Below the pieces are notes generated by a model that made no database searches, had not been told where the DNA came from, and saw only the letters and a list, made by a program, of their open reading frames with translations. Of a stretch of DNA of 64,000 bases, positions 1-64,000 are shown in pieces; position 1 is the stretch's first letter, and every line of letters starts with the position of its first letter. Location of the stretch: contig JAEPNV010000004.1 of assembly GCA_017643215.1 (NCBI GenBank), positions 310,001 through 374,000 of the forward strand. Direction: 5' to 3'. This DNA comes from Roseibium sp. GTDB lineage: Bacteria; Pseudomonadota; Alphaproteobacteria; Rhizobiales; Stappiaceae. Both the position numbers and the translations under genes were made by a program.

Positions 1-1
1 T

Positions 2-3000
2 CCGCTTTTGCTCCCGACCGCCACGCTCTATTTGCCCACGCGCCGGGCAGCGCGCCTCCTGCCGGATATCTTTCACGAGCTGTTTGATGGCCGTCCGGTC
101 TTACTGCCGCAAATTCGACCGGTCGGCGATGCGGACGAAGACCACCAAGCATTAAGCGGGAAGCCGGACGCCGCGCCGTTGCCACCGGCCATGCCGCTTT
201 TGGAGCGTCAACTTGCCATGACCCGGCTTGTGATGGCGTGGAAGGGCACGATGCGCCGGGACGTTTTGAGCCTCGGTCATGCAGAACCGCCCGGTGTCCC
301 GGCATCGGCTGCCGATGCGGTGTGGCTTGCCGCCGACTTGCTGGCCCTGATGGATGAGGTCGAAACGGAAGGCGCCGACTGGTCGGATCTGACGACGCTG
401 GTGCCCGAGGATTACGCGCGTTATTGGCAGATCACGCTCGATTTTTTGACCATTGTGCGTGACGCATGGCCCGCCTACCTCGCCGAGCGCGGCATGATGG
501 ATCCAAAGGCCCGCCAGGCGCAGCTGATCCGCGGCGAAGCGGACCGGCTATTGGCTGATCCGCCGGACGGCCCGGTCATCGTGGCCGGCGTCACCGGGTC
601 CGTGCCGGCGACCGCCATGCTTCTCAAAAGCGTCGCGCACCTGCCGCAAGGAGCCATCGTCCTGCCGGGTCTCGACACGCGGATGGATACCGCTTCGTGG
701 GGAATCCTTGATGGGCCGGACGACGCTGGAGATGGGAAAGGGCGGTCGATGCCGCGGCCGGTTGGCGGCGCATCGGCGCATCCGCAGTTTCTTTTGAAAA
801 GGCTTTTGAACACGCTTGCGGTGAGCCGAAATGACGTGTTCAACCTCGGCGATCCGCCGTCGGACGGCATGCGGGTGCGCGAGCGGCTGGTGTCTGAAGC
901 CATGCGCCCGGCCGAAACCTCGGATGGCTGGGACACGGCGCTGAGCCAAGGCGAGCGGCGAGACCTGTCCAAAGGCGTTAACAACATGGCGCTGATCGCC
1001 GCGCGCAACGAAGCCGACGAGGCCTTGAGCGTCGCAATTTGCCTGCGCGAGGGGCTGGAGCAGGGCCAAACCTGCGCGCTGGTGTCGCCGGACCGGTTCC
1101 TGACGCGCCGCGTCGCGGCAGAACTCTCCCGCTGGAACATCCAGGTTGACGACAGTGCGGGCCGGCCCCTTGATCAAACGCCGCCCGCGATCCTGGCCAT
1201 TTTGACGGCCAAGCTTGCGGTTCATGGCTGCGAACCGATCGATCTTCTGAGCCTGCTGAAGCACCCGCTGGCGCGGCTGGGCCTGCCGGTCAAGGATATC
1301 CGCGCCGCAGCCCGGGCTTTGGAGCGCGGTGTTGTGCGTGGTCCTCGCCCGGCGCCGGGAACTGAGGGCCTGAAAGCGGCGGTCAGGGCCGCTCGGCAAT
1401 CGGCAGGCTCCGCGCGGCGGGACCCGCCGCGCTGGAAAAAGATCCACGATGCCGACTGGCCGGCGATCGAAGATCTGGTTGACCGGCTGGCCGCCGCGCT
1501 GGCGCCGCTGGAAGACCTTGCCGCGCGCGAGGACCCAATGCCGGTCGTTGCGCTGACTGAAGCGCATGCGCACGCGGTTTCTGCGGTGGCAGTTGATGAG
1601 ATCGGCAGCGACGCGGAGCTTTTTGCCGCCGAGGCCGGGGAAGCGTTCGCGACGTTTTTTGCCGAGCTGTTGGATGCCGGCGAAAGCGGACTTTCCGTGC
1701 GGCCGGGGGACTGGCCCGCGGTCTTGGGCGCATTGATGGCCGGGCAGGCAGTGCGCCGGCGCCTTCCAGGGGATCCGCGCATCCAGATCCTCGGCCCGAT
1801 GGAGGCCCGGCTCCAGCACTTCGACCGTGTGATCCTGGGCGGATTGAATGAGGGGATCTGGCCGCAGCGCACCCGCAACAGTCCCTGGCTGAACCGGCCC
1901 ATGAAGTCCGGGATGGGGCTCGATCCGCCCGAGCGCCGGATCGGTGCATCGGCGCATGAATTCTGCATGGGGCTTGGCGCCCGGCACGTTGTCCTGTCCC
2001 GCGCGGTCCGCGCCGATGGCGCGCCGACAGTGGCCTCGCGCTGGTTGCAGCGGTTGACGACGCTGGCCGGCCCTGAAGAGACTGAACGTATGGAAACACG
2101 CGGCGCGCACTACACGCGCCTCGCCGCGGCGATCGATCGGCCTGAAAGCCCGGTCAAGGGGGCGATGCGGCCGAGGCCGAAACCGCCGCTTGCCATACGT
2201 CCGAAGCAGTTATCCGTGACCGAGATCGAGCTTTTGATCCGCGACCCTTATGCGATTTTCGCCCGTCATATCCTTGACCTCCAGCCGGTTGATCCAATCG
2301 GTGGAGAACCGGGTGCTGCGGACAAGGGCATTTTGATCCACGATGCGCTGGCGCGGTTCCTGTCAGGCTGGGATGGCCCGTTTGATGAGACCGCCAAAGA
2401 GGACCTGATCCGCATCGGCGCGGAGGAATTCGAACCGCTAAGCGCATTTCCTGCGATCAAGGCGCTCTGGTGGCCGCGGTTCTTGCGGATTGCGGCCGGA
2501 TTTGTCGATTTCGAGGCCGGCCGCGCGGACCGGGTGAAGGAGCGGTATCTGGAAGTCTCCGGCGCCGCGGAGCTGAGGGTGCCAGGTGCCACGTTCGAGC
2601 TGACGGGGCGCGCGGACCGCATCGATCTTTTGGTCGACGGCCGCCTGGCGGTGCTGGACTACAAGACCGGGCAAGTGCCGAGCCAGAAACAGGTCGCGGC
2701 ATTGCTGGCGCCGCAATTGCCCCTGGAGGCGGCGATGATCGTCCGGGGCGGGTTCAAGGATGTTCCGGCGGACGCGCGGTTCGCGGAGTTTTTGTACCTG
2801 CAGCTCAAAGGCGGCGCGGACGCGGTTCTACTGACGCTGTGCAATCCGAAGGACAAGGATCTGGGCGAACTCGCCGAGGATGCTTGGTCCCGTTTGGAAA
2901 CCTTGATCGCCCACTACGCCCAGCCGGACACCGGCTATCTGTCGCGCGCCCGCGTCATGCAGGAACGGGTGATGGCAGGCCCCTATGATCATCTGGCGCG

Positions 3001-3040
3001 CGTCGCCGAATGGTCCACGGAGACCGAGGGCGGCGAATGA
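2..3040 (+). CDS. addB: Double-strand break repair protein AddB, 5'-truncated by the window edge
   Basis: AddB is the partner of AddA in the helicase-nuclease that resects double-strand breaks for RecA loading. The reading frame is open from base 2, and the first residues (an LYLPTRRAAR-type motif) belong to the interior of the N-terminal half of alphaproteobacterial AddB, so the true start lies upstream of the window. The C-terminal PD-(D/E)XK nuclease domain is visible near nt 2640-2680 as LAVLDYKTG, with catalytic Asp and Lys. The stop overlaps the addA start by 4 bases (ATGA at 3037), which implies translational coupling. Alphaproteobacterial AddB belongs to a group distinct from the Bacillus protein but has the same role. 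The identification rests on the motif plus the AddA neighbour. Confidence 0.93.
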   Translation, partial: PLLLPTATLYLPTRRAARLLPDIFHELFDGRPVLLPQIRPVGDADEDHQALSGKPDAAPLPPAMPLLERQLAMTRLVMAWKGTMRRDVLSLGHAEPPGVPASAADAVWLAADLLALMDEVETEGADWSDLTTLVPEDYARYWQITLDFLTIVRDAWPAYLAERGMMDPKARQAQLIRGEADRLLADPPDGPVIVAGVTGSVPATAMLLKSVAHLPQGAIVLPGLDTRMDTASWGILDGPDDAGDGKGRSMPRPVGGASAHPQFLLKRLLNTLAVSRNDVFNLGDPPSDGMRVRERLVSEAMRPAETSDGWDTALSQGERRDLSKGVNNMALIAARNEADEALSVAICLREGLEQGQTCALVSPDRFLTRRVAAELSRWNIQVDDSAGRPLDQTPPAILAILTAKLAVHGCEPIDLLSLLKHPLARLGLPVKDIRAAARALERGVVRGPRPAPGTEGLKAAVRAARQSAGSARRDPPRWKKIHDADWPAIEDLVDRLAAALAPLEDLAAREDPMPVVALTEAHAHAVSAVAVDEIGSDAELFAAEAGEAFATFFAELLDAGESGLSVRPGDWPAVLGALMAGQAVRRRLPGDPRIQILGPMEARLQHFDRVILGGLNEGIWPQRTRNSPWLNRPMKSGMGLDPPERRIGASAHEFCMGLGARHVVLSRAVRADGAPTVASRWLQRLTTLAGPEETERMETRGAHYTRLAAAIDRPESPVKGAMRPRPKPPLAIRPKQLSVTEIELLIRDPYAIFARHILDLQPVDPIGGEPGAADKGILIHDALARFLSGWDGPFDETAKEDLIRIGAEEFEPLSAFPAIKALWWPRFLRIAAGFVDFEAGRADRVKERYLEVSGAAELRVPGATFELTGRADRIDLLVDGRLAVLDYKTGQVPSQKQVAALLAPQLPLEAAMIVRGGFKDVPADARFAEFLYLQLKGGADAVLLTLCNPKDKDLGELAEDAWSRLETLIAHYAQPDTGYLSRARVMQERVMAGPYDHLARVAEWSTETEGGE

Positions 3041-6000
3041 GCGGTTTCGACATTCCAGCCCTCACCCGGGATCGTCAGGACCGAGCCTCGCAGCCCCGGG
3101 CATCGGCATGGGTGAGCGCCAACGCGGGGTCGGGAAAAACCTTCGTCCTGTCCCGGCGGGTCGTCCGCCTTTTGCTCGATGGCACCGATCCCTCGCGGAT
3201 CCTGGCACTTACGTTCACCAAGGCCGCGGCCGCCGAGATGGCGACCCGTGTGTTCAATATCCTGGGCACCTGGGTGACCATGGACCGGGACCAGCTTGCC
3301 GGCGAACTGGAGGCGATCGAGGGCCGGCCGCCCAAGCCGGAGCGGATCGCTTTTGCCCGTAGACTGTTCGCGACCGCGCTCGAAACGCCGGGCGGGCTCA
3401 AGATCCAGACGATCCACGGCTTTTGCGAAGCGCTCCTCCATCAGTTTCCGCTTGAAGCCAATGTTGCCGGGCATTTTTCGGTGCTTGACGATCGCAAGGC
3501 CGGTGAACTGATGGCCGAGGCCCGCGCCGGGGCGCTGTTCTTAGCCGAAACCGATCCGCAAGGCACGTTGGGCAGTGCCCTTGGGACGGTCATCGACCTG
3601 ATGAGCGACGGCGCGGCGCAAAAGGCCCTGGATGAACTGATCCGGAACCGGGATGGCCTGCGCCGCTGGCTGACCGACACCGGCGGGCTGGACATCGCGT
3701 TGGACGCCCTTGCTACCGATTTCGGCATCGATCCGCGTGCCGATCTGGCGGGCGCCGATCAGGCGTTCCGGGCCGAATGCCTGTTGGACGAGGTGGCCTG
3801 TAAGCGCGCTGCTCAGGCTCTGCGCGAAGGCGGCGACACAGATCAGGCGCGGGCTGTAGCCCTGGAAACGGCGATCCAGATCAAGGATTGCGCTGAATTC
3901 AGGGTCAAGTGGCAGCAGGTGTTTCTGACTGGAAAGCTGGAACCCAGAAAATCGCTGGCGACCAAGAAAGTCGCTGAGGCGTTTCCGGATATTGTGGCGG
4001 TACTTGAAGAGGAACAGGCGCGGGTCGTCGAGGCGCTCGCGCGAAGGCGCGTTCTGGTCACGTTCATCGGCACCGCCGCGCTCCTTCGGCTCGCCTCGGC
4101 CGTGATAGACAGATATGAAAACGCCAAGACTTCGCAAGGGCTTCTGGATTTTGAGGATCTCGTGGTCAAGACGGCCCGGCTGCTCGGGTCGTCCGACGCG
4201 GCGCAATGGGTTCAGTACAAGCTCGATCAGGGGCTTGACCATATTCTCGTTGATGAAGCCCAGGACACCAGCCCGCGCCAATGGGACGTGGTCGGTGCAC
4301 TGGCCGGGGAGTTTTTTGCCGGCAGCGGCGCGCGCGAAACCGTGCGTACGCTGTTCGCCGTTGGCGATGAAAAGCAGTCGATCTATTCCTTCCAGGGCGC
4401 CGTGCCGGCCTATTTCGACGCCATGCGCAAGGTGTTTTCGAGCCGGGCCCAGCAGGCGCAGCACACGTTCCATTCCGTCGATCTGCAGCTCTCCTTCCGG
4501 TCAACGCCTGATGTCTTGAGCGCGGTGGATCTTGTGTTTCAGGACGAAGCGGCTCATCGCGGCTTGTCTCAGGACAGGAAGGCGCCGGTCCACGAGCCGA
4601 TCCGCCGGGATCCGGGCCTGGTCGAAATCTGGCCGCTGGAGCAAGAGGCCGAGTTCAGTGAGCCGGAAGACTGGCGCGCCCCGATTGACCGGATCGGCAC
4701 GGACGCGCCGGCGGTGCGGGTCGCGCGACGTATTGCCGAGACCATCGGCGGATGGCTTCGGTCAGGAACGGCCGGTGCCGGGGATATCATGGTTCTGGTG
4801 CGCAAGCGCGGCGCGTTTGTCGACCTGTTGAACCGGGAACTCCGCCAGCGCAACATTCCGGCCGCGGGCAGCGATCGTCTCGTCCTCACGGAGCACATCG
4901 CCGTTCAGGATCTTGCGGCCCTTGGCCGTTTCCTTCTTCTGTCCGAGGACGATCTCTCGCTGGCCGCGGTTCTCAAGAGCCCGCTTTTTGATCTGGATGA
5001 TGGTCAGCTTTTGAAGATCGCGCGGGATCCGGACGGCCGGAAACGCGCCGGGACATTGTGGCAGAGCCTTGTGACGAGGTCCGCGGACGATGAGAACTGG
5101 GACCAGGTCCGGCGCCGACTGGAAGGTTGGCGAGCTCGGGCTGACTTCATGCCGCCATTTGAATTCTATGCGCGGCTTTTGTCATCGGACGGCGGCCGGC
5201 GCCAGTTCCGCGCCCGCCTTGGCGGTGAGGTTGACGATGTCCTCGACGAGTTCTTGAACCTGACATTGGACTATGAGCAGACCGGGACGCCGGGCCTGGA
5301 GGGATTTCTGGCCTGGATGGCCGCGGCGGCGACCGAAATCAAACGCGAACTGACCAGCTCCATAGGCCAGGTGCGGATCATGACCGTCCACGGGTCGAAG
5401 GGGCTCGAAGCGCGCTTCGTCATCCTGGTTGATGGTGGCGGCAAACCTGTCAATGCGGCACATGATCCGGCGTTTTTGCCAAAGCCGCGGGACAAGGCCG
5501 CGCTGTTGCCACCCGCGCTTGTCTGGTTGCCGCCGAAGATCGATCGCATCCCCTGGCATGACGCCGCCGTGGCAGCATTGCGGGAAGCGCAAGAAGAAGA
5601 GTACCGGCGGCTTCTTTATGTGGCCCTGACCCGGGCCGAAGACCGGCTCGTTGTATGCGGCTGGGAGCCGAGGAAGGGGATGGCCGAGGAGTGTTGGTAC
5701 AGCCTTGTGCATCGCGCGCTGGCCCCAACGGCTTCAGAAGTCACCGGCGCGGACGGAACCACAATATCCTGGCGCTGGCGCCAGACCGGTGGATCGGATC
5801 CGGAGGCGTTCGAACCGACGCGCCCGCGGCCCGTGAGCGAACCGGATGCGGCGGGAGCCTCATTGCCGGACTGGCTGCACGCGCCCGCGATTCCAAGTCC
5901 GCGCCGACGGCGCCTTCAACCGTCCCGTGTCTTTGAACTGATGGAAGAAAAGGACGGGATCGAACCGCCATCGTCTGCGATGCGGTTAAAGGCGCGCCTG

Positions 6001-6549
6001 TCTGATCCGTCCTGGGCCCTGGAGCGCGGCCGGCTGGTACACCGGCTGCTGGAACTCTTGCCGGGCATTCCGTCTGCTGAACGACCAGCGGCGATGGAAC
6101 GTTATCTTGACTCGGCGCTTCGCGGTCCATTGTTGGGCCGAAAGGCGGAATTTTTGCGCGAAATCGCATCAGTGATCGGCGATCCCGAGTTCGCACCCCT
6201 GTTCACCGGAAGGGCGCGTGCGGAAGTCCCGGTGATCGGCACGATCACCACCGCTGGCGGCGAGGAGATGACCGTTTCAGGCCAGATCGACCGGTTGATC
6301 GAGTTTTCCGATCATCTGGTGATTGTCGACTACAAGACAAATGCCCACGTGCCGGCAAAGGCCCAAACAGCACCGACCGACTATCTGGCTCAGCTTGCGG
6401 TCTATCGGAGGGTCGTTGAGGGCATCTTTCCAGATAAACCAGTCCGCACGGCGTTGTTGTGGACCGCCGCGCCGCGTCTGATGCCTGTTCCTCAGGAACT
6501 TCTGGATGAAACCTTCGACAGGCTGCGCCCGGACGGGACGGCTGCTTGA
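3037..6549 (+). CDS. addA: Double-strand break repair helicase AddA
   Basis: A UvrD/Rep-family (SF1A) helicase with a C-terminal nuclease domain, the motor subunit of AddAB. Visible motifs, counted from the ATG at 3037: Walker A ANAGSGKT at about 28-35, motif Ia LTFTKAAAAEM, motif II VDEAQDTSPRQWD at about 405, motif III GDEKQSIYSFQGA at about 443, motif V VHGSKGLEARFV at about 785, motif VI YVALTRAEDRL at about 861, and the nuclease motif VIVDYKTN at about 1095. Its length of about 1,170 residues is normal. An in-frame ATG at 3010 exists, but 3037 is preferred because it forms the ATGA overlap with addB. Both the helicase and nuclease sites look intact. Confidence 0.96.
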   Translation: MSGFDIPALTRDRQDRASQPRASAWVSANAGSGKTFVLSRRVVRLLLDGTDPSRILALTFTKAAAAEMATRVFNILGTWVTMDRDQLAGELEAIEGRPPKPERIAFARRLFATALETPGGLKIQTIHGFCEALLHQFPLEANVAGHFSVLDDRKAGELMAEARAGALFLAETDPQGTLGSALGTVIDLMSDGAAQKALDELIRNRDGLRRWLTDTGGLDIALDALATDFGIDPRADLAGADQAFRAECLLDEVACKRAAQALREGGDTDQARAVALETAIQIKDCAEFRVKWQQVFLTGKLEPRKSLATKKVAEAFPDIVAVLEEEQARVVEALARRRVLVTFIGTAALLRLASAVIDRYENAKTSQGLLDFEDLVVKTARLLGSSDAAQWVQYKLDQGLDHILVDEAQDTSPRQWDVVGALAGEFFAGSGARETVRTLFAVGDEKQSIYSFQGAVPAYFDAMRKVFSSRAQQAQHTFHSVDLQLSFRSTPDVLSAVDLVFQDEAAHRGLSQDRKAPVHEPIRRDPGLVEIWPLEQEAEFSEPEDWRAPIDRIGTDAPAVRVARRIAETIGGWLRSGTAGAGDIMVLVRKRGAFVDLLNRELRQRNIPAAGSDRLVLTEHIAVQDLAALGRFLLLSEDDLSLAAVLKSPLFDLDDGQLLKIARDPDGRKRAGTLWQSLVTRSADDENWDQVRRRLEGWRARADFMPPFEFYARLLSSDGGRRQFRARLGGEVDDVLDEFLNLTLDYEQTGTPGLEGFLAWMAAAATEIKRELTSSIGQVRIMTVHGSKGLEARFVILVDGGGKPVNAAHDPAFLPKPRDKAALLPPALVWLPPKIDRIPWHDAAVAALREAQEEEYRRLLYVALTRAEDRLVVCGWEPRKGMAEECWYSLVHRALAPTASEVTGADGTTISWRWRQTGGSDPEAFEPTRPRPVSEPDAAGASLPDWLHAPAIPSPRRRRLQPSRVFELMEEKDGIEPPSSAMRLKARLSDPSWALERGRLVHRLLELLPGIPSAERPAAMERYLDSALRGPLLGRKAEFLREIASVIGDPEFAPLFTGRARAEVPVIGTITTAGGEEMTVSGQIDRLIEFSDHLVIVDYKTNAHVPAKAQTAPTDYLAQLAVYRRVVEGIFPDKPVRTALLWTAAPRLMPVPQELLDETFDRLRPDGTAA

Positions 6550-6587
6550 CGTGCGGCTGTCGGCTCCCTACGTTCGGGCCAACGTTG

Positions 6588-6612
6588 AACGGGCTTGGCG
6601 CCCGTGTTTCCC
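6588..6612 (+). terminator. Possible weak terminator between addA and trxA
   Basis: An ACGGGC stem (6589-6594) pairs with GCCCGT (6600-6605), followed by a short T-rich stretch (GTTTCCC). The T-run is poor, so this may be only a hairpin in the trxA leader. Confidence 0.25.
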
Positions 6613-6636
6613 TTCAGTCAAAAGAGATCGAAACCC

Positions 6637-6957
6637 ATGGCTACCAGCACGATCACCGATGCGTCCTTTGAAACGGATGTCTTGAAATCGTCCGAACCAG
6701 TTGTTGTGGACTTCTGGGCCGAGTGGTGCGGCCCATGCAAAATGATCGCGCCCGCGCTGGAAGAGATTTCCGAGGAAATGGCCGGTCAGGTGAAGATCAC
6801 CAAACTGAACATCGATGAGAACCAGGACATGGCCATGAAATATGGCGTCCGGTCGATCCCGATGCTGATCCTGTTCAAGGATGGCGAGCCCATGGCGACC
6901 CAGGTCGGCGCCGCGCCCAAGGGCAAGCTCGCGGACTGGATCAAGAGCGCGCTTTAA
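6637..6957 (+). CDS. trxA: Thioredoxin 1
   Basis: A 106-residue cytosolic thioredoxin that reduces protein disulfides using electrons from thioredoxin reductase. The active site WCGPC lies in the context [14 protein letters not shown], and the cis-Pro loop is SIPML. The ATG at 6637 gives the usual thioredoxin N terminus; a TTG start at 6595 would add 14 atypical residues. It sits directly downstream of addBA, a known arrangement in Hyphomicrobiales. grpE follows after a 126 bp gap. Confidence 0.97.
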
Positions 6958-7083
6958 AGCGGCGCGCCGATAGCGACAACCATCTGCTTGACGGCGGGGA
7001 GCGGGTATGCCTAGAGCGTATCCGCGCCTTGGCCAATGGCACCATAGACGCAAACTGTTGACCGGAAGTCGAACGGAACACCC

Positions 7084-7710
7084 ATGAGCGACGAAAACTC
7101 CAAACCGGATCCTCAGCCCGAAGACGCGCCCGAAGCAGCAACTGCGGACCCGGCGCAAGACCAGCCCGATCCGATCGAAACGCTGCGGTCCGAAAACGCT
7201 GATCTGAAGGACCGCACCCTGCGGGTGATGGCGGAAATGGAAAACCTGCGCCGGCGGACGGAAAAGGAACTGAGCGACGCCCGCCAATATGCGGTGTCGA
7301 GCTTTGCCCGCGACATGCTCACGGTGGTCGACAATCTGCGCCGGGCCCTGGACTTTCTACCCGATGATGACCGCCGCAACGCGGATGCCGGGATCGCCTC
7401 GCTGATCGAAGGCGTTGAGATGACCGAGCGCGAGCTGTTGAATCAGCTCGAGAAGAACGGCGTCAAGAAACTGGAGCCCGAGGGCCAGAAATTCGATCCC
7501 AACTTTCATCAGGCCATGTTCGAGGTACCGAACACGGATGTGCCGAACAACACGGTCGTTCAGGTGGTTCAGGCCGGGTATGTGATTGGCGGACGGGTGT
7601 TGCGGCCGGCCATGGTCGGCGTGTCGAAGGGCGGCCCGAAAGAAGCACCCTCGCCCGACCCGGCGAAGACCACGGGCGAAGCCGGCCAAACCGTCGACAA
7701 AAGCGCCTGA
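7084..7710 (+). CDS. grpE: Nucleotide exchange factor GrpE
   Basis: A 208-residue DnaK cochaperone that releases ADP from DnaK. It has an acidic low-complexity N terminus (about residues 1-35), a long coiled coil (about 40-95, containing [10 protein letters not shown]) and the C-terminal beta domain with the GrpE signature around NPNFHQAMF-type residues (here [11 protein letters not shown]) and [17 protein letters not shown]. Length and domain order are normal. It is commonly next to hrcA; here it follows trxA, with no hrcA in the window. Confidence 0.97.
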
Positions 7711-7787
7711 TGATCGATTGCCTCTTTGAGGCGTGATGGATCCGCCGGTTCGGCCGGGACGACGGCGGCCGGGCGGGGTGGGCTGCA

Positions 7788-8396
7788 ATGCTGCTGCAGT
7801 TTCTTGACTATGTTGGCGTTGCGGTCTTTGCCATATCCGGCGCAATCGTCGCTTCGCGGCGCCAACTCGATTTCATCGCGTTTTTGTTCTTCGCAACGCT
7901 GACCGGCATTGGCGGTGGCACATTGCGCGACCTCATTCTGGGCGTGCCGGTCTTTTGGATCGACTCCGAAGGCTATGTGCTGGTGTGTCTCGGCGTGTGC
8001 GTGGCAATGTGGTTTTTCGCCGCCCGCGTTGAACGGTTCGGAAAACCGCTGAGATGGGCGGATGCCGTCGGTTTGTCGGCCTATTCGGTCATGGGGGCGG
8101 CGAAGGCGCTCGCCGTCGGCGATACGGCGCTGGTTGCCGTGCTGATGGGCGTTGCGACAGCCACGTTTGGCGGGATCCTGCGCGACACCATCGCCGGGGA
8201 ACCTTCAGCGATCACGAAACCGGAGATTTACGTCAGTGCCGCCTTTGCGGGCGCGGGCACTTATGTTGCGCTGGCGATGGTTGGCGTTGATGGCTGGGGT
8301 GCTGCGGCGGCCGCAATGCTCTTGGCGCTGGTTTTGCGCGGCGGGGCGATTGCGCGCGGTTGGACGCTGCCGGGCTATGGTAGCAAGCGTTCGTGA
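7788..8396 (+). CDS. TRIC-type trimeric intracellular cation channel family protein (UPF0126, YicG-like)
   Basis: A 202-residue integral membrane protein made of two homologous three-helix repeats. The glycine/arginine motifs of the family are both visible: GIGGGTLRDLILG in the first repeat and TFGGILRDTIAGE in the second. Prokaryotic TRIC proteins form trimeric cation channels (K+/Na+), though physiological roles are poorly known. The ATG at 7788 begins directly with the first helix (LLQFLDYVGVAVFAISGA). It is separated from grpE by 77 bp and may be cotranscribed. Confidence 0.85.
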   Translation: MLLQFLDYVGVAVFAISGAIVASRRQLDFIAFLFFATLTGIGGGTLRDLILGVPVFWIDSEGYVLVCLGVCVAMWFFAARVERFGKPLRWADAVGLSAYSVMGAAKALAVGDTALVAVLMGVATATFGGILRDTIAGEPSAITKPEIYVSAAFAGAGTYVALAMVGVDGWGAAAAAMLLALVLRGGAIARGWTLPGYGSKRS

Positions 8397-8550
8397 ATAA
8401 AAAACGTCCGATGGGTCTTGAGTGATTATAAAAAGGACTGCTGGCCGTCAGGAGCGGGCAACCAACAGCATCCGGGGCCGCACCGTCCGTTTCAGTCGGC
8501 GCGCAAGTTTCGGGCGCGGCGCCCCCAAGATGTGTCAATCAATGCCAGGT

Positions 8551-8637
8551 TCACGTCAGTCCGAACGCGGCGGATAGGCCGATGATCGCGATCGCGAGCA
8601 TAGGCAAACTGGCCCAGTAGGCCATTGTCGTCAGCAT
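8551..8637 (-). CDS. 28-residue membrane micropeptide (copy 1 of a pair)
   Basis: A 29-codon ORF beginning with ATG at 8637 and ending with TGA at 8551-8553. It is preceded by a strong Shine-Dalgarno GGAGG, five bases before the start. The peptide (MLTTMAYWASLPML, then a run of A/I/L/G residues, ending AAFGLT) is almost entirely one hydrophobic helix. It aligns without gaps to the 28-residue peptide at 8822-8908: identical at M1, T4, Y7, A9-S10-L11-P12, I18, S22-A23 and G26-L27, or 12 of 28 positions. The shared length, start signal and residues make this a real gene family rather than chance. Function is unknown; single-helix micropeptides often are small subunits or modulators of membrane complexes. 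Confidence 0.72.
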   Translation of the reverse strand: MLTTMAYWASLPMLAIAIIGLSAAFGLT

Positions 8638-8769
8638 GTCGACCTCCAGAAACGCTTGTCTGTGACATGCCCCCCGTCTGCAAGGAAATATGGGGTCCTG
8701 GACCGGCAGTTTGGAGGAACAACCGTTTCACGTTTGTGTGTGGGGGATTGTGCCGGTCTTCAGGCAATG

Positions 8770-8798
8770 AAAAAGCCGGCTCAAGGGCCGGCTCTTTT
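8770..8798 (-). terminator. Bidirectional rho-independent terminator between the two micropeptide genes
   Basis: Stem AGCCGGC (8774-8780) and GCCGGCT (8787-8793) with a 6-base loop, flanked by A and T runs on both strands. Read on the minus strand it ends in TTTTT and would terminate the micropeptide transcript starting near 8908. On the plus strand it ends CTTTT. The outer flanks also pair (ATGAAAA with TTTTCAT), giving a long hairpin. Confidence 0.8.
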
Positions 8799-8821
8799 CA
8801 TGGGATTTCGGTCGGTTCGTC

Positions 8822-8908
8822 CTAGATGAGGCCATTTACAGCCGACATGGAAACAATCACCAAAAAGATGGCTGGCAGACTGGCCGCATAACAATAGGTC
8901 CTGATCAT
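8822..8908 (-). CDS. 28-residue membrane micropeptide (copy 2 of a pair)
   Basis: ATG at 8908, TAG at 8822-8824, again exactly 29 codons. The Shine-Dalgarno GGAGG(AG) sits five bases upstream. The peptide starts MIRTYCYAASLPAIF and continues as a hydrophobic helix ending SAVNGLI. It shares the Y-x-ASLP block and the C-terminal SA-x2-GL pattern with the peptide encoded at 8551-8637. A strong terminator follows immediately (8770-8798), so this is a self-contained short transcription unit, or the tail of the ornithine-cyclodeaminase-like transcript, whose stop is 108 bp upstream. No characterised family is recognised. Confidence 0.72.
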   Translation of the reverse strand: MIRTYCYAASLPAIFLVIVSMSAVNGLI

Positions 8909-8971
8909 CTTCTCCTCCAATCGCCGGAATGTGATGAGGTTCACTTTATCAAAATGTCGCCAGAAAACCGT

Positions 8972-9012
8972 GATGCGCAACACAATTGTGTTTTTTGGTG
9001 GTAGATGCGCAA
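8972..9012. promoter_or_regulatory. Direct-repeat and palindrome cluster upstream of micropeptide copy 2
   Basis: Two direct copies of GATGCGCAA (8972-8980 and 9004-9012) flank a perfect palindrome AACACAATTGTGTT (8979-8992). It lies 64-104 bp upstream of the micropeptide start and just after the stop of the minus-strand OCD-like gene. It could be an operator for the micropeptide promoter; no regulator can be named. Confidence 0.4.
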
Positions 9013-9016
9013 TTTT

Positions 9017-9928
9017 CTAACTCTTGAGAAAAACATGACCGGCCGTTGCCATGTCTGCGATCCCGGTCGCCGGGCCGGCGGCAAACAAAGTCCGCTGCCC
9101 GTAGAACCTCCGCCCGGCTTTGTGGCCCTGTGCCAAGTCCCGCAAGTCGGCTGCGATTTCATCCGCTTCGCCTAGGCCGTGCCGCGTCCGATCGCCGACG
9201 AACAACCGGCATTCCTCTGAAACGCTTGAAGGCAGGGCCCCGGTCGCTCCCAGAAGGTCGATGTGAATTCCAACAGGCAGATCGTTGGCCGCGCCGGCAA
9301 GGGCATCGACGGATGCCGCAAGCACCATATCGGCGCCTTCGGCGGCGGCGCCAATATCATCCGTCCGTCCGACTGTGATGGCGTTGGGCGCTTCCAGGGC
9401 GCACAGCTTCTTCTCAAGATCCGGGCTGCCCCCGGCAAGCAGGATGGAGCGCAGGCTCCGCACGGTCGCGTGTGCGGCAACGAGATCAACGACAAGCGGA
9501 TGATCGCCGATGATTAGAAGGCGTTCCGAGTCTTCGCGGGCAAGATAGGATGCGGCGAGTGCATGTGTGGCGCAACTGCTCCAGCGGGTCAGGCGAACGC
9601 CGTCGAGAACGGCGATTGGATGCGCCGTCGCGCCGGAAAACAAGAGATAGACGCTGGAACCCGGGCCCCCGCCAGAGGCAGGCCCTGGTTGTTCGGGGCC
9701 GATCGCGAGCCGGCATCCGATGTAGCCGCGGTTGGTGTGGCCCTGGCGCTCGAAATCCGTCCAGGACGGGATGGCGCTCATGGTCAGGGGAACCGTCTCC
9801 GGCCGGGCGATGGTGAATGTGTCCGGCGCAGGGGCAATCAAGGCTGACCGGTAGGTCCGGCGCAAGGTTTCAATGAGATCTCGATGAGAGAGGGCGGTGT
9901 CGATCTGGTCGGCGGAGATCACACGCAT
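9017..9928 (-). CDS. Ornithine cyclodeaminase / mu-crystallin family NAD(P)-dependent protein
   Basis: A protein of about 303 residues of the OCD/mu-crystallin superfamily, whose members are ornithine cyclodeaminases, alanine dehydrogenases or ketimine reductases. The N-terminal substrate domain (RVISADQIDTALSHRDLIETLRRTYR) is followed by a Rossmann domain (LLIIGDHPLVVDLVAAH) and a C-terminal region with LGATGALPSSVSEE and VGDRTRHGLGEADEIA, typical of the family. The ATG at 9928 is chosen; a TTG two codons upstream is also possible. It lies 12 bp after lapA on the same strand and is probably the last gene of the sppA-ihfB-lapA operon. The substrate cannot be read from sequence. Confidence 0.82.
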   Translation of the reverse strand: MRVISADQIDTALSHRDLIETLRRTYRSALIAPAPDTFTIARPETVPLTMSAIPSWTDFERQGHTNRGYIGCRLAIGPEQPGPASGGGPGSSVYLLFSGATAHPIAVLDGVRLTRWSSCATHALAASYLAREDSERLLIIGDHPLVVDLVAAHATVRSLRSILLAGGSPDLEKKLCALEAPNAITVGRTDDIGAAAEGADMVLAASVDALAGAANDLPVGIHIDLLGATGALPSSVSEECRLFVGDRTRHGLGEADEIAADLRDLAQGHKAGRRFYGQRTLFAAGPATGIADMATAGHVFLKS

Positions 9929-9940
9929 TGACAAAGTGCT

Positions 9941-10312
9941 TCAGGCAGCCCGCCGATCACCCGGGCCGGTCAGTCGGGGCCGGTTCGGATCCATGCCGTC
10001 AAGAGCGTCCTCTGAGCGTTCGCGCAGTTGATCAGCTTCGCGATGCCACCGGTCCGCTTCCCGGCGTTTTGTTCGTGCTTCCTTGCGCCATTTGCCCTGT
10101 TTGGCCCAGGCGCCAATGCCCCCCAGCACAATGCCCACGGCAAGGCTGGCGAAAATGACCCAGAACAAGGGGATATCCGCAATGGTCAGGCGCGGGTCCT
10201 GCGGATCAAACGGATTGAGGGAGAGGGAAACCGTGTGCCGGTTCGCGACGGACAAAGGCACAAGAAAAACGGCCACGGCAAGAAGGATGATGTTCTTGAC
10301 GAAACGGGTCAA
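9941..10312 (-). CDS. LapA-domain (DUF1049) inner-membrane protein
   Basis: A small membrane protein with two hydrophobic helices (IILLAVAVFLVPLSVANR and a second from DIPLFWVIFASL to IGAWAKQ) and a charged cytoplasmic tail (KWRKEARTKRREADRWHREADQLRER), as in the lipopolysaccharide assembly protein A domain family. The TTG at 10312 has a GGAG Shine-Dalgarno at optimal spacing and gives a compact protein starting just before the first helix. A longer form starting at 10378 would overlap ihfB. sppA-ihfB-lapA is a recurrent alphaproteobacterial gene order. Confidence 0.8.
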   Translation of the reverse strand: MTRFVKNIILLAVAVFLVPLSVANRHTVSLSLNPFDPQDPRLTIADIPLFWVIFASLAVGIVLGGIGAWAKQGKWRKEARTKRREADRWHREADQLRERSEDALDGMDPNRPRLTGPGDRRAA

Positions 10313-10355
10313 AGCGGTCTCCTGGATCTCTACCTGTCGGCTTTCGCACTTAATG

Positions 10356-10655
10356 TCAGCTGTCGCCGTGGTCGACACCGCCGTTGAGGCGCAGGCGCAT
10401 TTCTTTGCCTGTCTTAAAAAAGGGGACGAATTTTTCTTCTACTTCAACCTTTTGGCCTGTTCGCGGGTTGCGGCCAATCCGAGCCGGGCGGTTTTTGACC
10501 GAAAACGCGCCAAAGCCGCGCAGTTCGACACGATCGCCGCGCATGAGCGCCTCTGTGATTTCATCGAGGATGGCGTTGACGATGTTCTCGACATCGCGCT
10601 GATATAAATGCGGATTTTGTTCCGCGATATGCTGCACCAGCTCCGATTTTATCAT
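10356..10655 (-). CDS. ihfB: Integration host factor subunit beta
   Basis: A 99-residue DNA-bending protein that pairs with IHF-alpha. The fold is complete: N-terminal helices ([15 protein letters not shown]), the beta arm with the minor-groove motif GRNPRTG, and the C-terminal helix ending [14 protein letters not shown]. The ATG at 10655 overlaps the sppA stop (ATGA), so translation is coupled to sppA. An upstream in-frame start at 10709 would lie inside sppA and add residues foreign to the family. Confidence 0.96.
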
Positions 10656-11659
10656 TTGGCGCCCCCTCGAACCGCTGTCGTATCTTCTGCCGCTATCGGA
10701 GCCTGCCAAACGGATACGAGACCGTCAAGCGTAAGACCTCGGGGAATCAGCCCCTTAGCTTCATCAAGGCTGTCGGTCAGGGCCATTCCAAGACCCTGGC
10801 CAAGGTTTCTGGCAAGCGATGCTGTGAACGGCAAATCGCTCAACTCGTCCTCGATGGACCAGGTCACGATGGGCAGGTCCTCCGGCACGTTTTTTTCGTC
10901 TTCGAGCCAGGAAACGGCGACCGCTTCACCGCCAATCGCGTCGATCAAAGCAGCTTCCTTAGCGGAATGACCGGTAAAGATCCGTCCGTCCGCAAGGCCG
11001 CGCGCGATGGACGGATCAAGTGCCCGCCGGTCTGCGACGAGCGCGACGAACCATTCGTAGGAATCCGTGACAAGGTCGGAAAGCATTGCCTGCGCTTCAG
11101 GCGTTGCCGGCGAATAGAAGTCCGGTTCCGCTTTCAAGGACGAGCTTTTCACCGCGTCCATGCTGATCCCGAGAGTGTCCAGCAATTCTGCGACGTTGCC
11201 ATATTGGAAATAAACGCCGATCGAACCCGTAATCGAATTGTAACGAGCAACTGTATGATCCGCTGCAATTGCAATCATGTAGCCGGCCGACGCCCCTACG
11301 GTGCGGATTTCAGAGACGACCGGTTTTTTGTCGGCAAGCTGTCTGACGGCCTCGTAGATCGCTTCCCCACCGGTGGTGCTGCCACCTGGAGAATTGATCG
11401 ACAAGATCACGCCCTTTACGGCGGAGCTTTCGGCCGCTCGGTCGATCATCTTCACGAGGTCACGGTTTTCCACGATGACGCCTTCGATCGGAATCCTAGC
11501 GATGTGCGCGGACCGTTTGGAAGTGGTCGAAAAACCCGAAAAGTACCCGATCGCACCGATCAGGAAAACAGCGACCAGCGCGAATGCGATCACCCGCCAA
11601 AAGGTGAGTTTGCGGCGCATGCGCCGCCGGTCCACGATCGCGTCGATGTCAACAGTCAT
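10652..11659 (-). CDS. sppA: Signal peptide peptidase SppA, S49 family, 36K type
   Basis: A 335-residue serine protease anchored by one N-terminal helix (about 22-41), which degrades residual signal peptides in the inner membrane. The catalytic Ser is S124 in [10 protein letters not shown], and the general-base Lys is K176 in [10 protein letters not shown]. The INSPGGS block near 90 and [11 protein letters not shown] near 145 are family hallmarks. The length matches the single-domain (36K) type rather than the tandem E. coli 67K type. It is the first gene of a probable sppA-ihfB-lapA transcript. Confidence 0.95.
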
Positions 11660-11798
11660 CGAGCTGCGGCCTCCTGCTGTATGAAGTCTTTCGGGCCCAT
11701 AGATAGGGCCAGTCGCCGCACAATTGCAAACGCTTTGGGATCGAAACTGGCGTTAACGGGCAGCGCGCACTGCGCGCAGTCCATCTGATGCCGCGCAG

Positions 11799-11826
11799 AA
11801 AAAAGGCCCGGCGGTGCCGCCGGGCC
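11799..11826 (-). terminator. rpsA rho-independent terminator, distal hairpin copy with U-tract
   Basis: Read on the minus strand, a perfect GC-rich hairpin (arms GGCCCGGCGG and CCGCCGGGCC, 11805-11826) is followed by TTTTTT (11799-11804). It is separated from rpsA by the repeat at 11827-11968 and by a second near-identical hairpin at 11969-11990. Confidence 0.85.
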
Positions 11827-11968
11827 TCAGACTGCTGACAAACCGGCTTGTCTTTAGCCAGTCATGCTCGGGCATGGCCCGAGCATCCATAACGATTTGA
11901 TTTTCATGGATCCTTGGAACCGTGTCCGAGGATGACCACGGAAAAATCGGGGAGTGGCATCAACTTCA
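11827..11968. repeat. Dispersed 142-144 bp palindromic repeat, copy A, nested inside the rpsA terminator
   Basis: This segment aligns without gaps to 58107-58250, at about 84% identity (roughly 23 differences over 144 columns). It contains two internal hairpins: GCTCGGGC/GCCCGAGC (about 11867-11884), and TCCTTGG/CCGAGGA, in which base changes between the copies keep pairing (TCTTCGG in copy B). The two hairpins are bracketed by GTCAT and ATGAC. The ends are imperfect inverted repeats, clearer in copy B. GTCAT-bracketed palindromes of this kind are known as dispersed intergenic repeats in alphaproteobacteria. No coding capacity. Confidence 0.8.
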
Positions 11969-11990
11969 GGCCCGGCGTTGCCGCCGGGCC
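11969..11990 (-). repeat. Second copy of the rpsA terminator hairpin, without U-tract
   Basis: The 22 bp hairpin here differs from that at 11805-11826 at one position. On the minus strand it lies 31 bp after the rpsA stop but is followed by TGAAG, not a T-run. This fits a duplicated terminator stem created when the repeat inserted. Confidence 0.7.
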
Positions 11991-12021
11991 CTGTTCTTTG
12001 CAGACGGTATAAACTTCAGAC

Positions 12022-13719
12022 TCAGTCTTCGTCGCGCGCCTTGAGGGCGGCCCCGAGAATGTCGCCAAGCGATGCGCCGGAGTCCGAGGATCCGTACTGC
12101 GCGACGGCTTCCTTTTCCTCGGCGATTTCCAGTGCCTTGATGGAGGCCGACACCCGGCGGGTCTTTTTGTCGAACTGCGTGATCCGCGCGTCGAACTTTT
12201 CGCCAACGGCAAACCGTTCCGGACGCTGCTCGTCCCGGTCGCGGGACAGATCGGCGCGGCGGATGAACGCCGTCAGATCGCTGTCGGCAATCTTGACGTC
12301 CAGTCCGCTGTCCTTGACTTCGGTGACCTCGCACGTGACGACCGAGCCCTTGCGCATTTCGCCGGCTGCGCCCGATTCCATCGGGTCGCCGCCCAGCTGC
12401 TTGATGCCGAGCGAAATCCGCTCTTTTTCAACGTCAACGTCAAGAACCACCGCGCGGACCATGTCGCCTTTCTTGAACTCGTCGATGACTTGTTCGCCTG
12501 GGCGGTTCCAGTCGAGGTCGGACAAGTGCACCATGCCGTCCACATCGCCGTCGAGACCGATGAACAGGCCGAATTCGGTCTTGTTCTTGACTTCGCCTTC
12601 GACCTCGGTGTTGACCGGATACTGTTCGGCGAACGCATCCCACGGGTTTTGCAAGGTCTGCTTGAGACCGAGCGAGATGCGGCGCTTGACCGGATCGACT
12701 TCCAGGATCATCACCTCGACTTCCTGTGAGGTCGAAACGATCTTGCCCGGATGGACGTTCTTCTTCGTCCAGGACATTTCGGAAACGTGGATCAGGCCTT
12801 CGATGCCCGGCTCAAGTTCCACGAATGCGCCGTAGTCGGTGATGTTGGTCACGCGGCCGGTGAACTTGGCATCGATCGGGTACTTGGCTTCGATGCCATC
12901 CCACGGATCTGTTTCAAGCTGCTTCATGCCGAGGCTGATGCGGTGAGTTTCCTGGTTAACCCGGATGATCTGCACCTTGACCGTCTGGCCGATGGACAGG
13001 ACTTCCGACGGATGGTTGATCCGGCGCCAGGCGATGTCGGTGACATGGAGTAGGCCGTCGATCCCGCCAAGGTCGACGAACGCACCGTAGTCGGTGATGT
13101 TCTTCACCACGCCTTCGACGGTCTGGCCTTCTTCCAGGCTCTGGACCAGTTCGGACCGCTGTTCGGCGCGGGTTTCTTCCAGAACAACCCGGCGGGAGAC
13201 AACAATGTTGCCGCGGCGCTTGTCCATTTTCAGGATCTGAAACGGCTGCGGCGTGTGCATCAGCGGGGTCACATCGCGCACCGGACGGATGTCGACCTGG
13301 GACCGCGGCAGGAAGGCCACGGCGCCATCAAGATCGACAGTAAAGCCGCCCTTGACCTGATTAAAGATCTGGCCGGTGACTTTTTCGTTGGCCTCAAAGG
13401 CCACTTCAAGACGAACCCAGCTTTCTTCGCGGCGTGCCTTTTCGCGCGACAGGACGGCTTCACCGAGCGCATTTTCCACGCGCTCCAGGTAAACTTCGAC
13501 TTCGTCTCCGATCGCCATTTCGCCGTCGCGGCCCTTGGCGCCGAATTCCTTCAGCGGCACACGGCCTTCGACCTTGAGGCCGACGTCGATGACGGCCAAA
13601 TCTTTTTCGATGGCAACAACGGTGCCTTTGACGACCGCGCCTTCATAAAGGTCAGTATGGGTAAAGGACTCTTCGAGAAGAGCTGCAAAATCCTCGGTGG
13701 AGGGGTTCAGTTGGGACAT
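12022..13719 (-). CDS. rpsA: 30S ribosomal protein S1
   Basis: A 565-residue protein with six S1 (OB-fold) RNA-binding repeats, which docks mRNA to the 30S subunit. Repeats begin near [74 protein letters not shown] and [15 protein letters not shown]. Repeats 3 and 4 share the NITDYGAFV phrase, as expected. The ATG at 13719 has an AGGAG Shine-Dalgarno and gives the usual start [18 protein letters not shown]. cmk lies upstream on the same strand, the usual cmk-rpsA order. A 275 bp leader precedes the gene, in which I see no clear structure. Confidence 0.97.
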
Positions 13720-13994
13720 TGATACTCCTGGCGCCAAATCTGGCGAACCGCCGGCGGGCTGGTGTTGGTATATGGACCCATCGGGCTTCCGGGACATGCG
13801 AATGGCATTGTCCTTCCGGCTTCGGCAGACACGTTGCTGCAAAAGCCGGGCCGGCGGTCGGAAGACTGAGGATCCGGTTTGTCTCACGGCGCCACGGCAC
13901 CGCGTATTCCGTTACTCAAGACCGCGCTGCGAACACACTGACGCGGACCTTCAAACGCAAGAAGGGGCGCGTCCATCCGACGAACCCCCGATCA

Positions 13995-16015
<2,021 letters not shown>

Positions 16016-16062
16016 CTATCACGCGGAATTCAGCCCGTCATCCGTCTGGCGCTTTCATTTTT

Positions 16063-16096
16063 GACACCATCGGTGCAGAACGGCAAAGATGGTGTC
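16063..16096. promoter_or_regulatory. Long inverted repeat between aroA and the FYDLN-acid gene
   Basis: A perfect 9-bp inverted repeat, GACACCATC (16063-16071) and GATGGTGTC (16088-16096), spaced by 16 bp and extended by TTT/AAA after one mismatch. It has no T-run on either strand, so it is more likely an operator or leader hairpin than a terminator. It lies in the divergent promoter region, about 90 bp from each gene. Confidence 0.45.
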
Positions 16097-16184
16097 CAAA
16101 TTTGGTGATTTGGCTTTGACATCGGGGCGGTCTTGAGGCAATGGGGCGCCGCATATTGTCGTCACAACACAAAGGGTGAGCACA

Positions 16185-16577
16185 GTGGCAAAACCGGACC
16201 TTGGCACAAAGCGGCTGTGCCCGAGCTGCGGCGCGAAATACTACGACCTCAATCGGGATCCGATCACCTGTCCGAAATGCGGGACGGTTTTCGAGGTTGT
16301 CATGACATCGCGCGCGGCCAAGGCGGCAAAGGTCGAGGAAAAGCCGGCGGAGGATGAAGCAGAAGAGGACGCCGCGGCACCGGAACTGGTCACCTTGGAA
16401 GAGGCCGATGCGGAAGCCGAGGGCGCGTCTGACGATGTGCCGGACATTGACGGCGATGACGTCGATCTTGAGGATGAGTCATCGGACGACGAAGACGTTT
16501 TCATCGATGAAGAGGATGAAGATGACGAAGCCGTGCCTGGCATTCGCGTCGAAATCGACGATGATACGGACCGCTAA
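16185..16577 (+). CDS. TIGR02300 (FYDLN acid domain) family protein
   Basis: About 130 residues. The N terminus carries a zinc-ribbon pair, CPSCGAKYYDLNRDP followed by CPKCG, containing the family's (F/Y)YDLN signature. The rest is extremely acidic (runs of D and E around DEDVFIDEEDEDDEA). The GTG at 16185 gives the typical MAKPDLGTKR start; an upstream GTG at 16176 adds three residues. The family is restricted to alphaproteobacteria, conserved beside aroA/cmk, and has no assigned function; the ribbon and acidic tail suggest protein or nucleic-acid binding. Confidence 0.88.
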   Translation: MAKPDLGTKRLCPSCGAKYYDLNRDPITCPKCGTVFEVVMTSRAAKAAKVEEKPAEDEAEEDAAAPELVTLEEADAEAEGASDDVPDIDGDDVDLEDESSDDEDVFIDEEDEDDEAVPGIRVEIDDDTDR

Positions 16578-16727
16578 GTCGCTGTAAATCAAGGCCGGGC
16601 TTGGCTGCGGCGACCGCCTTATGCCGGGCCCGGATTTCGAGCGATTTTCCGCTTGATCAATGGCGGCGGCATGGATATGTTCCGCCTCCATCAGCGCCGG
16701 AGACCCATACCGGCCGCCAAATGGAAC

Positions 16728-16803
<76 letters not shown>

Positions 16804-16883
16804 TTTCTCCCACAATCATTGCGTCCGCGGGTGCGCCTTGACCTGGTCCGCGTGCGAACGGTCCGGGCGAGGGATGCTGGGTT

Positions 16884-18281
16884 TCAAACCAGCCAGATGC
16901 CGTCATCAATCAGGCTTGCCACGTTGGCCTTGTTTTCCGGGCTTTCGGAAAAGCCGAACAGGACCTGATCGCGGGTTTGGCCGCCGTTCATATTGGAGAG
17001 CCAGCCGGCGAGACCGGCCGCGTCCGGCGCCCTGTTCAGAACGTTGTTGTACAGCAGGGTGAGGAAGGCCGTGTCGTCGATGCTGGCTCCGTAAGTCTGT
17101 TGGAACTCAGCGGACTGAATGAAGGCACCCGCCATCTGGAAAATGGTCATGCCCTGATCCATCAGCGTCACGTTATGCGACAGGCCGGCATCGTCCGGCG
17201 TGCGGTCGAACGCCGCCTTGTAGAGCCGGTAGGTCTGCCCGGAGTTGCCGGTCAGATCAAACGCCAGTGTCCCGTCGGTGAATTGCAGGCGCTCGACATT
17301 CGAGAACGTATCGCTGCCGGTCTGGCTGCCGGACAGATTCAGTGTCGTGCCGCTGGAGTTGACGGTGACCGCGCCACGGGCAGCCCCGACGATCACCGTG
17401 TCGAGGCCGTCCAGACCGTCCCATGTGTCGTTGCCGGTCGTTGCCGTGAAACTGTCATTGCCGCTTGTTGCCGCTCCGCTGACTTCGTCGGATCGTGCGT
17501 CGACCTTGACGTTCTGGCCGCTGACGGTGACTTGCTTGGAAACCGTGCCACCAAGGCTGCCGCCTGAAAACGTTACGGTGTAAGACCCATTCGCGACTTC
17601 CAGCGCGTAGGCGCCCGACGCCCAGGACGTGGTGGAAAAGGTGCCCGACGACCCGGTCGCCGTCACAGTGACGCTCCCCAGCCCCTCGCCAATGTCGTAA
17701 AACTGGTCGCTGTCACCGTCATTGATGACAACACCGGTTAAAAACATCCGTCCGCCATGGGCGAAGTTCTCGGTCAGCATCGAGGTGTTGGAAAAGGTGG
17801 TGCCGCTTGAGGTGTAGGCGCCGACCTGTTGGCCGATCCCGATCTCGCTGAAGGTCTCATGCAAAATGTTTGTGCGGTGGCCGGACGACTTGAACAGGCC
17901 CTCGTGGTGGCTTTCAATCGTCGCGGCATTGAAGCCGACGCTCGACGTTGTGCTGGCGCGCAGCGAGATGTTTTCTCCGGTTGTCCAACTCCCGCTGGCG
18001 GACGTCCAGCCGGCAGTGAACATGCGGTCACTGGCGCTTGATCCGTCACTGCCCGTGTGGCTGAAGTAGTTGTCGGTCAGCATGGACTGGCTGTGGGTGT
18101 CGGCGGACGTATTCAAAAAGGTTGAAAACGCCAGCGGCGCCTTTGCCGTCCCGCTGATGGTTCCAGGCGTGAGATTGTCATTGAGGCCGATTCCGTACCG
18201 GACGGCCTCCGCGTTGGGGTCCGAGCGTGCCCGATTGACCAGTTCGAGCATATAGGTTTCATAGGCCGTCGGCGCTGACAT
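16884..18281 (-). CDS. CAP (SCP/PR-1-like) domain protein with C-terminal DUF4214, predicted type I secreted
   Basis: 465 residues. The N-terminal CAP domain (about 5-165) shows SHTGSDG, TGENIS and SSGHRTNIL, the conserved CAP-cavity motifs. A calcium-binding-like stretch DGDSDQFYDIGEG and a beta-sandwich region (about 195-265) follow, then a degenerate RTX-like segment (SGNDSFTATTGNDTWDG) and a C-terminal DUF4214 domain (about 350-455, RLYKAAFDRTPDDAGL and VLNRAPDAAGLAGW). There is no N-terminal signal peptide. This architecture is usual for proteins exported by type I secretion through a C-terminal signal. No exporter genes are in the window. Target unknown. Confidence 0.82.
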   Translation of the reverse strand: MSAPTAYETYMLELVNRARSDPNAEAVRYGIGLNDNLTPGTISGTAKAPLAFSTFLNTSADTHSQSMLTDNYFSHTGSDGSSASDRMFTAGWTSASGSWTTGENISLRASTTSSVGFNAATIESHHEGLFKSSGHRTNILHETFSEIGIGQQVGAYTSSGTTFSNTSMLTENFAHGGRMFLTGVVINDGDSDQFYDIGEGLGSVTVTATGSSGTFSTTSWASGAYALEVANGSYTVTFSGGSLGGTVSKQVTVSGQNVKVDARSDEVSGAATSGNDSFTATTGNDTWDGLDGLDTVIVGAARGAVTVNSSGTTLNLSGSQTGSDTFSNVERLQFTDGTLAFDLTGNSGQTYRLYKAAFDRTPDDAGLSHNVTLMDQGMTIFQMAGAFIQSAEFQQTYGASIDDTAFLTLLYNNVLNRAPDAAGLAGWLSNMNGGQTRDQVLFGFSESPENKANVASLIDDGIWLV

Positions 18282-18787
18282 GGTTGGTTTCTCCCATAAT
18301 CACGGATATGCAGCCAATCTTCCTGGTCAGATCCTGACCCACGTGAGTCTGCGACATGACGTCCGGTGGCTTTGACTTCTAGATCCGATGCGGTGAACTC
18401 GCTTGAACATGCTTGTAGATTCGGGCCGGCTCCGGAGGACCATTGCATTTGCGGTGCCGATCCGATCAACCGATTGTGCCTATAAGTTTACACAAAACCA
18501 AAAGGTTGGATGTGACAAGAATCACGCCAAGGTTAAGTCCCAGAGACGAATTGGAGGTGCATTTCGTGAGACAAGCGCCAAGATGGCCGGAATAGGCCCG
18601 CACAGCGTATGGGGCGTATGGTCAAGCAGAGAGTTCAGGCCAAATCGTCGGCTCCGTTTCACACGATGGGCCGTGCCCAGTTCGCCTGCGCCGGATTTCC
18701 TTGATCTTGTCCGATGCGTCTTTCGGCGAAATGCATCTCACATGCGTCAACAAGGCCTGAACTTGGCCGATCGTAGATGGTGCGCCC
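18282..18787. other. 506 bp intergenic region with no supported gene
   Basis: It lies between the start of the CAP/DUF4214 gene (minus) and the start of the YqaA-like gene (plus), so it should hold both promoters. A TATAAG-like hexamer (about 18481) and GTGACAAGAATCAC (about 18512) are visible, but no convincing promoter, hairpin or short ORF with a good start signal. Confidence 0.5.
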
Positions 18788-19219
18788 TTGGCATTTGAAC
18801 TGTCCGTGCTTTTCCTGTCCGCGTTGTTTGCCGCCACTTTGCTGCCGGGACAGTCTGAACTGGGACTGGCATATCTCGTGACCAGCCAGCCGGCGGGCGC
18901 GGCACTCTTCATTGCGGTCGCCAGTGTCGGCAATACGCTGGGCTCCGTGGTGACGTGGGGCCTTGGCCTTGGCGTCAACCGGTTCAAGTCACGCCCCTGG
19001 TTTCCGGTTTCACCGGAACGGCTGGCGAAAGCCGAAATCTGGTACCGCGGTTATGGCTATTGGAGCCTTTTGCTGAGTTGGGCGCCGGTGATCGGCGATC
19101 CCTTGACCTTGGCGGCCGGCGTCATGCGGGAGCCGTTCTGGCGGTTCCTCCTGTTGGTGGCGGTCGCGAAGACCGGCCGGTATCTGGTGGTGGCCGCGGT
19201 GGCGCAGGGTTTGGTTTAG
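18788..19219 (+). CDS. YqaA-family membrane protein (SNARE-associated/VTT-like)
   Basis: A 143-residue integral membrane protein resembling YqaA, a short relative of the DedA/VTT proteins. It has four or so hydrophobic segments, with the conserved glycine-rich motif SVGNTLGSVVTWGLG and a WAPVIGDPLTLAAGVMREPFWRF block. The start is TTG (18788), the only start that gives the full first helix. Role in E. coli is unknown; the DedA relatives act as lipid or membrane-homeostasis transporters. Confidence 0.75.
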   Translation: MAFELSVLFLSALFAATLLPGQSELGLAYLVTSQPAGAALFIAVASVGNTLGSVVTWGLGLGVNRFKSRPWFPVSPERLAKAEIWYRGYGYWSLLLSWAPVIGDPLTLAAGVMREPFWRFLLLVAVAKTGRYLVVAAVAQGLV

Positions 19220-19311
19220 CTTTGGGCACCGATCAATGCGGTCAAAGGGATATGATCCTTCGATACCGCCTGACCGACTGGGGCAATCGTGCCGTGTAAA
19301 GCGCCGCCATG

Positions 19312-20769
19312 TCAGCCGAAGACCAACCGTCCCAGCGTCATCGCAAGGCCGAAAACAAGCAGAAGCGATACCACATCGAGGATTGCTCCGGCGCGCAGCA
19401 TTGTCTGTGCCGGGACGGCGCCTGACCCGTAGACAATGGCATTCGGCGGCGTTGCGACCGGCAGCATAAATCCGAGCGAAGCGGCAAGGACCACTGGAAG
19501 GGCTAACGAAAGGGGGGGCTCACCAAGACCAACCGCCGCCGCGCCGGCAACCGGCAAGAACACCGCGGCCATGGCCGTGTTTGAGGCCAGTTCGCCGAGA
19601 TAAACGATCGTCGCCATGATCACCAATATGAGCACCATCGTAGGCAGGTCCTGAAAGCGTTCAATGCCGGAGCCGATCCAGGCCGCAAGGCCGGTCGCCG
19701 CGATGGCGTTGGCCAGGGCCAGCCCGCCGCCGAACAGGATAAGGACGTCGAACCGGAGATCCGATACGTCCTTCCAGCTTAAAAGAAACGTCCCCTTCGG
19801 CCATTGATCGGGAAGGACAAACAGGATGAGCGCGCCGGCCATGGCGATGCCCGCATCGCTCAGCGGCAGTTCGGGTGCCAAATGCGCAACCAATGGCCGC
19901 GTCAGCCACAAAAGGGCGACCATACTCATCACGCCTGCCACCATATAGTGTTGACGCGCCATTGGTCCCAGAGGCGGAGCGCCTGCCGCCGCCGGCCCAT
20001 CTTCTGGCTGCGGAAATCTCGCGGGCAATGTGAATAGAACTTGCGTCAGCAACACCCATGTGATGGGCAGCAAGATCAGGACCGCGGGCAGGCCGACCAG
20101 CATCCACTGCGCAAAACCGATGGAAATGCCGTAGGTCTCGAGCATGAAGCCGGCGAAGAGCGCGTTGGGCGGTGTGCCGATCAGCGTGCCCATCCCGCCT
20201 ATTGTTGCCGAATAGGCGACGGCCAGCATCAGCGCCGATCCGAACGGCGTCGGTTGCGACGCATCCATTATGGCCTTCGGGCCGGTAAACGTCGATGCAA
20301 TGGACAAAGCGATTGGCAGCATGACCATCGCCGTTGCCGTGTTGCTCACCCACATGCTCAAGAATGCCGTTGCGGCCATCACCGCCCCGATCACCGAGCT
20401 TGGGCGATCGCCTGCGTAAGAGAGCAGGAACAGGGCCAGGCGGCGGTGGAGCTGCCATTTCTCGAGCCCCTTGGCGAGGATCAGGCCTCCGAAGAACAAG
20501 AAGATGAGCGGATGGGCGTAGGCCCGGCCAAGGTCCTCGAAGGGAACCAGCCCCAGAAGTGGAAACAGCGCCACGGGCAACAGGGCGGTTGCGGCAAGTG
20601 GTAAAGCCTCGCTCATCCACCAGATTGCCATGACAAGGGCGATGGCCGCAGTGATCCATCCCGCTTGCGACAGTCCTTCAGGGGGCGGCCAATAAAGGAT
20701 CGTCAGCGCGGCGAGTGGGCCCGCCAGCAATCCGTAGCGCCGTGTCCTTACCATACGATTTGGAGCCAT
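19312..20769 (-). CDS. SLC13/DASS family sodium-coupled anion permease
   Basis: A permease of about 485 residues with 11-12 membrane segments in two inverted halves. Each half carries the DASS Ser-Asn-Thr signature: MWVSNTATAMVMLP and ELASNTAMAAVFLP, which bind the substrate carboxylate and Na+. Substrates of relatives are C4-dicarboxylates, citrate or sulfate; which applies here cannot be read. The ATG at 20769 (MAPNRMVRTRRYG) is preferred over an upstream start at 20832. It is divergent from ugpB. Confidence 0.87.
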   Translation of the reverse strand: MAPNRMVRTRRYGLLAGPLAALTILYWPPPEGLSQAGWITAAIALVMAIWWMSEALPLAATALLPVALFPLLGLVPFEDLGRAYAHPLIFLFFGGLILAKGLEKWQLHRRLALFLLSYAGDRPSSVIGAVMAATAFLSMWVSNTATAMVMLPIALSIASTFTGPKAIMDASQPTPFGSALMLAVAYSATIGGMGTLIGTPPNALFAGFMLETYGISIGFAQWMLVGLPAVLILLPITWVLLTQVLFTLPARFPQPEDGPAAAGAPPLGPMARQHYMVAGVMSMVALLWLTRPLVAHLAPELPLSDAGIAMAGALILFVLPDQWPKGTFLLSWKDVSDLRFDVLILFGGGLALANAIAATGLAAWIGSGIERFQDLPTMVLILVIMATIVYLGELASNTAMAAVFLPVAGAAAVGLGEPPLSLALPVVLAASLGFMLPVATPPNAIVYGSGAVPAQTMLRAGAILDVVSLLLVFGLAMTLGRLVFG

Positions 20770-20881
20770 GTTCCCCAGCCTTTTGGTCGTCGGTACGATG
20801 CCATGGGAAACACCGGTGCTCCAAGGGTTCATGCCACTGCGGCCCGCGCGGCGAGCGCCGGGCCATGCATTGTCGTCGAAT

Positions 20882-20916
20882 GTTCATATGAACGACATAT
20901 GATTTTCATTTGAAAA
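20882..20916. promoter_or_regulatory. Tandem TTCA-N2-TGAA operators upstream of ugpB
   Basis: A perfect palindrome GTTCATATGAAC (20882-20893) and TTTTCATTTGAAAA (20903-20916, 6-bp arms around TT) share the core TTCA-N2-TGAA, with centres 22 bp apart, about two helical turns. The second box overlaps a possible -35 (TTGAAA, 20911) with TTTAAC about 18 bp downstream. DeoR/GlpR-type repressors recognise related short palindromes, so repression of ugp by glycerol-3-phosphate or a similar effector is plausible. Confidence 0.6.
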
Positions 20917-21028
20917 ACCTACGAAGCGCGTGCTTTAACATTGTGTCGCCTGGTCGGACCGGTCGGGCGTCCAACGAATGTAAAACTTCTTCGGGGCAAA
21001 CCCTGATATATGGGAGCTTGGACAGACT

Positions 21029-22339
21029 ATGGCTAACCGCAAGACCGCCGCCAGCCTCGTGGCCGCTGCCGCTTTGCTCGGCACTTCGACACTTTCCTAC
21101 GCAGCAACTGAAATCTCCTGGTGGCACGCCATGGGCGGCCGTCTGGGCGAAGTCGTGATCGATGTCGCCAATGGCTACAACGCCTCGCAAAGCGCGTGTC
21201 AGATCACGCCCGTCTACAAGGGCGGCTATGAAGACACCTTGACCGCCGGCATTGCGGCCTTCCGTGCCGGTGAGCAGCCGAACATCATCCAGGTCTTCGA
21301 CGCCGGCGCAGCGACGATCATCGGTGCGGAAGGCGCCGTTATTCCGGCGCAGGACATTCTTGAAAACGCCGGTGTTGAGTTCAACATCGAAGACTATATC
21401 GAGGGCGTTCGTTATTTCTATGCCGATGCCGCCGGCAAGATGATCGGCATGCCGTTCAACTCGTCCACGCCGATTCTGTACTACAACGTCGATGCATTGA
21501 ACAAAGCCGGCGTCGAGGCTCCGAAGACCTGGGAAGAGTTCCAGGAAATCGCGCCGAAGCTGAAAGAAGCCGGATACGTGCCGCTGGCGCAGTCGCACCT
21601 TCCGTGGATCTTTACCGAAAACTTCATGTCGCGGCACAATCTGCAATTTGCCACGAACAACAACGGCTATGACGGCGCGAGCGGCACCCAGCTCGTCTTC
21701 AGCGATCCGATCAAGGCCCACTTCACCGCCGTGAAAGAGTGGCTCGACAACGATCTGTTCGCTTGGTACGGCACGGGCTGGGGCGACAACCAGACACCAT
21801 TCAACGAAGGCAAAGTGGCCATGTGGCTTGGCTCGTCCGGGTCCTTCGGCGGCATTCAGCAGACGGTTGAGTTCCCGTTCTCCGCGACCTTCCTGCCGTA
21901 TTGGGAAGGTGTTGACGGTGCCGGCACCAACACCTTCATTGGTGGCGCGGCCCTGTTCGCCATGTCCGGCAAGCCGGATGAGGAGAACACCTGTGTCGCT
22001 TCGTTCTATGAGTACCTGACCTCGCCGGAAGTCCAGTACACCTGGCACAAGGACACCGGTTACGTGCCGATCACCAACGCTGCTTATGAGCTTGCCAAGT
22101 CGGACGGCCATTATGAGCGCACCCCGGCGGCCGAAGTCGGGATCCAGCAGCTGACCCTGCCGGGCGGTGACTGGACCAAGGGCTACCGGATGGGCTTCTA
22201 CGTCCAGATCCGCGACGTGATGAACCGTGAATACGGCAAGATCCTGACCGGTGAAACGGACGTTGAAACCGCGTTCAAGACCATCGAGGAAGACGGCAAC
22301 AAGCTGCTTGAACGGTTTGCCAAGACCATCGAAAACTAA
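21029..22339 (+). CDS. ugpB: sn-Glycerol-3-phosphate ABC transporter, periplasmic binding protein
   Basis: A 436-residue binding protein with a signal peptide (hydrophobic residues about 6-20, cleavage after SYA at about 25). It shows the UgpB pattern ISWWHAMGG, GEQPNIIQVFDAGAATI, MPFNSSTPILYYN, GWGDNQTPFNEGKVAM, and a C-terminal GFYVQIRDVMNREYGKILTGE. It delivers glycerol-3-phosphate (or glycerophosphodiesters) to UgpAE. It is the first gene of ugpBAEC. A strong terminator follows it, so it is likely made in excess of the membrane subunits. Confidence 0.95.
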   Translation: MANRKTAASLVAAAALLGTSTLSYAATEISWWHAMGGRLGEVVIDVANGYNASQSACQITPVYKGGYEDTLTAGIAAFRAGEQPNIIQVFDAGAATIIGAEGAVIPAQDILENAGVEFNIEDYIEGVRYFYADAAGKMIGMPFNSSTPILYYNVDALNKAGVEAPKTWEEFQEIAPKLKEAGYVPLAQSHLPWIFTENFMSRHNLQFATNNNGYDGASGTQLVFSDPIKAHFTAVKEWLDNDLFAWYGTGWGDNQTPFNEGKVAMWLGSSGSFGGIQQTVEFPFSATFLPYWEGVDGAGTNTFIGGAALFAMSGKPDEENTCVASFYEYLTSPEVQYTWHKDTGYVPITNAAYELAKSDGHYERTPAAEVGIQQLTLPGGDWTKGYRMGFYVQIRDVMNREYGKILTGETDVETAFKTIEEDGNKLLERFAKTIEN

Positions 22340-22363
22340 GAGTATACGGTCTGGTACACACTG

Positions 22364-22391
22364 CGGGGGCGCGGTCCGCGCCCCCGTTTTT
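22364..22391 (+). terminator. Intra-operon terminator between ugpB and ugpA
   Basis: Stem GGGGGCGCGG paired with CCGCGCCCCC (within 22364-22385), followed by GTTTTT. It should truncate most transcripts after ugpB and let a minority read into ugpAEC, setting the binding protein in excess. No independent promoter for ugpA is obvious in the 80 bp that follow. Confidence 0.85.
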
Positions 22392-22473
22392 CTTCAAGCT
22401 TGAGCGGGCCGTTTGACGCAGTCAAAAGGCCCGTATCGCCTGTTCAGGTGTCGCTCAACGTCCGGCCGCTTCC

Positions 22474-23355
22474 ATGAAAAAAGTCCATTTCAAGTCGCCC
22501 GCCACCCCGTATCTGCTGTTGATGCCGCAACTCATTATAGTGGGTGTGTTTTTTCTTTGGCCGGCGGCAGAAGCGGTGCGGTCCTCCTTTTATCTGGAGG
22601 ATCCGTTCGGGTTCGGCTCGACCTTTGTGGGCGTCGACAACTTCGTCGACACGGTCACGTCCTCCGACTATGGCCGTGTGGCCCGCTTTACCGGCGTGTT
22701 CACGTTTTTCGTGACCTTCCTGTCGCTTGGCATTGCGCTTTTGCTCGCGGTCAAAGCCGACAAGGTTCTCCGCGGCGCGTCCAGTTACAAGACATTGCTG
22801 ATGTGGGTCTACGCGGTGGCTCCACCGGTCGCCGGCCTGATCGGCATCTTGCTGTTTGACCAGCATGTCGGGCCGATCGTCGATTTCGTGGCCCTGTTTG
22901 GCTGGGAAATGCAGATCGGCGTCAATTACTTCGACACCGGCTTTGCCATGGTGATGACGGCGGTGTGGAAGCAGGTGCCGGTCAATTTCATCTTCTTCCT
23001 GTCCGGCCTCCAGGGCATCTCCAAATCCGTCCAGGAGGCGGCCAGCATCGATTGCCGGTCCGGGTTCCGGCGGTTCTGGACCGTGACTTTTCCGCTGCTT
23101 GCCCCGACCGGCTTCTTCCTTTTGATCATCAACATCACCTACGCGTTCTTCGACACGTTCGGCATCATCGACGTGATCTTGAAGACCGAGCCCGGCAACA
23201 ACCCGGTGACGCTCGTCTACAAGGTCTTCCTGGATGGCTTCCGGGGCAACGATCTGGGCGGGTCTTCGGCCCAGTCAGTGATCCTGATGGCGCTCGTTTT
23301 TGTCCTGACGGTCATACAGTTCCGCCTTATTGAGCGGCGCGTGCACTATACGTAA
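22474..23355 (+). CDS. ugpA: sn-Glycerol-3-phosphate ABC transporter permease
   Basis: A 293-residue inner-membrane permease of the MalF/UgpA type with six hydrophobic segments. The EAA loop that contacts UgpC is QEAASIDCRSGFRRFWTVTFPLLAP. The start MKKVHFKSPATPYLLLMPQL is typical. It ends 10 bp before the ugpE ATG. Confidence 0.95.
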   Translation: MKKVHFKSPATPYLLLMPQLIIVGVFFLWPAAEAVRSSFYLEDPFGFGSTFVGVDNFVDTVTSSDYGRVARFTGVFTFFVTFLSLGIALLLAVKADKVLRGASSYKTLLMWVYAVAPPVAGLIGILLFDQHVGPIVDFVALFGWEMQIGVNYFDTGFAMVMTAVWKQVPVNFIFFLSGLQGISKSVQEAASIDCRSGFRRFWTVTFPLLAPTGFFLLIINITYAFFDTFGIIDVILKTEPGNNPVTLVYKVFLDGFRGNDLGGSSAQSVILMALVFVLTVIQFRLIERRVHYT

Positions 23356-23365
23356 GGGGGCGGCG

Positions 23366-24208
23366 ATGCAACGGCTTCAAGTCTGGGATCATGTGATTTT
23401 GCTGGCCGGTGTCCTGTTCATGGTCACCCCTGTCGCGCTGGCGTTTTTGACCTCCACCCACGACGCGGTCACGATTTACCGCTCGGGTCTGCAGTTCACT
23501 TTCGGTGATCAGCTCTTGTACAACTACGAGACCGTGCTGACCCGCGCCGGCGGCTTCACCAAGGAGGTCAATGGTCTGGTCATGCTCAAGAATTCACTCA
23601 TTCTTGGGCTGGGATTCGCGATCGGCAAGATCATCATTTCGATGCTGGCGGCCTATGCGATCGTCTATTTCCGCTTTCCGTTCGCCACCTTTTGTTTCTG
23701 GGTCATTTTCTCAACGCTTCTTCTGCCCTTGGAAGTCCGCATCCTGCCGTCCTATGAGATCGTGCAATCGATGGGCATGGTGAACACTTATTCCGGGCTC
23801 ATCGTGCCGTTGATCGCCTCGGCGACCGGCACGTTCTTCTTCCGGCAGTTCTTCCTCTCAGTGCCCGATGAATTGCTAGAGGCGGCCCGCATTGATGGCG
23901 CGGGCCCGTGGAAGTTTTTCATCGACATTCTGGTGCCGCTGTCGAAAACCATGATCGCGGCCATCTTCATCATCATGTTCGTCTACGGCTGGAACCAGTA
24001 CCTGTGGCCGACCCTGATCACGACGGATGAGGCCTTTTTCACATTGGTGCGCGGCATCAAACAGATCCTGCAGGTCTGGATCGGGGCTCAGATCCCGGAC
24101 TACGACCAGGCCATGGCGCTTGCCATTCTCGCCATGCTGCCGCCGGTGATCGTCGTGGTGATCTTCCAGAGCTGGTTCATCAAAGGGCTCGTCGAGAGCG
24201 ACAAGTAG
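23366..24208 (+). CDS. ugpE: sn-Glycerol-3-phosphate ABC transporter permease
   Basis: A 280-residue MalG-type permease with six membrane segments. The EAA motif is [30 protein letters not shown]. The ATG at 23366 is preferred to an upstream start (23330) that would lie inside ugpA. It pairs with UgpA to form the channel. Confidence 0.95.
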
Positions 24209-24224
24209 GGAATTTCGAAGAACT

Positions 24225-25307
24225 ATGGCTACGATCACGCTCGATACGGTCCGCAAGGTCTACAGCGGCAATGTGGAGGCGGTAAAGGGCGTCTCCATCG
24301 ACATCGCCGACGGGGAGTTCATTGTCCTGGTCGGCCCGTCCGGTTGCGGGAAGTCCACCTTGCTGCGCATGGTCGCCGGGCTCGAGGAAATCACCACGGG
24401 CGAAGTCCGGATCGGCGAGCGGGTTGTCAATCAGGTCGACCCCGCCGACCGGGACATCGCCATGGTGTTCCAGAACTACGCGCTCTACCCGCACATGTCG
24501 GTTTACAACAACCTGGCCTATGGCCTGAAAAATCGGGGCATGGCGAAGGCGGAGATCGACCGCCGCGTCAAGGAAGCGGCGCGGATCCTGGAAATCGGTG
24601 AGTATCTGGAGCGCAAACCGCGCGCCCTGTCCGGCGGTCAGCGCCAACGGGTCGCCATGGGCCGCGCCATCGTACGCGAGCCGGCCGCATTCCTGTTCGA
24701 TGAGCCGCTGTCCAATCTGGATGCCAAGCTCCGCGTGCAAATGCGCGTTGAGATCAAGCGTTTGCAGCGCTCGCTTGGTACCACCAGTGTTTACGTCACC
24801 CACGATCAGCTTGAAGCGATGACGCTCGCGGACCGGCTCGTTGTTCTGAACGGCGGAAACATCGAACAGATCGGCTCGCCCATCGACGTCTACGACAAGC
24901 CGGCCTCGACCTTTGTGGCGAGTTTCATCGGTTCGCCGGCCATGAACCTGTTGCCGGTCAAGGCCAACGGCTACGGCCTTGGTCTGGAAACGGGCAGCGG
25001 ATTGACCGGGCCGAATCCGCATGGGGAAAGCTCCTACAGGCTGGGTGTGCGGCCCGAGCACCTCCATGTTGTCGACACCGCCGAAGATGCGGCGGACGCG
25101 CTGCATCTGGAGGTCACGGCCAATGTCATTGAGCCGGTCGGCGCGGAGACTTACGTCTATGCTTCTTTCGCCGATGGCGGCCCGGAAATCGTGATCCGGG
25201 TGTCGAGCCATGCCTATCATGAGCCGGGCGAAACGATGCACTTGAAGGGCGCACTCGAAGACATCCATTTCTTCCACGCCGCCGACGGGCATCGAATCGG
25301 CGATTGA
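24225..25307 (+). CDS. ugpC: sn-Glycerol-3-phosphate ABC transporter ATP-binding protein
   Basis: A 360-residue MalK/UgpC-type ATPase. Walker [10 protein letters not shown], signature LSGGQRQR, Walker [16 protein letters not shown] and the H-loop THDQLEAM are intact. The C-terminal part carries the TOBE/OB regulatory domain (GVRPEHLHV). It lies 16 bp after ugpE and ends the operon. A GC-rich hairpin without an immediate T-run lies about 65-95 bp downstream and may help end transcription. Confidence 0.96.
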
Positions 25308-25557
25308 CCTGTTAACAAAAGAAGATCGGTAGATGGCCATGACGAGGGTGCCATTTGCCGAGAACGGGCCGCTCCGGATTACCGGGGCGGCTCGATCGTT
25401 TTGGCTACCGGGCTGACACGGTTTCAGAGTGTCGTTCCTGCCAAACGATGTCAGGAGACTGCGGTGTCTGAGTTGCTATTCAAGCCGTCGCATCGAATGC
25501 TCAATGCACCTCGTGCTTTTAAACTTGGCATGAACGCCTCCAGATCAAACGGTTGCC

Positions 25558-26688
25558 ATGGAACCTTTCAAAAATAAAATCTCCGCGGACCTCGTCCAAT
25601 GCCTTGCCCGCCATCTTGAACGCCAACTGCCGGCCTTTGATGCCGCTTCGTTCAAGAATGGTATTCTCGCGGATCTGGACCGTCTTGAGTTGAAACAGCG
25701 GGCTGAGCGAATAGCCAGGGAACTGCATGAAGTTCTGCCAGCGGATCGCGCCCAGCGATCCCGGATCCTGTTGGCGCTGTTGGCGCCGGGCGAGGAAGCG
25801 GGTTTTGATGGCGAAAGCGACCAGACCGGCATGCGCGGGTGGGGCGTCTGGCCGCTTACAATGGTCGTCGGCACCCATGGACTGGAGGATTTTGATGGAT
25901 CCTTCGCGCTCTTAAAAGAAATGACCAAACGGTCGACCGCCGAATTCGATGTGCGGCCATTTCTTCACAAAGACCAGGACCGGGCACTCGACATCATGGC
26001 GTTTTGGGTTGCCGACCCGAATGTCCATGTGCGGCGGCTGGTGTCGGAGGGAACACGCCCGCGTCTTCCCTGGGGCATGCGTTTGCCACAGCTCGTCGCC
26101 GATCCATCACCAACGCTGCCGCTGTTGGAGGCCCTGCGCGATGACAAAGAGGAGTATGTGCGCCGATCGGTCGCCAACCACCTGAACGACATCGCCAAGG
26201 ACCATCCGGATCTCGTGGCAGACCTTGCGGGAAACTGGCTCAAGGGGGCTGATCACAACCGCGGCCGGCTCGTGCGTCACGCCTGCCGGACCTTGATCAA
26301 GCAGGGCCATCCGGTTGCGTTGGCTGCCTTCGGATTGAACGCCCCGGCGGTGGAGGTGCGGGATTTGGCGGCAACGCCGGTGGTGGTGTTTGGGGATCAT
26401 GTGGAATTTGGTCTGGAGCTTGTGTCGACGAGCCGGAAAAGTCAGGATCTTGTGATCGATTATCTGGTGCACTTCAAGAAAGCCAACGGGTCGCTCGCGC
26501 CGAAAGTGTTCAAATGGACCCGGTGCCGGCTTGGCCCGGGCGAACGCCTGACCCTGGGGCGCCGGCACGCCATCCGGCCAATCACGACACGCAAGTATTA
26601 TCCTGGCGGGCAGGCAATTTCGGTCCGGATCAACGGTCAGGATTTTGGACGGGCGGCGTTTGAGCTGGAGATGATGCAGGCCGGGTGA
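25558..26688 (+). CDS. AlkC-like DNA alkylation repair (HEAT-repeat) protein
   Basis: 376 residues built of HEAT-like helical repeats, resembling the AlkC/AlkD family of DNA glycosylases that excise N3- and N7-alkylated bases. The pattern fits AlkC: LALLAPGEEAGFDGESDQTGMRGWGVWPL, then the repeat region with WVADPNVHVRRLVSEGTRPRLPWG and DDKEEYVRRSVANHLNDIAKDHPDLV, and a C-terminal extension from about 280 (HFKKANGSLAPKVFKWTR, PITTRKYYPGGQ) resembling the Ig-like domain of AlkC. Its 3' end overlaps the convergent MFS gene by 59 bp. Confidence 0.85.
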   Translation: MEPFKNKISADLVQCLARHLERQLPAFDAASFKNGILADLDRLELKQRAERIARELHEVLPADRAQRSRILLALLAPGEEAGFDGESDQTGMRGWGVWPLTMVVGTHGLEDFDGSFALLKEMTKRSTAEFDVRPFLHKDQDRALDIMAFWVADPNVHVRRLVSEGTRPRLPWGMRLPQLVADPSPTLPLLEALRDDKEEYVRRSVANHLNDIAKDHPDLVADLAGNWLKGADHNRGRLVRHACRTLIKQGHPVALAAFGLNAPAVEVRDLAATPVVVFGDHVEFGLELVSTSRKSQDLVIDYLVHFKKANGSLAPKVFKWTRCRLGPGERLTLGRRHAIRPITTRKYYPGGQAISVRINGQDFGRAAFELEMMQAG

Positions 26689-27883
26689 GGGTCTTCAGCC
26701 GCAGCATGGACAGGACGCCAAGGGCGGGGCCTATCGCCATGATCAGGAAAACGCCGGGCCATCCGATCTGGGCAGCGAGCAACGGCGTCACCTGGACGGT
26801 GAAAAACGTCAACGCGAAGCCGAGCGCGGTTTGAAACGTCATCAGGCTTCCGGCTTTGTCAGGCCGGGCATGATCGGCAACAAGCGCGGAGAACTGCGCC
26901 GAATCGGGCAAGATCGCCGCGCCCCAAATGAGGATGCAGATCACGGTCACCCACGCCGGGCCGCCGAAGGTTGCCGCGGTTGCCACCGCCGCAAGGCCGC
27001 TGACGACCATGGCCGCGATTGCGATATTGGCCTTGCCCAAACGGTCTGCGATCAGGCCGCACAGAATGCTGGCTGCTCCGCCGGCCGCGATGGCGGAAAA
27101 GGTCGTGATCCGCCCCAGAAGCAACGCGGTCTCGTCTGCAAGGCTCAACGTAAAGGACGCGGTCGCCGCAACGCCGATCCAGGCCCACATGGCATAAAGT
27201 TCCCACATGTGTCCCAGATAACCGCCGTAAGCGAACCGCACTGGCTTGTTGGTCCATGCTTCGGTGACCGTGCGGATGTCGAACCGCCCGGCGCTCGCGT
27301 GAAAGGGCCCAAGCGCGGTGAACAGACACATCAGTCCGCCGATCGCGGCCGCAATGGATGCCACACAAACGCTCCAGCGCCAGTCCGGTCCGCCGAAGAG
27401 GGCCAAGAGGTGCGGCGCGGCAGAGCCGAATGTCAGCGCGCCGACCAGCGCCCCCACCAGAAAGCCCCGGTCATCCTTGCCCCAGCCGACCGTGATTTTC
27501 AGCCCGACCGGATAGACACCGGCGAGCATCGCCCCGGTGATGAACCGGGCGAGAATGGAAAGATCTCCGCCCGGCGTGAACACCAGCAGCGACGCGTTGG
27601 CGGTGGCGGCGATCAATGCGGACGCCGCAAACAGGCGGCGCGGATCGATCCGGTCGGGCAGGCCGAAGATCGCGGAAACAAGGGCCCCGGCCACAAATCC
27701 GGCCTGCACCGCGCTCGATAGCGCGGCCTGACGGCCGGAGGAAATCGCGACCTCGGCCACCATGTCGGGCAAAATGGCTGCTGACATGAACCACAGGCTC
27801 ATGGCTGCGATTTCCGCGATCATCAGGATCGTCAGCGAGATGATTTTCGCGCGCCGGTCCGGCAAGGTCTGCTCGTCACGCAT
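26630..27883 (-). CDS. MFS transporter
   Basis: About 417 residues and 12 predicted membrane segments, of the major facilitator superfamily (nitrate/cyanate-like or general MFS). The A-like loop GLPDRIDPRRLFAAS follows helix 2. The ATG at 27883 overlaps the stop of the upstream YjbR gene by 8 bases (ATGCGTGA); an upstream TTG (27892) is less likely. Its 3' end runs 59 bp into the AlkC-like gene on the opposite strand. Substrate unknown. Confidence 0.82.
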   Translation of the reverse strand: MRDEQTLPDRRAKIISLTILMIAEIAAMSLWFMSAAILPDMVAEVAISSGRQAALSSAVQAGFVAGALVSAIFGLPDRIDPRRLFAASALIAATANASLLVFTPGGDLSILARFITGAMLAGVYPVGLKITVGWGKDDRGFLVGALVGALTFGSAAPHLLALFGGPDWRWSVCVASIAAAIGGLMCLFTALGPFHASAGRFDIRTVTEAWTNKPVRFAYGGYLGHMWELYAMWAWIGVAATASFTLSLADETALLLGRITTFSAIAAGGAASILCGLIADRLGKANIAIAAMVVSGLAAVATAATFGGPAWVTVICILIWGAAILPDSAQFSALVADHARPDKAGSLMTFQTALGFALTFFTVQVTPLLAAQIGWPGVFLIMAIGPALGVLSMLRLKTLTRPASSPAQTPPVQNPDR

Positions 27884-28235
27884 CAAGACCAAGGTCCGCG
27901 CGCTGTTTTTTGGTGAGTTTGGCAGCGACAGTACTATGCGCGGCCACCAGGTAGGATTTCAGGTCGGTATCGGACAACGCGTCTTTGCCGGTAACCTGGA
28001 TCCATTTGGCGCGCGCCAGATAGGGCGCGGGCCGGAATCCGTCCTGCTCCTTGAGCAGCGAATAGGAAAGATCGGAGCATTTGAACGCGATTTTGTCGCC
28101 GGCGGTCTCGCCCCAGGCCGAACAAATTGCAAAGATCTTGCCGCCCACCTTCCAGACCGATGCGCCGCCCCACTGCACCACATGGGTGGTGGCCGGAAGG
28201 CTGGCGCAAAAGGCGTCGAATTCGGATCGTGTCAC
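27876..28235 (-). CDS. MmcQ/YjbR family protein
   Basis: About 119 residues with the YjbR double-wing fold pattern: LPATTHVVQWGGASVWKVGGKIFAI, then DKIAFKCSDLSYSLLKEQDGFRPAPYLARAKWIQV. The GTG at 28235 starts right at the domain; a longer form from an ATG at 28337 is possible, but the extension is not conserved-looking and the region is needed for the divergent hsp20 promoter. The family is DNA-binding-like with no clear role. It overlaps the MFS gene start by 8 bases. Confidence 0.78.
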   Translation of the reverse strand: MTRSEFDAFCASLPATTHVVQWGGASVWKVGGKIFAICSAWGETAGDKIAFKCSDLSYSLLKEQDGFRPAPYLARAKWIQVTGKDALSDTDLKSYLVAAHSTVAAKLTKKQRADLGLDA

Positions 28236-28426
28236 AGGCAGGCTTTCAAACTGAGGATCGGCCGATGATGCGGCGCCCGGCGCCAGGCCGCAAGAGGCGG
28301 GCCCTCGCAGCTTGAAACCGGCTTGCCAAGTCGCCATATTCGCTCTGACGCGGGGATGAATTCCCCGGTAGTCCGGATGCCTTGAAAGGGTCCGGGCGCA
28401 AGGTCGCTTTTGATAGGACTTTGAGG

Positions 28427-28855
28427 ATGACACGTATGTCAGCGTTTTCCAGCCCGTTCATGCTCGGGTTTGACGATATTGAGCGCGTGCTCGACCGGGT
28501 GTCGAAAGGCGCAAATGACGGCTACCCGCCCTACAACATTGAACGGCTGCCGAAGACCGAAGAGCAAGGCGATATCATCCGGATCACCCTGGCGGTTGCC
28601 GGGTTCACCCGTGATCAGCTCGACGTGTCCGTTGAAGAGCGCCAGCTCGTCATCCGCGGCCGGCAAATCGACGACAAATCGCGCCACTATCTGCACCGGG
28701 GCATTGCCGCGCGGCAGTTTCAAAGAGCGTTCGTTCTGGCTGAAGGCATCGAGATCCTCGGTGCCGACCTGAAGGACGGCCTTTTGTCCATTGATTTGGC
28801 GCGGCCCGAACCGGAGCGCGTGATCCGCAAGATCGAGATCACAAACGGCGAATAA
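28427..28855 (+). CDS. Small heat-shock protein, Hsp20/IbpA family
   Basis: A 142-residue ATP-independent holdase. The alpha-crystallin domain runs from about 35 to 130 (DIIRITLAVAGFTRDQLDVSVEERQLVIRG, and the GILEV-like segment ADLKDGLLSIDL). The start at 28427 (MTRMSAFSSPFMLGFDDIERVLDRV) matches alphaproteobacterial Hsp20 starts. A CTTGAAA heat-shock-like -35 element lies at 28381, but the -10 is not convincing. The DUF1150 gene follows after 23 bp. Confidence 0.93.
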   Translation: MTRMSAFSSPFMLGFDDIERVLDRVSKGANDGYPPYNIERLPKTEEQGDIIRITLAVAGFTRDQLDVSVEERQLVIRGRQIDDKSRHYLHRGIAARQFQRAFVLAEGIEILGADLKDGLLSIDLARPEPERVIRKIEITNGE

Positions 28856-28878
28856 CCGGACAAACTACGGAGACACTG

Positions 28879-29163
28879 ATGCACAAGCCCAACACGCCTG
28901 CGCCGCGTGCGCAGGAAACCTTTCTTGCGGCCATGACCGAAGAGGATTTCTCACAACTTGGTGCCGGCGAAATCGCCTATGTCCGCAAGATCAGTTCGAC
29001 GGACCTTCAAAAGCTTTTTCCGCAGGTGCCGCCCGTTCAGGACAGCATGACAATCTATGCGCTCTTGAACGCTGATGGTACGCCGATTCTGCTGGCCGAC
29101 AGCCGCGAGGCGGTCCTTGCCAACGCGTTCGAGCAGGAACTCACCATGGTGTCCGTCCACTAG
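28879..29163 (+). CDS. DUF1150 family protein
   Basis: A 94-residue protein of a conserved alphaproteobacterial family usually encoded right after a small heat-shock gene, as here. The hallmark region is GAGEIAYVRKISSTDL, followed by LFPQ and an IYALLNADGTPILLADSREAVLANAFEQEL block. Function unknown; coexpression with Hsp20 suggests a stress role. Confidence 0.88.
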   Translation: MHKPNTPAPRAQETFLAAMTEEDFSQLGAGEIAYVRKISSTDLQKLFPQVPPVQDSMTIYALLNADGTPILLADSREAVLANAFEQELTMVSVH

Positions 29164-29181
29164 GACTTGGATTGGTTTGAT

Positions 29182-30459
29182 TCAGGCCGGCTGGCGTTCG
29201 CCGCGTGATGATGCTGATTGTGCAGTGGGCGCGTCGCCCATGGCCGGTGCATTGGGGGTTGAAACCGGTCCGGTTGGATGCCGCTTTGGCGGCGCGCGCC
29301 AGGGTTCGCTCTTGAACCAAGCCACGGTGTAGGCAACGCCGATCAGAGCCACAAATCCGCCCAGGTTGGTCAGGGTTTGCGGCAGCCACTCGCCGCGCCC
29401 CCAAACCATATCGCGCAAGATCGCGGCGGTCTGGGCAATGACAAGACTGGCCATGAAGACGGCCAGTGACTGTTGGCCGACCTTTTGCACCACCCCGACA
29501 AATCCGTCCCAGAGGCGTCCGTAACCAATCAGCCGCCGCCCGTTCTCGCCGGCCGCGGCCCAGGCAAGATAAGCAACGCTGAGGAAATGGATGTACCGGA
29601 GGATCCCGAATTCGGTCTTGATCCACAACGGCCGGAGCATTTCCCGCACTGCGAGCGCCCATTCGAGTTCCCGGAAGATGCGGAAATAGGCGAACGGGAC
29701 CGTGATCACGACGATCACGATACACGAGATGATCAGCCTCCGGTTCACCGGCGGGGCCGGAAGCCAGCCGCGCATGAATGCAAATCCGGTGAAAAACACA
29801 AGCTGCCAGGCGAACGGATTGAAGAACCAGCGCCGTTCCGACCAGGGCTCTGCGGGAAGATCCAGATGTCCGAATTGCGATGCCAGCCAAAGCCCGATCG
29901 ACACCGCGAAAGCCAGTGGAACTGAAATCCGCGCGGCGGCCATCATGACCGGGATCAGGGCCAGGATGACGATGTACATCGGCAAGATATCGAAATAGTT
30001 CGGCACCCAGGTCAGGGTCAAGATGCCGGGCAGGGCGACCGCCGTGTTGTTGAAAAGATGCCAAAGGTTCAAGGACGTGACGTAGTTCTGGGTAAGGCCA
30101 CAGCAGGTGTTCAAAAATCCACTTTCGTGCACCATGACAAGGCCGACGGCGATCACCAGAAACTGGCCGATATGCGCCCAATAGACTTGCCACATGCGCT
30201 GCAGGATCCGGGCCGCGCCAAGGCCAAGGCCATGGCTGTCGAAGATCTTTCCAAACGCGATCGCGGAGGCCATGCCTGAACAGAACACGAAGATTTCTGT
30301 TGCGTCCGAAAACCCAAAGCGTGCCGGAATCCAGAGCGTCCACCAATTCGAGGGCACGTGCGCGATGTAGATGATGAACATTCCAAGCCCGCGGAAAAAG
30401 TCGAGACGGGGATCACGGGCTTTTTTTGGGGTCGGCTGGACAGTCAATGGCCGTCTCAT
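29182..30459 (-). CDS. OpgC-family acyltransferase (glucan succinyltransferase-like)
   Basis: 425 residues with about 10 membrane helices. OpgC proteins add succinyl or related acyl groups to osmoregulated periplasmic glucans. The N-terminal RDPRLDFFRGLGMFIIYIAHVPSNWWT contains the family D-FRG motif, followed by FGFSDATEIFVFCSGMASA and RMWQVYWAHIGQF. The C-terminal tail (about 385-425) is Pro/Ser-rich and likely disordered. It is convergent with hsp20-DUF1150. No opgGH genes are in the window. Confidence 0.88.
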   Translation of the reverse strand: MRRPLTVQPTPKKARDPRLDFFRGLGMFIIYIAHVPSNWWTLWIPARFGFSDATEIFVFCSGMASAIAFGKIFDSHGLGLGAARILQRMWQVYWAHIGQFLVIAVGLVMVHESGFLNTCCGLTQNYVTSLNLWHLFNNTAVALPGILTLTWVPNYFDILPMYIVILALIPVMMAAARISVPLAFAVSIGLWLASQFGHLDLPAEPWSERRWFFNPFAWQLVFFTGFAFMRGWLPAPPVNRRLIISCIVIVVITVPFAYFRIFRELEWALAVREMLRPLWIKTEFGILRYIHFLSVAYLAWAAAGENGRRLIGYGRLWDGFVGVVQKVGQQSLAVFMASLVIAQTAAILRDMVWGRGEWLPQTLTNLGGFVALIGVAYTVAWFKSEPWRAPPKRHPTGPVSTPNAPAMGDAPTAQSASSRGERQPA

Positions 30460-30516
30460 GAGTCATGTCCGGCCGGGCGGCCGTTCAGGGTCGTGTGGCG
30501 CATGAAAGCAAAAGAT

Positions 30517-31899
30517 TCATGCCGGCGTTGCGCGAAGCCGGTCATCTTCCATGATACGCGAGGCTTGCCGCATCCGGCTGCAAACTTCAAACCTTTGTTC
30601 GGCATAGCGGTCAAGTGCGCCGCGCTTGCGCGCCCGGTCCTTCAATATGTTTTCGGCCTCTTCGGCCATGCCGGCGCGGATCGCCGCATCGATCGTGAGC
30701 CGCTCAAACACATCACGCTGGGCGTGAGATCCGCCGATCAGTGGGATGTCCGATCTGACTTTGTGAAGGTGGATGAAGGCTGATCCATAATTCCCGATAC
30801 GGAACTGCTCGAGACCCAGCCCCGCAGAGACACCCGCGACATCCGACACATGAGCGATGTCGCCCGTGTCGCTCGCGCGCCGCTTCAAGCCGGAAATGAG
30901 ACGGTCAGCTCCCATCCGGCGTCCGCCGTTCAGCAGCGCTAACAGATAGTGGAGATCGGCAAATACGTTGCACCCGTCGTCCGCCCGCTTGTCCGACAAG
31001 AGCGCAAGCTCTTCCCAGCGCCCGCCGACATTGATCCCTTCCAATTCGAGGCGGGCGAGCAGGGAGGTGGCATTCGAGATATCGCGGTAATCGTCGGTCT
31101 TGTCTCGCCGGATTTCTTCGTCATAGAGGCGCATCACCTGGTCGATATCGCCGCGGTCGAGATACATCAGCGCGAGGTGCCACCACACGTGATAGCCGAA
31201 ATTGTTGCAATGGGACCAGCCTTCCGGGCGGCTTTCCAGCCAGCCGATACCCTCCTCGGCGCGCCCCGTCATATCATGGACGTGGGCGACGGCATGAAGA
31301 CCCCACGCATCGTCTGGCGCGTGGTGCAAGCCTTCTCGCCCGAGCGCTTCTGCGCGCCGGTAGTCGCCTGTCTCTTCAAAAGCGAAGGCCTGGCAGCCCA
31401 ACACGTAGCCATAGGACGGATGGGTGGGATCGTAGTGATCGATCACCGTTTCGATAGATGCCCGCATGCCCGCTGAATCGCCCAAAACGAACCGGATCGC
31501 GTGGACGAGCTTCAGCAACAAGGCATCGCGCGGGGCGTCGGTAAGCGCGGTATGGAGAATCTCGGCGGCTTCCGACGGCCAGCCCGTGAGCCAGGCTTTC
31601 AGCGCCCGAAGCACGGCCCGTTCGCGGGCCGTGATGTCGCGTTCGCCCGCTGCCGCACTGGCCAGGCGATGACACTCCTCGGCGGTGTCGGCCAGTTCCT
31701 TGCGGCCCAGCAGAAGACAGAAAAGGCCACGGGTTGCATGCCCAAGCGGAAACGCCGGGTCCTCTTGCAGCGCCGTATCCAGATGAACGGGCGTTTCCTT
31801 GCCATGGGCCAGGAACGCGTTCACCGTCGCATTCCACGGGCCGATGACGGCCGGGCTTGCAACGGTCACTTCATATCCGAATTGGTCTGTCAGACGCAT
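30517..31899 (-). CDS. TTC38-like tetratricopeptide repeat protein
   Basis: A 460-residue helical repeat protein related to the tetratricopeptide-repeat-38 family (a soluble family shared by bacteria and animals, of unknown function). Conserved features: AIGPWNATVNAFLAHG, HPSYGYVLGCQAFAFEETGDYRRAEALGREGL, DDAWGLHAVAHVHDMTGRAEEGIGWLE and HVWWHLALMYLDRGD. The ATG at 31899 is chosen, with AAGGCGG upstream; a longer frame up to 32082 has no family-like residues. Confidence 0.85.
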   Translation of the reverse strand: MRLTDQFGYEVTVASPAVIGPWNATVNAFLAHGKETPVHLDTALQEDPAFPLGHATRGLFCLLLGRKELADTAEECHRLASAAAGERDITARERAVLRALKAWLTGWPSEAAEILHTALTDAPRDALLLKLVHAIRFVLGDSAGMRASIETVIDHYDPTHPSYGYVLGCQAFAFEETGDYRRAEALGREGLHHAPDDAWGLHAVAHVHDMTGRAEEGIGWLESRPEGWSHCNNFGYHVWWHLALMYLDRGDIDQVMRLYDEEIRRDKTDDYRDISNATSLLARLELEGINVGGRWEELALLSDKRADDGCNVFADLHYLLALLNGGRRMGADRLISGLKRRASDTGDIAHVSDVAGVSAGLGLEQFRIGNYGSAFIHLHKVRSDIPLIGGSHAQRDVFERLTIDAAIRAGMAEEAENILKDRARKRGALDRYAEQRFEVCSRMRQASRIMEDDRLRATPA

Positions 31900-32031
31900 G
31901 GGTCCGCCTTTTGAAAGGGTGCGATCTGTCTGTCGGCCAAAGGCGACGAACGGTCGGCTGACCGAAGGGGGCAGGACGTCATCGCATGTCGTCATGCACT
32001 GCAAAATTCGGCGTGTTGGCATTGAACTGCA

Positions 32032-32058
32032 ACACACAAAATGGTGTTTCTTGTGTGT
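32032..32058. promoter_or_regulatory. Inverted repeat between the TPR gene and the YeeE gene
   Basis: ACACACAA (32032-32039) and TTGTGTGT (32051-32058) form a perfect 8-bp inverted repeat with an 11-bp spacer. It lies 109 bp before the YeeE start and 133 bp from the TPR gene start, in the divergent promoter region. Candidate operator. Confidence 0.4.
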
Positions 32059-32166
32059 AGTGTATCCCCCGCTCGCGGCCATGTTTAGACCAAAATACCC
32101 CGTTGGGCGGGTCCGTTGGTATCAGGTTGCTTGCCTTTGGTTCGCCCCGTCCTTAGGTGAAGGTTT

Positions 32167-33321
32167 ATGCAAACCACTACGCTCCATCTGTCGCAAAAGG
32201 CCGTGCTGGCAACGGCACTTTCCGGCTTGGCGCTCGTCGCGCTCGCCGCATACGGCGAGGCAGGCACGCGCCAGGGCCTGGCCGTCCTGATTGGCGGGCT
32301 GGCGGGTCTGGCGCTATATCACGCGAGTTTTGGTTTCACGGCCGCGTGGCGGCACATCGTGACGGAAAAGAAGGGGAACGGCCTGCGCGCGCAGTTCCTG
32401 CTGATCCTGTTGACAAGCGCGGTGTCCTTTCCGCTGATTGCGTGGGGCGCGCAGCTCGGCTGGCCGACCGGCGCCTTCGTGTTTCCGTTTGGCGTCGCCG
32501 CCGCGATCGGCGCGTTCATGTTCGGGCTTGGCATGCAGCTCGGCGGCGGATGCGGCTCCGGGACGCTCTTTACGGCCGGGGGCGGATCCACCCGGATGAT
32601 GGTCACGCTGCTCGCCTTCATTCTCGGCTCGGTCCTGGCGACCGCGCATCTGCACCACTGGAACGCCCTACCGCAACTGCCCGCATTTTCGCTCGTGAAA
32701 AGCGCAGGTCCCCACTGGGCGTTTGCGATCACGGCGGTGGTTCTTGGCGCAATCGCCTGGATGACCATTCGCATCGAAAAGCGCGCGCACGGGCAACTGC
32801 TGCCCGCCCGCAAGACCGAATCTGTCCTGACCGGACCGTGGTCGCCTGTTCTGGGCGCCGTGCTTTTGGCGGTTGTTGGGATCCTCACATTCATCGTTGT
32901 CGGCCGGCCGTGGGGGATTACATCCGCCTTTGCGCTTTGGGGCGCGAAAGCGTTTCAATCGGTCGGGATCCCGGTTGAGACCTGGCCTTATTGGACCTGG
33001 CAGACGGCCGCCTTGGAAAATTCTGTCTTGCGCGACACGACCTCGGTCATGGATTTCGGTGTGATCCTGGGCGCCATGGCCGCGGCGGCGCTCGCCGGCA
33101 AGTTCGCCCCGGTCTGGTCGCTGTCGCGACGGGACTTGTTGACGGCCCTCGCCGGCGGGCTGTTGATGGGCTATGGCGCGCGCCTCGCCTTCGGCTGCAA
33201 CATCGGCGCCTATCTTGGCGGCATTGTCTCCGGCTCCATGCACGGCTGGCTTTGGCTGGTGTTCGGGTTCGCCGGCAGTCTTGCCGGGACCCGGCTCCGG
33301 CTCAGACTCGGCATGGGCTGA
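32167..33321 (+). CDS. YeeE/YedE family thiosulfate/sulfur transporter
   Basis: A 384-residue single-chain, double-domain YeeE/YedE (TsuA) protein with about 10-12 helices. The conserved cysteines that pass thiosulfate are in GLGMQLGGGCGSGTLF and in GARLAFGCNIGAYLGG. Its length fits full-length TsuA, which carries thiosulfate without ATP. The next gene encodes a periplasmic DUF302 protein. Confidence 0.9.
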   Translation: MQTTTLHLSQKAVLATALSGLALVALAAYGEAGTRQGLAVLIGGLAGLALYHASFGFTAAWRHIVTEKKGNGLRAQFLLILLTSAVSFPLIAWGAQLGWPTGAFVFPFGVAAAIGAFMFGLGMQLGGGCGSGTLFTAGGGSTRMMVTLLAFILGSVLATAHLHHWNALPQLPAFSLVKSAGPHWAFAITAVVLGAIAWMTIRIEKRAHGQLLPARKTESVLTGPWSPVLGAVLLAVVGILTFIVVGRPWGITSAFALWGAKAFQSVGIPVETWPYWTWQTAALENSVLRDTTSVMDFGVILGAMAAAALAGKFAPVWSLSRRDLLTALAGGLLMGYGARLAFGCNIGAYLGGIVSGSMHGWLWLVFGFAGSLAGTRLRLRLGMG

Positions 33322-33434
33322 CCGTCCGCCCGTTACCGCACCAAAACGTGACTGTTTGTGAGGACCTTGCGACATCCATTCGGGAACCCGTTTGGATAGG
33401 CTCTCCCGGAGATCCCGAAGCTCCGGAGGCGTCC

Positions 33435-33932
33435 ATGATCGTTGTGTTTGCTCGCATTTTGCCCATTGTCGGTCCGATCATTTACTCCGCGATGCTGGTG
33501 GCCGGATCGCAGGCGTCCGAGTTCAACCCGCGGGAGGGCTGGCGGATCATCGAGACCGATCACACCTATGCTCTGCTCGTTGACCGGCTGAAGGCGTCGA
33601 TCAGGGCCGAAAAGATGGGTCTTGTGACGCAGGCGAGCGCCTCCGACGGGGCGCGGATGAACGGCATCACCATCCCGGGCAATCGCGTGCTGGGGGTTTA
33701 TCGCAACGACTACGCCCGCCGTATGCTGGCGGCGTCCGTTGCGGCAGGGATCGAGGCACCGATCCGCTTTTATGTCACCGAACATCCGGATGGATCGGCG
33801 AGGCTGTCCTGGAAAACGCCGAGCTTTGTCTTTGCGCCTTACATGCCAGAAGGCGGCGCGGCTCTTGAAACGCTGGCCGCCGAGCTGGACACCGTGTTTG
33901 AGACCATCGCCGCCGGTGCCATCGGCAAGTGA
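33435..33932 (+). CDS. DUF302 domain protein, predicted exported
   Basis: 165 residues. A hydrophobic N terminus (about 2-24, ending AGSQAS) looks like a signal peptide or anchor, followed by a DUF302 domain (YALLVDRLKASIRAEKMGLV, then IPGNRVLGVYRNDYARRMLAASVAAGIEAP). The GGAGG Shine-Dalgarno six bases before the ATG at 33435 fixes the start. DUF302 proteins are small ferredoxin-like-fold proteins seen near redox and sulfur genes; function not established. Confidence 0.82.
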   Translation: MIVVFARILPIVGPIIYSAMLVAGSQASEFNPREGWRIIETDHTYALLVDRLKASIRAEKMGLVTQASASDGARMNGITIPGNRVLGVYRNDYARRMLAASVAAGIEAPIRFYVTEHPDGSARLSWKTPSFVFAPYMPEGGAALETLAAELDTVFETIAAGAIGK

Positions 33933-33956
33933 CCCACGCCCGGTTTGGCCGCTCAA

Positions 33957-34556
33957 TTAAAAGGCCACATCACCGGTCACTTTTGGGACGAGCGGTGCAA
34001 GGCACTCGTGAAGCCGGGTCTCCCATTCTTGCAAGACTGCACGTGTGCTCGGCACCGGATTGATTGGTAAGAACAGCGAATAGAGCGGTTCGATGCCGTG
34101 CTTTTCCAGACCCCTTGCCGCGCGCGTGCCGCCGCGCCGGTGTTCTGCAAACCGTTTGGCAAGCGGTTTGGCGGTGGAGCCGACATAGGCGCCGTACCAG
34201 CCGCTGTCGCTTGTATAGCCGCCGCGCAGGAGCACATAGACAGTGCCTTTGCCGCGCCGATGGGGGCGGTCGGCTGTAAGTGTCGACAACACGGCCCGGC
34301 GCGCGGGATCGAGCCAGGGAACCGGCGGGAGATCGGCCCGCTGAAACCGCATCCGCGCGTTCAGGTCATCACCGCGCCGGGTCAGTTCGTTGAGCGCGAG
34401 CGTCGCCAGCTCCAGACAGGGCGGATCCAGTTGAAGCCACCCACCGATGAGCGTTTGAAGATGCGGACTGGACCAAGCGGAAAAGGGGCGGAGCGCTGAG
34501 TAGTCCAGCCCGGCCAGCGGCGGGTTGCAGGTCGGCGCGAACCGGCGCGGACGCAT
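33957..34556 (-). CDS. GIY-YIG nuclease-like protein
   Basis: 199 residues. The C-terminal part carries a variant GIY-YIG core: GTVYVLLRGG, WYGAYVGSTAKPLAKRFAEHRRGG (GIY/YIG strands and the catalytic Arg), then ARGLEKHG. The N-terminal 95 residues are not recognised. The family includes DNA repair and selfish nucleases; solitary ones like this have no assigned role. It starts just 6 bp after the peroxiredoxin stop. Confidence 0.72.
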   Translation of the reverse strand: MRPRRFAPTCNPPLAGLDYSALRPFSAWSSPHLQTLIGGWLQLDPPCLELATLALNELTRRGDDLNARMRFQRADLPPVPWLDPARRAVLSTLTADRPHRRGKGTVYVLLRGGYTSDSGWYGAYVGSTAKPLAKRFAEHRRGGTRAARGLEKHGIEPLYSLFLPINPVPSTRAVLQEWETRLHECLAPLVPKVTGDVAF

Positions 34557-34562
34557 CTCAGG

Positions 34563-35123
34563 TTATCGGGACCGAAGATAGGCAAGGACGTCTTCGGCGT
34601 TCCGGTCCGGTGGGAAGACAGGATAAAACACCTTTGAGATCCGGCCATCATCAACGATGAACGTGATGCGTTTGATGAGGCGTTGGCCCTCTGCTCTAAA
34701 GGTTGGCAGGCACAAGGCATCGGCGAACCGTCCATCGGCGTCGGACAAAAGCGCAAAGGGCAGGTGCAAACGCTCCGCTGCCTCGCTTTGATAGGCCGTG
34801 TCCTGGCTGGAGAGGCCGAAGACCTGGCTTGCGCCCGCGGCGGTCAACTCCGCATGGTGATCACGGAACGCACAAGATTGCGGCGTACATCCGCGTGCGC
34901 CGGGAATGTCATTCCAGCCCTCAGGCAGCGCACGGTCGGGCCGTCCGGTCATGGGGTAGATGTAGACCACGGTGGTTCCGGCAAGATCCGCCAGCGTCTC
35001 CGTTTTGCCGTCGGTGGCGGGCAGAGCCATCGCCGGTAGGCTCACGCCTTCCAGATGCGCGCAGGCGCCATCATCTTCCGGTTCGGGGATTTTAGTCCAG
35101 TCGACGGTGGTCAGGGAACTCAT
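34563..35123 (-). CDS. Peroxiredoxin (AhpC/TSA superfamily, PrxQ-like)
   Basis: About 186 residues with a thioredoxin fold that reduces peroxides. The segment ARGCTPQSCAFRDH has two Cys spaced five apart, as in PrxQ/BCP-type enzymes (peroxidatic then resolving Cys). Further motifs: VVYIYPMTGRPD, VFGLSSQDTAYQSEAAERLHLPFALLSD and FIVDDGRISKVFYPVFPP. The ATG at 35123 is chosen; an ATG at 35156 would add 11 residues. Confidence 0.87.
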   Translation of the reverse strand: MSSLTTVDWTKIPEPEDDGACAHLEGVSLPAMALPATDGKTETLADLAGTTVVYIYPMTGRPDRALPEGWNDIPGARGCTPQSCAFRDHHAELTAAGASQVFGLSSQDTAYQSEAAERLHLPFALLSDADGRFADALCLPTFRAEGQRLIKRITFIVDDGRISKVFYPVFPPDRNAEDVLAYLRSR

Positions 35124-35253
35124 GGAGGCGGGCCTTTCAGTCGCACACGTCGCCATATCCTCTCGGGTGGCGCGTTGAGCTTTTTGATCTTGTCCGGAAA
35201 TGTGAATGCGTTAGCTTAAAGGCATCGTCAATGGCAAGAAAGGAGGTGATCCC

Positions 35254-35331
35254 ATGTCTAATGAGTTTCCGATTGCGGCCCTGGGGTCTGGGCGGAATTT
35301 GATGGTGACGGAGCAGCCTCTTTCAGCATGA
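35254..35331 (+). CDS. 25-residue leader-type small ORF with a full-length Shine-Dalgarno
   Basis: ATG at 35254, TGA at 35329-35331. Upstream, AAAGGAGGTGATCC (35240 to 35252) is the complete complement of the 16S rRNA 3' end, directly before the start. The peptide begins MSNEFPIAALGSGRNLM and ends VTEQPLSA; it is not hydrophobic. Downstream are a GATCCG/CGGATC hairpin (35347-35364) and a strong terminator (35380-35405). GGGATC (35340-35345) could also pair with GATCCC (35248-35253) inside the ribosome site. This looks like a translated leader or a small mRNA with its own terminator; no family recognised. Confidence 0.6.
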   Translation: MSNEFPIAALGSGRNLMVTEQPLSA

Positions 35332-35379
35332 GTTTCGCCGGGATCTGATCCGGACCAACGGATCGCAAGGATCTCATGG

Positions 35380-35405
35380 GAGGACCGCATCGCGGTCCTC
35401 TTTTG
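35380..35405 (+). terminator. Rho-independent terminator after the small ORF
   Basis: A perfect 9-bp stem GAGGACCGC/GCGGTCCTC with loop ATC, followed by TTTTG-TTTT. It lies between the 25-codon ORF and maiA, so it ends the small transcript or acts as an attenuator for maiA. Confidence 0.88.
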
Positions 35406-35444
35406 TTTTCAGTGCCTGCGTGTCCCAACCCGGTCTGGTATTTG

Positions 35445-35458
35445 GTTGCATATGTAAC
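35445..35458. promoter_or_regulatory. Candidate MarR-type operator upstream of maiA
   Basis: GTTGCATATGTAAC is a near-perfect palindrome centred 33 bp upstream of the maiA start. TTGCATATGCAA-like sites are typical of MarR-family regulators of aromatic catabolism. No MarR gene is in the window. Confidence 0.45.
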
Positions 35459-35484
35459 TATTATGCCGGAAAAGGGAGGTTGGG

Positions 35485-36135
35485 GTGACTGCGCCGATAT
35501 TGCATTCTTACTTTCGAAGCTCGACGTCCTTCCGGCTTCGCATTGCACTGAATCTTAAGGGCGTGGCGACCTGCTATAGGGCACATCATTTGAAGCTCGG
35601 CGAGCAGAGCGCGGCGGCCTACCTCAACCTCAATCCGCAAGGGCTCGTGCCGGCCCTGGAGCTTGCCGGCGGAACGGTCCTCAGCCAATCGCTTGCGATC
35701 ATCGAGTATCTTGACGAGACAATCCCGGACCCGCCGCTTCTGCCGGCCGATCCGGTCACCCGCGCCAAGGCACGCGCCATAGCGCAGATGATTGCTTGTG
35801 ATCTGCACCCGATCAACAATCTGCGCGTCCTCAATCATCTGAGAAGCCGGTTTGGCGCGGATGACGAGGCGGTCGCGGCCTGGTTCCATCACTGGGTCGC
35901 ACAGACTTTCACACCATTGGAATCTGTGCTTCGGGACCGGGAGCGGCCATCACCCTATTGCTTTGGTTCGAGACCGGGTCTTGCCGACATCTGTCTGGTG
36001 GCCCAGGTGGCAAACAATGCGCGGTTTGCGGTCGATATGGCGCCCTTTCCGGAAATCCAGCGGATCCACGATGCGTGCATGGCGCTTCCTGCGTTCCAGG
36101 CCGCAGCGCCCGCCAATCAGCCGGACGCCGAATGA
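35485..36135 (+). CDS. maiA: Maleylacetoacetate isomerase
   Basis: A 216-residue zeta-class glutathione transferase that isomerises maleylacetoacetate to fumarylacetoacetate in tyrosine/homogentisate degradation. The catalytic loop SSTSFRLRIALNLKG and the glutathione site QSLAIIEYLDE are present, as is the C-terminal GLADICLVAQV block. The GTG start at 35485 is preceded by GGGAGG. No fahA or hmgA is adjacent, so related isomerase activity cannot be excluded. Confidence 0.88.
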   Translation: MTAPILHSYFRSSTSFRLRIALNLKGVATCYRAHHLKLGEQSAAAYLNLNPQGLVPALELAGGTVLSQSLAIIEYLDETIPDPPLLPADPVTRAKARAIAQMIACDLHPINNLRVLNHLRSRFGADDEAVAAWFHHWVAQTFTPLESVLRDRERPSPYCFGSRPGLADICLVAQVANNARFAVDMAPFPEIQRIHDACMALPAFQAAAPANQPDAE

Positions 36136-36159
36136 TTTGATGCCCGGCGATGGCCGTGA

Positions 36160-36921
36160 TCAGATCAGGCCGACCGCCTCCCGCACACCCTCATCGCGGA
36201 GCGAACAATCGGTGCCTTTGAACGCGTTGCCGGCGTCGGTGCTGAGCCAGGCGATCGCCTCGCCGACCCATTCGGCCGGAATATGGACGGACGGATCAAG
36301 CTGGCTGACCGGGTTGATGCCGGAGGCCTTGATTTGCACCTGCATCTCGGTGGCGACGGTACCCGGGCTCAGTCCCAGGACCGTGATGCCCTTGTCGCCG
36401 AATTCCTTGTCGCCGCATTTTGTCAGCGAAAGGACCGCGGCCTTCGACGCGCAGTAGTGGCTCCAGCCTTCCAGCGCGCCGGTCGCGGCGCCAGAGCTGA
36501 TGTTGATGATCGTACCGCTGCCCTTTTCCAGCATCAGCGGCGCGGCCGCCCGTATGCCGTGGTAAACGCCTTTGACGTTGACGTCGATCACCTTTCCCCA
36601 TGCGTCGGGATCGGAGGATTCCAGGCGGCTGATCGGGTCAATGAGGCCCGCATTGTTCACCAGAATATCGATCCCCTTGAAACTGTCTGCGCACAGCCGA
36701 ACCGCGGCCTCGACATCGTCATACCGGCTAACATCGCACGAGATCGCCGCGGCTTCGCCGCCCAGTTCCCGGATGTGTGCGGCGATCCGTTCAATGTCCT
36801 TCGTGCTGCGCGCCGCCAGGACCACCGCCACGCCGTATTTGGCAAGGCTCAGTGCGGCCGCCTCGCCGATCCCTCTGCTGGCGCCTGTGATCAAGGCCGA
36901 TTTTCCCTGGAGTTGAAACAT
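36160..36921 (-). CDS. SDR family oxidoreductase
   Basis: A 253-residue classical short-chain dehydrogenase. The cofactor motif is TGASRGIG (12-19), followed by NNAG and the catalytic Ser with Y-C-A-S-K (in ISSGAATGALEGWSHYCASK). An Arg pair after beta-2 (ARST) suggests NADP. The ATG at 36921 begins MFQLQGKSALITG; the frame continues upstream to 37098 without family similarity. Substrate unknown. Confidence 0.88.
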   Translation of the reverse strand: MFQLQGKSALITGASRGIGEAAALSLAKYGVAVVLAARSTKDIERIAAHIRELGGEAAAISCDVSRYDDVEAAVRLCADSFKGIDILVNNAGLIDPISRLESSDPDAWGKVIDVNVKGVYHGIRAAAPLMLEKGSGTIINISSGAATGALEGWSHYCASKAAVLSLTKCGDKEFGDKGITVLGLSPGTVATEMQVQIKASGINPVSQLDPSVHIPAEWVGEAIAWLSTDAGNAFKGTDCSLRDEGVREAVGLI

Positions 36922-37041
36922 TACTTCTCGTCCTCGTACCACCGATAGGAGGGCGCTGCCGCCCCTGGTCTTCCGCACCTTATTGCGCCGAATGGGTCGA
37001 ATAAATAGTCTACCGCGCGCCGAATTGTCCGGGAAAAGGCC

Positions 37042-37827
37042 ATGAAAGACGTATTTTCCAGAACACGTGCCGCCTTGCGGCAACTCTATTTCGGCCATTC
37101 CGCAACGGCCCGGGCCTGGCGCTATGCGCTCTTGACGTTCGATATCATCACAATCGGCTATTTTGTCATTTCACCGCTCGTCGATCCCAATCGCATTCAC
37201 CATGAACTCGACTACACCATCGCCGTTGTTTTGACCGCCGATTATGTAGCCAGGCTGATCGCATCCGCGCGCCCGGCGCGATTTGTGGGAAGTTTCACGT
37301 CAATCGCGGATATCGTGGTTATTGTGTCGCTGATCTTGCCGGCCTTTGTTGAGAACCTCGGCTTCCTACGGGTCGTGCGGATGCTGCGGCTTTTGCGGTC
37401 CTATCACCTGTTGAAGGAATTGCGGGACGCCTCTCGCTGGTTCCGGCGCAATGAGGAGATCCTGCAATCGACGGTGAACCTGTTCGTCTTCGTGTTTGTG
37501 GTGACGGCGCTGGTCTATGTCGTGGAGGATGACCGCAATCCGAACATCAACAACTATCTCGACGCCCTCTATTTCACGGTAACGACGCTGACCACCACTG
37601 GATTCGGTGACATCACCATGACCGACAGCGTCGGCCGTCTCATGACTGTCTTGATCATGATTTTCGGCGTGGCGCTGTTTTTGCGGCTGATCCAGACGAT
37701 CTTCCGTCCGGCAAAGGCGCATTATTCCTGTCCCGATTGCGGTTTGAGCAGGCATGACACGGACGCGGTGCATTGCAAGCATTGTGGCCGGGTGCTGAAC
37801 ATTCCGACGGAAGGCGACTGGACCTGA
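37042..37827 (+). CDS. Voltage-gated-like potassium channel with a C-terminal zinc ribbon
   Basis: 261 residues. Six hydrophobic segments form an S1-S4 sensor and a pore. The S4-like helix RVVRMLRLLRSYHL (about 110-123) carries spaced arginines, and the selectivity filter is TTTGFGD at 184-190. After S6 a short cytoplasmic tail carries a four-Cys zinc ribbon: C230, C233, C245, C248 (CPDCG and CKHCG). The filter fits K+ selectivity. The ribbon in place of the common RCK domain is unusual. Confidence 0.85.
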   Translation: MKDVFSRTRAALRQLYFGHSATARAWRYALLTFDIITIGYFVISPLVDPNRIHHELDYTIAVVLTADYVARLIASARPARFVGSFTSIADIVVIVSLILPAFVENLGFLRVVRMLRLLRSYHLLKELRDASRWFRRNEEILQSTVNLFVFVFVVTALVYVVEDDRNPNINNYLDALYFTVTTLTTTGFGDITMTDSVGRLMTVLIMIFGVALFLRLIQTIFRPAKAHYSCPDCGLSRHDTDAVHCKHCGRVLNIPTEGDWT

Positions 37828-37934
37828 AGGAAAGTACGGATTCGCTCTCGGATCTGTGATCCGGAACGCATTGGACGTCAAGGCCTGGGGTAGCACACTA
37901 TGCGGCGAAGGGCTGGCGGATCCGGGAGTATTTC

Positions 37935-38762
37935 ATGAAGCGCATTCTTATAATCGCCGCCGCCGCATTCAGTCTTATATTTGGCGCCGGTGCCGGACAG
38001 GCCGAGGACCTATGCGCCGGTGAGCGCCCGTGTGAACTCGACGGCGGCCAATACTACATTCACCTTCCGGACGGCGCTGCGGCCGATGCGCCGAAAGGCG
38101 CGATTTTCTTTCTTCACGGCCACCGGGGCAGTGCGCTGAAGGAAATCCGCAAGGACGGTTTCAAGAAACTGGCGGATGACCTCAACGTTGCGTTTGTGGC
38201 GGTCCAGGGAGTGGAGGGCACATGGTCGTTTCCAACCGCACCGCGCAACTTGCGCGACGAGTTCGCGTTTTTCGACCAGGTCTTGGACGATGTGGCGGCC
38301 CGGTTCGGGGTTGACCGGGGCCGGACGATGTTGAGCGGATTTTCCTCCGGCGGCTTCATGACCTGGTATCTGGCGTGCGAGAATGCGGGCCGGTTTTCCG
38401 GCTATGCGCCCATTGCCGGCGCGTTTTGGAAGCCATTGCCAGCGTCTTGCGAAACCGACACGCCGTTCCTGTTCCACATCCATGGCACGAAGGACACGGT
38501 CGTGCCGCTGGAAGGGCGTCCGCTGGGCGGCGGCCGCTGGCACCAGGGGGATGTTTTTGACAGCTTCAAGGTCTGGCAGCGCCAGGTTGAAAAGTCCCGC
38601 GCCGCGATCGAGACTTACACCGATGCCGGTTTTCAGTGTGAACGCTGGACGCCGGCGACCGGCCTGCTTGAACTGTGCCTGCATGATGGCGGCCACAGCA
38701 TTCGCGCCGAGTGGCTCAAACGCGCCTGGCAGGAACTGGCGAAGGCCCGCGGCTGGGGGTGA
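37935..38762 (+). CDS. Exported alpha/beta-hydrolase, LpqC/PHB-depolymerase-like
   Basis: 275 residues with a signal peptide (hydrophobic about 4-20, cleavage after GQA). It has the esterase-PHB pattern: IFFLHGHRGSA oxyanion region, nucleophile elbow GFSSGG at about 135-140, and the late acid and His (HIHGTKDTVVP, HDGGHSI). Paired Cys suggest disulfides. Natural substrates are likely esters or polysaccharide acyl groups rather than PHB; not determinable here. Confidence 0.83.
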   Translation: MKRILIIAAAAFSLIFGAGAGQAEDLCAGERPCELDGGQYYIHLPDGAAADAPKGAIFFLHGHRGSALKEIRKDGFKKLADDLNVAFVAVQGVEGTWSFPTAPRNLRDEFAFFDQVLDDVAARFGVDRGRTMLSGFSSGGFMTWYLACENAGRFSGYAPIAGAFWKPLPASCETDTPFLFHIHGTKDTVVPLEGRPLGGGRWHQGDVFDSFKVWQRQVEKSRAAIETYTDAGFQCERWTPATGLLELCLHDGGHSIRAEWLKRAWQELAKARGWG

Positions 38763-38892
38763 ATGGCCGGGCTCCGGTTTTGACAGAGCCCTGACGGCGA
38801 GTTGAAGCGTCTTGATCTGTCGGACCGACCGTCGGCGTTGACGTTGCCTGTGCGATCGTGTCCTGTGCGGGCCAATGTCTTTAGGTGATCCC

Positions 38893-40170
38893 GTGACCAA
38901 ACCAGCTTTTTCCGCCGGCGCATTGTCCGGTCTGGTGGTGCTTGATCTGTCCCGGATTTTGGCGGGCCCCACCTGCACCCAGGTGCTGGGCGATCTGGGC
39001 GCGGAGGTGATCAAGATCGAACGGCCCGGACGCGGCGACGACACAAGAGGCTGGGGGCCGCCTTTTTTGAAAGACGCGGAAGGCCGCGAGACGCGCGAGA
39101 GTGCTTATTACCTGTCCTCCAACCGGAACAAGGCCTCGGTCGCCATCGATCTCGCGACGGACGAGGGACAAAAGATCATCGCCGATCTGGCCGCCAAGGC
39201 GGACGTGCTGGTGGAGAATTTCAAGGTCGGCGACCTGAAGCGGCGCGGCCTCGATTATGACAGCCTGAAACGACACAATCCGGACCTGATTTATTGTTCC
39301 ATTTCCGGGTTTGGTCAAACGGGTCCGTACGCGCACCGGGCCGGTTATGACTTCCTCATCCAGGGCATGGGCGGCATCATGTCCTTGACGGGATTTCCGG
39401 ACGAGGAGGGGGGCACGCCGACCAAGACCGGGGTGGGGATCGCCGATGTCATGTGCGGCATGTACGCGACCGTTTCGATCTTGGCCGCGCTCAACCATCG
39501 CCATGCGACCGGAGAAGGCCAGCATCTCGACATTTCCTTGTTCGACAGCCAGGTGGCGTGGCTCATCAACCAGGGGGTCGCCCATCTGGTAAATGGTGAT
39601 GTTCCCGGCCGATTGGGCAACGGTCATCCTACAATCGTGCCGTATGAGACCTTTCCGGCGCGGGACAAGCCCTTCATTCTGGCGGTCGGCAACGACGATC
39701 AGTTCCGGAAGTTCTGCGCCGTCGCGGGTCGTGACGCGCTCGCCCAAGACCCGCGCTTTGCCACAAATGCGGACCGGGTGCGCAATCGGGCGGACATCGT
39801 CCCGATCATTCGGCAGATCACGATCGAACGCGATGCGGACGACTGGATCGCGGATCTGGAGGCCGTCGGCGTGCCATGCGGACCGGTCAACGATCTAAAG
39901 ACCGTGTTCATTGATCCGCATGTGCTCGCACGAGAGATGCGGATCACGCTGCCACATCCGATGTCCGGCACGGTGGATCTCATCGGATCGCCGATCAAGA
40001 TGGACAAGACCCCGGTCACTTATCGGGCTGCGCCGCCGATGCTCGGCGCCGACACGGCGTCGGTCCTTGAGCGCCATCTGGAAATCTCCGCCGCCGAGTT
40101 CGAAAGGCTCCAATCGAAGGGCATCGTGGCGTCGGGAGCCATCGAGACAGATTTAAAGAAAGGGTCTTAG
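38893..40170 (+). CDS. CaiB/BaiF family class III CoA-transferase
   Basis: About 425 residues moving CoA between carboxylic acids. Motifs: VVLDLSRILAGPTCTQVLGDLGAEVIKIERPG, SSNRNKASVAIDL, YCSISGFGQTGPY, the catalytic Asp in GVGIADVMCGMY, and LDISLFDSQVAWL. A GTG at 38893 is preferred because AGGTGATCCC, an excellent Shine-Dalgarno, precedes it; an ATG at 38875 adds six residues. The ThDP enzyme begins 3 bp after the stop, so the two are coexpressed. The acyl substrate is unknown; formyl-CoA:oxalate transferase cannot be asserted because the partner is not a clear oxalyl-CoA decarboxylase. Confidence 0.88.
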   Translation: MTKPAFSAGALSGLVVLDLSRILAGPTCTQVLGDLGAEVIKIERPGRGDDTRGWGPPFLKDAEGRETRESAYYLSSNRNKASVAIDLATDEGQKIIADLAAKADVLVENFKVGDLKRRGLDYDSLKRHNPDLIYCSISGFGQTGPYAHRAGYDFLIQGMGGIMSLTGFPDEEGGTPTKTGVGIADVMCGMYATVSILAALNHRHATGEGQHLDISLFDSQVAWLINQGVAHLVNGDVPGRLGNGHPTIVPYETFPARDKPFILAVGNDDQFRKFCAVAGRDALAQDPRFATNADRVRNRADIVPIIRQITIERDADDWIADLEAVGVPCGPVNDLKTVFIDPHVLAREMRITLPHPMSGTVDLIGSPIKMDKTPVTYRAAPPMLGADTASVLERHLEISAAEFERLQSKGIVASGAIETDLKKGS

Positions 40171-40173
40171 CCC

Positions 40174-41790
40174 ATGACGACAGGCGCGGACATCATCGCC
40201 GGTAAGCTGCACGCGGCGGGATGCCGCCATGCCTTTGGTATCCCGGGCGGCGAGGTACTCGCGCTGATGGACAGCCTGGACAGAGCCGGATTGCGCTTTG
40301 TGCTGGTCAAGCACGAAAATGCCGGTGGCTTCATGGCCGAAGGCGGCTGGCATGCTGACGGCGCGCCGGGTGTGCTGCTCGCAACACTCGGTCCCGGCGT
40401 TGCCAATGCGATCAATGTGGTCGCCAACGCCTGGCAGGACCGGGTGCCGCTGATCTTTTTGACCGGTTGCGTGGATGCGGCCGAGGCGGAAAGCTACACG
40501 CATCAGGTCTTCGATCACCAGCAATTGCTTCGCCCGATCGTCAAGGCGAGTTTTTCCGCGCGGCTCGGTGCCTTGGATGTGCTGATGGAAAAGGCGATTT
40601 CGATCGCGCTCGATGGCCAGCCGGGGCCTGTCCACATCGATGTGCCGATCCGTGTTGCAGAGGGGCGCACGGACGAGCGCTGGTCGCAGGAGATCCGGTC
40701 TCAGCCAGCGCAGGGTATAATGTCGGCCGGTCCGGGTTTGGAAGCCGCCTTGGCCTTGTTCGCGGCGGCGCGCCGTCCCATCGCCATTGCTGGCGTCGAT
40801 GCGGTGAACGAGGGGGCCGGGGCGGCGATCTCCGAGTTCTGCAAAACCTTCAATGTGCCGCTGGTCACGTCCTACAAGGGCAAAGGCCTTCTTGACGAAA
40901 ACGATCCTCTGGCACTGGGCGGCGCAGGTCTCTCGCCAAAAGCGGATGATCTTCTCTTACCTTTGATCCGCCAGAGCGATTGCATTCTGCTTTTGGGTTA
41001 TGACCCGATTGAAATGCGGATCAACTGGCGTGATCCCTGGCCGGATGAGGCCCCGGTGATCGATGTCAGCCCGGTCTTGCGCACCCATGGCATGCATGCC
41101 GTTCGCGTGGATCTACGAAGTGACGTGGCGCCCGCCCTGAAGGCCTTATCGAACGGCAGGCCGGCGGTAGCGGTGAGTTGGCCGGAGGGCGAACCGGGAG
41201 CGGTTCGCCAGTCCTTGCAGTCTGCCTTTGCGCCTGAAGCCGAGGGCTGGGGGCCGGCGACGGCGTTCCACACGCTTCGCGCTATCATGCCGGACACCAC
41301 GGTCGTGACCGCCGACAGCGGTGCGCACCGGATCCTGGTGAGCCAGATCTGGGCCTGCGGCGAGCCGCGAACCATGCTGCAATCCTCCGCGCTGTGTACG
41401 ATGGGATGCGCGGTGCCTTTGGCCATGGGTTACCGTCTGGTGGATGGGCTGGTGCCGGTTCTGGCCTTTGTTGGTGACGCGGGCCTTGAAATGTGCCTTG
41501 GTGAGTTGTCGACTTTGCGGGATCTGAAGATCCCGGTGACCATCTGTGTTCTGGTCGACACAAGCCTTGCGCTGATCGAGCTGAAGCAACGCAAGAGCCA
41601 GCGGCCGAATGTCGGAGTGGATTTCGGCGAGACCGATTTTCCGGCCGTCGCCAGCGCCTATGGGGGACATGGCGTGTGGATCGACAATGTGCCTGATCTT
41701 CGCGAAGAAGCGAGCGCTGCGCTGCGCCGGGATACGTTCACCGTGTTGGCGTGCCGGATTTCGAACCGGGCCTACGATGGCAAGTTCTAG
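40174..41790 (+). CDS. Thiamine diphosphate-dependent enzyme, acetolactate-synthase-like, divergent
   Basis: 538 residues with the three-domain AHAS-type architecture. The N-terminal part has GIPGGEVLALMD and the catalytic Glu in VKHENAGGFMAEG (about 48); the centre is a DHS-like domain; the C-terminal ThDP/Mg site reads GDAGLEMCLGEL followed by VDTSLALIELKQ. Canonical sites read GDG then NN, so the second Mg ligand Asn is Asp-Thr here. This appears to be a subfamily feature rather than damage. It is coupled to the CaiB gene. Reaction unknown: decarboxylase, lyase or carboligase. Confidence 0.82.
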   Translation: MTTGADIIAGKLHAAGCRHAFGIPGGEVLALMDSLDRAGLRFVLVKHENAGGFMAEGGWHADGAPGVLLATLGPGVANAINVVANAWQDRVPLIFLTGCVDAAEAESYTHQVFDHQQLLRPIVKASFSARLGALDVLMEKAISIALDGQPGPVHIDVPIRVAEGRTDERWSQEIRSQPAQGIMSAGPGLEAALALFAAARRPIAIAGVDAVNEGAGAAISEFCKTFNVPLVTSYKGKGLLDENDPLALGGAGLSPKADDLLLPLIRQSDCILLLGYDPIEMRINWRDPWPDEAPVIDVSPVLRTHGMHAVRVDLRSDVAPALKALSNGRPAVAVSWPEGEPGAVRQSLQSAFAPEAEGWGPATAFHTLRAIMPDTTVVTADSGAHRILVSQIWACGEPRTMLQSSALCTMGCAVPLAMGYRLVDGLVPVLAFVGDAGLEMCLGELSTLRDLKIPVTICVLVDTSLALIELKQRKSQRPNVGVDFGETDFPAVASAYGGHGVWIDNVPDLREEASAALRRDTFTVLACRISNRAYDGKF

Positions 41791-41933
41791 CACGCACCTT
41801 ACGCGCCCCGGCGGCATGCCATACCAAGATCGGGGAACCTGGCGCTGGACCTGGCGCCGGTGTTTCGCCTATGTTGCACCCGCGAAAAGACAAGCCCCGA
41901 TAAGCGGGGCGAACCGGCGCGGGAGGAGCTGGC

Positions 41934-42806
41934 ATGCTGGTCTGTCCGACCAAGGCGGAGATGCGGGCGCTTGTCGCCGGGTACCGGCGTGGACGGCGGT
42001 CGCTCTCCTTGGTGCCGACGATGGGGTATCTGCACGAAGGGCATCTGTCCCTTGTGCGGCTCGCCAAGCAGCGCGCCGACCGTGTCATTGTTTCGGTCTT
42101 CGTCAATCCGACGCAATTCGGGCCGAATGAGGATCTGGACACCTATCCGCGTGATCCAGACCGTGACCTTGCCCTGTTGCAGGCCGAGGGTGTTGACGGC
42201 GTTTTCATGCCGACCGCCGCGGAAATGTATGGCGGAATGGGAAACACCCATGTTGAAGTGCCCGAGCTCTCCGGGATTTTGCAAGGCGCCCTTCGGCCCG
42301 GACACTTTCGGGGCGTTGCGACCGTTGTCGCCAAACTCTTGAACCTGATACAGCCCGATATCGCGGTGTTTGGCGAAAAGGACTACCAGCAGCTCATCTT
42401 GATCCGGCAGATGGTTCGGGATCTGGACATGCCGGTCGACATTCTCGGACACCCGACCGTCCGTGAGGCGGACGGGGTTGCCATGTCATCCAGAAACGTC
42501 CGGTTGTCTGATGAGCACCGCGCAGACGCGCCGGTGCTGAACAAGGCCCTTGGTGCGGCCGAAGAAGCGGCCCGCGATGGCCCCGTTGTTTCGGATCTTC
42601 TAGACCTGGTCCGCTCAACCCTGGCAACCGCCGAGAGTGCCAAAGTTGAAAGCGCCGACATTCGCGATGCGGCGACTTTGGCCGAACTTGACGGCCGATT
42701 GGAACGGCCCGCCGTTGTTCTTCTTGCGGTTCGTTTTGGCGCCGTGCTGCTGATCGATCAACGCGTCGTCGGCCCCGTGCCCGACGATCCCACCGGCCAG
42801 AAATGA
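41934..42806 (+). CDS. panC: Pantothenate synthetase (pantoate-beta-alanine ligase)
   Basis: A 290-residue ATP-dependent ligase in coenzyme A synthesis. The HIGH-type motif is [28 protein letters not shown] binds pantoate, FGEKDYQQL lies mid-domain, and the KMSKS-like motif is [16 protein letters not shown] precedes the ATG at 41934. The 143 bp upstream contain a small CCCCG/CGGGG hairpin. panB starts 13 bp after the stop. Confidence 0.96.
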
Positions 42807-42819
42807 AAGGACCCCGTTT

Positions 42820-43629
42820 GTGAGCACCCAAAAACCAGTCCGCCGGATCACAGTTCCGCAAATCGCCGGGCGAAAGGGGGGTGATCCCATTGTCTCCCTG
42901 ACCTCCTATCACGCCCATACGGCCGCGATTGTCGACGCCTATGCGGATTTCATTCTGGTTGGCGACAGTCTCGGCATGGTCATGCACGGCATGGAATCAA
43001 CGGTTGGCGTGTCATTGGATCTGATGATCATGCACGGCAAGGCTGTGGTGAGGGGCACGAAGCGGGCGCTTGTGGTCGTTGATATGCCGTTTGGCACTTA
43101 CGAGGAAAGCCCGTCCGTTGCCTTTCGAAACGCTGCCCGGATCATGAAGGAAACCCAGTGCGGCGCGGTCAAGCTGGAAGGCGGAAAGCGGATGGCTGAG
43201 ACGATCCGTTTTTTGACCGACCGGGGCGTTCCGGTCATGGCGCATACCGGGCTGACCCCCCAATCGAGCAATGTAATGGGCGGCTTCAAGACCCAGGGCC
43301 GCGACGAAGAGAGCTGGCCAGAACATGAAGACGACGCAAAGGCGGTCGCGGAGGCCGGCGCGTTCGCGCTGGTCTTGGAAGGCATGGTCGAGCCCCTGGC
43401 GGCCCGCATCACCCGGCAAATCCCCATTCCGACGATCGGCATCGGCGCGTCGGTCGAGTGCGACGGGCAGATCCTGGTGCTAGAGGACATGTTGGGCCTC
43501 AATCCCAAACCGCCGAAATTTGTGAAGGTCTATGGAAATCTCGGCGGGCAGATCGAGGCGGCGGTCAAATCCTATGCCGACGAGGTCAAGCAGCGGGCGT
43601 TTCCGGGCGAGGCGCAGGTCTACAGATAA
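42820..43629 (+). CDS. panB: Ketopantoate hydroxymethyltransferase
   Basis: A 269-residue TIM-barrel enzyme adding a hydroxymethyl group to alpha-ketoisovalerate, the first step of pantothenate synthesis. Motifs: [56 protein letters not shown] and [25 protein letters not shown]. The GTG start has AAAGGA upstream. It forms panCB with the preceding gene. Confidence 0.96.
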
Positions 43630-43716
43630 AAGCATTCCGGCCGGAGATTGAGGTCGGTCATGGCGGCCGCGACAGCGCGCGCTACATATCGGGCCTGATA
43701 GATACAGGGCGATAAT

Positions 43717-44736
43717 ATGACCATGATCCGCTTTGGCCGCGTCCACCCGCTCGCCCTGGCAAGTCTTGCCGGACTGTTAATGCTTTTGGTCGCGTCTACC
43801 GGCCCGGCGGCGCGCGCTAACAATGAGTGGACACGTTGGGTCACGGGCGACGTTCACGTGGACCAAGCCGTCGGCCGGATCTGGTCGGTCGCCGATCAGG
43901 CCTTTATCGCCCCGGACATGTTGGTTTCGGATCTGAAGGCCGCCCGCTTCGCCCTTCTCGGCGAGGTGCATGACAATTCCAGCCATCACCGGCTGCAGGC
44001 ATGGCTGATCGACCGGCTTGGCGATGGCGATGCCATCTCTATCGTCATGGAGATGCTGTCGCAGGATCAGGCGCCAGAGCTGGCCGCATTCATGGCGTCG
44101 CTGGATCGGACTTCGGATGGATTTGCGGACGCGGTGACTTGGCATGCGACCGGCTGGCCGGATTTCGAGCTCTACCGTCCGATCATCGACACGGCGCTGC
44201 GCAGGAATGCAGCAATCTACGCCGGATTGCCCAGTAGCAGCGCGACCCGCGCGGTCAGCCGGAGCGGTTTGGCAGCGCTACCGGCGGGCGAGCAAGCGGA
44301 CTTGCGTCTCGCTGAGCCTTTGAGCCCCGGCGATGCGGCCGATCTGCGCCAGGAAATCCAGGAGGCCCACTGCAATCTTCTTCCCGTCGAAGCACTGCCG
44401 AACATGGTGGCTGTTCAGCGGTTCCGCGACGCGGTGCTGGCGCAATCCCTGCGGGGGGCGCCAAAGACCGGCCCGGCCATCCTGATCGCCGGAAACGGCC
44501 ATGTACGGAGCGATCGAGGCGTTCCTGCGTTCTTGTCCGCAAATGACGGCAGCGCGATCGCGGTAATTCTGCGTGAAGTCGAGCCTGATCTACAGATCGG
44601 GGCGGTCTCCGGTCTGTTTCCGCCCGGCACACCCGCCGACTATGTCTGGCTCACACCACGGATCGAACGGCCAGATCCGTGTGAAAAGCTTCGGGAGCGG
44701 TTCGGAACATCCGCTCCCGGAGGCTCAGGTGGTTAA
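43717..44736 (+). CDS. ChaN/Tiki-type haem-binding domain protein
   Basis: 339 residues with a signal peptide (hydrophobic about 10-28, ending ARA). The ChaN domain has [35 protein letters not shown], and [20 protein letters not shown] near the C terminus, the pattern of haem-binding ChaN lipoproteins. No lipobox Cys is seen, so it is probably soluble periplasmic. Its stop overlaps the dabA stop on the other strand. Confidence 0.82.
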
Positions 44737-47162
44737 GCGACCGCTTTTTCAGCGATCTGATGCTTCGCCGGCCCGACCGGCTCCCACGCAAGATCTCCAG
44801 AATAGCGCTGGGCCATCTGGCCATCGGAATTCAGCGCGAACAGGTGCAGCCAACCGTTGTCGAACAAGGCCCGGACGCCCGCGTGCTTTTTCAGAATAGC
44901 GGTCATGGCTTCGACCGGGGCCTCGATGCAAACCGACAGCCGCCGCGGGTCATGAACGAACCGCTCTCCGTCGTGGACGGACTGCCAGGCAAGCCCCGCC
45001 CGCAACGGGCCGCCATTTCCTTCCAGGACGCCGACGCCGCCGACCACATTGTGCAGCAGCTTGTTGCCGGAGCCGAAAGCCTTCGGCGCGACCGTGGAGC
45101 CGTAATATTGCAGGCTGATCCAGCTTGCCACGACGACCGGTGCGGTCATGATCAGTTCCAGAACCGGAAATCCGCGCTCTGAATCCTTCGTCCAGTCATA
45201 GTCATGCAGGAAGGCACGGCCTTGCATGTCTTTGCCGCCGGTGCGTTTGCGCGGCGCGGCGATGAACGCCTTGCACCGGGCAAGCGCCCATTCGGGCCGC
45301 GTTTCGGCCCAATCCCGCGCCCGCCGGGCAATGTCCGTCTCGGTCACCGCCTGAGGCAGGCTGTCCGCCCGTTCGCCGCGGCAGACCTTGCCCGCTGTCG
45401 CCAGCCAATTGCGCGCGACCGCAAGGTCCGATAGGTGGCCGCCGGCATCGACGTCGCCGTCATAAAGGGTGACCCGATCGGTGGTTGTGTCGTGCAGGGC
45501 GCCGACAAACAGGGTGTCGGCCGGGATGGCAATGCCTTTTTCCAAAAGCCCGTTGCGGACCGTCTTGTCGTTGAGAAGTCCGGCAAGAAGCCGCGCGTTG
45601 ACCTCGCCCGAATAGCCGCCGCATGCACCGCAATGCAGGCCGCTGGCATGCGGATTGTTGACCACATTGGCGCCATGGCCGGCGAGGATGACGAGCCGCG
45701 CGAAATCCTCGGTCAGCGACATGGCCCGAAGCACGGTCTCAGCCGCGCCAATCCGCGTTTCGTCATCAAGCGGGGGATCGAATTGTGGGGCCGGATCGTT
45801 AGGCACCGGCGCCTTTTCAAGGCCAAGCGCACCGCTGATCAGCTTGCCGGCATAAACCGGTCCCGCGGCCTCGACAAAGGCAAAGGAGGAAACGGCGGCT
45901 TGTTTGAACCGTCCCCACGCCCGCTTGGCCCGCGCCGTGGACCGGGCCGCGTGGTCGCTTTTTTCACAGGCTTCGCCGTGGGTGCTGGAACACGAAGAAA
46001 CCGTCGGGTTGAGCAACACCGGCAACCGCAACTCGTCAACATCGGAGGCAAAGCGCTTATGTTTGGCGAACACGCCGAAGAAGCCGGCAAATCCAAGCGT
46101 CCGGATGGACGGGTTCACGGCCTCAAGCGCACGTCTGAACACTTCGGACCGCACGTCGATGCAAAACGCCGCCTGCAATGCGGGCCGGTCCGTGTCCTGC
46201 ATCACAGCATCACGGCCAAGCCGCGCGGAAAGATCCCGTTGTCCGGCCCGGTCGGCGGCATCTTGCAGAATGGCGTCGACGACCTGATCGGGGCTTGGTG
46301 ATATGGGCGAACCGTGGGCTTGTTTGATGTCGGACCAAGCGGTTTCGACGGTGGACTGGTTCTGAAGGTACAGCGCCTCCTCCCACAGAAGCCGGATCGC
46401 GAGCAGATCGATCAAAATGGTGTCTTTTGATCCGCCAAGTTCGGCCTTCCACTGGAGATGACGCGCATATTGAGCCCAGCCGCCCAGCGACAGAAGAAGC
46501 TGGTGGAAATAACACTCCAGGGCTTGGACCGGCAGTGCGAGGGTTTTCACGCTTTGGGTGATGACGTCGATCGCCCGGATCGGTGTGCTGGCGCTCTTGG
46601 CTGCAAAACCCTTTAAACCCTGGATCTCCGGCGTCAGGTCATGTGTGGCGAACATGCGCCAGCTTTCGAAGGCCGAGGCCTCACGAGGGGCGGCCCAGAG
46701 CGCCTGGCCGTCATCGAAGTAACCGCTGGCCCAAACGCCGAACCGGTCTTGAAACAGTCCCGGCCAGTCCGTGCCGTCGGTATTTGCGGCAAGCTCCGCG
46801 ATCGTCCGAAGTGGCTGGGTCGCTGAAGGGCTGGCGCCGGCGGCCTGTTTCAAGGAGGCCAGATTGTCCGGCTTTGCTGTTTCCACTGAAGCCGCGAGCG
46901 CAGCGGTAAGGTCGTCGTCCGTGATCTCGCCCGACGCGATCTTCTCCTGATACCAGGCTCTCGGCATGATGGCGGGGATATCGCTGATGCGGGCAAGGCG
47001 GGCACCGGCCTGCGCGAGGGTTTCCTGCGTTTGGCCGAGGAAGGGATTGACTGCGACTGACGAGGCCAGCGGCCAGACTGGCGGGATCATGCGGCCGGCA
47101 TTGTCCGCTGACGTTTCGACAATGGCTTGGTCGAAGGCGAGGGGATCGGTGTGTTGTGTCAT
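44733..47162 (-). CDS. dabA: Inorganic carbon transporter subunit DabA (DUF2309/UPF0753)
   Basis: About 809 residues. DabA is the cytoplasmic carbonic-anhydrase-like subunit of the DAB complex, which accumulates bicarbonate by coupling CO2 hydration to ion flow through DabB. The four catalytic positions are all visible: C334 and D336 in [10 protein letters not shown]496 in LAGHGANV and C511 in LHCGACGGY; the 15-residue spacing of the last two matches the studied protein. The ATG at 47162 gives [10 protein letters not shown]. It lies downstream of dabB on the same strand. No carboxysome or RuBisCO genes are seen here. Confidence 0.94.
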
Positions 47163-47185
47163 GGAGGTGATCCTTTCGGCTGTGG

Positions 47186-48730
47186 TCAGGAGGCCCGGTG
47201 GGTGGACCACCCGCCGATCAACCGGTCAAAGAAGGTGTTCAGGTAAAATCCGTTGACGATGTGAACCCGGATAGAGGCTGCGGCGGGGTGACCCGACCAC
47301 AGCGGGAACATGGCCTGTGCGACGGCGACGATCCCGAAACTCGCGACCGCCAGAACGATCAGCGCCCATTCCAGCGCCCCCGGCGCCGGCGTTGCGGGCA
47401 GTGTTCCGGCCGTCAGCCATTGCACCGCGGTTTGCAGAGCGAAGTAGCTGACGGAGGCTGCAAGCGCGAGAACGCCGGTCCTCAAGGTCAGGGCACGGGG
47501 TGCCGTGTCTGCCAGGCCTTGTGCGATCAAATAGGCGACACCGAAGATCAGGATGGCGCCAAGCGCGATCGCTTGGGGCGACTTGCCATCGAAGCCGAAC
47601 GAAAACCCGATGACCGCGAAGACCGCGAGGGCGACGGCGAACGCCTTGGTGATGGCGCCGGCGCGGGGAATGGCGACAGGACCTGGCCGCTTGGCTTCGG
47701 ACACCGCGTCCACGGCGGTACCGGAGGCCAGGAAGGCATGGGCCTTGTAGAGCGAATGCGCGAGGATGTGCAGCAATGCGAAGGGAAACAGCGCCAGACC
47801 GCACTGGAAGATCATGAAGCCCATCTGCGCAATGGTTGACCAGGCAAGCGACGTCTTCACCGCGCTTTGTGTGAGCATGACCAGCCCGCCGAACAACGCC
47901 GTGAAGCCGCCGACCATGACCAAAACGGCGAGGACGCCGGGAGCGAGCAGCATGACGTCGGCAAACCGGATCAGAAGAAAGCCGCCGGCATTGATGACAC
48001 CGGCATGAAGCAGGGCCGACACCGGTGTTGGTGCCTCCATCACTTCCGTCAACCAGCCATGGACCGGCACCTGAGCGGACTTTAAAAGCGCGGCAAGCGC
48101 CAGGAACCCAGCGGCCCAGATCGCCTCTGCCGGGGCTGATCCGCTCTTCGCGGCTGCTAAAATCGCGCTGATATCCTGTGTGCCGTAACCGAAGGCGAGC
48201 AGCCCCGCCGCAATGATCAAGGCACCGTCACCGGCGCGGGAGATGAGCGCCTTTTTGCGAGCGGCCCGTTGGGCGCCAACGCGTCCGGGGTAAAACAAGA
48301 GCAGCTTGTGGAGGACGTAACCGGTCGCGATCCAGGCGAGCACCAGTTGCAGCAGCGTGCCGGCGGTCACGAGCAGAAGCACCGCCGCAAGCGCTGCGGC
48401 CATCCATCCCATAAAGGCGCCGTGTCGGTCCTCACCGTCCAGATAGGTGGCCGAATAGCGCAGCACGACCCAGCCAATGAAGGCGACCGGCACCATCATG
48501 GTGATGCTAATGCTGTCGATCATCAATCCGAAGCCGAAAACCGGGCTGGTGCCGGCGCCAAGGGCGATCAGCATGCCGCCGGTGGCAAGGGCGACGGCCA
48601 GAGCGCCTAGGGCACCCAGTTCCGAAAGTCTCAGGAGGCTGGCCGGCCGGCGGCCCGGTGCCATGATGGCGCCAAGCGCCACGATGACAAGGCAAAGCGG
48701 GGCCAGATAGGGGATCAGGTAAAGCGGCAT
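47186..48730 (-). CDS. dabB: Inorganic carbon transporter subunit DabB (NuoL-like)
   Basis: 514 residues and about 13 helices, homologous to the proton-translocating antiporter-like subunits of complex I. The conserved core includes [40 protein letters not shown] (the antiporter Lys/Glu/His region) and a [24 protein letters not shown] block. Adjacency to dabA, 24 bp away, identifies it as DabB rather than a respiratory subunit. It is transcribed away from the LysR regulator. Confidence 0.93.
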
Positions 48731-48812
48731 GAGCGCGTCCTCGGAGTGAATGAAGCTCGCAGGGAGGTACCCCTATTTAATTCTGAAAAAAAATAGATTG
48801 TTTAGCTCATAA

Positions 48813-48831
48813 CGTTCTAATAAGAAGAACG
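48813..48831. promoter_or_regulatory. Inverted repeat at the LysR translation start
   Basis: CGTTCT (48813-48818) and AGAACG (48826-48831) form a perfect 6-bp inverted repeat with 7-bp spacing, ending two bases before the LysR ATG; TTCTAATAAGAA is nested within it. A second repeat, CTATTT/AAATAG, lies at about 48772-48796. Placement in the 103 bp divergent region suits autoregulation and control of dabBA. Confidence 0.5.
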
Positions 48832-48833
48832 AT

Positions 48834-49697
48834 ATGGTGGAACTGAACTACAAACACCTGCGCTATTTCCAGGTTGTCGCGCATGAGGGGCATCTGACCA
48901 GGGCCGCCCATCGCCTCAACGTGTCGCAATCGGCTTTGTCTTCTCAGATCCGACTTCTCGAAGACCGGCTTGGTCAGGCGCTGTTCGAACGCCGGGGCCG
49001 GTCCTTGCACATGACGGAGGCCGGGCGGATCGCGTTGGACCACGCGGACACGATATTTTCGACCGGGGAGGAACTGGTCGCCACCCTCAAACAGACCGGC
49101 GAAGCCCGCCGGGCACTGAGAATCGGGGCATTGTCGACCTTGTCGCGCAACTTTCAGCTCGGAATCCTAAGGCCCGTTCTGGGCCGGCCGGATGTGGAAG
49201 TCATTCTGCGGTCGGGCAGCGCCAGCGAACTCTACACGGCCCTTGAAGCTTTGCAGCTTGACCTGGTTCTGACCAATACGCCGCCGCCGGCCGACGCGCT
49301 GGCGCCGTTTGTCGTCCGGTCTCTCGATGAACAGCCGGTCAGTCTGATTGGCGTGCCGAACCTTGTAACGCCAGGTGTGTCATTGACCGAACACCTGAAG
49401 CGCGAACCGCTGATCCTGCCGACACCGGCCAGCGGATTGCGCATGGGATTTGATGCTTTGGTCGATCGCCTGAGGCTTAAGATTTCCATCGCCGCCGAAG
49501 TCGATGACATGGCGATGATGCGGCTTTTGGCCCGCGAAGGCGCGGGCCTCGCCGTCCTGCCGCCGATCGTTGTTTTGGACGAATTGGCGGCGGGTCTCCT
49601 GATCGAGGTCGAGCAGGTTCCGGGATTGGCGGAAGCCTTTTATGGCGTGACGGTCAAACGGCAGTATCCGAACCCGCTGCTGGGCGAACTGTTTTAG
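48834..49697 (+). CDS. LysR family regulator divergent from dabBA
   Basis: 287 residues with an N-terminal winged HTH (LRYFQVVAHEGHLTRAAHRLNVSQSALSSQIRLLEDRLGQALFER) and a two-lobed effector domain (about 95-287). It resembles NhaR-like LysR proteins. Divergent placement, 103 bp from dabB, argues it controls the DAB operon in response to inorganic carbon or pH, which is inference from position. Confidence 0.88.
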   Translation: MVELNYKHLRYFQVVAHEGHLTRAAHRLNVSQSALSSQIRLLEDRLGQALFERRGRSLHMTEAGRIALDHADTIFSTGEELVATLKQTGEARRALRIGALSTLSRNFQLGILRPVLGRPDVEVILRSGSASELYTALEALQLDLVLTNTPPPADALAPFVVRSLDEQPVSLIGVPNLVTPGVSLTEHLKREPLILPTPASGLRMGFDALVDRLRLKISIAAEVDDMAMMRLLAREGAGLAVLPPIVVLDELAAGLLIEVEQVPGLAEAFYGVTVKRQYPNPLLGELF

Positions 49698-49711
49698 GAC
49701 CGATCCATCTC

Positions 49712-51187
49712 TCAACCATTATCGTCATCGCCAAGCAGTGCCTCGGCTTCGATTTCAACCCGGTGGTCGCCGATCAGACCGGCGACGACAATCAGCGTGT
49801 TGGCCGGCTTGATGTCGGAAAAGAAGCGGCCGTGGGCGCGGGACACGTCCCAAACATCCGCCTCATCGACAATGTAGATCCGGGTGCGGATGACATCTTG
49901 GGCCGACGCGCCAAGGGCCGTCAGCGCCGCTAGGATCTTGTCGAGAATGTAGGTCGTTTGCGCGCCCGCATCATCCGGCGCGACCGCCCGCGCCTGCCCG
50001 GCCGTTGCTGTGGTTCCCGAGACGAGGATGCGGTCACCTATCCTGTGCGCCCGGCAATAGCCCGCGATATCTTCCCAGTCTGTTCCCGACAGGACACGGC
50101 GTCCGCCCGTCCGGTGGGGCGTTGCGGAGGAGGAGAAGGCCTTGGGCATTTCATCCAGATGATGGCTGAGATCCCCGGAGGCGGTCAGGAACGGCGGACG
50201 GCGGTACTCGTCACCGCAATCGCCCGGAACCGGCATTGTCGCGCTGAACGCCTCGTCCAACAAGCCGTGATCCTCATCGTCGAGCGAAAACCCAAACAGC
50301 TTCATGTTGTCGGACGTGTGCTGATTTTCGCCGAGGCGGGCACCGACAATCACACCGGCAACGGCGGATTGGTCCAGCACCCAGCGGGTTGCCACATTCG
50401 CGATCGACACATCGTGTTTGTCCGCGATCCGGCCGATTGTGGCCAGCACGGTTTGGAACGCGGACCAACCGCCGGCGGCATCGATAAAGCGCCTGTACTT
50501 CATCTTCGACCAATCCGTCAGATCAACGGGCTCCGGCTTGCCAAGCCAGCGGTTCGACAAAAATCCGCCGCACAAGGTCCCATAGGCGAGGAGCCGCGTG
50601 CCGGTCTTCGCGCACAGCCCCGACAAAGGGCCAAGCGCCCGCCGGTCGATCACGGAAAACGACACCTGGTTTGAGACGATCGGCACACCGTCCGAAAGCG
50701 CGACCCGCAGGTGGTCGGCGTCGAAATTGGTGACGCCGATAGCCCCAATCAGCCCCTCGTCCTGAAGCCTGGCCATTTCGTGCAGCGCATCGAGCCAGGC
50801 CGGGTGTTCGAAACTCCACCAGTGGAACTGTAGAAGGTCGATCCGCTCCGCGCCGAGCCGGTCAAGCCGCTCTTCAACACCGGCCCGAACGACATCGGCG
50901 GTCATCGGCCCCGGCGGCGGGCACCATTTTGTCAGGATCTGCGGCCGACCGCCGCCCATGTGCCGGGACAAGAGCCGGCCGGCAACCAGTTCGGCGGACC
51001 CGTAGTGATCAGCCATGTCGAAGGTGGAAAAACCGGCGTTCAGATAAGTTTCAAGATCATCCGCGCCCCGGTCCGGATCAACGAGTGTGCCGTCCTTTTC
51101 CATGTCGGCGATCTGCCACAGACCAGTGAGGATCTGACTGATCTCGAATCCGGGTGAAAGCTCGGTGCGCGGCGGGGAGAGGGTCAT
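49712..51187 (-). CDS. Aldo/keto reductase fused to a Rid (YjgF) domain
   Basis: 491 residues. Residues 1 to about 345 form an aldo/keto reductase barrel with the full tetrad: D57 and Y62 (FDMADHYG), K87 (LTKW) and H122 (QFHWW). Residues about 365-488 form a Rid-superfamily domain (RILVSGTTATAG, YILDKILAALTALGASAQDVIRTRIYIVD, VEIEAEALL). In RidA the catalytic Arg lies in a PAR motif near the C terminus; the matching site here reads PAN, so classic imine-deaminase activity is doubtful. The fusion may couple reduction with handling of a reactive product. It is downstream of the GntR gene by 10 bp, in the same operon. Confidence 0.85.
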   Translation of the reverse strand: MTLSPPRTELSPGFEISQILTGLWQIADMEKDGTLVDPDRGADDLETYLNAGFSTFDMADHYGSAELVAGRLLSRHMGGGRPQILTKWCPPPGPMTADVVRAGVEERLDRLGAERIDLLQFHWWSFEHPAWLDALHEMARLQDEGLIGAIGVTNFDADHLRVALSDGVPIVSNQVSFSVIDRRALGPLSGLCAKTGTRLLAYGTLCGGFLSNRWLGKPEPVDLTDWSKMKYRRFIDAAGGWSAFQTVLATIGRIADKHDVSIANVATRWVLDQSAVAGVIVGARLGENQHTSDNMKLFGFSLDDEDHGLLDEAFSATMPVPGDCGDEYRRPPFLTASGDLSHHLDEMPKAFSSSATPHRTGGRRVLSGTDWEDIAGYCRAHRIGDRILVSGTTATAGQARAVAPDDAGAQTTYILDKILAALTALGASAQDVIRTRIYIVDEADVWDVSRAHGRFFSDIKPANTLIVVAGLIGDHRVEIEAEALLGDDDNG

Positions 51188-51197
51188 TCATTGTCCT

Positions 51198-51848
51198 TCA
51201 GCTGTCTGGCAACAGGAGCCGGAAGCTCCGTTCAATGTCTTGCGCGAGCGCCTCTTGCGCGGCGGCCCGATCATTGCTGTTGAGCGCTTCGAGGATTTTC
51301 TCGTGATAAATGTGTTCCGCGACTTCAAGGGCCGCCTGTTCGCGGACGACAAGATTGAGAAATGCGCCATATTGCAGCCAGAGTGCTTCCACCAGCGGTA
51401 GGATCACGGTTGATCTTGAATGGCGGTAAAGCTCGAAGTGGAAGTCGTAATTCTGTTTGAGGTCCGGCGTATCGCCGGTCGTGCGCGGGGCTTCGATGAT
51501 CGCGGCAAGGCGCGGGATCGTTGCCTCGTCCATCCGGTCGATGGCCCGGTCGAGCAGCAAGGCTTCGAGAGCAAGGCGCGCCGATTTGAGTTCGCGCATG
51601 CGGGCCGCGTCGAACGGCGGCACGGCGAGGGTCCGGCTTGGCGTGTCGATCAGGGCCCCTTCCGCCACCAGTCGCCGGACCGCTTCACGCACCGGTGTCA
51701 TGGAGGTTCCCAGTTGCTCGGCCAGCGTTCTCAGGCTGAGGGTTTCCCCGGGCGCGAACGCACCGCGCGTAAACGCATCGCGCAACGCGTCATAGACGCT
51801 TTCCCTAAGTTTCGATTGGTCGACCCGGGCAAATCTGGGTCCGCTCAT
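51198..51848 (-). CDS. GntR family regulator, FCD type
   Basis: About 216 residues. The N-terminal winged HTH (LRESVYDALRDAFTRGAFAPGETLSLRTLAEQLGTSMTPVREAVRRL) is followed by an FCD all-helical ligand domain with metal-ligand candidates in QNYDFHFELYRHS, and later His residues. Start ATG at 51848 with AGGTGG upstream; a GTG at 51857 is possible. FCD regulators bind small organic acids or sugar acids. It sits divergently from the TIGR04076-AKR-HAAT operon, with a perfect inverted repeat between, and is the probable regulator of both sides. Confidence 0.9.
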   Translation of the reverse strand: MSGPRFARVDQSKLRESVYDALRDAFTRGAFAPGETLSLRTLAEQLGTSMTPVREAVRRLVAEGALIDTPSRTLAVPPFDAARMRELKSARLALEALLLDRAIDRMDEATIPRLAAIIEAPRTTGDTPDLKQNYDFHFELYRHSRSTVILPLVEALWLQYGAFLNLVVREQAALEVAEHIYHEKILEALNSNDRAAAQEALAQDIERSFRLLLPDS

Positions 51849-51893
51849 CGCTGCCACCTTGCGTGTCGTTTTTGGAGCGTGTTGACAAGAGAC

Positions 51894-51914
51894 ATTTTAT
51901 ATATTGTATAAAAT
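51894..51914. promoter_or_regulatory. Operator of the FCD-GntR regulator overlapping a promoter
   Basis: ATTTTATA (51894-51901) and TATAAAAT (51907-51914) form a perfect 8-bp inverted repeat with a 5-bp spacer. A consensus -35 TTGACA (51882-51887) reading toward the plus-strand operon places the repeat over its -10 region (TATAAA at 51907, spacer 19). The core TTGTATAA resembles FCD/FadR-type half sites. It is the best operator candidate in the 115 bp divergent region. Confidence 0.65.
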
Positions 51915-51963
51915 ATCACAGATAACATTCAAGCGGCTTGTTTGCTTGCGCGGGAGCGGCTCT

Positions 51964-52356
51964 TTGGTGGACGACAACGACGCGGAAAAGCGCCCGGCCG
52001 GTTTCTGGCTTTATGACTTGAAGGTCGAAACCGTGCTCGACGGACGGACTCCCGTCTGCCGGCATGTTGAGGGCGAGCACTTCCTCGTGGAAGGTGAATC
52101 CCTGGTGTTTTCGCATGGCCAGAGGGTGTCGATGTATGCACTGGCGGCCGTATTGCCGCTCCTGCCGGCAAAACAGCGCGACACCCACCCTGAGGACTGG
52201 ATGAGCACGGATGCCGAAATCGCCTGCCCCGATCCCCATTGTGGCGGGCGGTTCCGGGTCAGCCGCATCGGCAAGCGGTGGTTCAGCCATGCCGAAACAA
52301 CCGGATTGCCTGGCGAACGCGGTACGCCCTATTGGCAAAAAGAGGGCCGAGAATGA
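51964..52356 (+). CDS. TIGR04076 family protein
   Basis: About 130 residues. It shows the small-protein pattern of TIGR04076: YDLKVETVLDGRTPVCRHVEGEHFLVEGESLVF, then SMYALAAVLPLLPAKQR, and IACPDPHCGGRFRVSRIG. The Cys residues could bind a metal. The TTG at 51964 has GGGAG at ideal spacing; GTG at 51967 is an alternative. It overlaps the next AKR gene by ATGA. The family is often found next to aldo/keto reductases; its function is unknown. Confidence 0.75.
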   Translation: MVDDNDAEKRPAGFWLYDLKVETVLDGRTPVCRHVEGEHFLVEGESLVFSHGQRVSMYALAAVLPLLPAKQRDTHPEDWMSTDAEIACPDPHCGGRFRVSRIGKRWFSHAETTGLPGERGTPYWQKEGRE

Positions 52357-53435
52357 GCGCGCGGACGATCGCTCTGGCGTCGGACTACGTGATCTCGCGG
52401 GTCATCAAGGGCGGATGGCAACTCGCTGGCGACCACGGGCCGGTCGAGCCAACGGCGGCGATCGGCGACATGGAAGCCTTTCTCGACGCGGGAATCACCA
52501 CCTTCGACTGCGCTGACATCTATACCGGTGTTGAGGAAATGATCGGCGCGTTCATTGCCGACGTCCGGCGCCGCCGCGGAGCACAAGTCGCGGACCGCGT
52601 GCAGGTTCACACCAAGCTGGTGCCGGATTTGACCCGCCTTGCCGATATATCCGCTGCCGAGATCGAGGCGATCGTCGACAGGTCGCTCCGGCGCCTCAAG
52701 ATCGATCGGCTACATCTGGTGCAATTTTACTGGTGGGACCTCGGCGCCGGAGATGCCGTGCGCGCGTGCCAGGTGCTCCAGCGCTGCCAGGAAAAAGGCA
52801 AGATTGCCCATCTCGGTGTGACCAATTGGGACGCGGCGGAAACGGCGCCGTTCGTGGAGGCGGGGATCAATCTCGTTTCCACGCAGGTTCAGTACTCCGT
52901 GCTGGACCGCCGTCCAGCACGCAGCCTCGCGCCCTGGTGCGCTGAACGGAACATTCAACTCTTGTGCTACGGAACTCTGGCGGGCGGCTTTTTGACCGAG
53001 CAATGGCTTGGTAAGCCGGATCCCGGCTTTGCGTTTGAGAACCGGTCATTGGTCAAATACCGCCTGATCATCGATGAATTCGGGTCATGGGCAAGGTTTC
53101 AGGACCTGTTGAACCTCCTGCGAGGTATCGGCAGCCGGCATGGCGTTTCGCTCAGCGCTGTAGCGACCGCATGGGTGCTTGAACAGTCACAAGTGGCCGC
53201 GGCCATCGTGGGCGCGCGTTACGCCCGTCATCTACCCAAAACGCTTGAAGTCTTCAGTTTACAGCTGACCGGTGAAGATCTGGCGGAGATCGATGGTTTT
53301 TTAGCCGCCTCACCCGGACCAGACGGACCCGTCTTTGCGCTGGAGCGCGACCGAAACGGGCGGCACGGGCGGATCATGAAATACAATCTGAACACCCGGC
53401 CGGACGATCAGGTTTATGGGGCAGGCCGTGGCTGA
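52353..53435 (+). CDS. Aldo/keto reductase lacking the catalytic His
   Basis: 360 residues with an AKR barrel. Tetrad positions D52 and Y57 (FDCADIYTG) and K88 (HTKL) are present, but the His position reads Tyr (QFYWW, Y126, against QFHWW in the AKR-Rid fusion at 49712-51187). The C-terminal cofactor segment (IVGARYARHLPKTLEVF) is intact. The two AKRs are paralogues. The ATG at 52353 overlaps the TIGR04076 stop. The His-to-Tyr change would alter substrate orientation or activity. Confidence 0.87.
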   Translation: MSARTIALASDYVISRVIKGGWQLAGDHGPVEPTAAIGDMEAFLDAGITTFDCADIYTGVEEMIGAFIADVRRRRGAQVADRVQVHTKLVPDLTRLADISAAEIEAIVDRSLRRLKIDRLHLVQFYWWDLGAGDAVRACQVLQRCQEKGKIAHLGVTNWDAAETAPFVEAGINLVSTQVQYSVLDRRPARSLAPWCAERNIQLLCYGTLAGGFLTEQWLGKPDPGFAFENRSLVKYRLIIDEFGSWARFQDLLNLLRGIGSRHGVSLSAVATAWVLEQSQVAAAIVGARYARHLPKTLEVFSLQLTGEDLAEIDGFLAASPGPDGPVFALERDRNGRHGRIMKYNLNTRPDDQVYGAGRG

Positions 53436-54201
53436 ACCCATCCTCACCACCCATGCATTGTCGAAGTCGTTTGGTGCGCTCAAGGCGGTGGACGGGGTGT
53501 CACTCAGCATCCGTAAAGGATCGATCACAGGCTTGATCGGCCCCAACGGAGCCGGGAAATCGACGCTTTTCAATCTGGTGACCGGTGAAATCGTGCCGGG
53601 CGAGGGGCGCGTCGAGCTGCTCGGGGAGGACATCACCACACTCTCCCCCGATCGCCGCTTCGCCAAGGGCCTCGGGCGGACCTTTCAGATTCCGCGCCCG
53701 TTCAAACGGATGAGCGTTCTGGAAAACGTGATGCTTGCCCCGTTGGACCAGAGCGGCGAAAGCCTGTGGGGATCGGTGCTCGGCCGCCGCAACATGTGGC
53801 GCCAGGAAGCGGCCATCCGCGAACGCGCTCTGGAGATTCTCGACTTCGTGACTCTGGGGCCGCTGGCCGATCATCCGGCCGGAAAGATCTCGGGCGGGCA
53901 GATGAAACTGCTCGAACTTGCCCGTGTGCTCATGGGCAATCCGGAGCTGATCCTGCTGGATGAGCCGGCGGCCGGTGTCAATCCGGCATTGACCGAAACG
54001 CTGATTGAAAAGATCGAGGAGTTGAACCGCGGCGGCACCACCTTTCTGATCATCGAACACGACATGGATTTTGTCATGCGCCACTGCGACCCGGTAATCG
54101 CCCTCGCCGAGGGCCGGGTTGTGTTCGAAGGATCGGCGGTAGAAGCGCAGGCCAACACGGTCTTGCTGGATGCCTATCTGGGAGCGCCGCTGGATGCCTG
54201 A
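53416..54201 (+). CDS. Branched-chain-type (HAAT) ABC transporter ATPase, LivG-like
   Basis: 261 residues. Walker A GPNGAGKST, signature ISGGQMKLLELAR, Walker B ILLDEPAAGVNPAL and H-loop EHDMDFV are intact. The LivG-type DRRFAKGLGRTFQIPRPFKRMSVLENVMLA segment is clear. The ATG at 53416 overlaps the AKR gene by 20 bp; a GTG at 53428 (8-bp overlap) is equally plausible. First ATPase of a complete five-gene transporter. Confidence 0.93.
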   Translation: MGQAVAEPILTTHALSKSFGALKAVDGVSLSIRKGSITGLIGPNGAGKSTLFNLVTGEIVPGEGRVELLGEDITTLSPDRRFAKGLGRTFQIPRPFKRMSVLENVMLAPLDQSGESLWGSVLGRRNMWRQEAAIRERALEILDFVTLGPLADHPAGKISGGQMKLLELARVLMGNPELILLDEPAAGVNPALTETLIEKIEELNRGGTTFLIIEHDMDFVMRHCDPVIALAEGRVVFEGSAVEAQANTVLLDAYLGAPLDA

Positions 54202-54925
54202 TCCACTCCTTGTTGTCTCCGATCTCACCGCCGGTTACGTTCCGGACCTGCCGATTCTGAAGACGGTCTCATTATCGGCGGGCCGGGCGCAACTGACCGC
54301 CATCATCGGGCCGAATGGCGCCGGCAAATCGACCCTGATCAAGGCCGTCGCCGGGCTTTTGCCCGTGTCGAGCGGTCAAATCCTGCTGGGCGACGACACG
54401 ATCACCGGCATCCGTCCCGACCAGATGGCACGCTTTGGCATTGCCTATGTCCCGCAATCCGACAATGTGTTTCGCAGCCTGACAATCCGCCAGAACCTCG
54501 ATCTTGCGCTGCGCGCCACAAAGGACCCGGCCGCACGGCTCGCAGCGATCTTTGAGCAATTCCCGCCTCTTGCCGACAAACAGGCCGAAAAGGCCGGAAC
54601 GCTGTCGGGCGGCCAGCGCCAGTTCCTCGCCGTTGCCATGGCGCTTGCCGTCAATCCCCGATTGATCCTGATGGACGAACCCTCCGCCGGCCTATCGCCA
54701 CGGGCCGCCGAAGAAGTGCTGGACCATGCGAAGGCGCTGACGACCGAGGCCGGCGTGACGATCTTGCTGGTTGAGCAAAACGTCAAGCAGGCGCTGCGGC
54801 GGGCCGATCATTGTTACGTGCTGGCCGAGGGGCGCAATCAGATCGACGGTCCGGCCGACGCGCTTTTGAAGGACCCGGCGCTGGGCCGTATCTATCTGGG
54901 CGGCGAAAGGCGGGTGCCGGCATGA
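54194..54925 (+). CDS. HAAT ABC transporter ATPase, LivF-like
   Basis: 243 residues. Walker A GPNGAGKST, signature LSGGQRQFLAVAMAL, Walker B ILMDEPSAGLSP. The pattern matches LivF, including YVPQSDNVFRSLTIRQNLDLAL. ATG at 54194 overlaps the LivG-like stop by 8 bases. It pairs with the preceding ATPase. Confidence 0.93.
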   Translation: MPDPLLVVSDLTAGYVPDLPILKTVSLSAGRAQLTAIIGPNGAGKSTLIKAVAGLLPVSSGQILLGDDTITGIRPDQMARFGIAYVPQSDNVFRSLTIRQNLDLALRATKDPAARLAAIFEQFPPLADKQAEKAGTLSGGQRQFLAVAMALAVNPRLILMDEPSAGLSPRAAEEVLDHAKALTTEAGVTILLVEQNVKQALRRADHCYVLAEGRNQIDGPADALLKDPALGRIYLGGERRVPA

Positions 54926-55836
54926 TCCAGCATCTGGTTGACGGCATCCTCGTCGGCTCGTTCCTCTCGCTCGGCGCCATCGGGCTCACGATGGTGATGC
55001 ACATCCTGCGGTTCGCCAATTTCTCGCACGCCGAACTTCTGTCGATCGGAGCCTACAGCGCGCTTGTGTTCGACAAGGTGTTTCAGGTTCTGTTGCCGTT
55101 CTCGGCCGCCAAGATCGGGCCGCTGTCCATGACCTGGGCGCTGGCGCTCTCCGTCGTCCTGGCCATGGCATTCACGGGCGCCTCCGCGATGCTGATGGAC
55201 CGGCTTGTGTTCAAGCGGGTGCGCGCGCGCGGTGATGAGTTGTCGATGGTGTTCGCGTCCTTCGGGATGGCGCTGATCGTGCGCAACGTGATCGGCCTCG
55301 TTTTCGGTCTGTCCAGCCAGCTTTATTCCAAGGACATCGTCTTTGCGATGGTGATCTCCCGGGATCCGCTTTTGCTGGTCAAACCCGACCAGATCTTCGT
55401 GTTTGGTGCCGCGCTCCTTCTCATGCTGGGGCTGCATCTTCTTCTGTCGCGCACCACCTTCGGGTTCGCATTGCGGGCGGTTGCCGAAAACCCGGTCCTG
55501 GCGCAGGTGCATGGCGTCAATTTGCAGCGCATGATCACCGCGGTCTGGGTGATCGGCGGCAGCCTTGGCGCGGTGGCCGGTGTGTTTTACGGCTTGAGCT
55601 ATCAGATCACGCCGGTCATGGGCCGCGATCTTGTGCTGCCGATTTTCGCGGCAACCATTGTCGGCGGATTGGGCAGTGTCTATGGCGCGGTGTTCGGAGG
55701 CTTTTTGGTCGGGATCGCGTCCAACCTCGCGCTGGTGATCCTGCCGTCGGGGTACAGTCCCTCCGTGCCGTTTTTGATGATCCTCGCGGTTCTGGTCTTG
55801 CGCCCCTACGGCCTGTTCGGTGAGGCCCGCCCATGA
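54922..55836 (+). CDS. HAAT ABC transporter permease, LivH-like
   Basis: 304 residues and about 8 helices. Typical LivH features: LVDGILVGSFLSLGAIGLTMVM, RFANFSHAELLSIGAY, and FALRAVAENPVLAQVHGVNLQRM. ATGA overlap with both neighbours. A long N-terminal extension from 54811 would lie inside the ATPase gene and is rejected. Confidence 0.93.
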   Translation: MIQHLVDGILVGSFLSLGAIGLTMVMHILRFANFSHAELLSIGAYSALVFDKVFQVLLPFSAAKIGPLSMTWALALSVVLAMAFTGASAMLMDRLVFKRVRARGDELSMVFASFGMALIVRNVIGLVFGLSSQLYSKDIVFAMVISRDPLLLVKPDQIFVFGAALLLMLGLHLLLSRTTFGFALRAVAENPVLAQVHGVNLQRMITAVWVIGGSLGAVAGVFYGLSYQITPVMGRDLVLPIFAATIVGGLGSVYGAVFGGFLVGIASNLALVILPSGYSPSVPFLMILAVLVLRPYGLFGEARP

Positions 55837-56810
55837 TCGGGGTGATCTCCTATCTGGTGTTTTTCACCACCGTCGCCGCGATCCTGTCGATCGCCGTGCT
55901 CGGTCTCAATCTGCAATGGGGCAACACCGGTCTCTTCAACGGCGGTGTTGTCGCCTCGTTCGGCGCCGGAGCCTATGGAACGCTGATCCTGGGCGGGGCG
56001 CCGCAGGAAAGCCACTTCGGCGGTTTCGGACTCGCCTATCCGCTCGCGCTTTTGGGCGGTATGATCTTTGCCGGCTTATTAGCCTGGGTGGTCGGCGTTT
56101 TGACCTTGCGGCTGCGGCACGACTATCTGGCGATCGCGACTTTTGGCGTGGCGGTTGCCTTTGAAAATGTCGCGCGCAACGCGATTTGGCTGACCGGCGG
56201 AGCCCAGGGTGTCAGGGGATTTGAGCGCCCGCTTCGGGCGGAATTGGGTGATGGATTTCTCTACAACCTGATCTTTCTGGTGGCGGTCCTCATCGCGTTG
56301 TGGCTGGTCTTTTTGTTTTTGCAACGTCTGACCGTGTCGCCGTTTGGGCGGATGCTACGCGCCATCCGGGAGGACGAAACCGCCGCACGCTCGCTTGGCA
56401 AGGCGCCGGACCGCGTGCGGCTGACCGCGTTCGTGACCGGGTCCGTCATCATGGGTCTGTCGGGCGGGCTTTACGGCACCTTCTATGCCTTTATCAGCCC
56501 GCAGGATGTGCTTCCGATCCTGACCTTCCAGATCTGGGCGATGCTGATCGTCGGCGGCGCGGGCAACAATGCCGGCGCCATCTTCGGAACCTTCCTGATT
56601 TGGGGCGCCTGGACTTTTTCCGGCTGGGCCCTGGCGAGGTTCGCGCCGATCGAAGCTCAGCTCTATACCGGCTCGATCCAATTTGTTCTGATAGGTTTTG
56701 TCATCGTCGGCATGCTGCTCTGGAGGCCACAAGGTCTGTTCCCCGAGCGGTTGGTCGTTTCCCAACCCGGAGCAAACCGGGATAAACCGCAAGCAGAGGG
56801 GTTAACATGA
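55833..56810 (+). CDS. HAAT ABC transporter permease, LivM-like
   Basis: 325 residues and about 8-9 helices. LivM hallmarks: AVLGLNLQWGNTGLFNGGVVASFGAGAYG, LRHDYLAIATFGVAVAFENV, GRMLRAIREDETAARSLGKAPDRVRLTAFV. ATGA overlaps at both ends show tight coupling. It forms the channel with the LivH-like subunit. Confidence 0.93.
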   Translation: MIGVISYLVFFTTVAAILSIAVLGLNLQWGNTGLFNGGVVASFGAGAYGTLILGGAPQESHFGGFGLAYPLALLGGMIFAGLLAWVVGVLTLRLRHDYLAIATFGVAVAFENVARNAIWLTGGAQGVRGFERPLRAELGDGFLYNLIFLVAVLIALWLVFLFLQRLTVSPFGRMLRAIREDETAARSLGKAPDRVRLTAFVTGSVIMGLSGGLYGTFYAFISPQDVLPILTFQIWAMLIVGGAGNNAGAIFGTFLIWGAWTFSGWALARFAPIEAQLYTGSIQFVLIGFVIVGMLLWRPQGLFPERLVVSQPGANRDKPQAEGLT

Positions 56811-58060
56811 GAAAATCGTTTTATGTGGCGGCGTTCGCTCTTGGCGTCGCGTCGCTTGGGTCCGAGGCGCAGGCGCAGGACTGCACCATCAAGGTCGGGG
56901 CGGCATTGCCGACATCGGTGGATTGGGGCCGCCCGATCGCCGAGGTGGCGCAATTCGCCGTCGATCAGGTGAATGACGCGGGCGGCGCTGCCGGCTGCCA
57001 GATCGAAATGGTCCTGCGCGACACCCAGGTCGACCCGAAGGTCGGCGTTGACGCGGCCAAGGCTCTTGTTGATCTGGAAGGCGTCAACGTGCTTCTGGGT
57101 GCAGTGTCATCCGGGGTGTCGATGCCGATCCTGAATTCGGTGACGGTTCCGGGCGGTGTCATGCAGATGTCCTGCTGCTCGTCCTCGACGGCGTTTACGA
57201 AACTCGCTGCAGACGGCAAGACGAACGGGCTCTGGTACCGGACGTTTGCCACGACCGCCGTCCAGTCGGCCATGGGTGCGAAGGTCGCCGCCGATCAGGG
57301 CTGGAAAACCGTCGCCGTTCTTTACAAGAACGACGACTGGGGCCAGGACATGGCCCGGTTGATCGAAGCCGATTTCGCCGCCGCGGGCGTGACGGTCACC
57401 GGATCGGTCGCCATCAACGATGCCCAGCCGTCCTACCGGGCCGAGGTGACGGACGCCTTGGGCGGCCAGCCCGAGGCGCTTTATCTGGCGCTTTATCCGA
57501 CCGAAGGAACATCGGCGGTGCGCGAATGGCTGTCGCTGGGTGGCACCCAGAACATGATCCTCGCCAATTCCCTGAAATCCGACGAGTTCCGGGAGAATGT
57601 CGGCCTGCAATACCTGGGCAACGCGTTTGGCACCGACACCGCGTCGCCGCGGGTCGAAAGCGCCGATGCTTTCCGGGCAGCCTATCAGGAGCGCTTCGGA
57701 TCCGAGCCGAATGGTCCGGGGCTCGCCAACAGCTATGATGCGGCGATGATCACGCTGCTGGCCATGGAAGCCGCCGGCAAGGACGCCTCCGGTGCCGATA
57801 TCGCCGCGGCGGTTGCCAAGGTGACTGATCCGAACGGAATCCCGGTCTCCGCGGACACGGCGGGTTTCACGGCCGCCAAGTCGGTGCTCGCCGGTGGTGG
57901 CACCGTCATGTACCAGGGCGCGACGGGCAATGTCCGGTTCGATGCGAACGGGGACGTTTCGGCACCGGCGGTCGTCTGGTCCTTCACCGACGAGGGAACG
58001 CAGGAAGTCGAGTACGTTTCTCTGGAAGACGTTGATGCCTTCATCGAATCGTTGAAGTAA
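56807..58060 (+). CDS. HAAT ABC transporter substrate-binding protein, LivK-like
   Basis: 417 residues with a signal peptide (cleavage after AQA at about 23) and two periplasmic lobes. It resembles amino-acid/amide binding proteins: IKVGAALPTSVDWGRPIAEVAQFAVDQVNDAGG, SCCSSSTAFTKLAADGKTNGLWYRTFAT, VAVLYKNDDWGQDMARLIEADF. Several Cys (CCSSS) are near the ligand loop. The ligand cannot be predicted; HAAT systems carry branched-chain amino acids, aromatics, urea or amides, and the AKR/Rid neighbours make a carbonyl-containing compound likely. Confidence 0.9.
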   Translation: MRKSFYVAAFALGVASLGSEAQAQDCTIKVGAALPTSVDWGRPIAEVAQFAVDQVNDAGGAAGCQIEMVLRDTQVDPKVGVDAAKALVDLEGVNVLLGAVSSGVSMPILNSVTVPGGVMQMSCCSSSTAFTKLAADGKTNGLWYRTFATTAVQSAMGAKVAADQGWKTVAVLYKNDDWGQDMARLIEADFAAAGVTVTGSVAINDAQPSYRAEVTDALGGQPEALYLALYPTEGTSAVREWLSLGGTQNMILANSLKSDEFRENVGLQYLGNAFGTDTASPRVESADAFRAAYQERFGSEPNGPGLANSYDAAMITLLAMEAAGKDASGADIAAAVAKVTDPNGIPVSADTAGFTAAKSVLAGGGTVMYQGATGNVRFDANGDVSAPAVVWSFTDEGTQEVEYVSLEDVDAFIESLK

Positions 58061-58080
58061 GCGGCAGACACACAAGAAAG

Positions 58081-58106
58081 ACAGGGTGCCGGTGTCGGCA
58101 CCCTGT
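58081..58106 (+). repeat. First hairpin of the duplicated terminator after the LivK-like gene, without U-tract
   Basis: An 11-bp perfect stem (ACAGGGTGCCG/CGGCACCCTGT, loop GTGT) lies 20 bp after the stop. It is followed by the repeat, not by T residues. A similar hairpin with a T-run lies at 58251-58280. Confidence 0.7.
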
Positions 58107-58250
58107 CTCAGACTGCTGACAAACCAGTTTATCTTTCGGAAGTCATGCTCGGGCCTGTCCCGAGTATCCATAACGCTTTGATTTTTATGGGTCTTCGGAA
58201 CATTGACCGAGGATCACGACGGAAAAACCGGGGAGTGTCATCAACCTGAG
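58107..58250. repeat. Dispersed 144 bp palindromic repeat, copy B, nested inside the HAAT operon terminator
   Basis: Aligns without gaps to the repeat at 11827-11968 at about 84% identity. Here the ends form a better inverted repeat: CTCAGACTGCTGACA at the left and the reverse complement of CTCAGGTTGATGACA at the right (12 of 15). The two internal hairpins are kept by compensatory changes. The element is inserted in the opposite orientation relative to the upstream gene, compared with copy A. No ORF. Confidence 0.82.
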
Positions 58251-58280
58251 ACGGGGCACCGGTGTCGGCGCCCCTTTTTT
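58251..58280 (+). terminator. Terminator of the HAAT operon, distal hairpin copy with U-tract
   Basis: Stem GGGGCACCG/CGGCGCCCC (8 of 9 pairs, loop GTGT) followed by TTTTTT. It shares the loop and most of the stem with the hairpin at 58081-58106, as expected for a duplicated and drifted terminator. Confidence 0.85.
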
Positions 58281-58306
58281 CGCGGCAATACGAGAAAGGT
58301 CAGTCC

Positions 58307-59455
58307 TCAATCCAGCGTGACCCAGGCGGCATTGCGCGCGGAGGAGCGGACGCACGCGTCCACGAACTTCATGCCGGCCAGGCCGGCCTCAATGCCCGGG
58401 ACGAGCGTGTCGTTCGTCTGGCCGGATTGATGTGACCGGATGGCGCCCGCCGCCTCTGTGTATAGGTTCGCAAATCCCTCCAGATAGCCTTCCGGATGCC
58501 CGGGCGGGATCCGGGTGGTTGGCGCGATGCTGTCATACATGCCGGCACCGCCCCGGCTGATCACCTGCGGTGGCGCGCCGAACCGGCTCACGTGCAGGTG
58601 ATTTGGATGCTCCTGGCGCCACTCCAGGCCGGCCTTGTCTCCATAAACGCGCAGGCGAAGATTGTTCTCGTTGCCCGGCGCGACCTGCGAGCACCACAGC
58701 ATGCCGCGCGCGCCGCCCTCAAACCGCAGCATCACGTGGCCATTGTCATCAAGCTTGCGTCCGGAGACGAACGCCTGGAGATCCGCCGCCAGGCTTTCCA
58801 GCCGCAGCCCGGTGACAAAACACGCCAGATTGTGGGCATGAGTGCCGATGTCGCCCGTCGATCCGCCGGCGCCGGAGCGGGCCGGATCGGTCCGCCATGC
58901 CGCCTGTTTATTTGATTGGGGGACCGTCAGCCAATCCTGCGGATACTCAACTTGAACCACCCGGATCGTGCCCAGTTCGCCCTTTGCGACCATCTCGCGC
59001 GCTTGCCGGACCATTGGATAGCCGGTGTAATTGTGGGTCAGGAAAAACAGCGCGTCGGACTTCTCGACGGCTTTTGCGAATTTTTTGGCATCGGCGAGCG
59101 TGGAGGTGAGCGGCTTGTCGCAAATGACATGAATGCCGCGGCGCAAGAATTCCCTGGCGGCTGCGTAGTGGACATGGTTGGGCGTGACGATCGCGACCGC
59201 TTCAATGCCGCCCTTCAAGCGCCGCTCACGCTTGGCCATTTCCGCGAAGGAGGTGTAGATGCGGTCCTCGGCAAGGCCGAGCGCTTTTCCCGAGTCGTTG
59301 GCCTTTTCAGGTGTCGATGACAGGGCGCCGGCGACAAGCTGATAGCGGCCGTCGATGCGCGCTGCAATACGGTGCACAGCGCCAATGAAAGCATCCTTGC
59401 CACCACCGACCATGCCCAGGCGAATAGGCCCCGCGGCGGTTGAATTGTCGGTCAT
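58307..59455 (-). CDS. Gfo/Idh/MocA family oxidoreductase
   Basis: About 382 residues. The N-terminal Rossmann motif is MVGGGKDAFIGAVHR; the catalytic-type CDKPLTST (EKP variant) and the C-terminal segment with TGDIGTHAHNLACFVTGL follow the family. It oxidises or reduces sugars or polyols with NAD(P). ATG at 59455 with GGAGGGG upstream. It follows the isomerase gene by 11 bp and ends the minus-strand operon. Confidence 0.88.
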   Translation of the reverse strand: MTDNSTAAGPIRLGMVGGGKDAFIGAVHRIAARIDGRYQLVAGALSSTPEKANDSGKALGLAEDRIYTSFAEMAKRERRLKGGIEAVAIVTPNHVHYAAAREFLRRGIHVICDKPLTSTLADAKKFAKAVEKSDALFFLTHNYTGYPMVRQAREMVAKGELGTIRVVQVEYPQDWLTVPQSNKQAAWRTDPARSGAGGSTGDIGTHAHNLACFVTGLRLESLAADLQAFVSGRKLDDNGHVMLRFEGGARGMLWCSQVAPGNENNLRLRVYGDKAGLEWRQEHPNHLHVSRFGAPPQVISRGGAGMYDSIAPTTRIPPGHPEGYLEGFANLYTEAAGAIRSHQSGQTNDTLVPGIEAGLAGMKFVDACVRSSARNAAWVTLD

Positions 59456-59466
59456 GGTTGCCCCTC

Positions 59467-60519
59467 CTAGATGCCCAGCATGCGCCGGTTGGCCGTGTCG
59501 TCCGTGCCGGCATCGGCAAAATCGTCGAAGGCCTTTTCGGTCACACGGATGATGTGGTCGCGCACGAACGCTGCGCCCTCCCGCGCCCCGTCTTCCGGGT
59601 GCTTCAGGCAGCACTCCCATTCGACAACGGCCCAGCCGTCAAAATCATTCGCGGCCATTTTGGAAAACACGGCGCCGAAGTCGACCTGCCCGTCACCGAG
59701 CGAGCGGAACCGTCCGGCACGGTCCACCCAGGACTGAAAACCGCCATAAACGCCCTGGCGGCCGGTCGGATTGAATTCCGCATCCTTGACGTGGAACATG
59801 CCGATCCGGTCCTTGTAGATGTCGATGTTGTCCAGATAATCGAGGCATTGAAGGACATAATGCGACGGATCATAGAGCATCTGGCAGCGGGAATGGCCAT
59901 CGACCCGCTCCAGGAACATCTCGAACGTGATGCCGTCGTGGAGGTCCTCGCCCGGATGGATTTCAAAACAGATGTCGACGTCCATGTCGTCCGCGTGATC
60001 GAGGATCGGCCGCCAGCGTCTGGCAAGTTCGTCGAACGCGGTTTCGACCAGTCCGGCCGGACGCTGCGGCCAGGGATAGATGAACGGCCAGGCCAGGGCG
60101 CCGGAGAACGAGGCCTGAGCGGTCAGTCCAAGATTGCGGCTCGCGCTCAGCGCCCGCTTGACCTGATCCACGGCCCATTCCTGGCGCGCAGCGGAGTTGC
60201 GGCGAACGTCCGGTGCGGCAAAGCCATCAAAGGCCTCGTCATACGCGGGATGAACGGCCACGAGCTGACCTTGCAGATGGGTCGAGAGTTCGGTGATCTC
60301 GACGCCGTTGGCTTTTGCTAAGCCGGCAAAATCATCGCAGTACGTTTTTGAGTCCGAGGCCGTCGCGAGGTCGAAGAGGCGCCCGTCCCAACTGGGCACC
60401 TGAACGCCATTGTAGCCGCAATCGGCCGCCCATTTCGTGATCGAGTCCCAAGAATTGAATGGCGCGTCATCTCCCGCGAACTGCGCCAGAAACAGCGCCG
60501 GTCCCTTGATTGTTTTCAT
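59467..60519 (-). CDS. Sugar phosphate isomerase/epimerase (xylose isomerase-like TIM barrel)
   Basis: 350 residues. Metal-site residues are visible in CFEIHPGEDLHDG, YDPSHYVLQ, FHVKDAEFNP and VVEWECC. The family includes ketotetrose-phosphate and inosose isomerases. Its position between a kinase and an oxidoreductase suits an isomerisation step on the kinase product or on the free ketose. It starts about 100 bp after the kinase stop. Confidence 0.85.
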   Translation of the reverse strand: MKTIKGPALFLAQFAGDDAPFNSWDSITKWAADCGYNGVQVPSWDGRLFDLATASDSKTYCDDFAGLAKANGVEITELSTHLQGQLVAVHPAYDEAFDGFAAPDVRRNSAARQEWAVDQVKRALSASRNLGLTAQASFSGALAWPFIYPWPQRPAGLVETAFDELARRWRPILDHADDMDVDICFEIHPGEDLHDGITFEMFLERVDGHSRCQMLYDPSHYVLQCLDYLDNIDIYKDRIGMFHVKDAEFNPTGRQGVYGGFQSWVDRAGRFRSLGDGQVDFGAVFSKMAANDFDGWAVVEWECCLKHPEDGAREGAAFVRDHIIRVTEKAFDDFADAGTDDTANRRMLGI

Positions 60520-60621
60520 CCCATCCTCCCGAATGCGCCCAAAGGGCCGCCTATCGTTATTTGATGCAAACGCCGTTGGGTCGGAAGTCTGGCATCGCGC
60601 GTCCGGTTTGCCAAACTCCCT

Positions 60622-62262
60622 TTAGGTGGCCGGGGCCATTTCATCGCTTGCCAGGAATTCAAACAGGCGCGCCACAGCCTCTGCGCCGGGATCGTTGTGG
60701 CCGGACAGATTGGTTTCCGCGACATAGCTGGCACGGCCGGCCCGCGCGCGGGTGATGCGCGCCGTCGCATCCGCCCCTTGGCGGGCCGCTGCCGCCGCCG
60801 GACCGACGCCATCGTGAAGGGCTTCAAGCGCGGGGAACAGCGCATCGATCATGGTCCGGTCGCCCGGCCGCGCACCGCCGACCTGCTGGACCCGGTCGAG
60901 CCCGGCCTTCAAAGCACCGACCGTATCCCGTCCGCTGGCGGCCGCGTCTCCTGCGGCAGCAAAGAAGATCGCCAGCAGGACGCCGGATGATCCGCCCATC
61001 GTCTGGCTCAGTTCGATCCCGATTGCCCTGTAGAGTTGCGTAAGGTCTGCCAGCGGCAGGCGGTCCAGCGCGTCGATCATCGCTTTTGCGGCGGTGGCCA
61101 GCGTGCTGCCGGTGTCGCCGTCGCCTGATTTGGCATCAAGGGCATTGAGATCGCTTTCGGCGTCAATGAACACCTGGCAGCACTGTTCGATGAAGCGCCT
61201 GGTTTCGGGATTTTTGGATGGCAGGGGCTGGATCGGTGTCAATCCGTCCGGCAAGGGCAGGATCGGAACATGTCCGAGCGCAAGACAGCCCGGCCACGGC
61301 CAGGGCGCAACCGGTGCCTGTAGCGCGCCTTCGTCCGCCTGGCTCACGGGCAAGAGCGAGACGGAAAAGCCCTGCATATCGAGGGACGTCATCATCGGCG
61401 CCGGCCCCACAAGCCATCGGATTTGCGATCCGATCCGGGAGCGGGTCAGTTCTTCGGCCAGAACCGCCATTTCCAACGGTGTCGTGCTGCCTAAATTGTT
61501 CAGCAAGGCCGCGTGGGGGCCGGGGCTCAAGTTGGGCGCGAGCCGGTCAACGACCATTTCCATGGCATCTCTGGCGTTGGAAAAGTCGACCTGCTCGATG
61601 CCGGCCTCGCCGTGGATGCCAAGTCCGAGTTCGGCCTTGCCGGCACTGATCCGGTTCTCCTTCGGCGAGCCGGGGATGGTACACGTGTCCAATGACATGC
61701 CGATTGAGACGACACCCTCGACGATCCGGTGCGCGGTCTGGGTAACGGTATCAAGATCGGCGCCACGATCGGCCAGTGCGCCGGCGATCTTGTGAACGAA
61801 CAGGGTGCCGGCGACCCCACGGGCTTGCGGCAGGTCCGGCAGCGCGATGTCATCGTCGACGATGACCATATTCACCTTCAGACCGAAGGCGCGGGCGCGT
61901 TCGGCCGCCAATCCGAAATTCAAACGGTCGCCGGTGTAATTCTTGACGATCAGAAGGCATCCGGCCTTGCCGGTAACGGCGAGGATGCCGGCCAGAACCG
62001 CGTCGACCGACGGTGAGGCGAAGACTTCGCCGCAGACCGCGGCGGTCAGCATGCCCTGACCGACAAATCCCGCGTGGCTCGGTTCGTGGCCGGATCCCCC
62101 GCCCGACACCAGCGCCACCTTCGATTTGTCCCAGTCGGTGCGCACCACGACCTTGATGTGCGGATAGCCGTCAAGGCGTGCCAGGCGGCCGCCTGCCGTT
62201 CGCAATGCCCCATCGATCGCTTCGGTGACCAGGTTTTCCTTGGTGTTGATGAATTGTTTCAT
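60622..62262 (-). CDS. Dihydroxyacetone/short-chain ketose kinase, ATP type (DhaK plus DhaL domains)
   Basis: 546 residues. The N-terminal DAK1 domain (1-330) has GGGSGHEPSHAG at 54-65 and the substrate-binding His H217 in LGLGIHGEAG. A linker leads to the DAK2 nucleotide domain (from about 355) with Mg ligands D376, D381, D383 (DAKSGDGDTGSTL). The full-length two-domain form uses ATP rather than the PEP phosphotransferase system. Relatives phosphorylate dihydroxyacetone, D-erythrulose or L-erythrulose; the neighbours (isomerase, oxidoreductase, polyol-type ABC transporter) leave these open. Confidence 0.9.
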   Translation of the reverse strand: MKQFINTKENLVTEAIDGALRTAGGRLARLDGYPHIKVVVRTDWDKSKVALVSGGGSGHEPSHAGFVGQGMLTAAVCGEVFASPSVDAVLAGILAVTGKAGCLLIVKNYTGDRLNFGLAAERARAFGLKVNMVIVDDDIALPDLPQARGVAGTLFVHKIAGALADRGADLDTVTQTAHRIVEGVVSIGMSLDTCTIPGSPKENRISAGKAELGLGIHGEAGIEQVDFSNARDAMEMVVDRLAPNLSPGPHAALLNNLGSTTPLEMAVLAEELTRSRIGSQIRWLVGPAPMMTSLDMQGFSVSLLPVSQADEGALQAPVAPWPWPGCLALGHVPILPLPDGLTPIQPLPSKNPETRRFIEQCCQVFIDAESDLNALDAKSGDGDTGSTLATAAKAMIDALDRLPLADLTQLYRAIGIELSQTMGGSSGVLLAIFFAAAGDAAASGRDTVGALKAGLDRVQQVGGARPGDRTMIDALFPALEALHDGVGPAAAAARQGADATARITRARAGRASYVAETNLSGHNDPGAEAVARLFEFLASDEMAPAT

Positions 62263-62273
62263 GTCCCGTCTCC

Positions 62274-63269
62274 TCAGGCGATGCGGGTGCCGCTGGCATC
62301 AAAAAACAGCGGATTTCGCGGTTGAATGGCGACGGTGTCGCCCGGCTCAAGGTCCGTATGAACATCCGTGAGCGTCACGATGTCATGGCCGTCCAGCCGC
62401 AGGTGCAGGCGGGTCTGGTCGCCCAGATGTTCCACCCGTGTGACCTGCGAAGCTTTGCCCTCGCCTTGTGCAATATGTTCCGGTCTGAGGCCGATCGTTT
62501 TTGCGCCGGACGGGGCGCCGGCGAAGAGATCGGCCGGCAGGGCGTTGATCCTCGGCTGGCCCAGGCGGCCGGCGACATAAAGGTTTACCGGATCTTCGTA
62601 GATCTCACGCGGTGACCCGAACTGGGCCAGGCGGCCCTGGTCAAGCACGCCGACATGGGTCGCCATCGTCATGGCCTCGATCTGGTCATGGGTGACGTAA
62701 AGGAGCGTCGCGCCGAGGCTCGACTGGATCCGTTTCAATTCGATCCGCAGGTCCGCCCGAAGTTTGGCGTCGAGCGAACTGAGCGGTTCATCCATCAGGT
62801 AGATCGATGGATCCCTCACCAGAGCCCGGCCGATCGAAACGCGCTGCATTTCGCCGCCGGAAAGGGCCGTCGATTTGTTGTCCAGCTTGTCGGTGATCCG
62901 AAGGACATCCGCCACCTCCGCGACCTTGCGGGCAATGTCGGGTTCGGGCGTTTTCAGGAGCGGTGAACGCAGGGGGAATGCCAAATTGTCCCGGACACTC
63001 AGATGCGGATAGAGTGAGTATTGCTGGAACACCATCGCGACGTTGCGCTGGGCCGGCGTATCGTTGAGCACCGACCGGCCGTCGATCTCCACATCCCCGC
63101 TGTCCGGCTGTTCCAGACCTGAGATCAGGCGCAAGGTGGTTGTTTTTCCAGCGCCGGTCGGACCAAGCAGCACGACAAACGCGCCGTTGGCAATGGTCAT
63201 GGTGACAGTGTCGAGCGCCTTGATGTCGCCGAAGGACTTGGTCAGCCCAAGCAACCTAACGTCAGCCAT
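62274..63269 (-). CDS. Carbohydrate/glycerol-type ABC transporter ATPase (second of pair)
   Basis: 331 residues. Walker A GPTGAGKTT, signature LSGGEMQR, Walker B IYLMDEPLSSLDAKLR and THDQIEAMT. C-terminal TOBE region (GLRPEHIAQGEG). It overlaps the stop of the preceding ATPase gene by 8 bases (ATGGCTGA). Two distinct ATPases side by side is the layout of GlpST in the rhizobial glycerol transporter GlpSTPQV. Confidence 0.9.
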   Translation of the reverse strand: MADVRLLGLTKSFGDIKALDTVTMTIANGAFVVLLGPTGAGKTTTLRLISGLEQPDSGDVEIDGRSVLNDTPAQRNVAMVFQQYSLYPHLSVRDNLAFPLRSPLLKTPEPDIARKVAEVADVLRITDKLDNKSTALSGGEMQRVSIGRALVRDPSIYLMDEPLSSLDAKLRADLRIELKRIQSSLGATLLYVTHDQIEAMTMATHVGVLDQGRLAQFGSPREIYEDPVNLYVAGRLGQPRINALPADLFAGAPSGAKTIGLRPEHIAQGEGKASQVTRVEHLGDQTRLHLRLDGHDIVTLTDVHTDLEPGDTVAIQPRNPLFFDASGTRIA

Positions 63270-64000
63270 GGGACAGCACTCCCTCATTGAGAGCCGACGT
63301 CAACGCCCGCCCCGACTGATTGTCGAACAAGGTGACCGTGGCAGCGTTAAATGCCAATCCGACCGTTTCGCCGGGCCGAACGGATTGGTTGGATGGAATG
63401 CGGGCCTTGAGTTCTCCGTTTGGCGCGTTGATCGTGATGATCTGGGTCGTGCCGAGATATTCCGCCGCCAGGATTTCGCCGCGATAGCCGCTTTCATCAT
63501 CTAACGACACATGCTCGGGCCGAACACCGAACACCATGTCGCCCTCGAACGGTTCGCGCATGACCGGCACGTTGAATGTGTGATGATGCAGCGTGACCTG
63601 GTCGGTGCCTGGATGCACGGAGCCGTGAAATCGCAGGAAATTCATCGGCGGCGATCCGATGAAATCGGCCACGAACAGCGTTGCGGGTTTGTCGTAGATG
63701 TCCTGCGGCGCGCCGAACTGCTCGATCACGCCATGGTTCATCACCACGATTTTGTCGCCCATTTGCATGGCTTCAAGCTGGTCATGGGTCACGTAGACGG
63801 TCGTGGCGCCCATCCGGTCATGCAGCGCGCGCAGTTCCTCGGCCATGTGTTCGCGGAATTCCGCGTCGAGTGCGCCAAGCGGTTCGTCCATCATGAACGC
63901 CTTGGGATTGCGGACGATGGCCCGTCCGAGCGCCACCCGCTGCCGGTCGCCGCCGGAAAGCCCGCCAACCGGGCGGTCGATAATGTCCTCGATGCCGAGG
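63262..64000 (-). CDS. Carbohydrate/glycerol-type ABC transporter ATPase (first of pair), 5' part beyond the window
   Basis: The frame is open to the window edge (reading from the right: LGIEDIIDRPVGGLSGGDRQ), so the start and Walker A lie outside. Visible are the signature LSGGDRQR, Walker B FMMDEPLGALDAEFR, H-loop THDQLEAMQ and the TOBE domain (GVRPEHVSLDDESG). The transporter permeases and binding protein should lie further right or upstream in the operon. Confidence 0.88.
   Translation of the reverse strand, partial: LGIEDIIDRPVGGLSGGDRQRVALGRAIVRNPKAFMMDEPLGALDAEFREHMAEELRALHDRMGATTVYVTHDQLEAMQMGDKIVVMNHGVIEQFGAPQDIYDKPATLFVADFIGSPPMNFLRFHGSVHPGTDQVTLHHHTFNVPVMREPFEGDMVFGVRPEHVSLDDESGYRGEILAAEYLGTTQIITINAPNGELKARIPSNQSVRPGETVGLAFNAATVTLFDNQSGRALTSALNEGVLSHG

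Follow-up and report, generated by a model that had tools for sequence, protein, structure and literature searches.

The window, by which we mean the whole 64,000-nucleotide stretch of Roseibium sp. DNA that was analyzed, contains two very short open reading frames (ORFs) on its minus strand, between an OCD-family gene and a convergent glycine-transporter gene. The locus comprises the following features.

7788..8396, plus strand: Gly_transporter gene (PF03458), convergent, which bounds the locus
8551..8637, minus strand: micropeptide gene copy 1, 28 aa, MLTTMAYWASLPMLAIAIIGLSAAFGLT, on the far side of the terminator-like hairpin
8643..8647, minus strand: GGAGG Shine-Dalgarno of copy 1, five bases before the ATG
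about 8771..8796, minus strand: terminator-like hairpin 3' of copy 2, with an AGCCGGC stem and a T-run
8822..8908, minus strand: micropeptide gene copy 2, 28 aa, MIRTYCYAASLPAIFLVIVSMSAVNGLI, which adjoins the OCD-family gene
8914..8918, minus strand: GGAGG Shine-Dalgarno of copy 2, five bases before the ATG
9017..9934, minus strand: OCD/mu-crystallin family gene, 305 aa (PF02423, E 1.1e-11), directly upstream of copy 2
9941..10378, minus strand: lapA-like gene (PF06305), upstream neighbour and synteny anchor

Along the minus strand, the order is ihfB (a name that we take from the sequence and place of the gene), lapA, OCD, copy 2, hairpin and copy 1, facing the glycine-transporter gene. Copy 2 begins 108 bases past the OCD stop codon. 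An earlier sequence-only reading had described the two 29-codon ORFs and their GGAGG motifs, and both proved to be exactly as described. It had also claimed that the products share 12 of 28 residues without gaps while their DNA has diverged. We obtained the same residue count, with a DNA identity of 0.49 (84 bases). When Met1 is left aside, 11 of 27 residues are identical, whereas shuffles of one copy gave a mean of 2.5 (sd 1.5) and reached at least 11 in 1 of 200,000.

To locate the same site in relatives we used lapA as an anchor, which is independent of peptide similarity and is present in 87/87 family genomes. The site was taken from 80 of 86 relatives (44/44 other genus members and 36/42 other family members) and all short ORFs in it were scored. 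A syntenic orthologue with the consensus MLTTLAYSASLPAIALGLIYYVSATSGLVY lies after lapA-(OCD) in 35 of the 44 other genus genomes, in the same direction and once per genome. The gene is kept at the same chromosomal site in most Roseibium genomes examined, and copy 2 occupies the position that the single copy has in relatives. The same place was also matched in many genus members by single-sequence searches of 101 genomes. Whole-genome profile searching of the genus was positive in 36 of 45 genomes, including that of the window, and none of the genus matches contains an internal stop. Conservation in relatives and unbroken ORFs, on which the sequence-only reading had made its case depend, are both borne out. 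Two weak partial matches (G001, E 0.026, and G004, E 0.027; profile positions 11-28 and 12-28) are read as chance. The scores of the window copies in these profile searches arise by construction, their own sequences being in the profile. The independent test is a profile from 20 relatives excluding both, on which copies 1 and 2 score 30.7 and 25.6 bits; none of 2000 shuffles of either peptide reached its real score.

We compared synonymous and non-synonymous changes, as the sequence-only reading had proposed, in 11 disjoint species pairs, which were picked on the tree by eye to have non-overlapping paths. There are 96.5 synonymous versus 34.5 non-synonymous changes, for 295 versus 656 sites, which gives a pN/pS of 0.16 (binomial p 6e-24, in a test that treats changes as independent). 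Thirty-two of the 35 orthologues have 30 codons, with 28 distinct sequences among them, and pN is below pS in all 378 pairs of these. Codons vary at 17/30 first, 10/30 second and 28/30 third positions. Ungapped identity among the 32 orthologues is 0.77 in the ORF and 0.68 at -20..0, falling to 0.34 and 0.29 further upstream and to 0.30 after the ORF, so that DNA similarity collapses beyond the ORF and the ribosome-binding site. AAGGA/GGAG purine-rich sites were read by eye shortly before the ATG in the 35 relatives. These comparisons argue strongly for purifying selection on the family. Since the amino acids are kept while codons vary, and the DNA is conserved just at the ORF and ribosome-binding site, what is under selection is a protein rather than a conserved RNA.

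Within the window, copy 1 against the G025 form gives pN 0.24 and pS 0.73. Copy 2 gives pN 0.46 and pS 0.72 against copy 1, and pN 0.38 and pS 0.71 against the G014 form, with synonymous sites near saturation in both comparisons; by these values, the case for selection is weaker for copy 2 than for the family. The earlier claim of a duplicated, selected family therefore stands for the selected family. As for the duplication, the tandem pair was seen in the window's genome only among the 45 genus genomes, and every other carrier has a single copy. ORFs of 28 codons are frequent by chance, and the two in the window could in principle be unrelated products of it. However, the orthologues, the selection, the shuffles and the profile scores obtained without the window sequences all contradict this reading, which we find barely credible. 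As judged from these sequence comparisons, both window ORFs are real genes.

With a scan that lets stem T count towards the tail, a terminator was found within 150 nt past the peptide stop in 27/35 relatives versus 5/700 mononucleotide shuffles. The gap that separates the OCD or lapA gene from the peptide holds a terminator in 1 of 37 cases, window included (in G021). This gap measures 91-157 bases in 33 cases and 323-408 bases in the other four, all of which are without OCD. Because the terminator mostly comes after the peptide and rarely in the gap upstream, the peptide gene would be a last cistron, and the simplest reading is that it ends an ihfB-lapA-(OCD) operon. The hairpin that the sequence-only reading had placed between the copies was recovered: it folds better on the minus strand than its shuffled surroundings (z -3.3) and passes the same terminator scan as the relatives. 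A stock scan with another rule reports it for the plus strand alone, and its count of 1 is no higher than the shuffle mean of 1.1. For copy 1, the terminator scan found no terminator within 150 nt downstream. A crude scan found no sigma-70-like promoter site in 8300-9200, and there is no Rfam match in 8000-9500.

A very short ORF with a strong ribosome-binding site and a hairpin after it could also be a leader peptide or the translated part of a regulatory RNA, for which translation would matter and not the peptide. However, the hairpin has the look of an ordinary terminator, and the first window-homologous gene found beyond it, here as in most relatives, is the convergent glycine-transporter gene, so that no downstream target is evident. 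The conservation of amino acids with varying codons also speaks against this reading, which we regard as very unlikely.

The gene is absent in 8 or 9 of the 45 genus members, depending on how G016 is counted. There is no such ORF at the site in G036, G043, G009, G027, G030, G038, G022 and G015. On a tree of five neighbouring proteins, drawn without G001, G011 and G355 (sequence lacking), the absences occupy at least two parts of the genus: G036 and G043 are near the window's species, and the rest lie in one clade. With this scatter, the absences more likely reflect gene loss than a single late gain. Support is 0.3 at the node where G025 and G018 join the clade that contains most non-carriers.

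Divergent forms of the peptide were found in three genomes of two lineages (G014; G018 and G025). On a profile from which they were left out, they score 17.9-30.7 bits, and 0/2000 shuffles of each do as well. In a peptide tree, too short to date the duplication, copy 2 (PEP2) groups with G014 (bootstrap 55). At the same site, G016 has an ORF of 29 hydrophobic residues (MFKTLVMFMALPSLLSAGVAIVALQQALA; L180:1970-2056 in lapA-sense orientation) with GAGGAG and a terminator. On a leave-out profile it scores 1.1 bits, and 519/2000 of its own shuffles do as well; this ORF was a row of alignment A2, so its score in the Stappiaceae profile search arises by construction. It is a positional candidate to which the sequence score gives no support, possibly a far-drifted orthologue, and our counts by sequence exclude it. 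Among 23 named loci with profile matches, 20 are labelled Roseibium or Labrenzia; the others are Stappia sp. BW2, Rhodobacterales bacterium BW5 and Alphaproteobacteria bacterium AO1-B. In seven genus members (L150, L159, L168, L169, L174, L183 and L185), the peptide and the glycine-transporter gene are separated by roughly 1.2 to 3.3 kb of additional DNA.

Outside the genus, profile searches yielded no convincing relative in 42 other Stappiaceae genomes, in an order sample of 297 genomes or in a class sample of 385 genomes, both samples including the window's genome. In Stappiaceae, a match at E 0.019 lies in a 207-aa frame and was rejected; a second one, in G029, has E 0.044. Some match at E <= 0.5 was obtained in 97 of the 297 order genomes, and the best one outside the genus (E 0.0016) is a 13-residue piece of a 326-aa frame. 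The best class match (E 1.7e-4) lies in an 83-aa frame and was rejected on reading. Five other class matches were at E <= 0.01 when this one is counted with them, the remaining four lying in frames of 265-479 aa (three) and of 44 aa (one). At present sensitivity the family looks limited to one genus, with the reservation that a peptide drifted as far as that of G016 would escape, as the G016 one itself did.

The window peptides have no Pfam or NCBIfam family up to E 1. All 22 rows of alignment A1 were searched up to E 10 in PHROGs, NCBIfam and Pfam, and every Pfam or NCBIfam match for which a bit score was given falls short of the cut-off. The best PHROGs match has E 0.16. In NCBIfam, the best are PRK07375 (antiporter subunit C, E 0.045) and TIGR02808 (E 0.094), in one row each and, for TIGR02808, below the cut-off. 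In Pfam, DUF3188 (PF11384) matches four rows over about 19 helix residues, at best with E 0.0017 and 18.3 bits against a cut-off of 24.6; TNFR_16_TM matches two rows (E 0.035) and DUF2374 (PF09574) one row (E 0.079). In this last case, residues 3-29 of the G042 peptide align with profile positions 10-35 of 42 and score 13.3 bits against a cut-off of 27, and none of the 45 genus genomes has a DUF2374 match over the cut-off. DUF2374/TIGR02808 is a small-protein family found near nap genes in vibrios. Among solved structures, the single match (E 2.8) was read as chance. In the open-access library searched, we found nothing on this peptide.

The consensus peptide has no charged residue. K, R, D and E are all missing from 20 of the 22 distinct main-clade peptides, the other two carrying an arginine at position 3; PEP2, G025 and G018 also have R3, and G016 has K3. 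AlphaFold2 gives one helix over residues 2-25 (mean pLDDT 87, pTM 0.42, 18 rows), and hydropathy maxima over 19 residues are 1.6-2.2 in six forms, the consensus value of 1.62 being modest for a membrane helix. The 28-30 residue product is thus predicted to be a single hydrophobic helix. In the 22 rows of A1, which left out the G021/G035 form with F at 11, the invariant residues are M1, T4, Y7, A9, S10, L11, P12, G27 and L28. With the divergent forms included, just M1, T4, L11 and P12 are invariant, and Y7 nearly so. Residues 20 and 24-26 vary most, and the variable residues show no helix-face pattern (100-degree periodicity, p 0.96).

The sequence evidence places these genes in a new orphan family of a known kind, the small membrane proteins, real and selected and found in one genus. 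A very small gene with strong selection evidence, in a well-sampled genus, has no match above cut-off in the libraries searched. YohP, AcrZ, CydX, MgtS and other bacterial small membrane proteins of fewer than 50 residues are of the same size class and have one helix. The Roseibium peptide is set apart from these four by description: it occurs in one genus, is nearly free of charge and has no evident partner gene adjoining. In Sinorhizobium meliloti, ribosome profiling uncovered short ORFs missing from annotation, among which SEP6 and SEP16 are order-conserved with a predicted transmembrane helix (PMC10117765). These are the same kind of gene, with translation evidence, whereas the Roseibium peptide is known by evolutionary evidence alone.

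Being short and hydrophobic, present as two tandem copies in the window and narrow in taxonomic range, the peptide might also be the toxin of a type I toxin-antitoxin system, silenced by an antisense RNA and duplicated in tandem as in some known loci. Several observations do not fit. The site is fixed, and every carrier except the window's genome has a single copy; little DNA is conserved outside the ORF and the ribosome-binding site, where an antisense RNA would need some, and third codon positions inside the ORF are free. The lack of an Rfam match and of a promoter-like site in the intervals given above (the latter by a crude scan) points the same way. Moreover, in most membrane type I toxins the C-terminal part is positively charged, with IbsC, ShoB and DinQ named as exceptions (PMC8309996), whereas this part of the micropeptide is uncharged in all forms seen. 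We consider a toxin quite unlikely. Both the toxin and the leader peptide fit worse than the two readings that follow, a subunit of a larger protein or a self-acting peptide like YohP.

The most likely reading, for which we see belief and doubt in about equal measure, makes the peptide an accessory subunit or modulator that crosses the inner membrane once and packs against a larger membrane protein. The gene would be translated from the operon mRNA, and the 28-30 residue product would insert in the inner membrane as one almost charge-free helix (predicted residues 2-25). This helix would pack against the transmembrane part of the larger protein and tune its stability or activity. The T4 to P12 block (A6, Y7, A9-S10, P12) and G27-L28 would supply contact or positioning residues, while variable residues 15-16, 20-21 and 24-26 would face lipid. 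The two diverged window copies may serve two partners or two conditions. Some known small membrane proteins bind a large membrane protein, as do AcrZ with AcrB (PMC7267776) and YohP (PMC12719787). We favour a partner-bound subunit because T4-P12 hardly varies in the main clade, a constancy that a merely hydrophobic anchor should not need. Counting against it, no partner was found, some of the residues that the main clade keeps are replaced in the divergent forms, and the 8 or 9 genus members described above do without the gene. A one-sided contact would also predict a helix-face pattern in the variable residues, and its absence counts against the subunit reading.

The main rival is a membrane-active stress peptide of the YohP type, whose helix would self-associate and, when abundant, lower the membrane potential as a metabolic brake with no partner protein. 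YohP is reported to have a single transmembrane domain, to dimerize via a glycine motif and to reduce the proton motive force (PMC12719787). The size, the predicted single helix and the near absence of charge fit such a peptide, and mostly small residues recur in the main clade at positions 9, 13, 17, 23 and 27. These small residues are not kept in all divergent forms, however, G014 having V at 9 and 17 and PEP2 V at 17, and the place behind ihfB-lapA would suggest growth-linked rather than stress expression. We regard self-action of this type as unlikely, though with a weight that has to be taken seriously.

A more specific form of the subunit reading, which we put forward tentatively and with more doubt than belief, is that the peptide was invented by the genus: it would have arisen at the base of Roseibium or close to it, been fixed behind ihfB-lapA as the last cistron, become the dedicated subunit of one conserved membrane machine, and been duplicated in the window's lineage, where the copies specialized. 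If so, this would be a young gene turned selected membrane component. One genus, one site, natural absences and a duplication make a tractable case for the origin and partner-finding of very short membrane proteins. Should the peptide bind a large membrane protein, the partner could be found by a pull-down from one tagged strain.

An OCD match is absent at the site in 8 of 45 genus genomes, namely G009, G015 and G027 and five that carry the peptide (G011, G012, G014, G021 and G035). As these five have the peptide without OCD at the site, the peptide does not depend on the OCD enzyme, and the neighbouring gene was ruled out as partner. The OCD gene diverges fast, with 42-52% identity to the window's copy within the genus versus 57-85% for lapA. 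Nitrate reductase was examined on account of the weak TIGR02808 match. We detected napA in 24/37 peptide carriers versus 1/8 others (Fisher p 0.015, with kinship ignored and G016 counted as a carrier); the window's genome, with its two peptide copies, yielded no napA match, and this candidate was rejected.

Cytochrome bd (PF01654) is present in 45/45 genus genomes, including those without the peptide, and because it is found in all of them its presence cannot test a partnership. A CydX-like subunit would be expected next to cydAB, whereas the Roseibium peptide lies elsewhere in the three genomes compared: the window's genome has its cytochrome bd matches on contigs 9 and 5 but its peptides on contig 37, and in G034 and G041 cytochrome bd and the peptide are megabases apart on one contig. 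In the window's genome, a second match to cytochrome bd subunit I (G000:C5:12606-13898) is free of in-frame stops, and the other (G000:C9:95462-96964) holds three, 1 TAG and 2 TAA.
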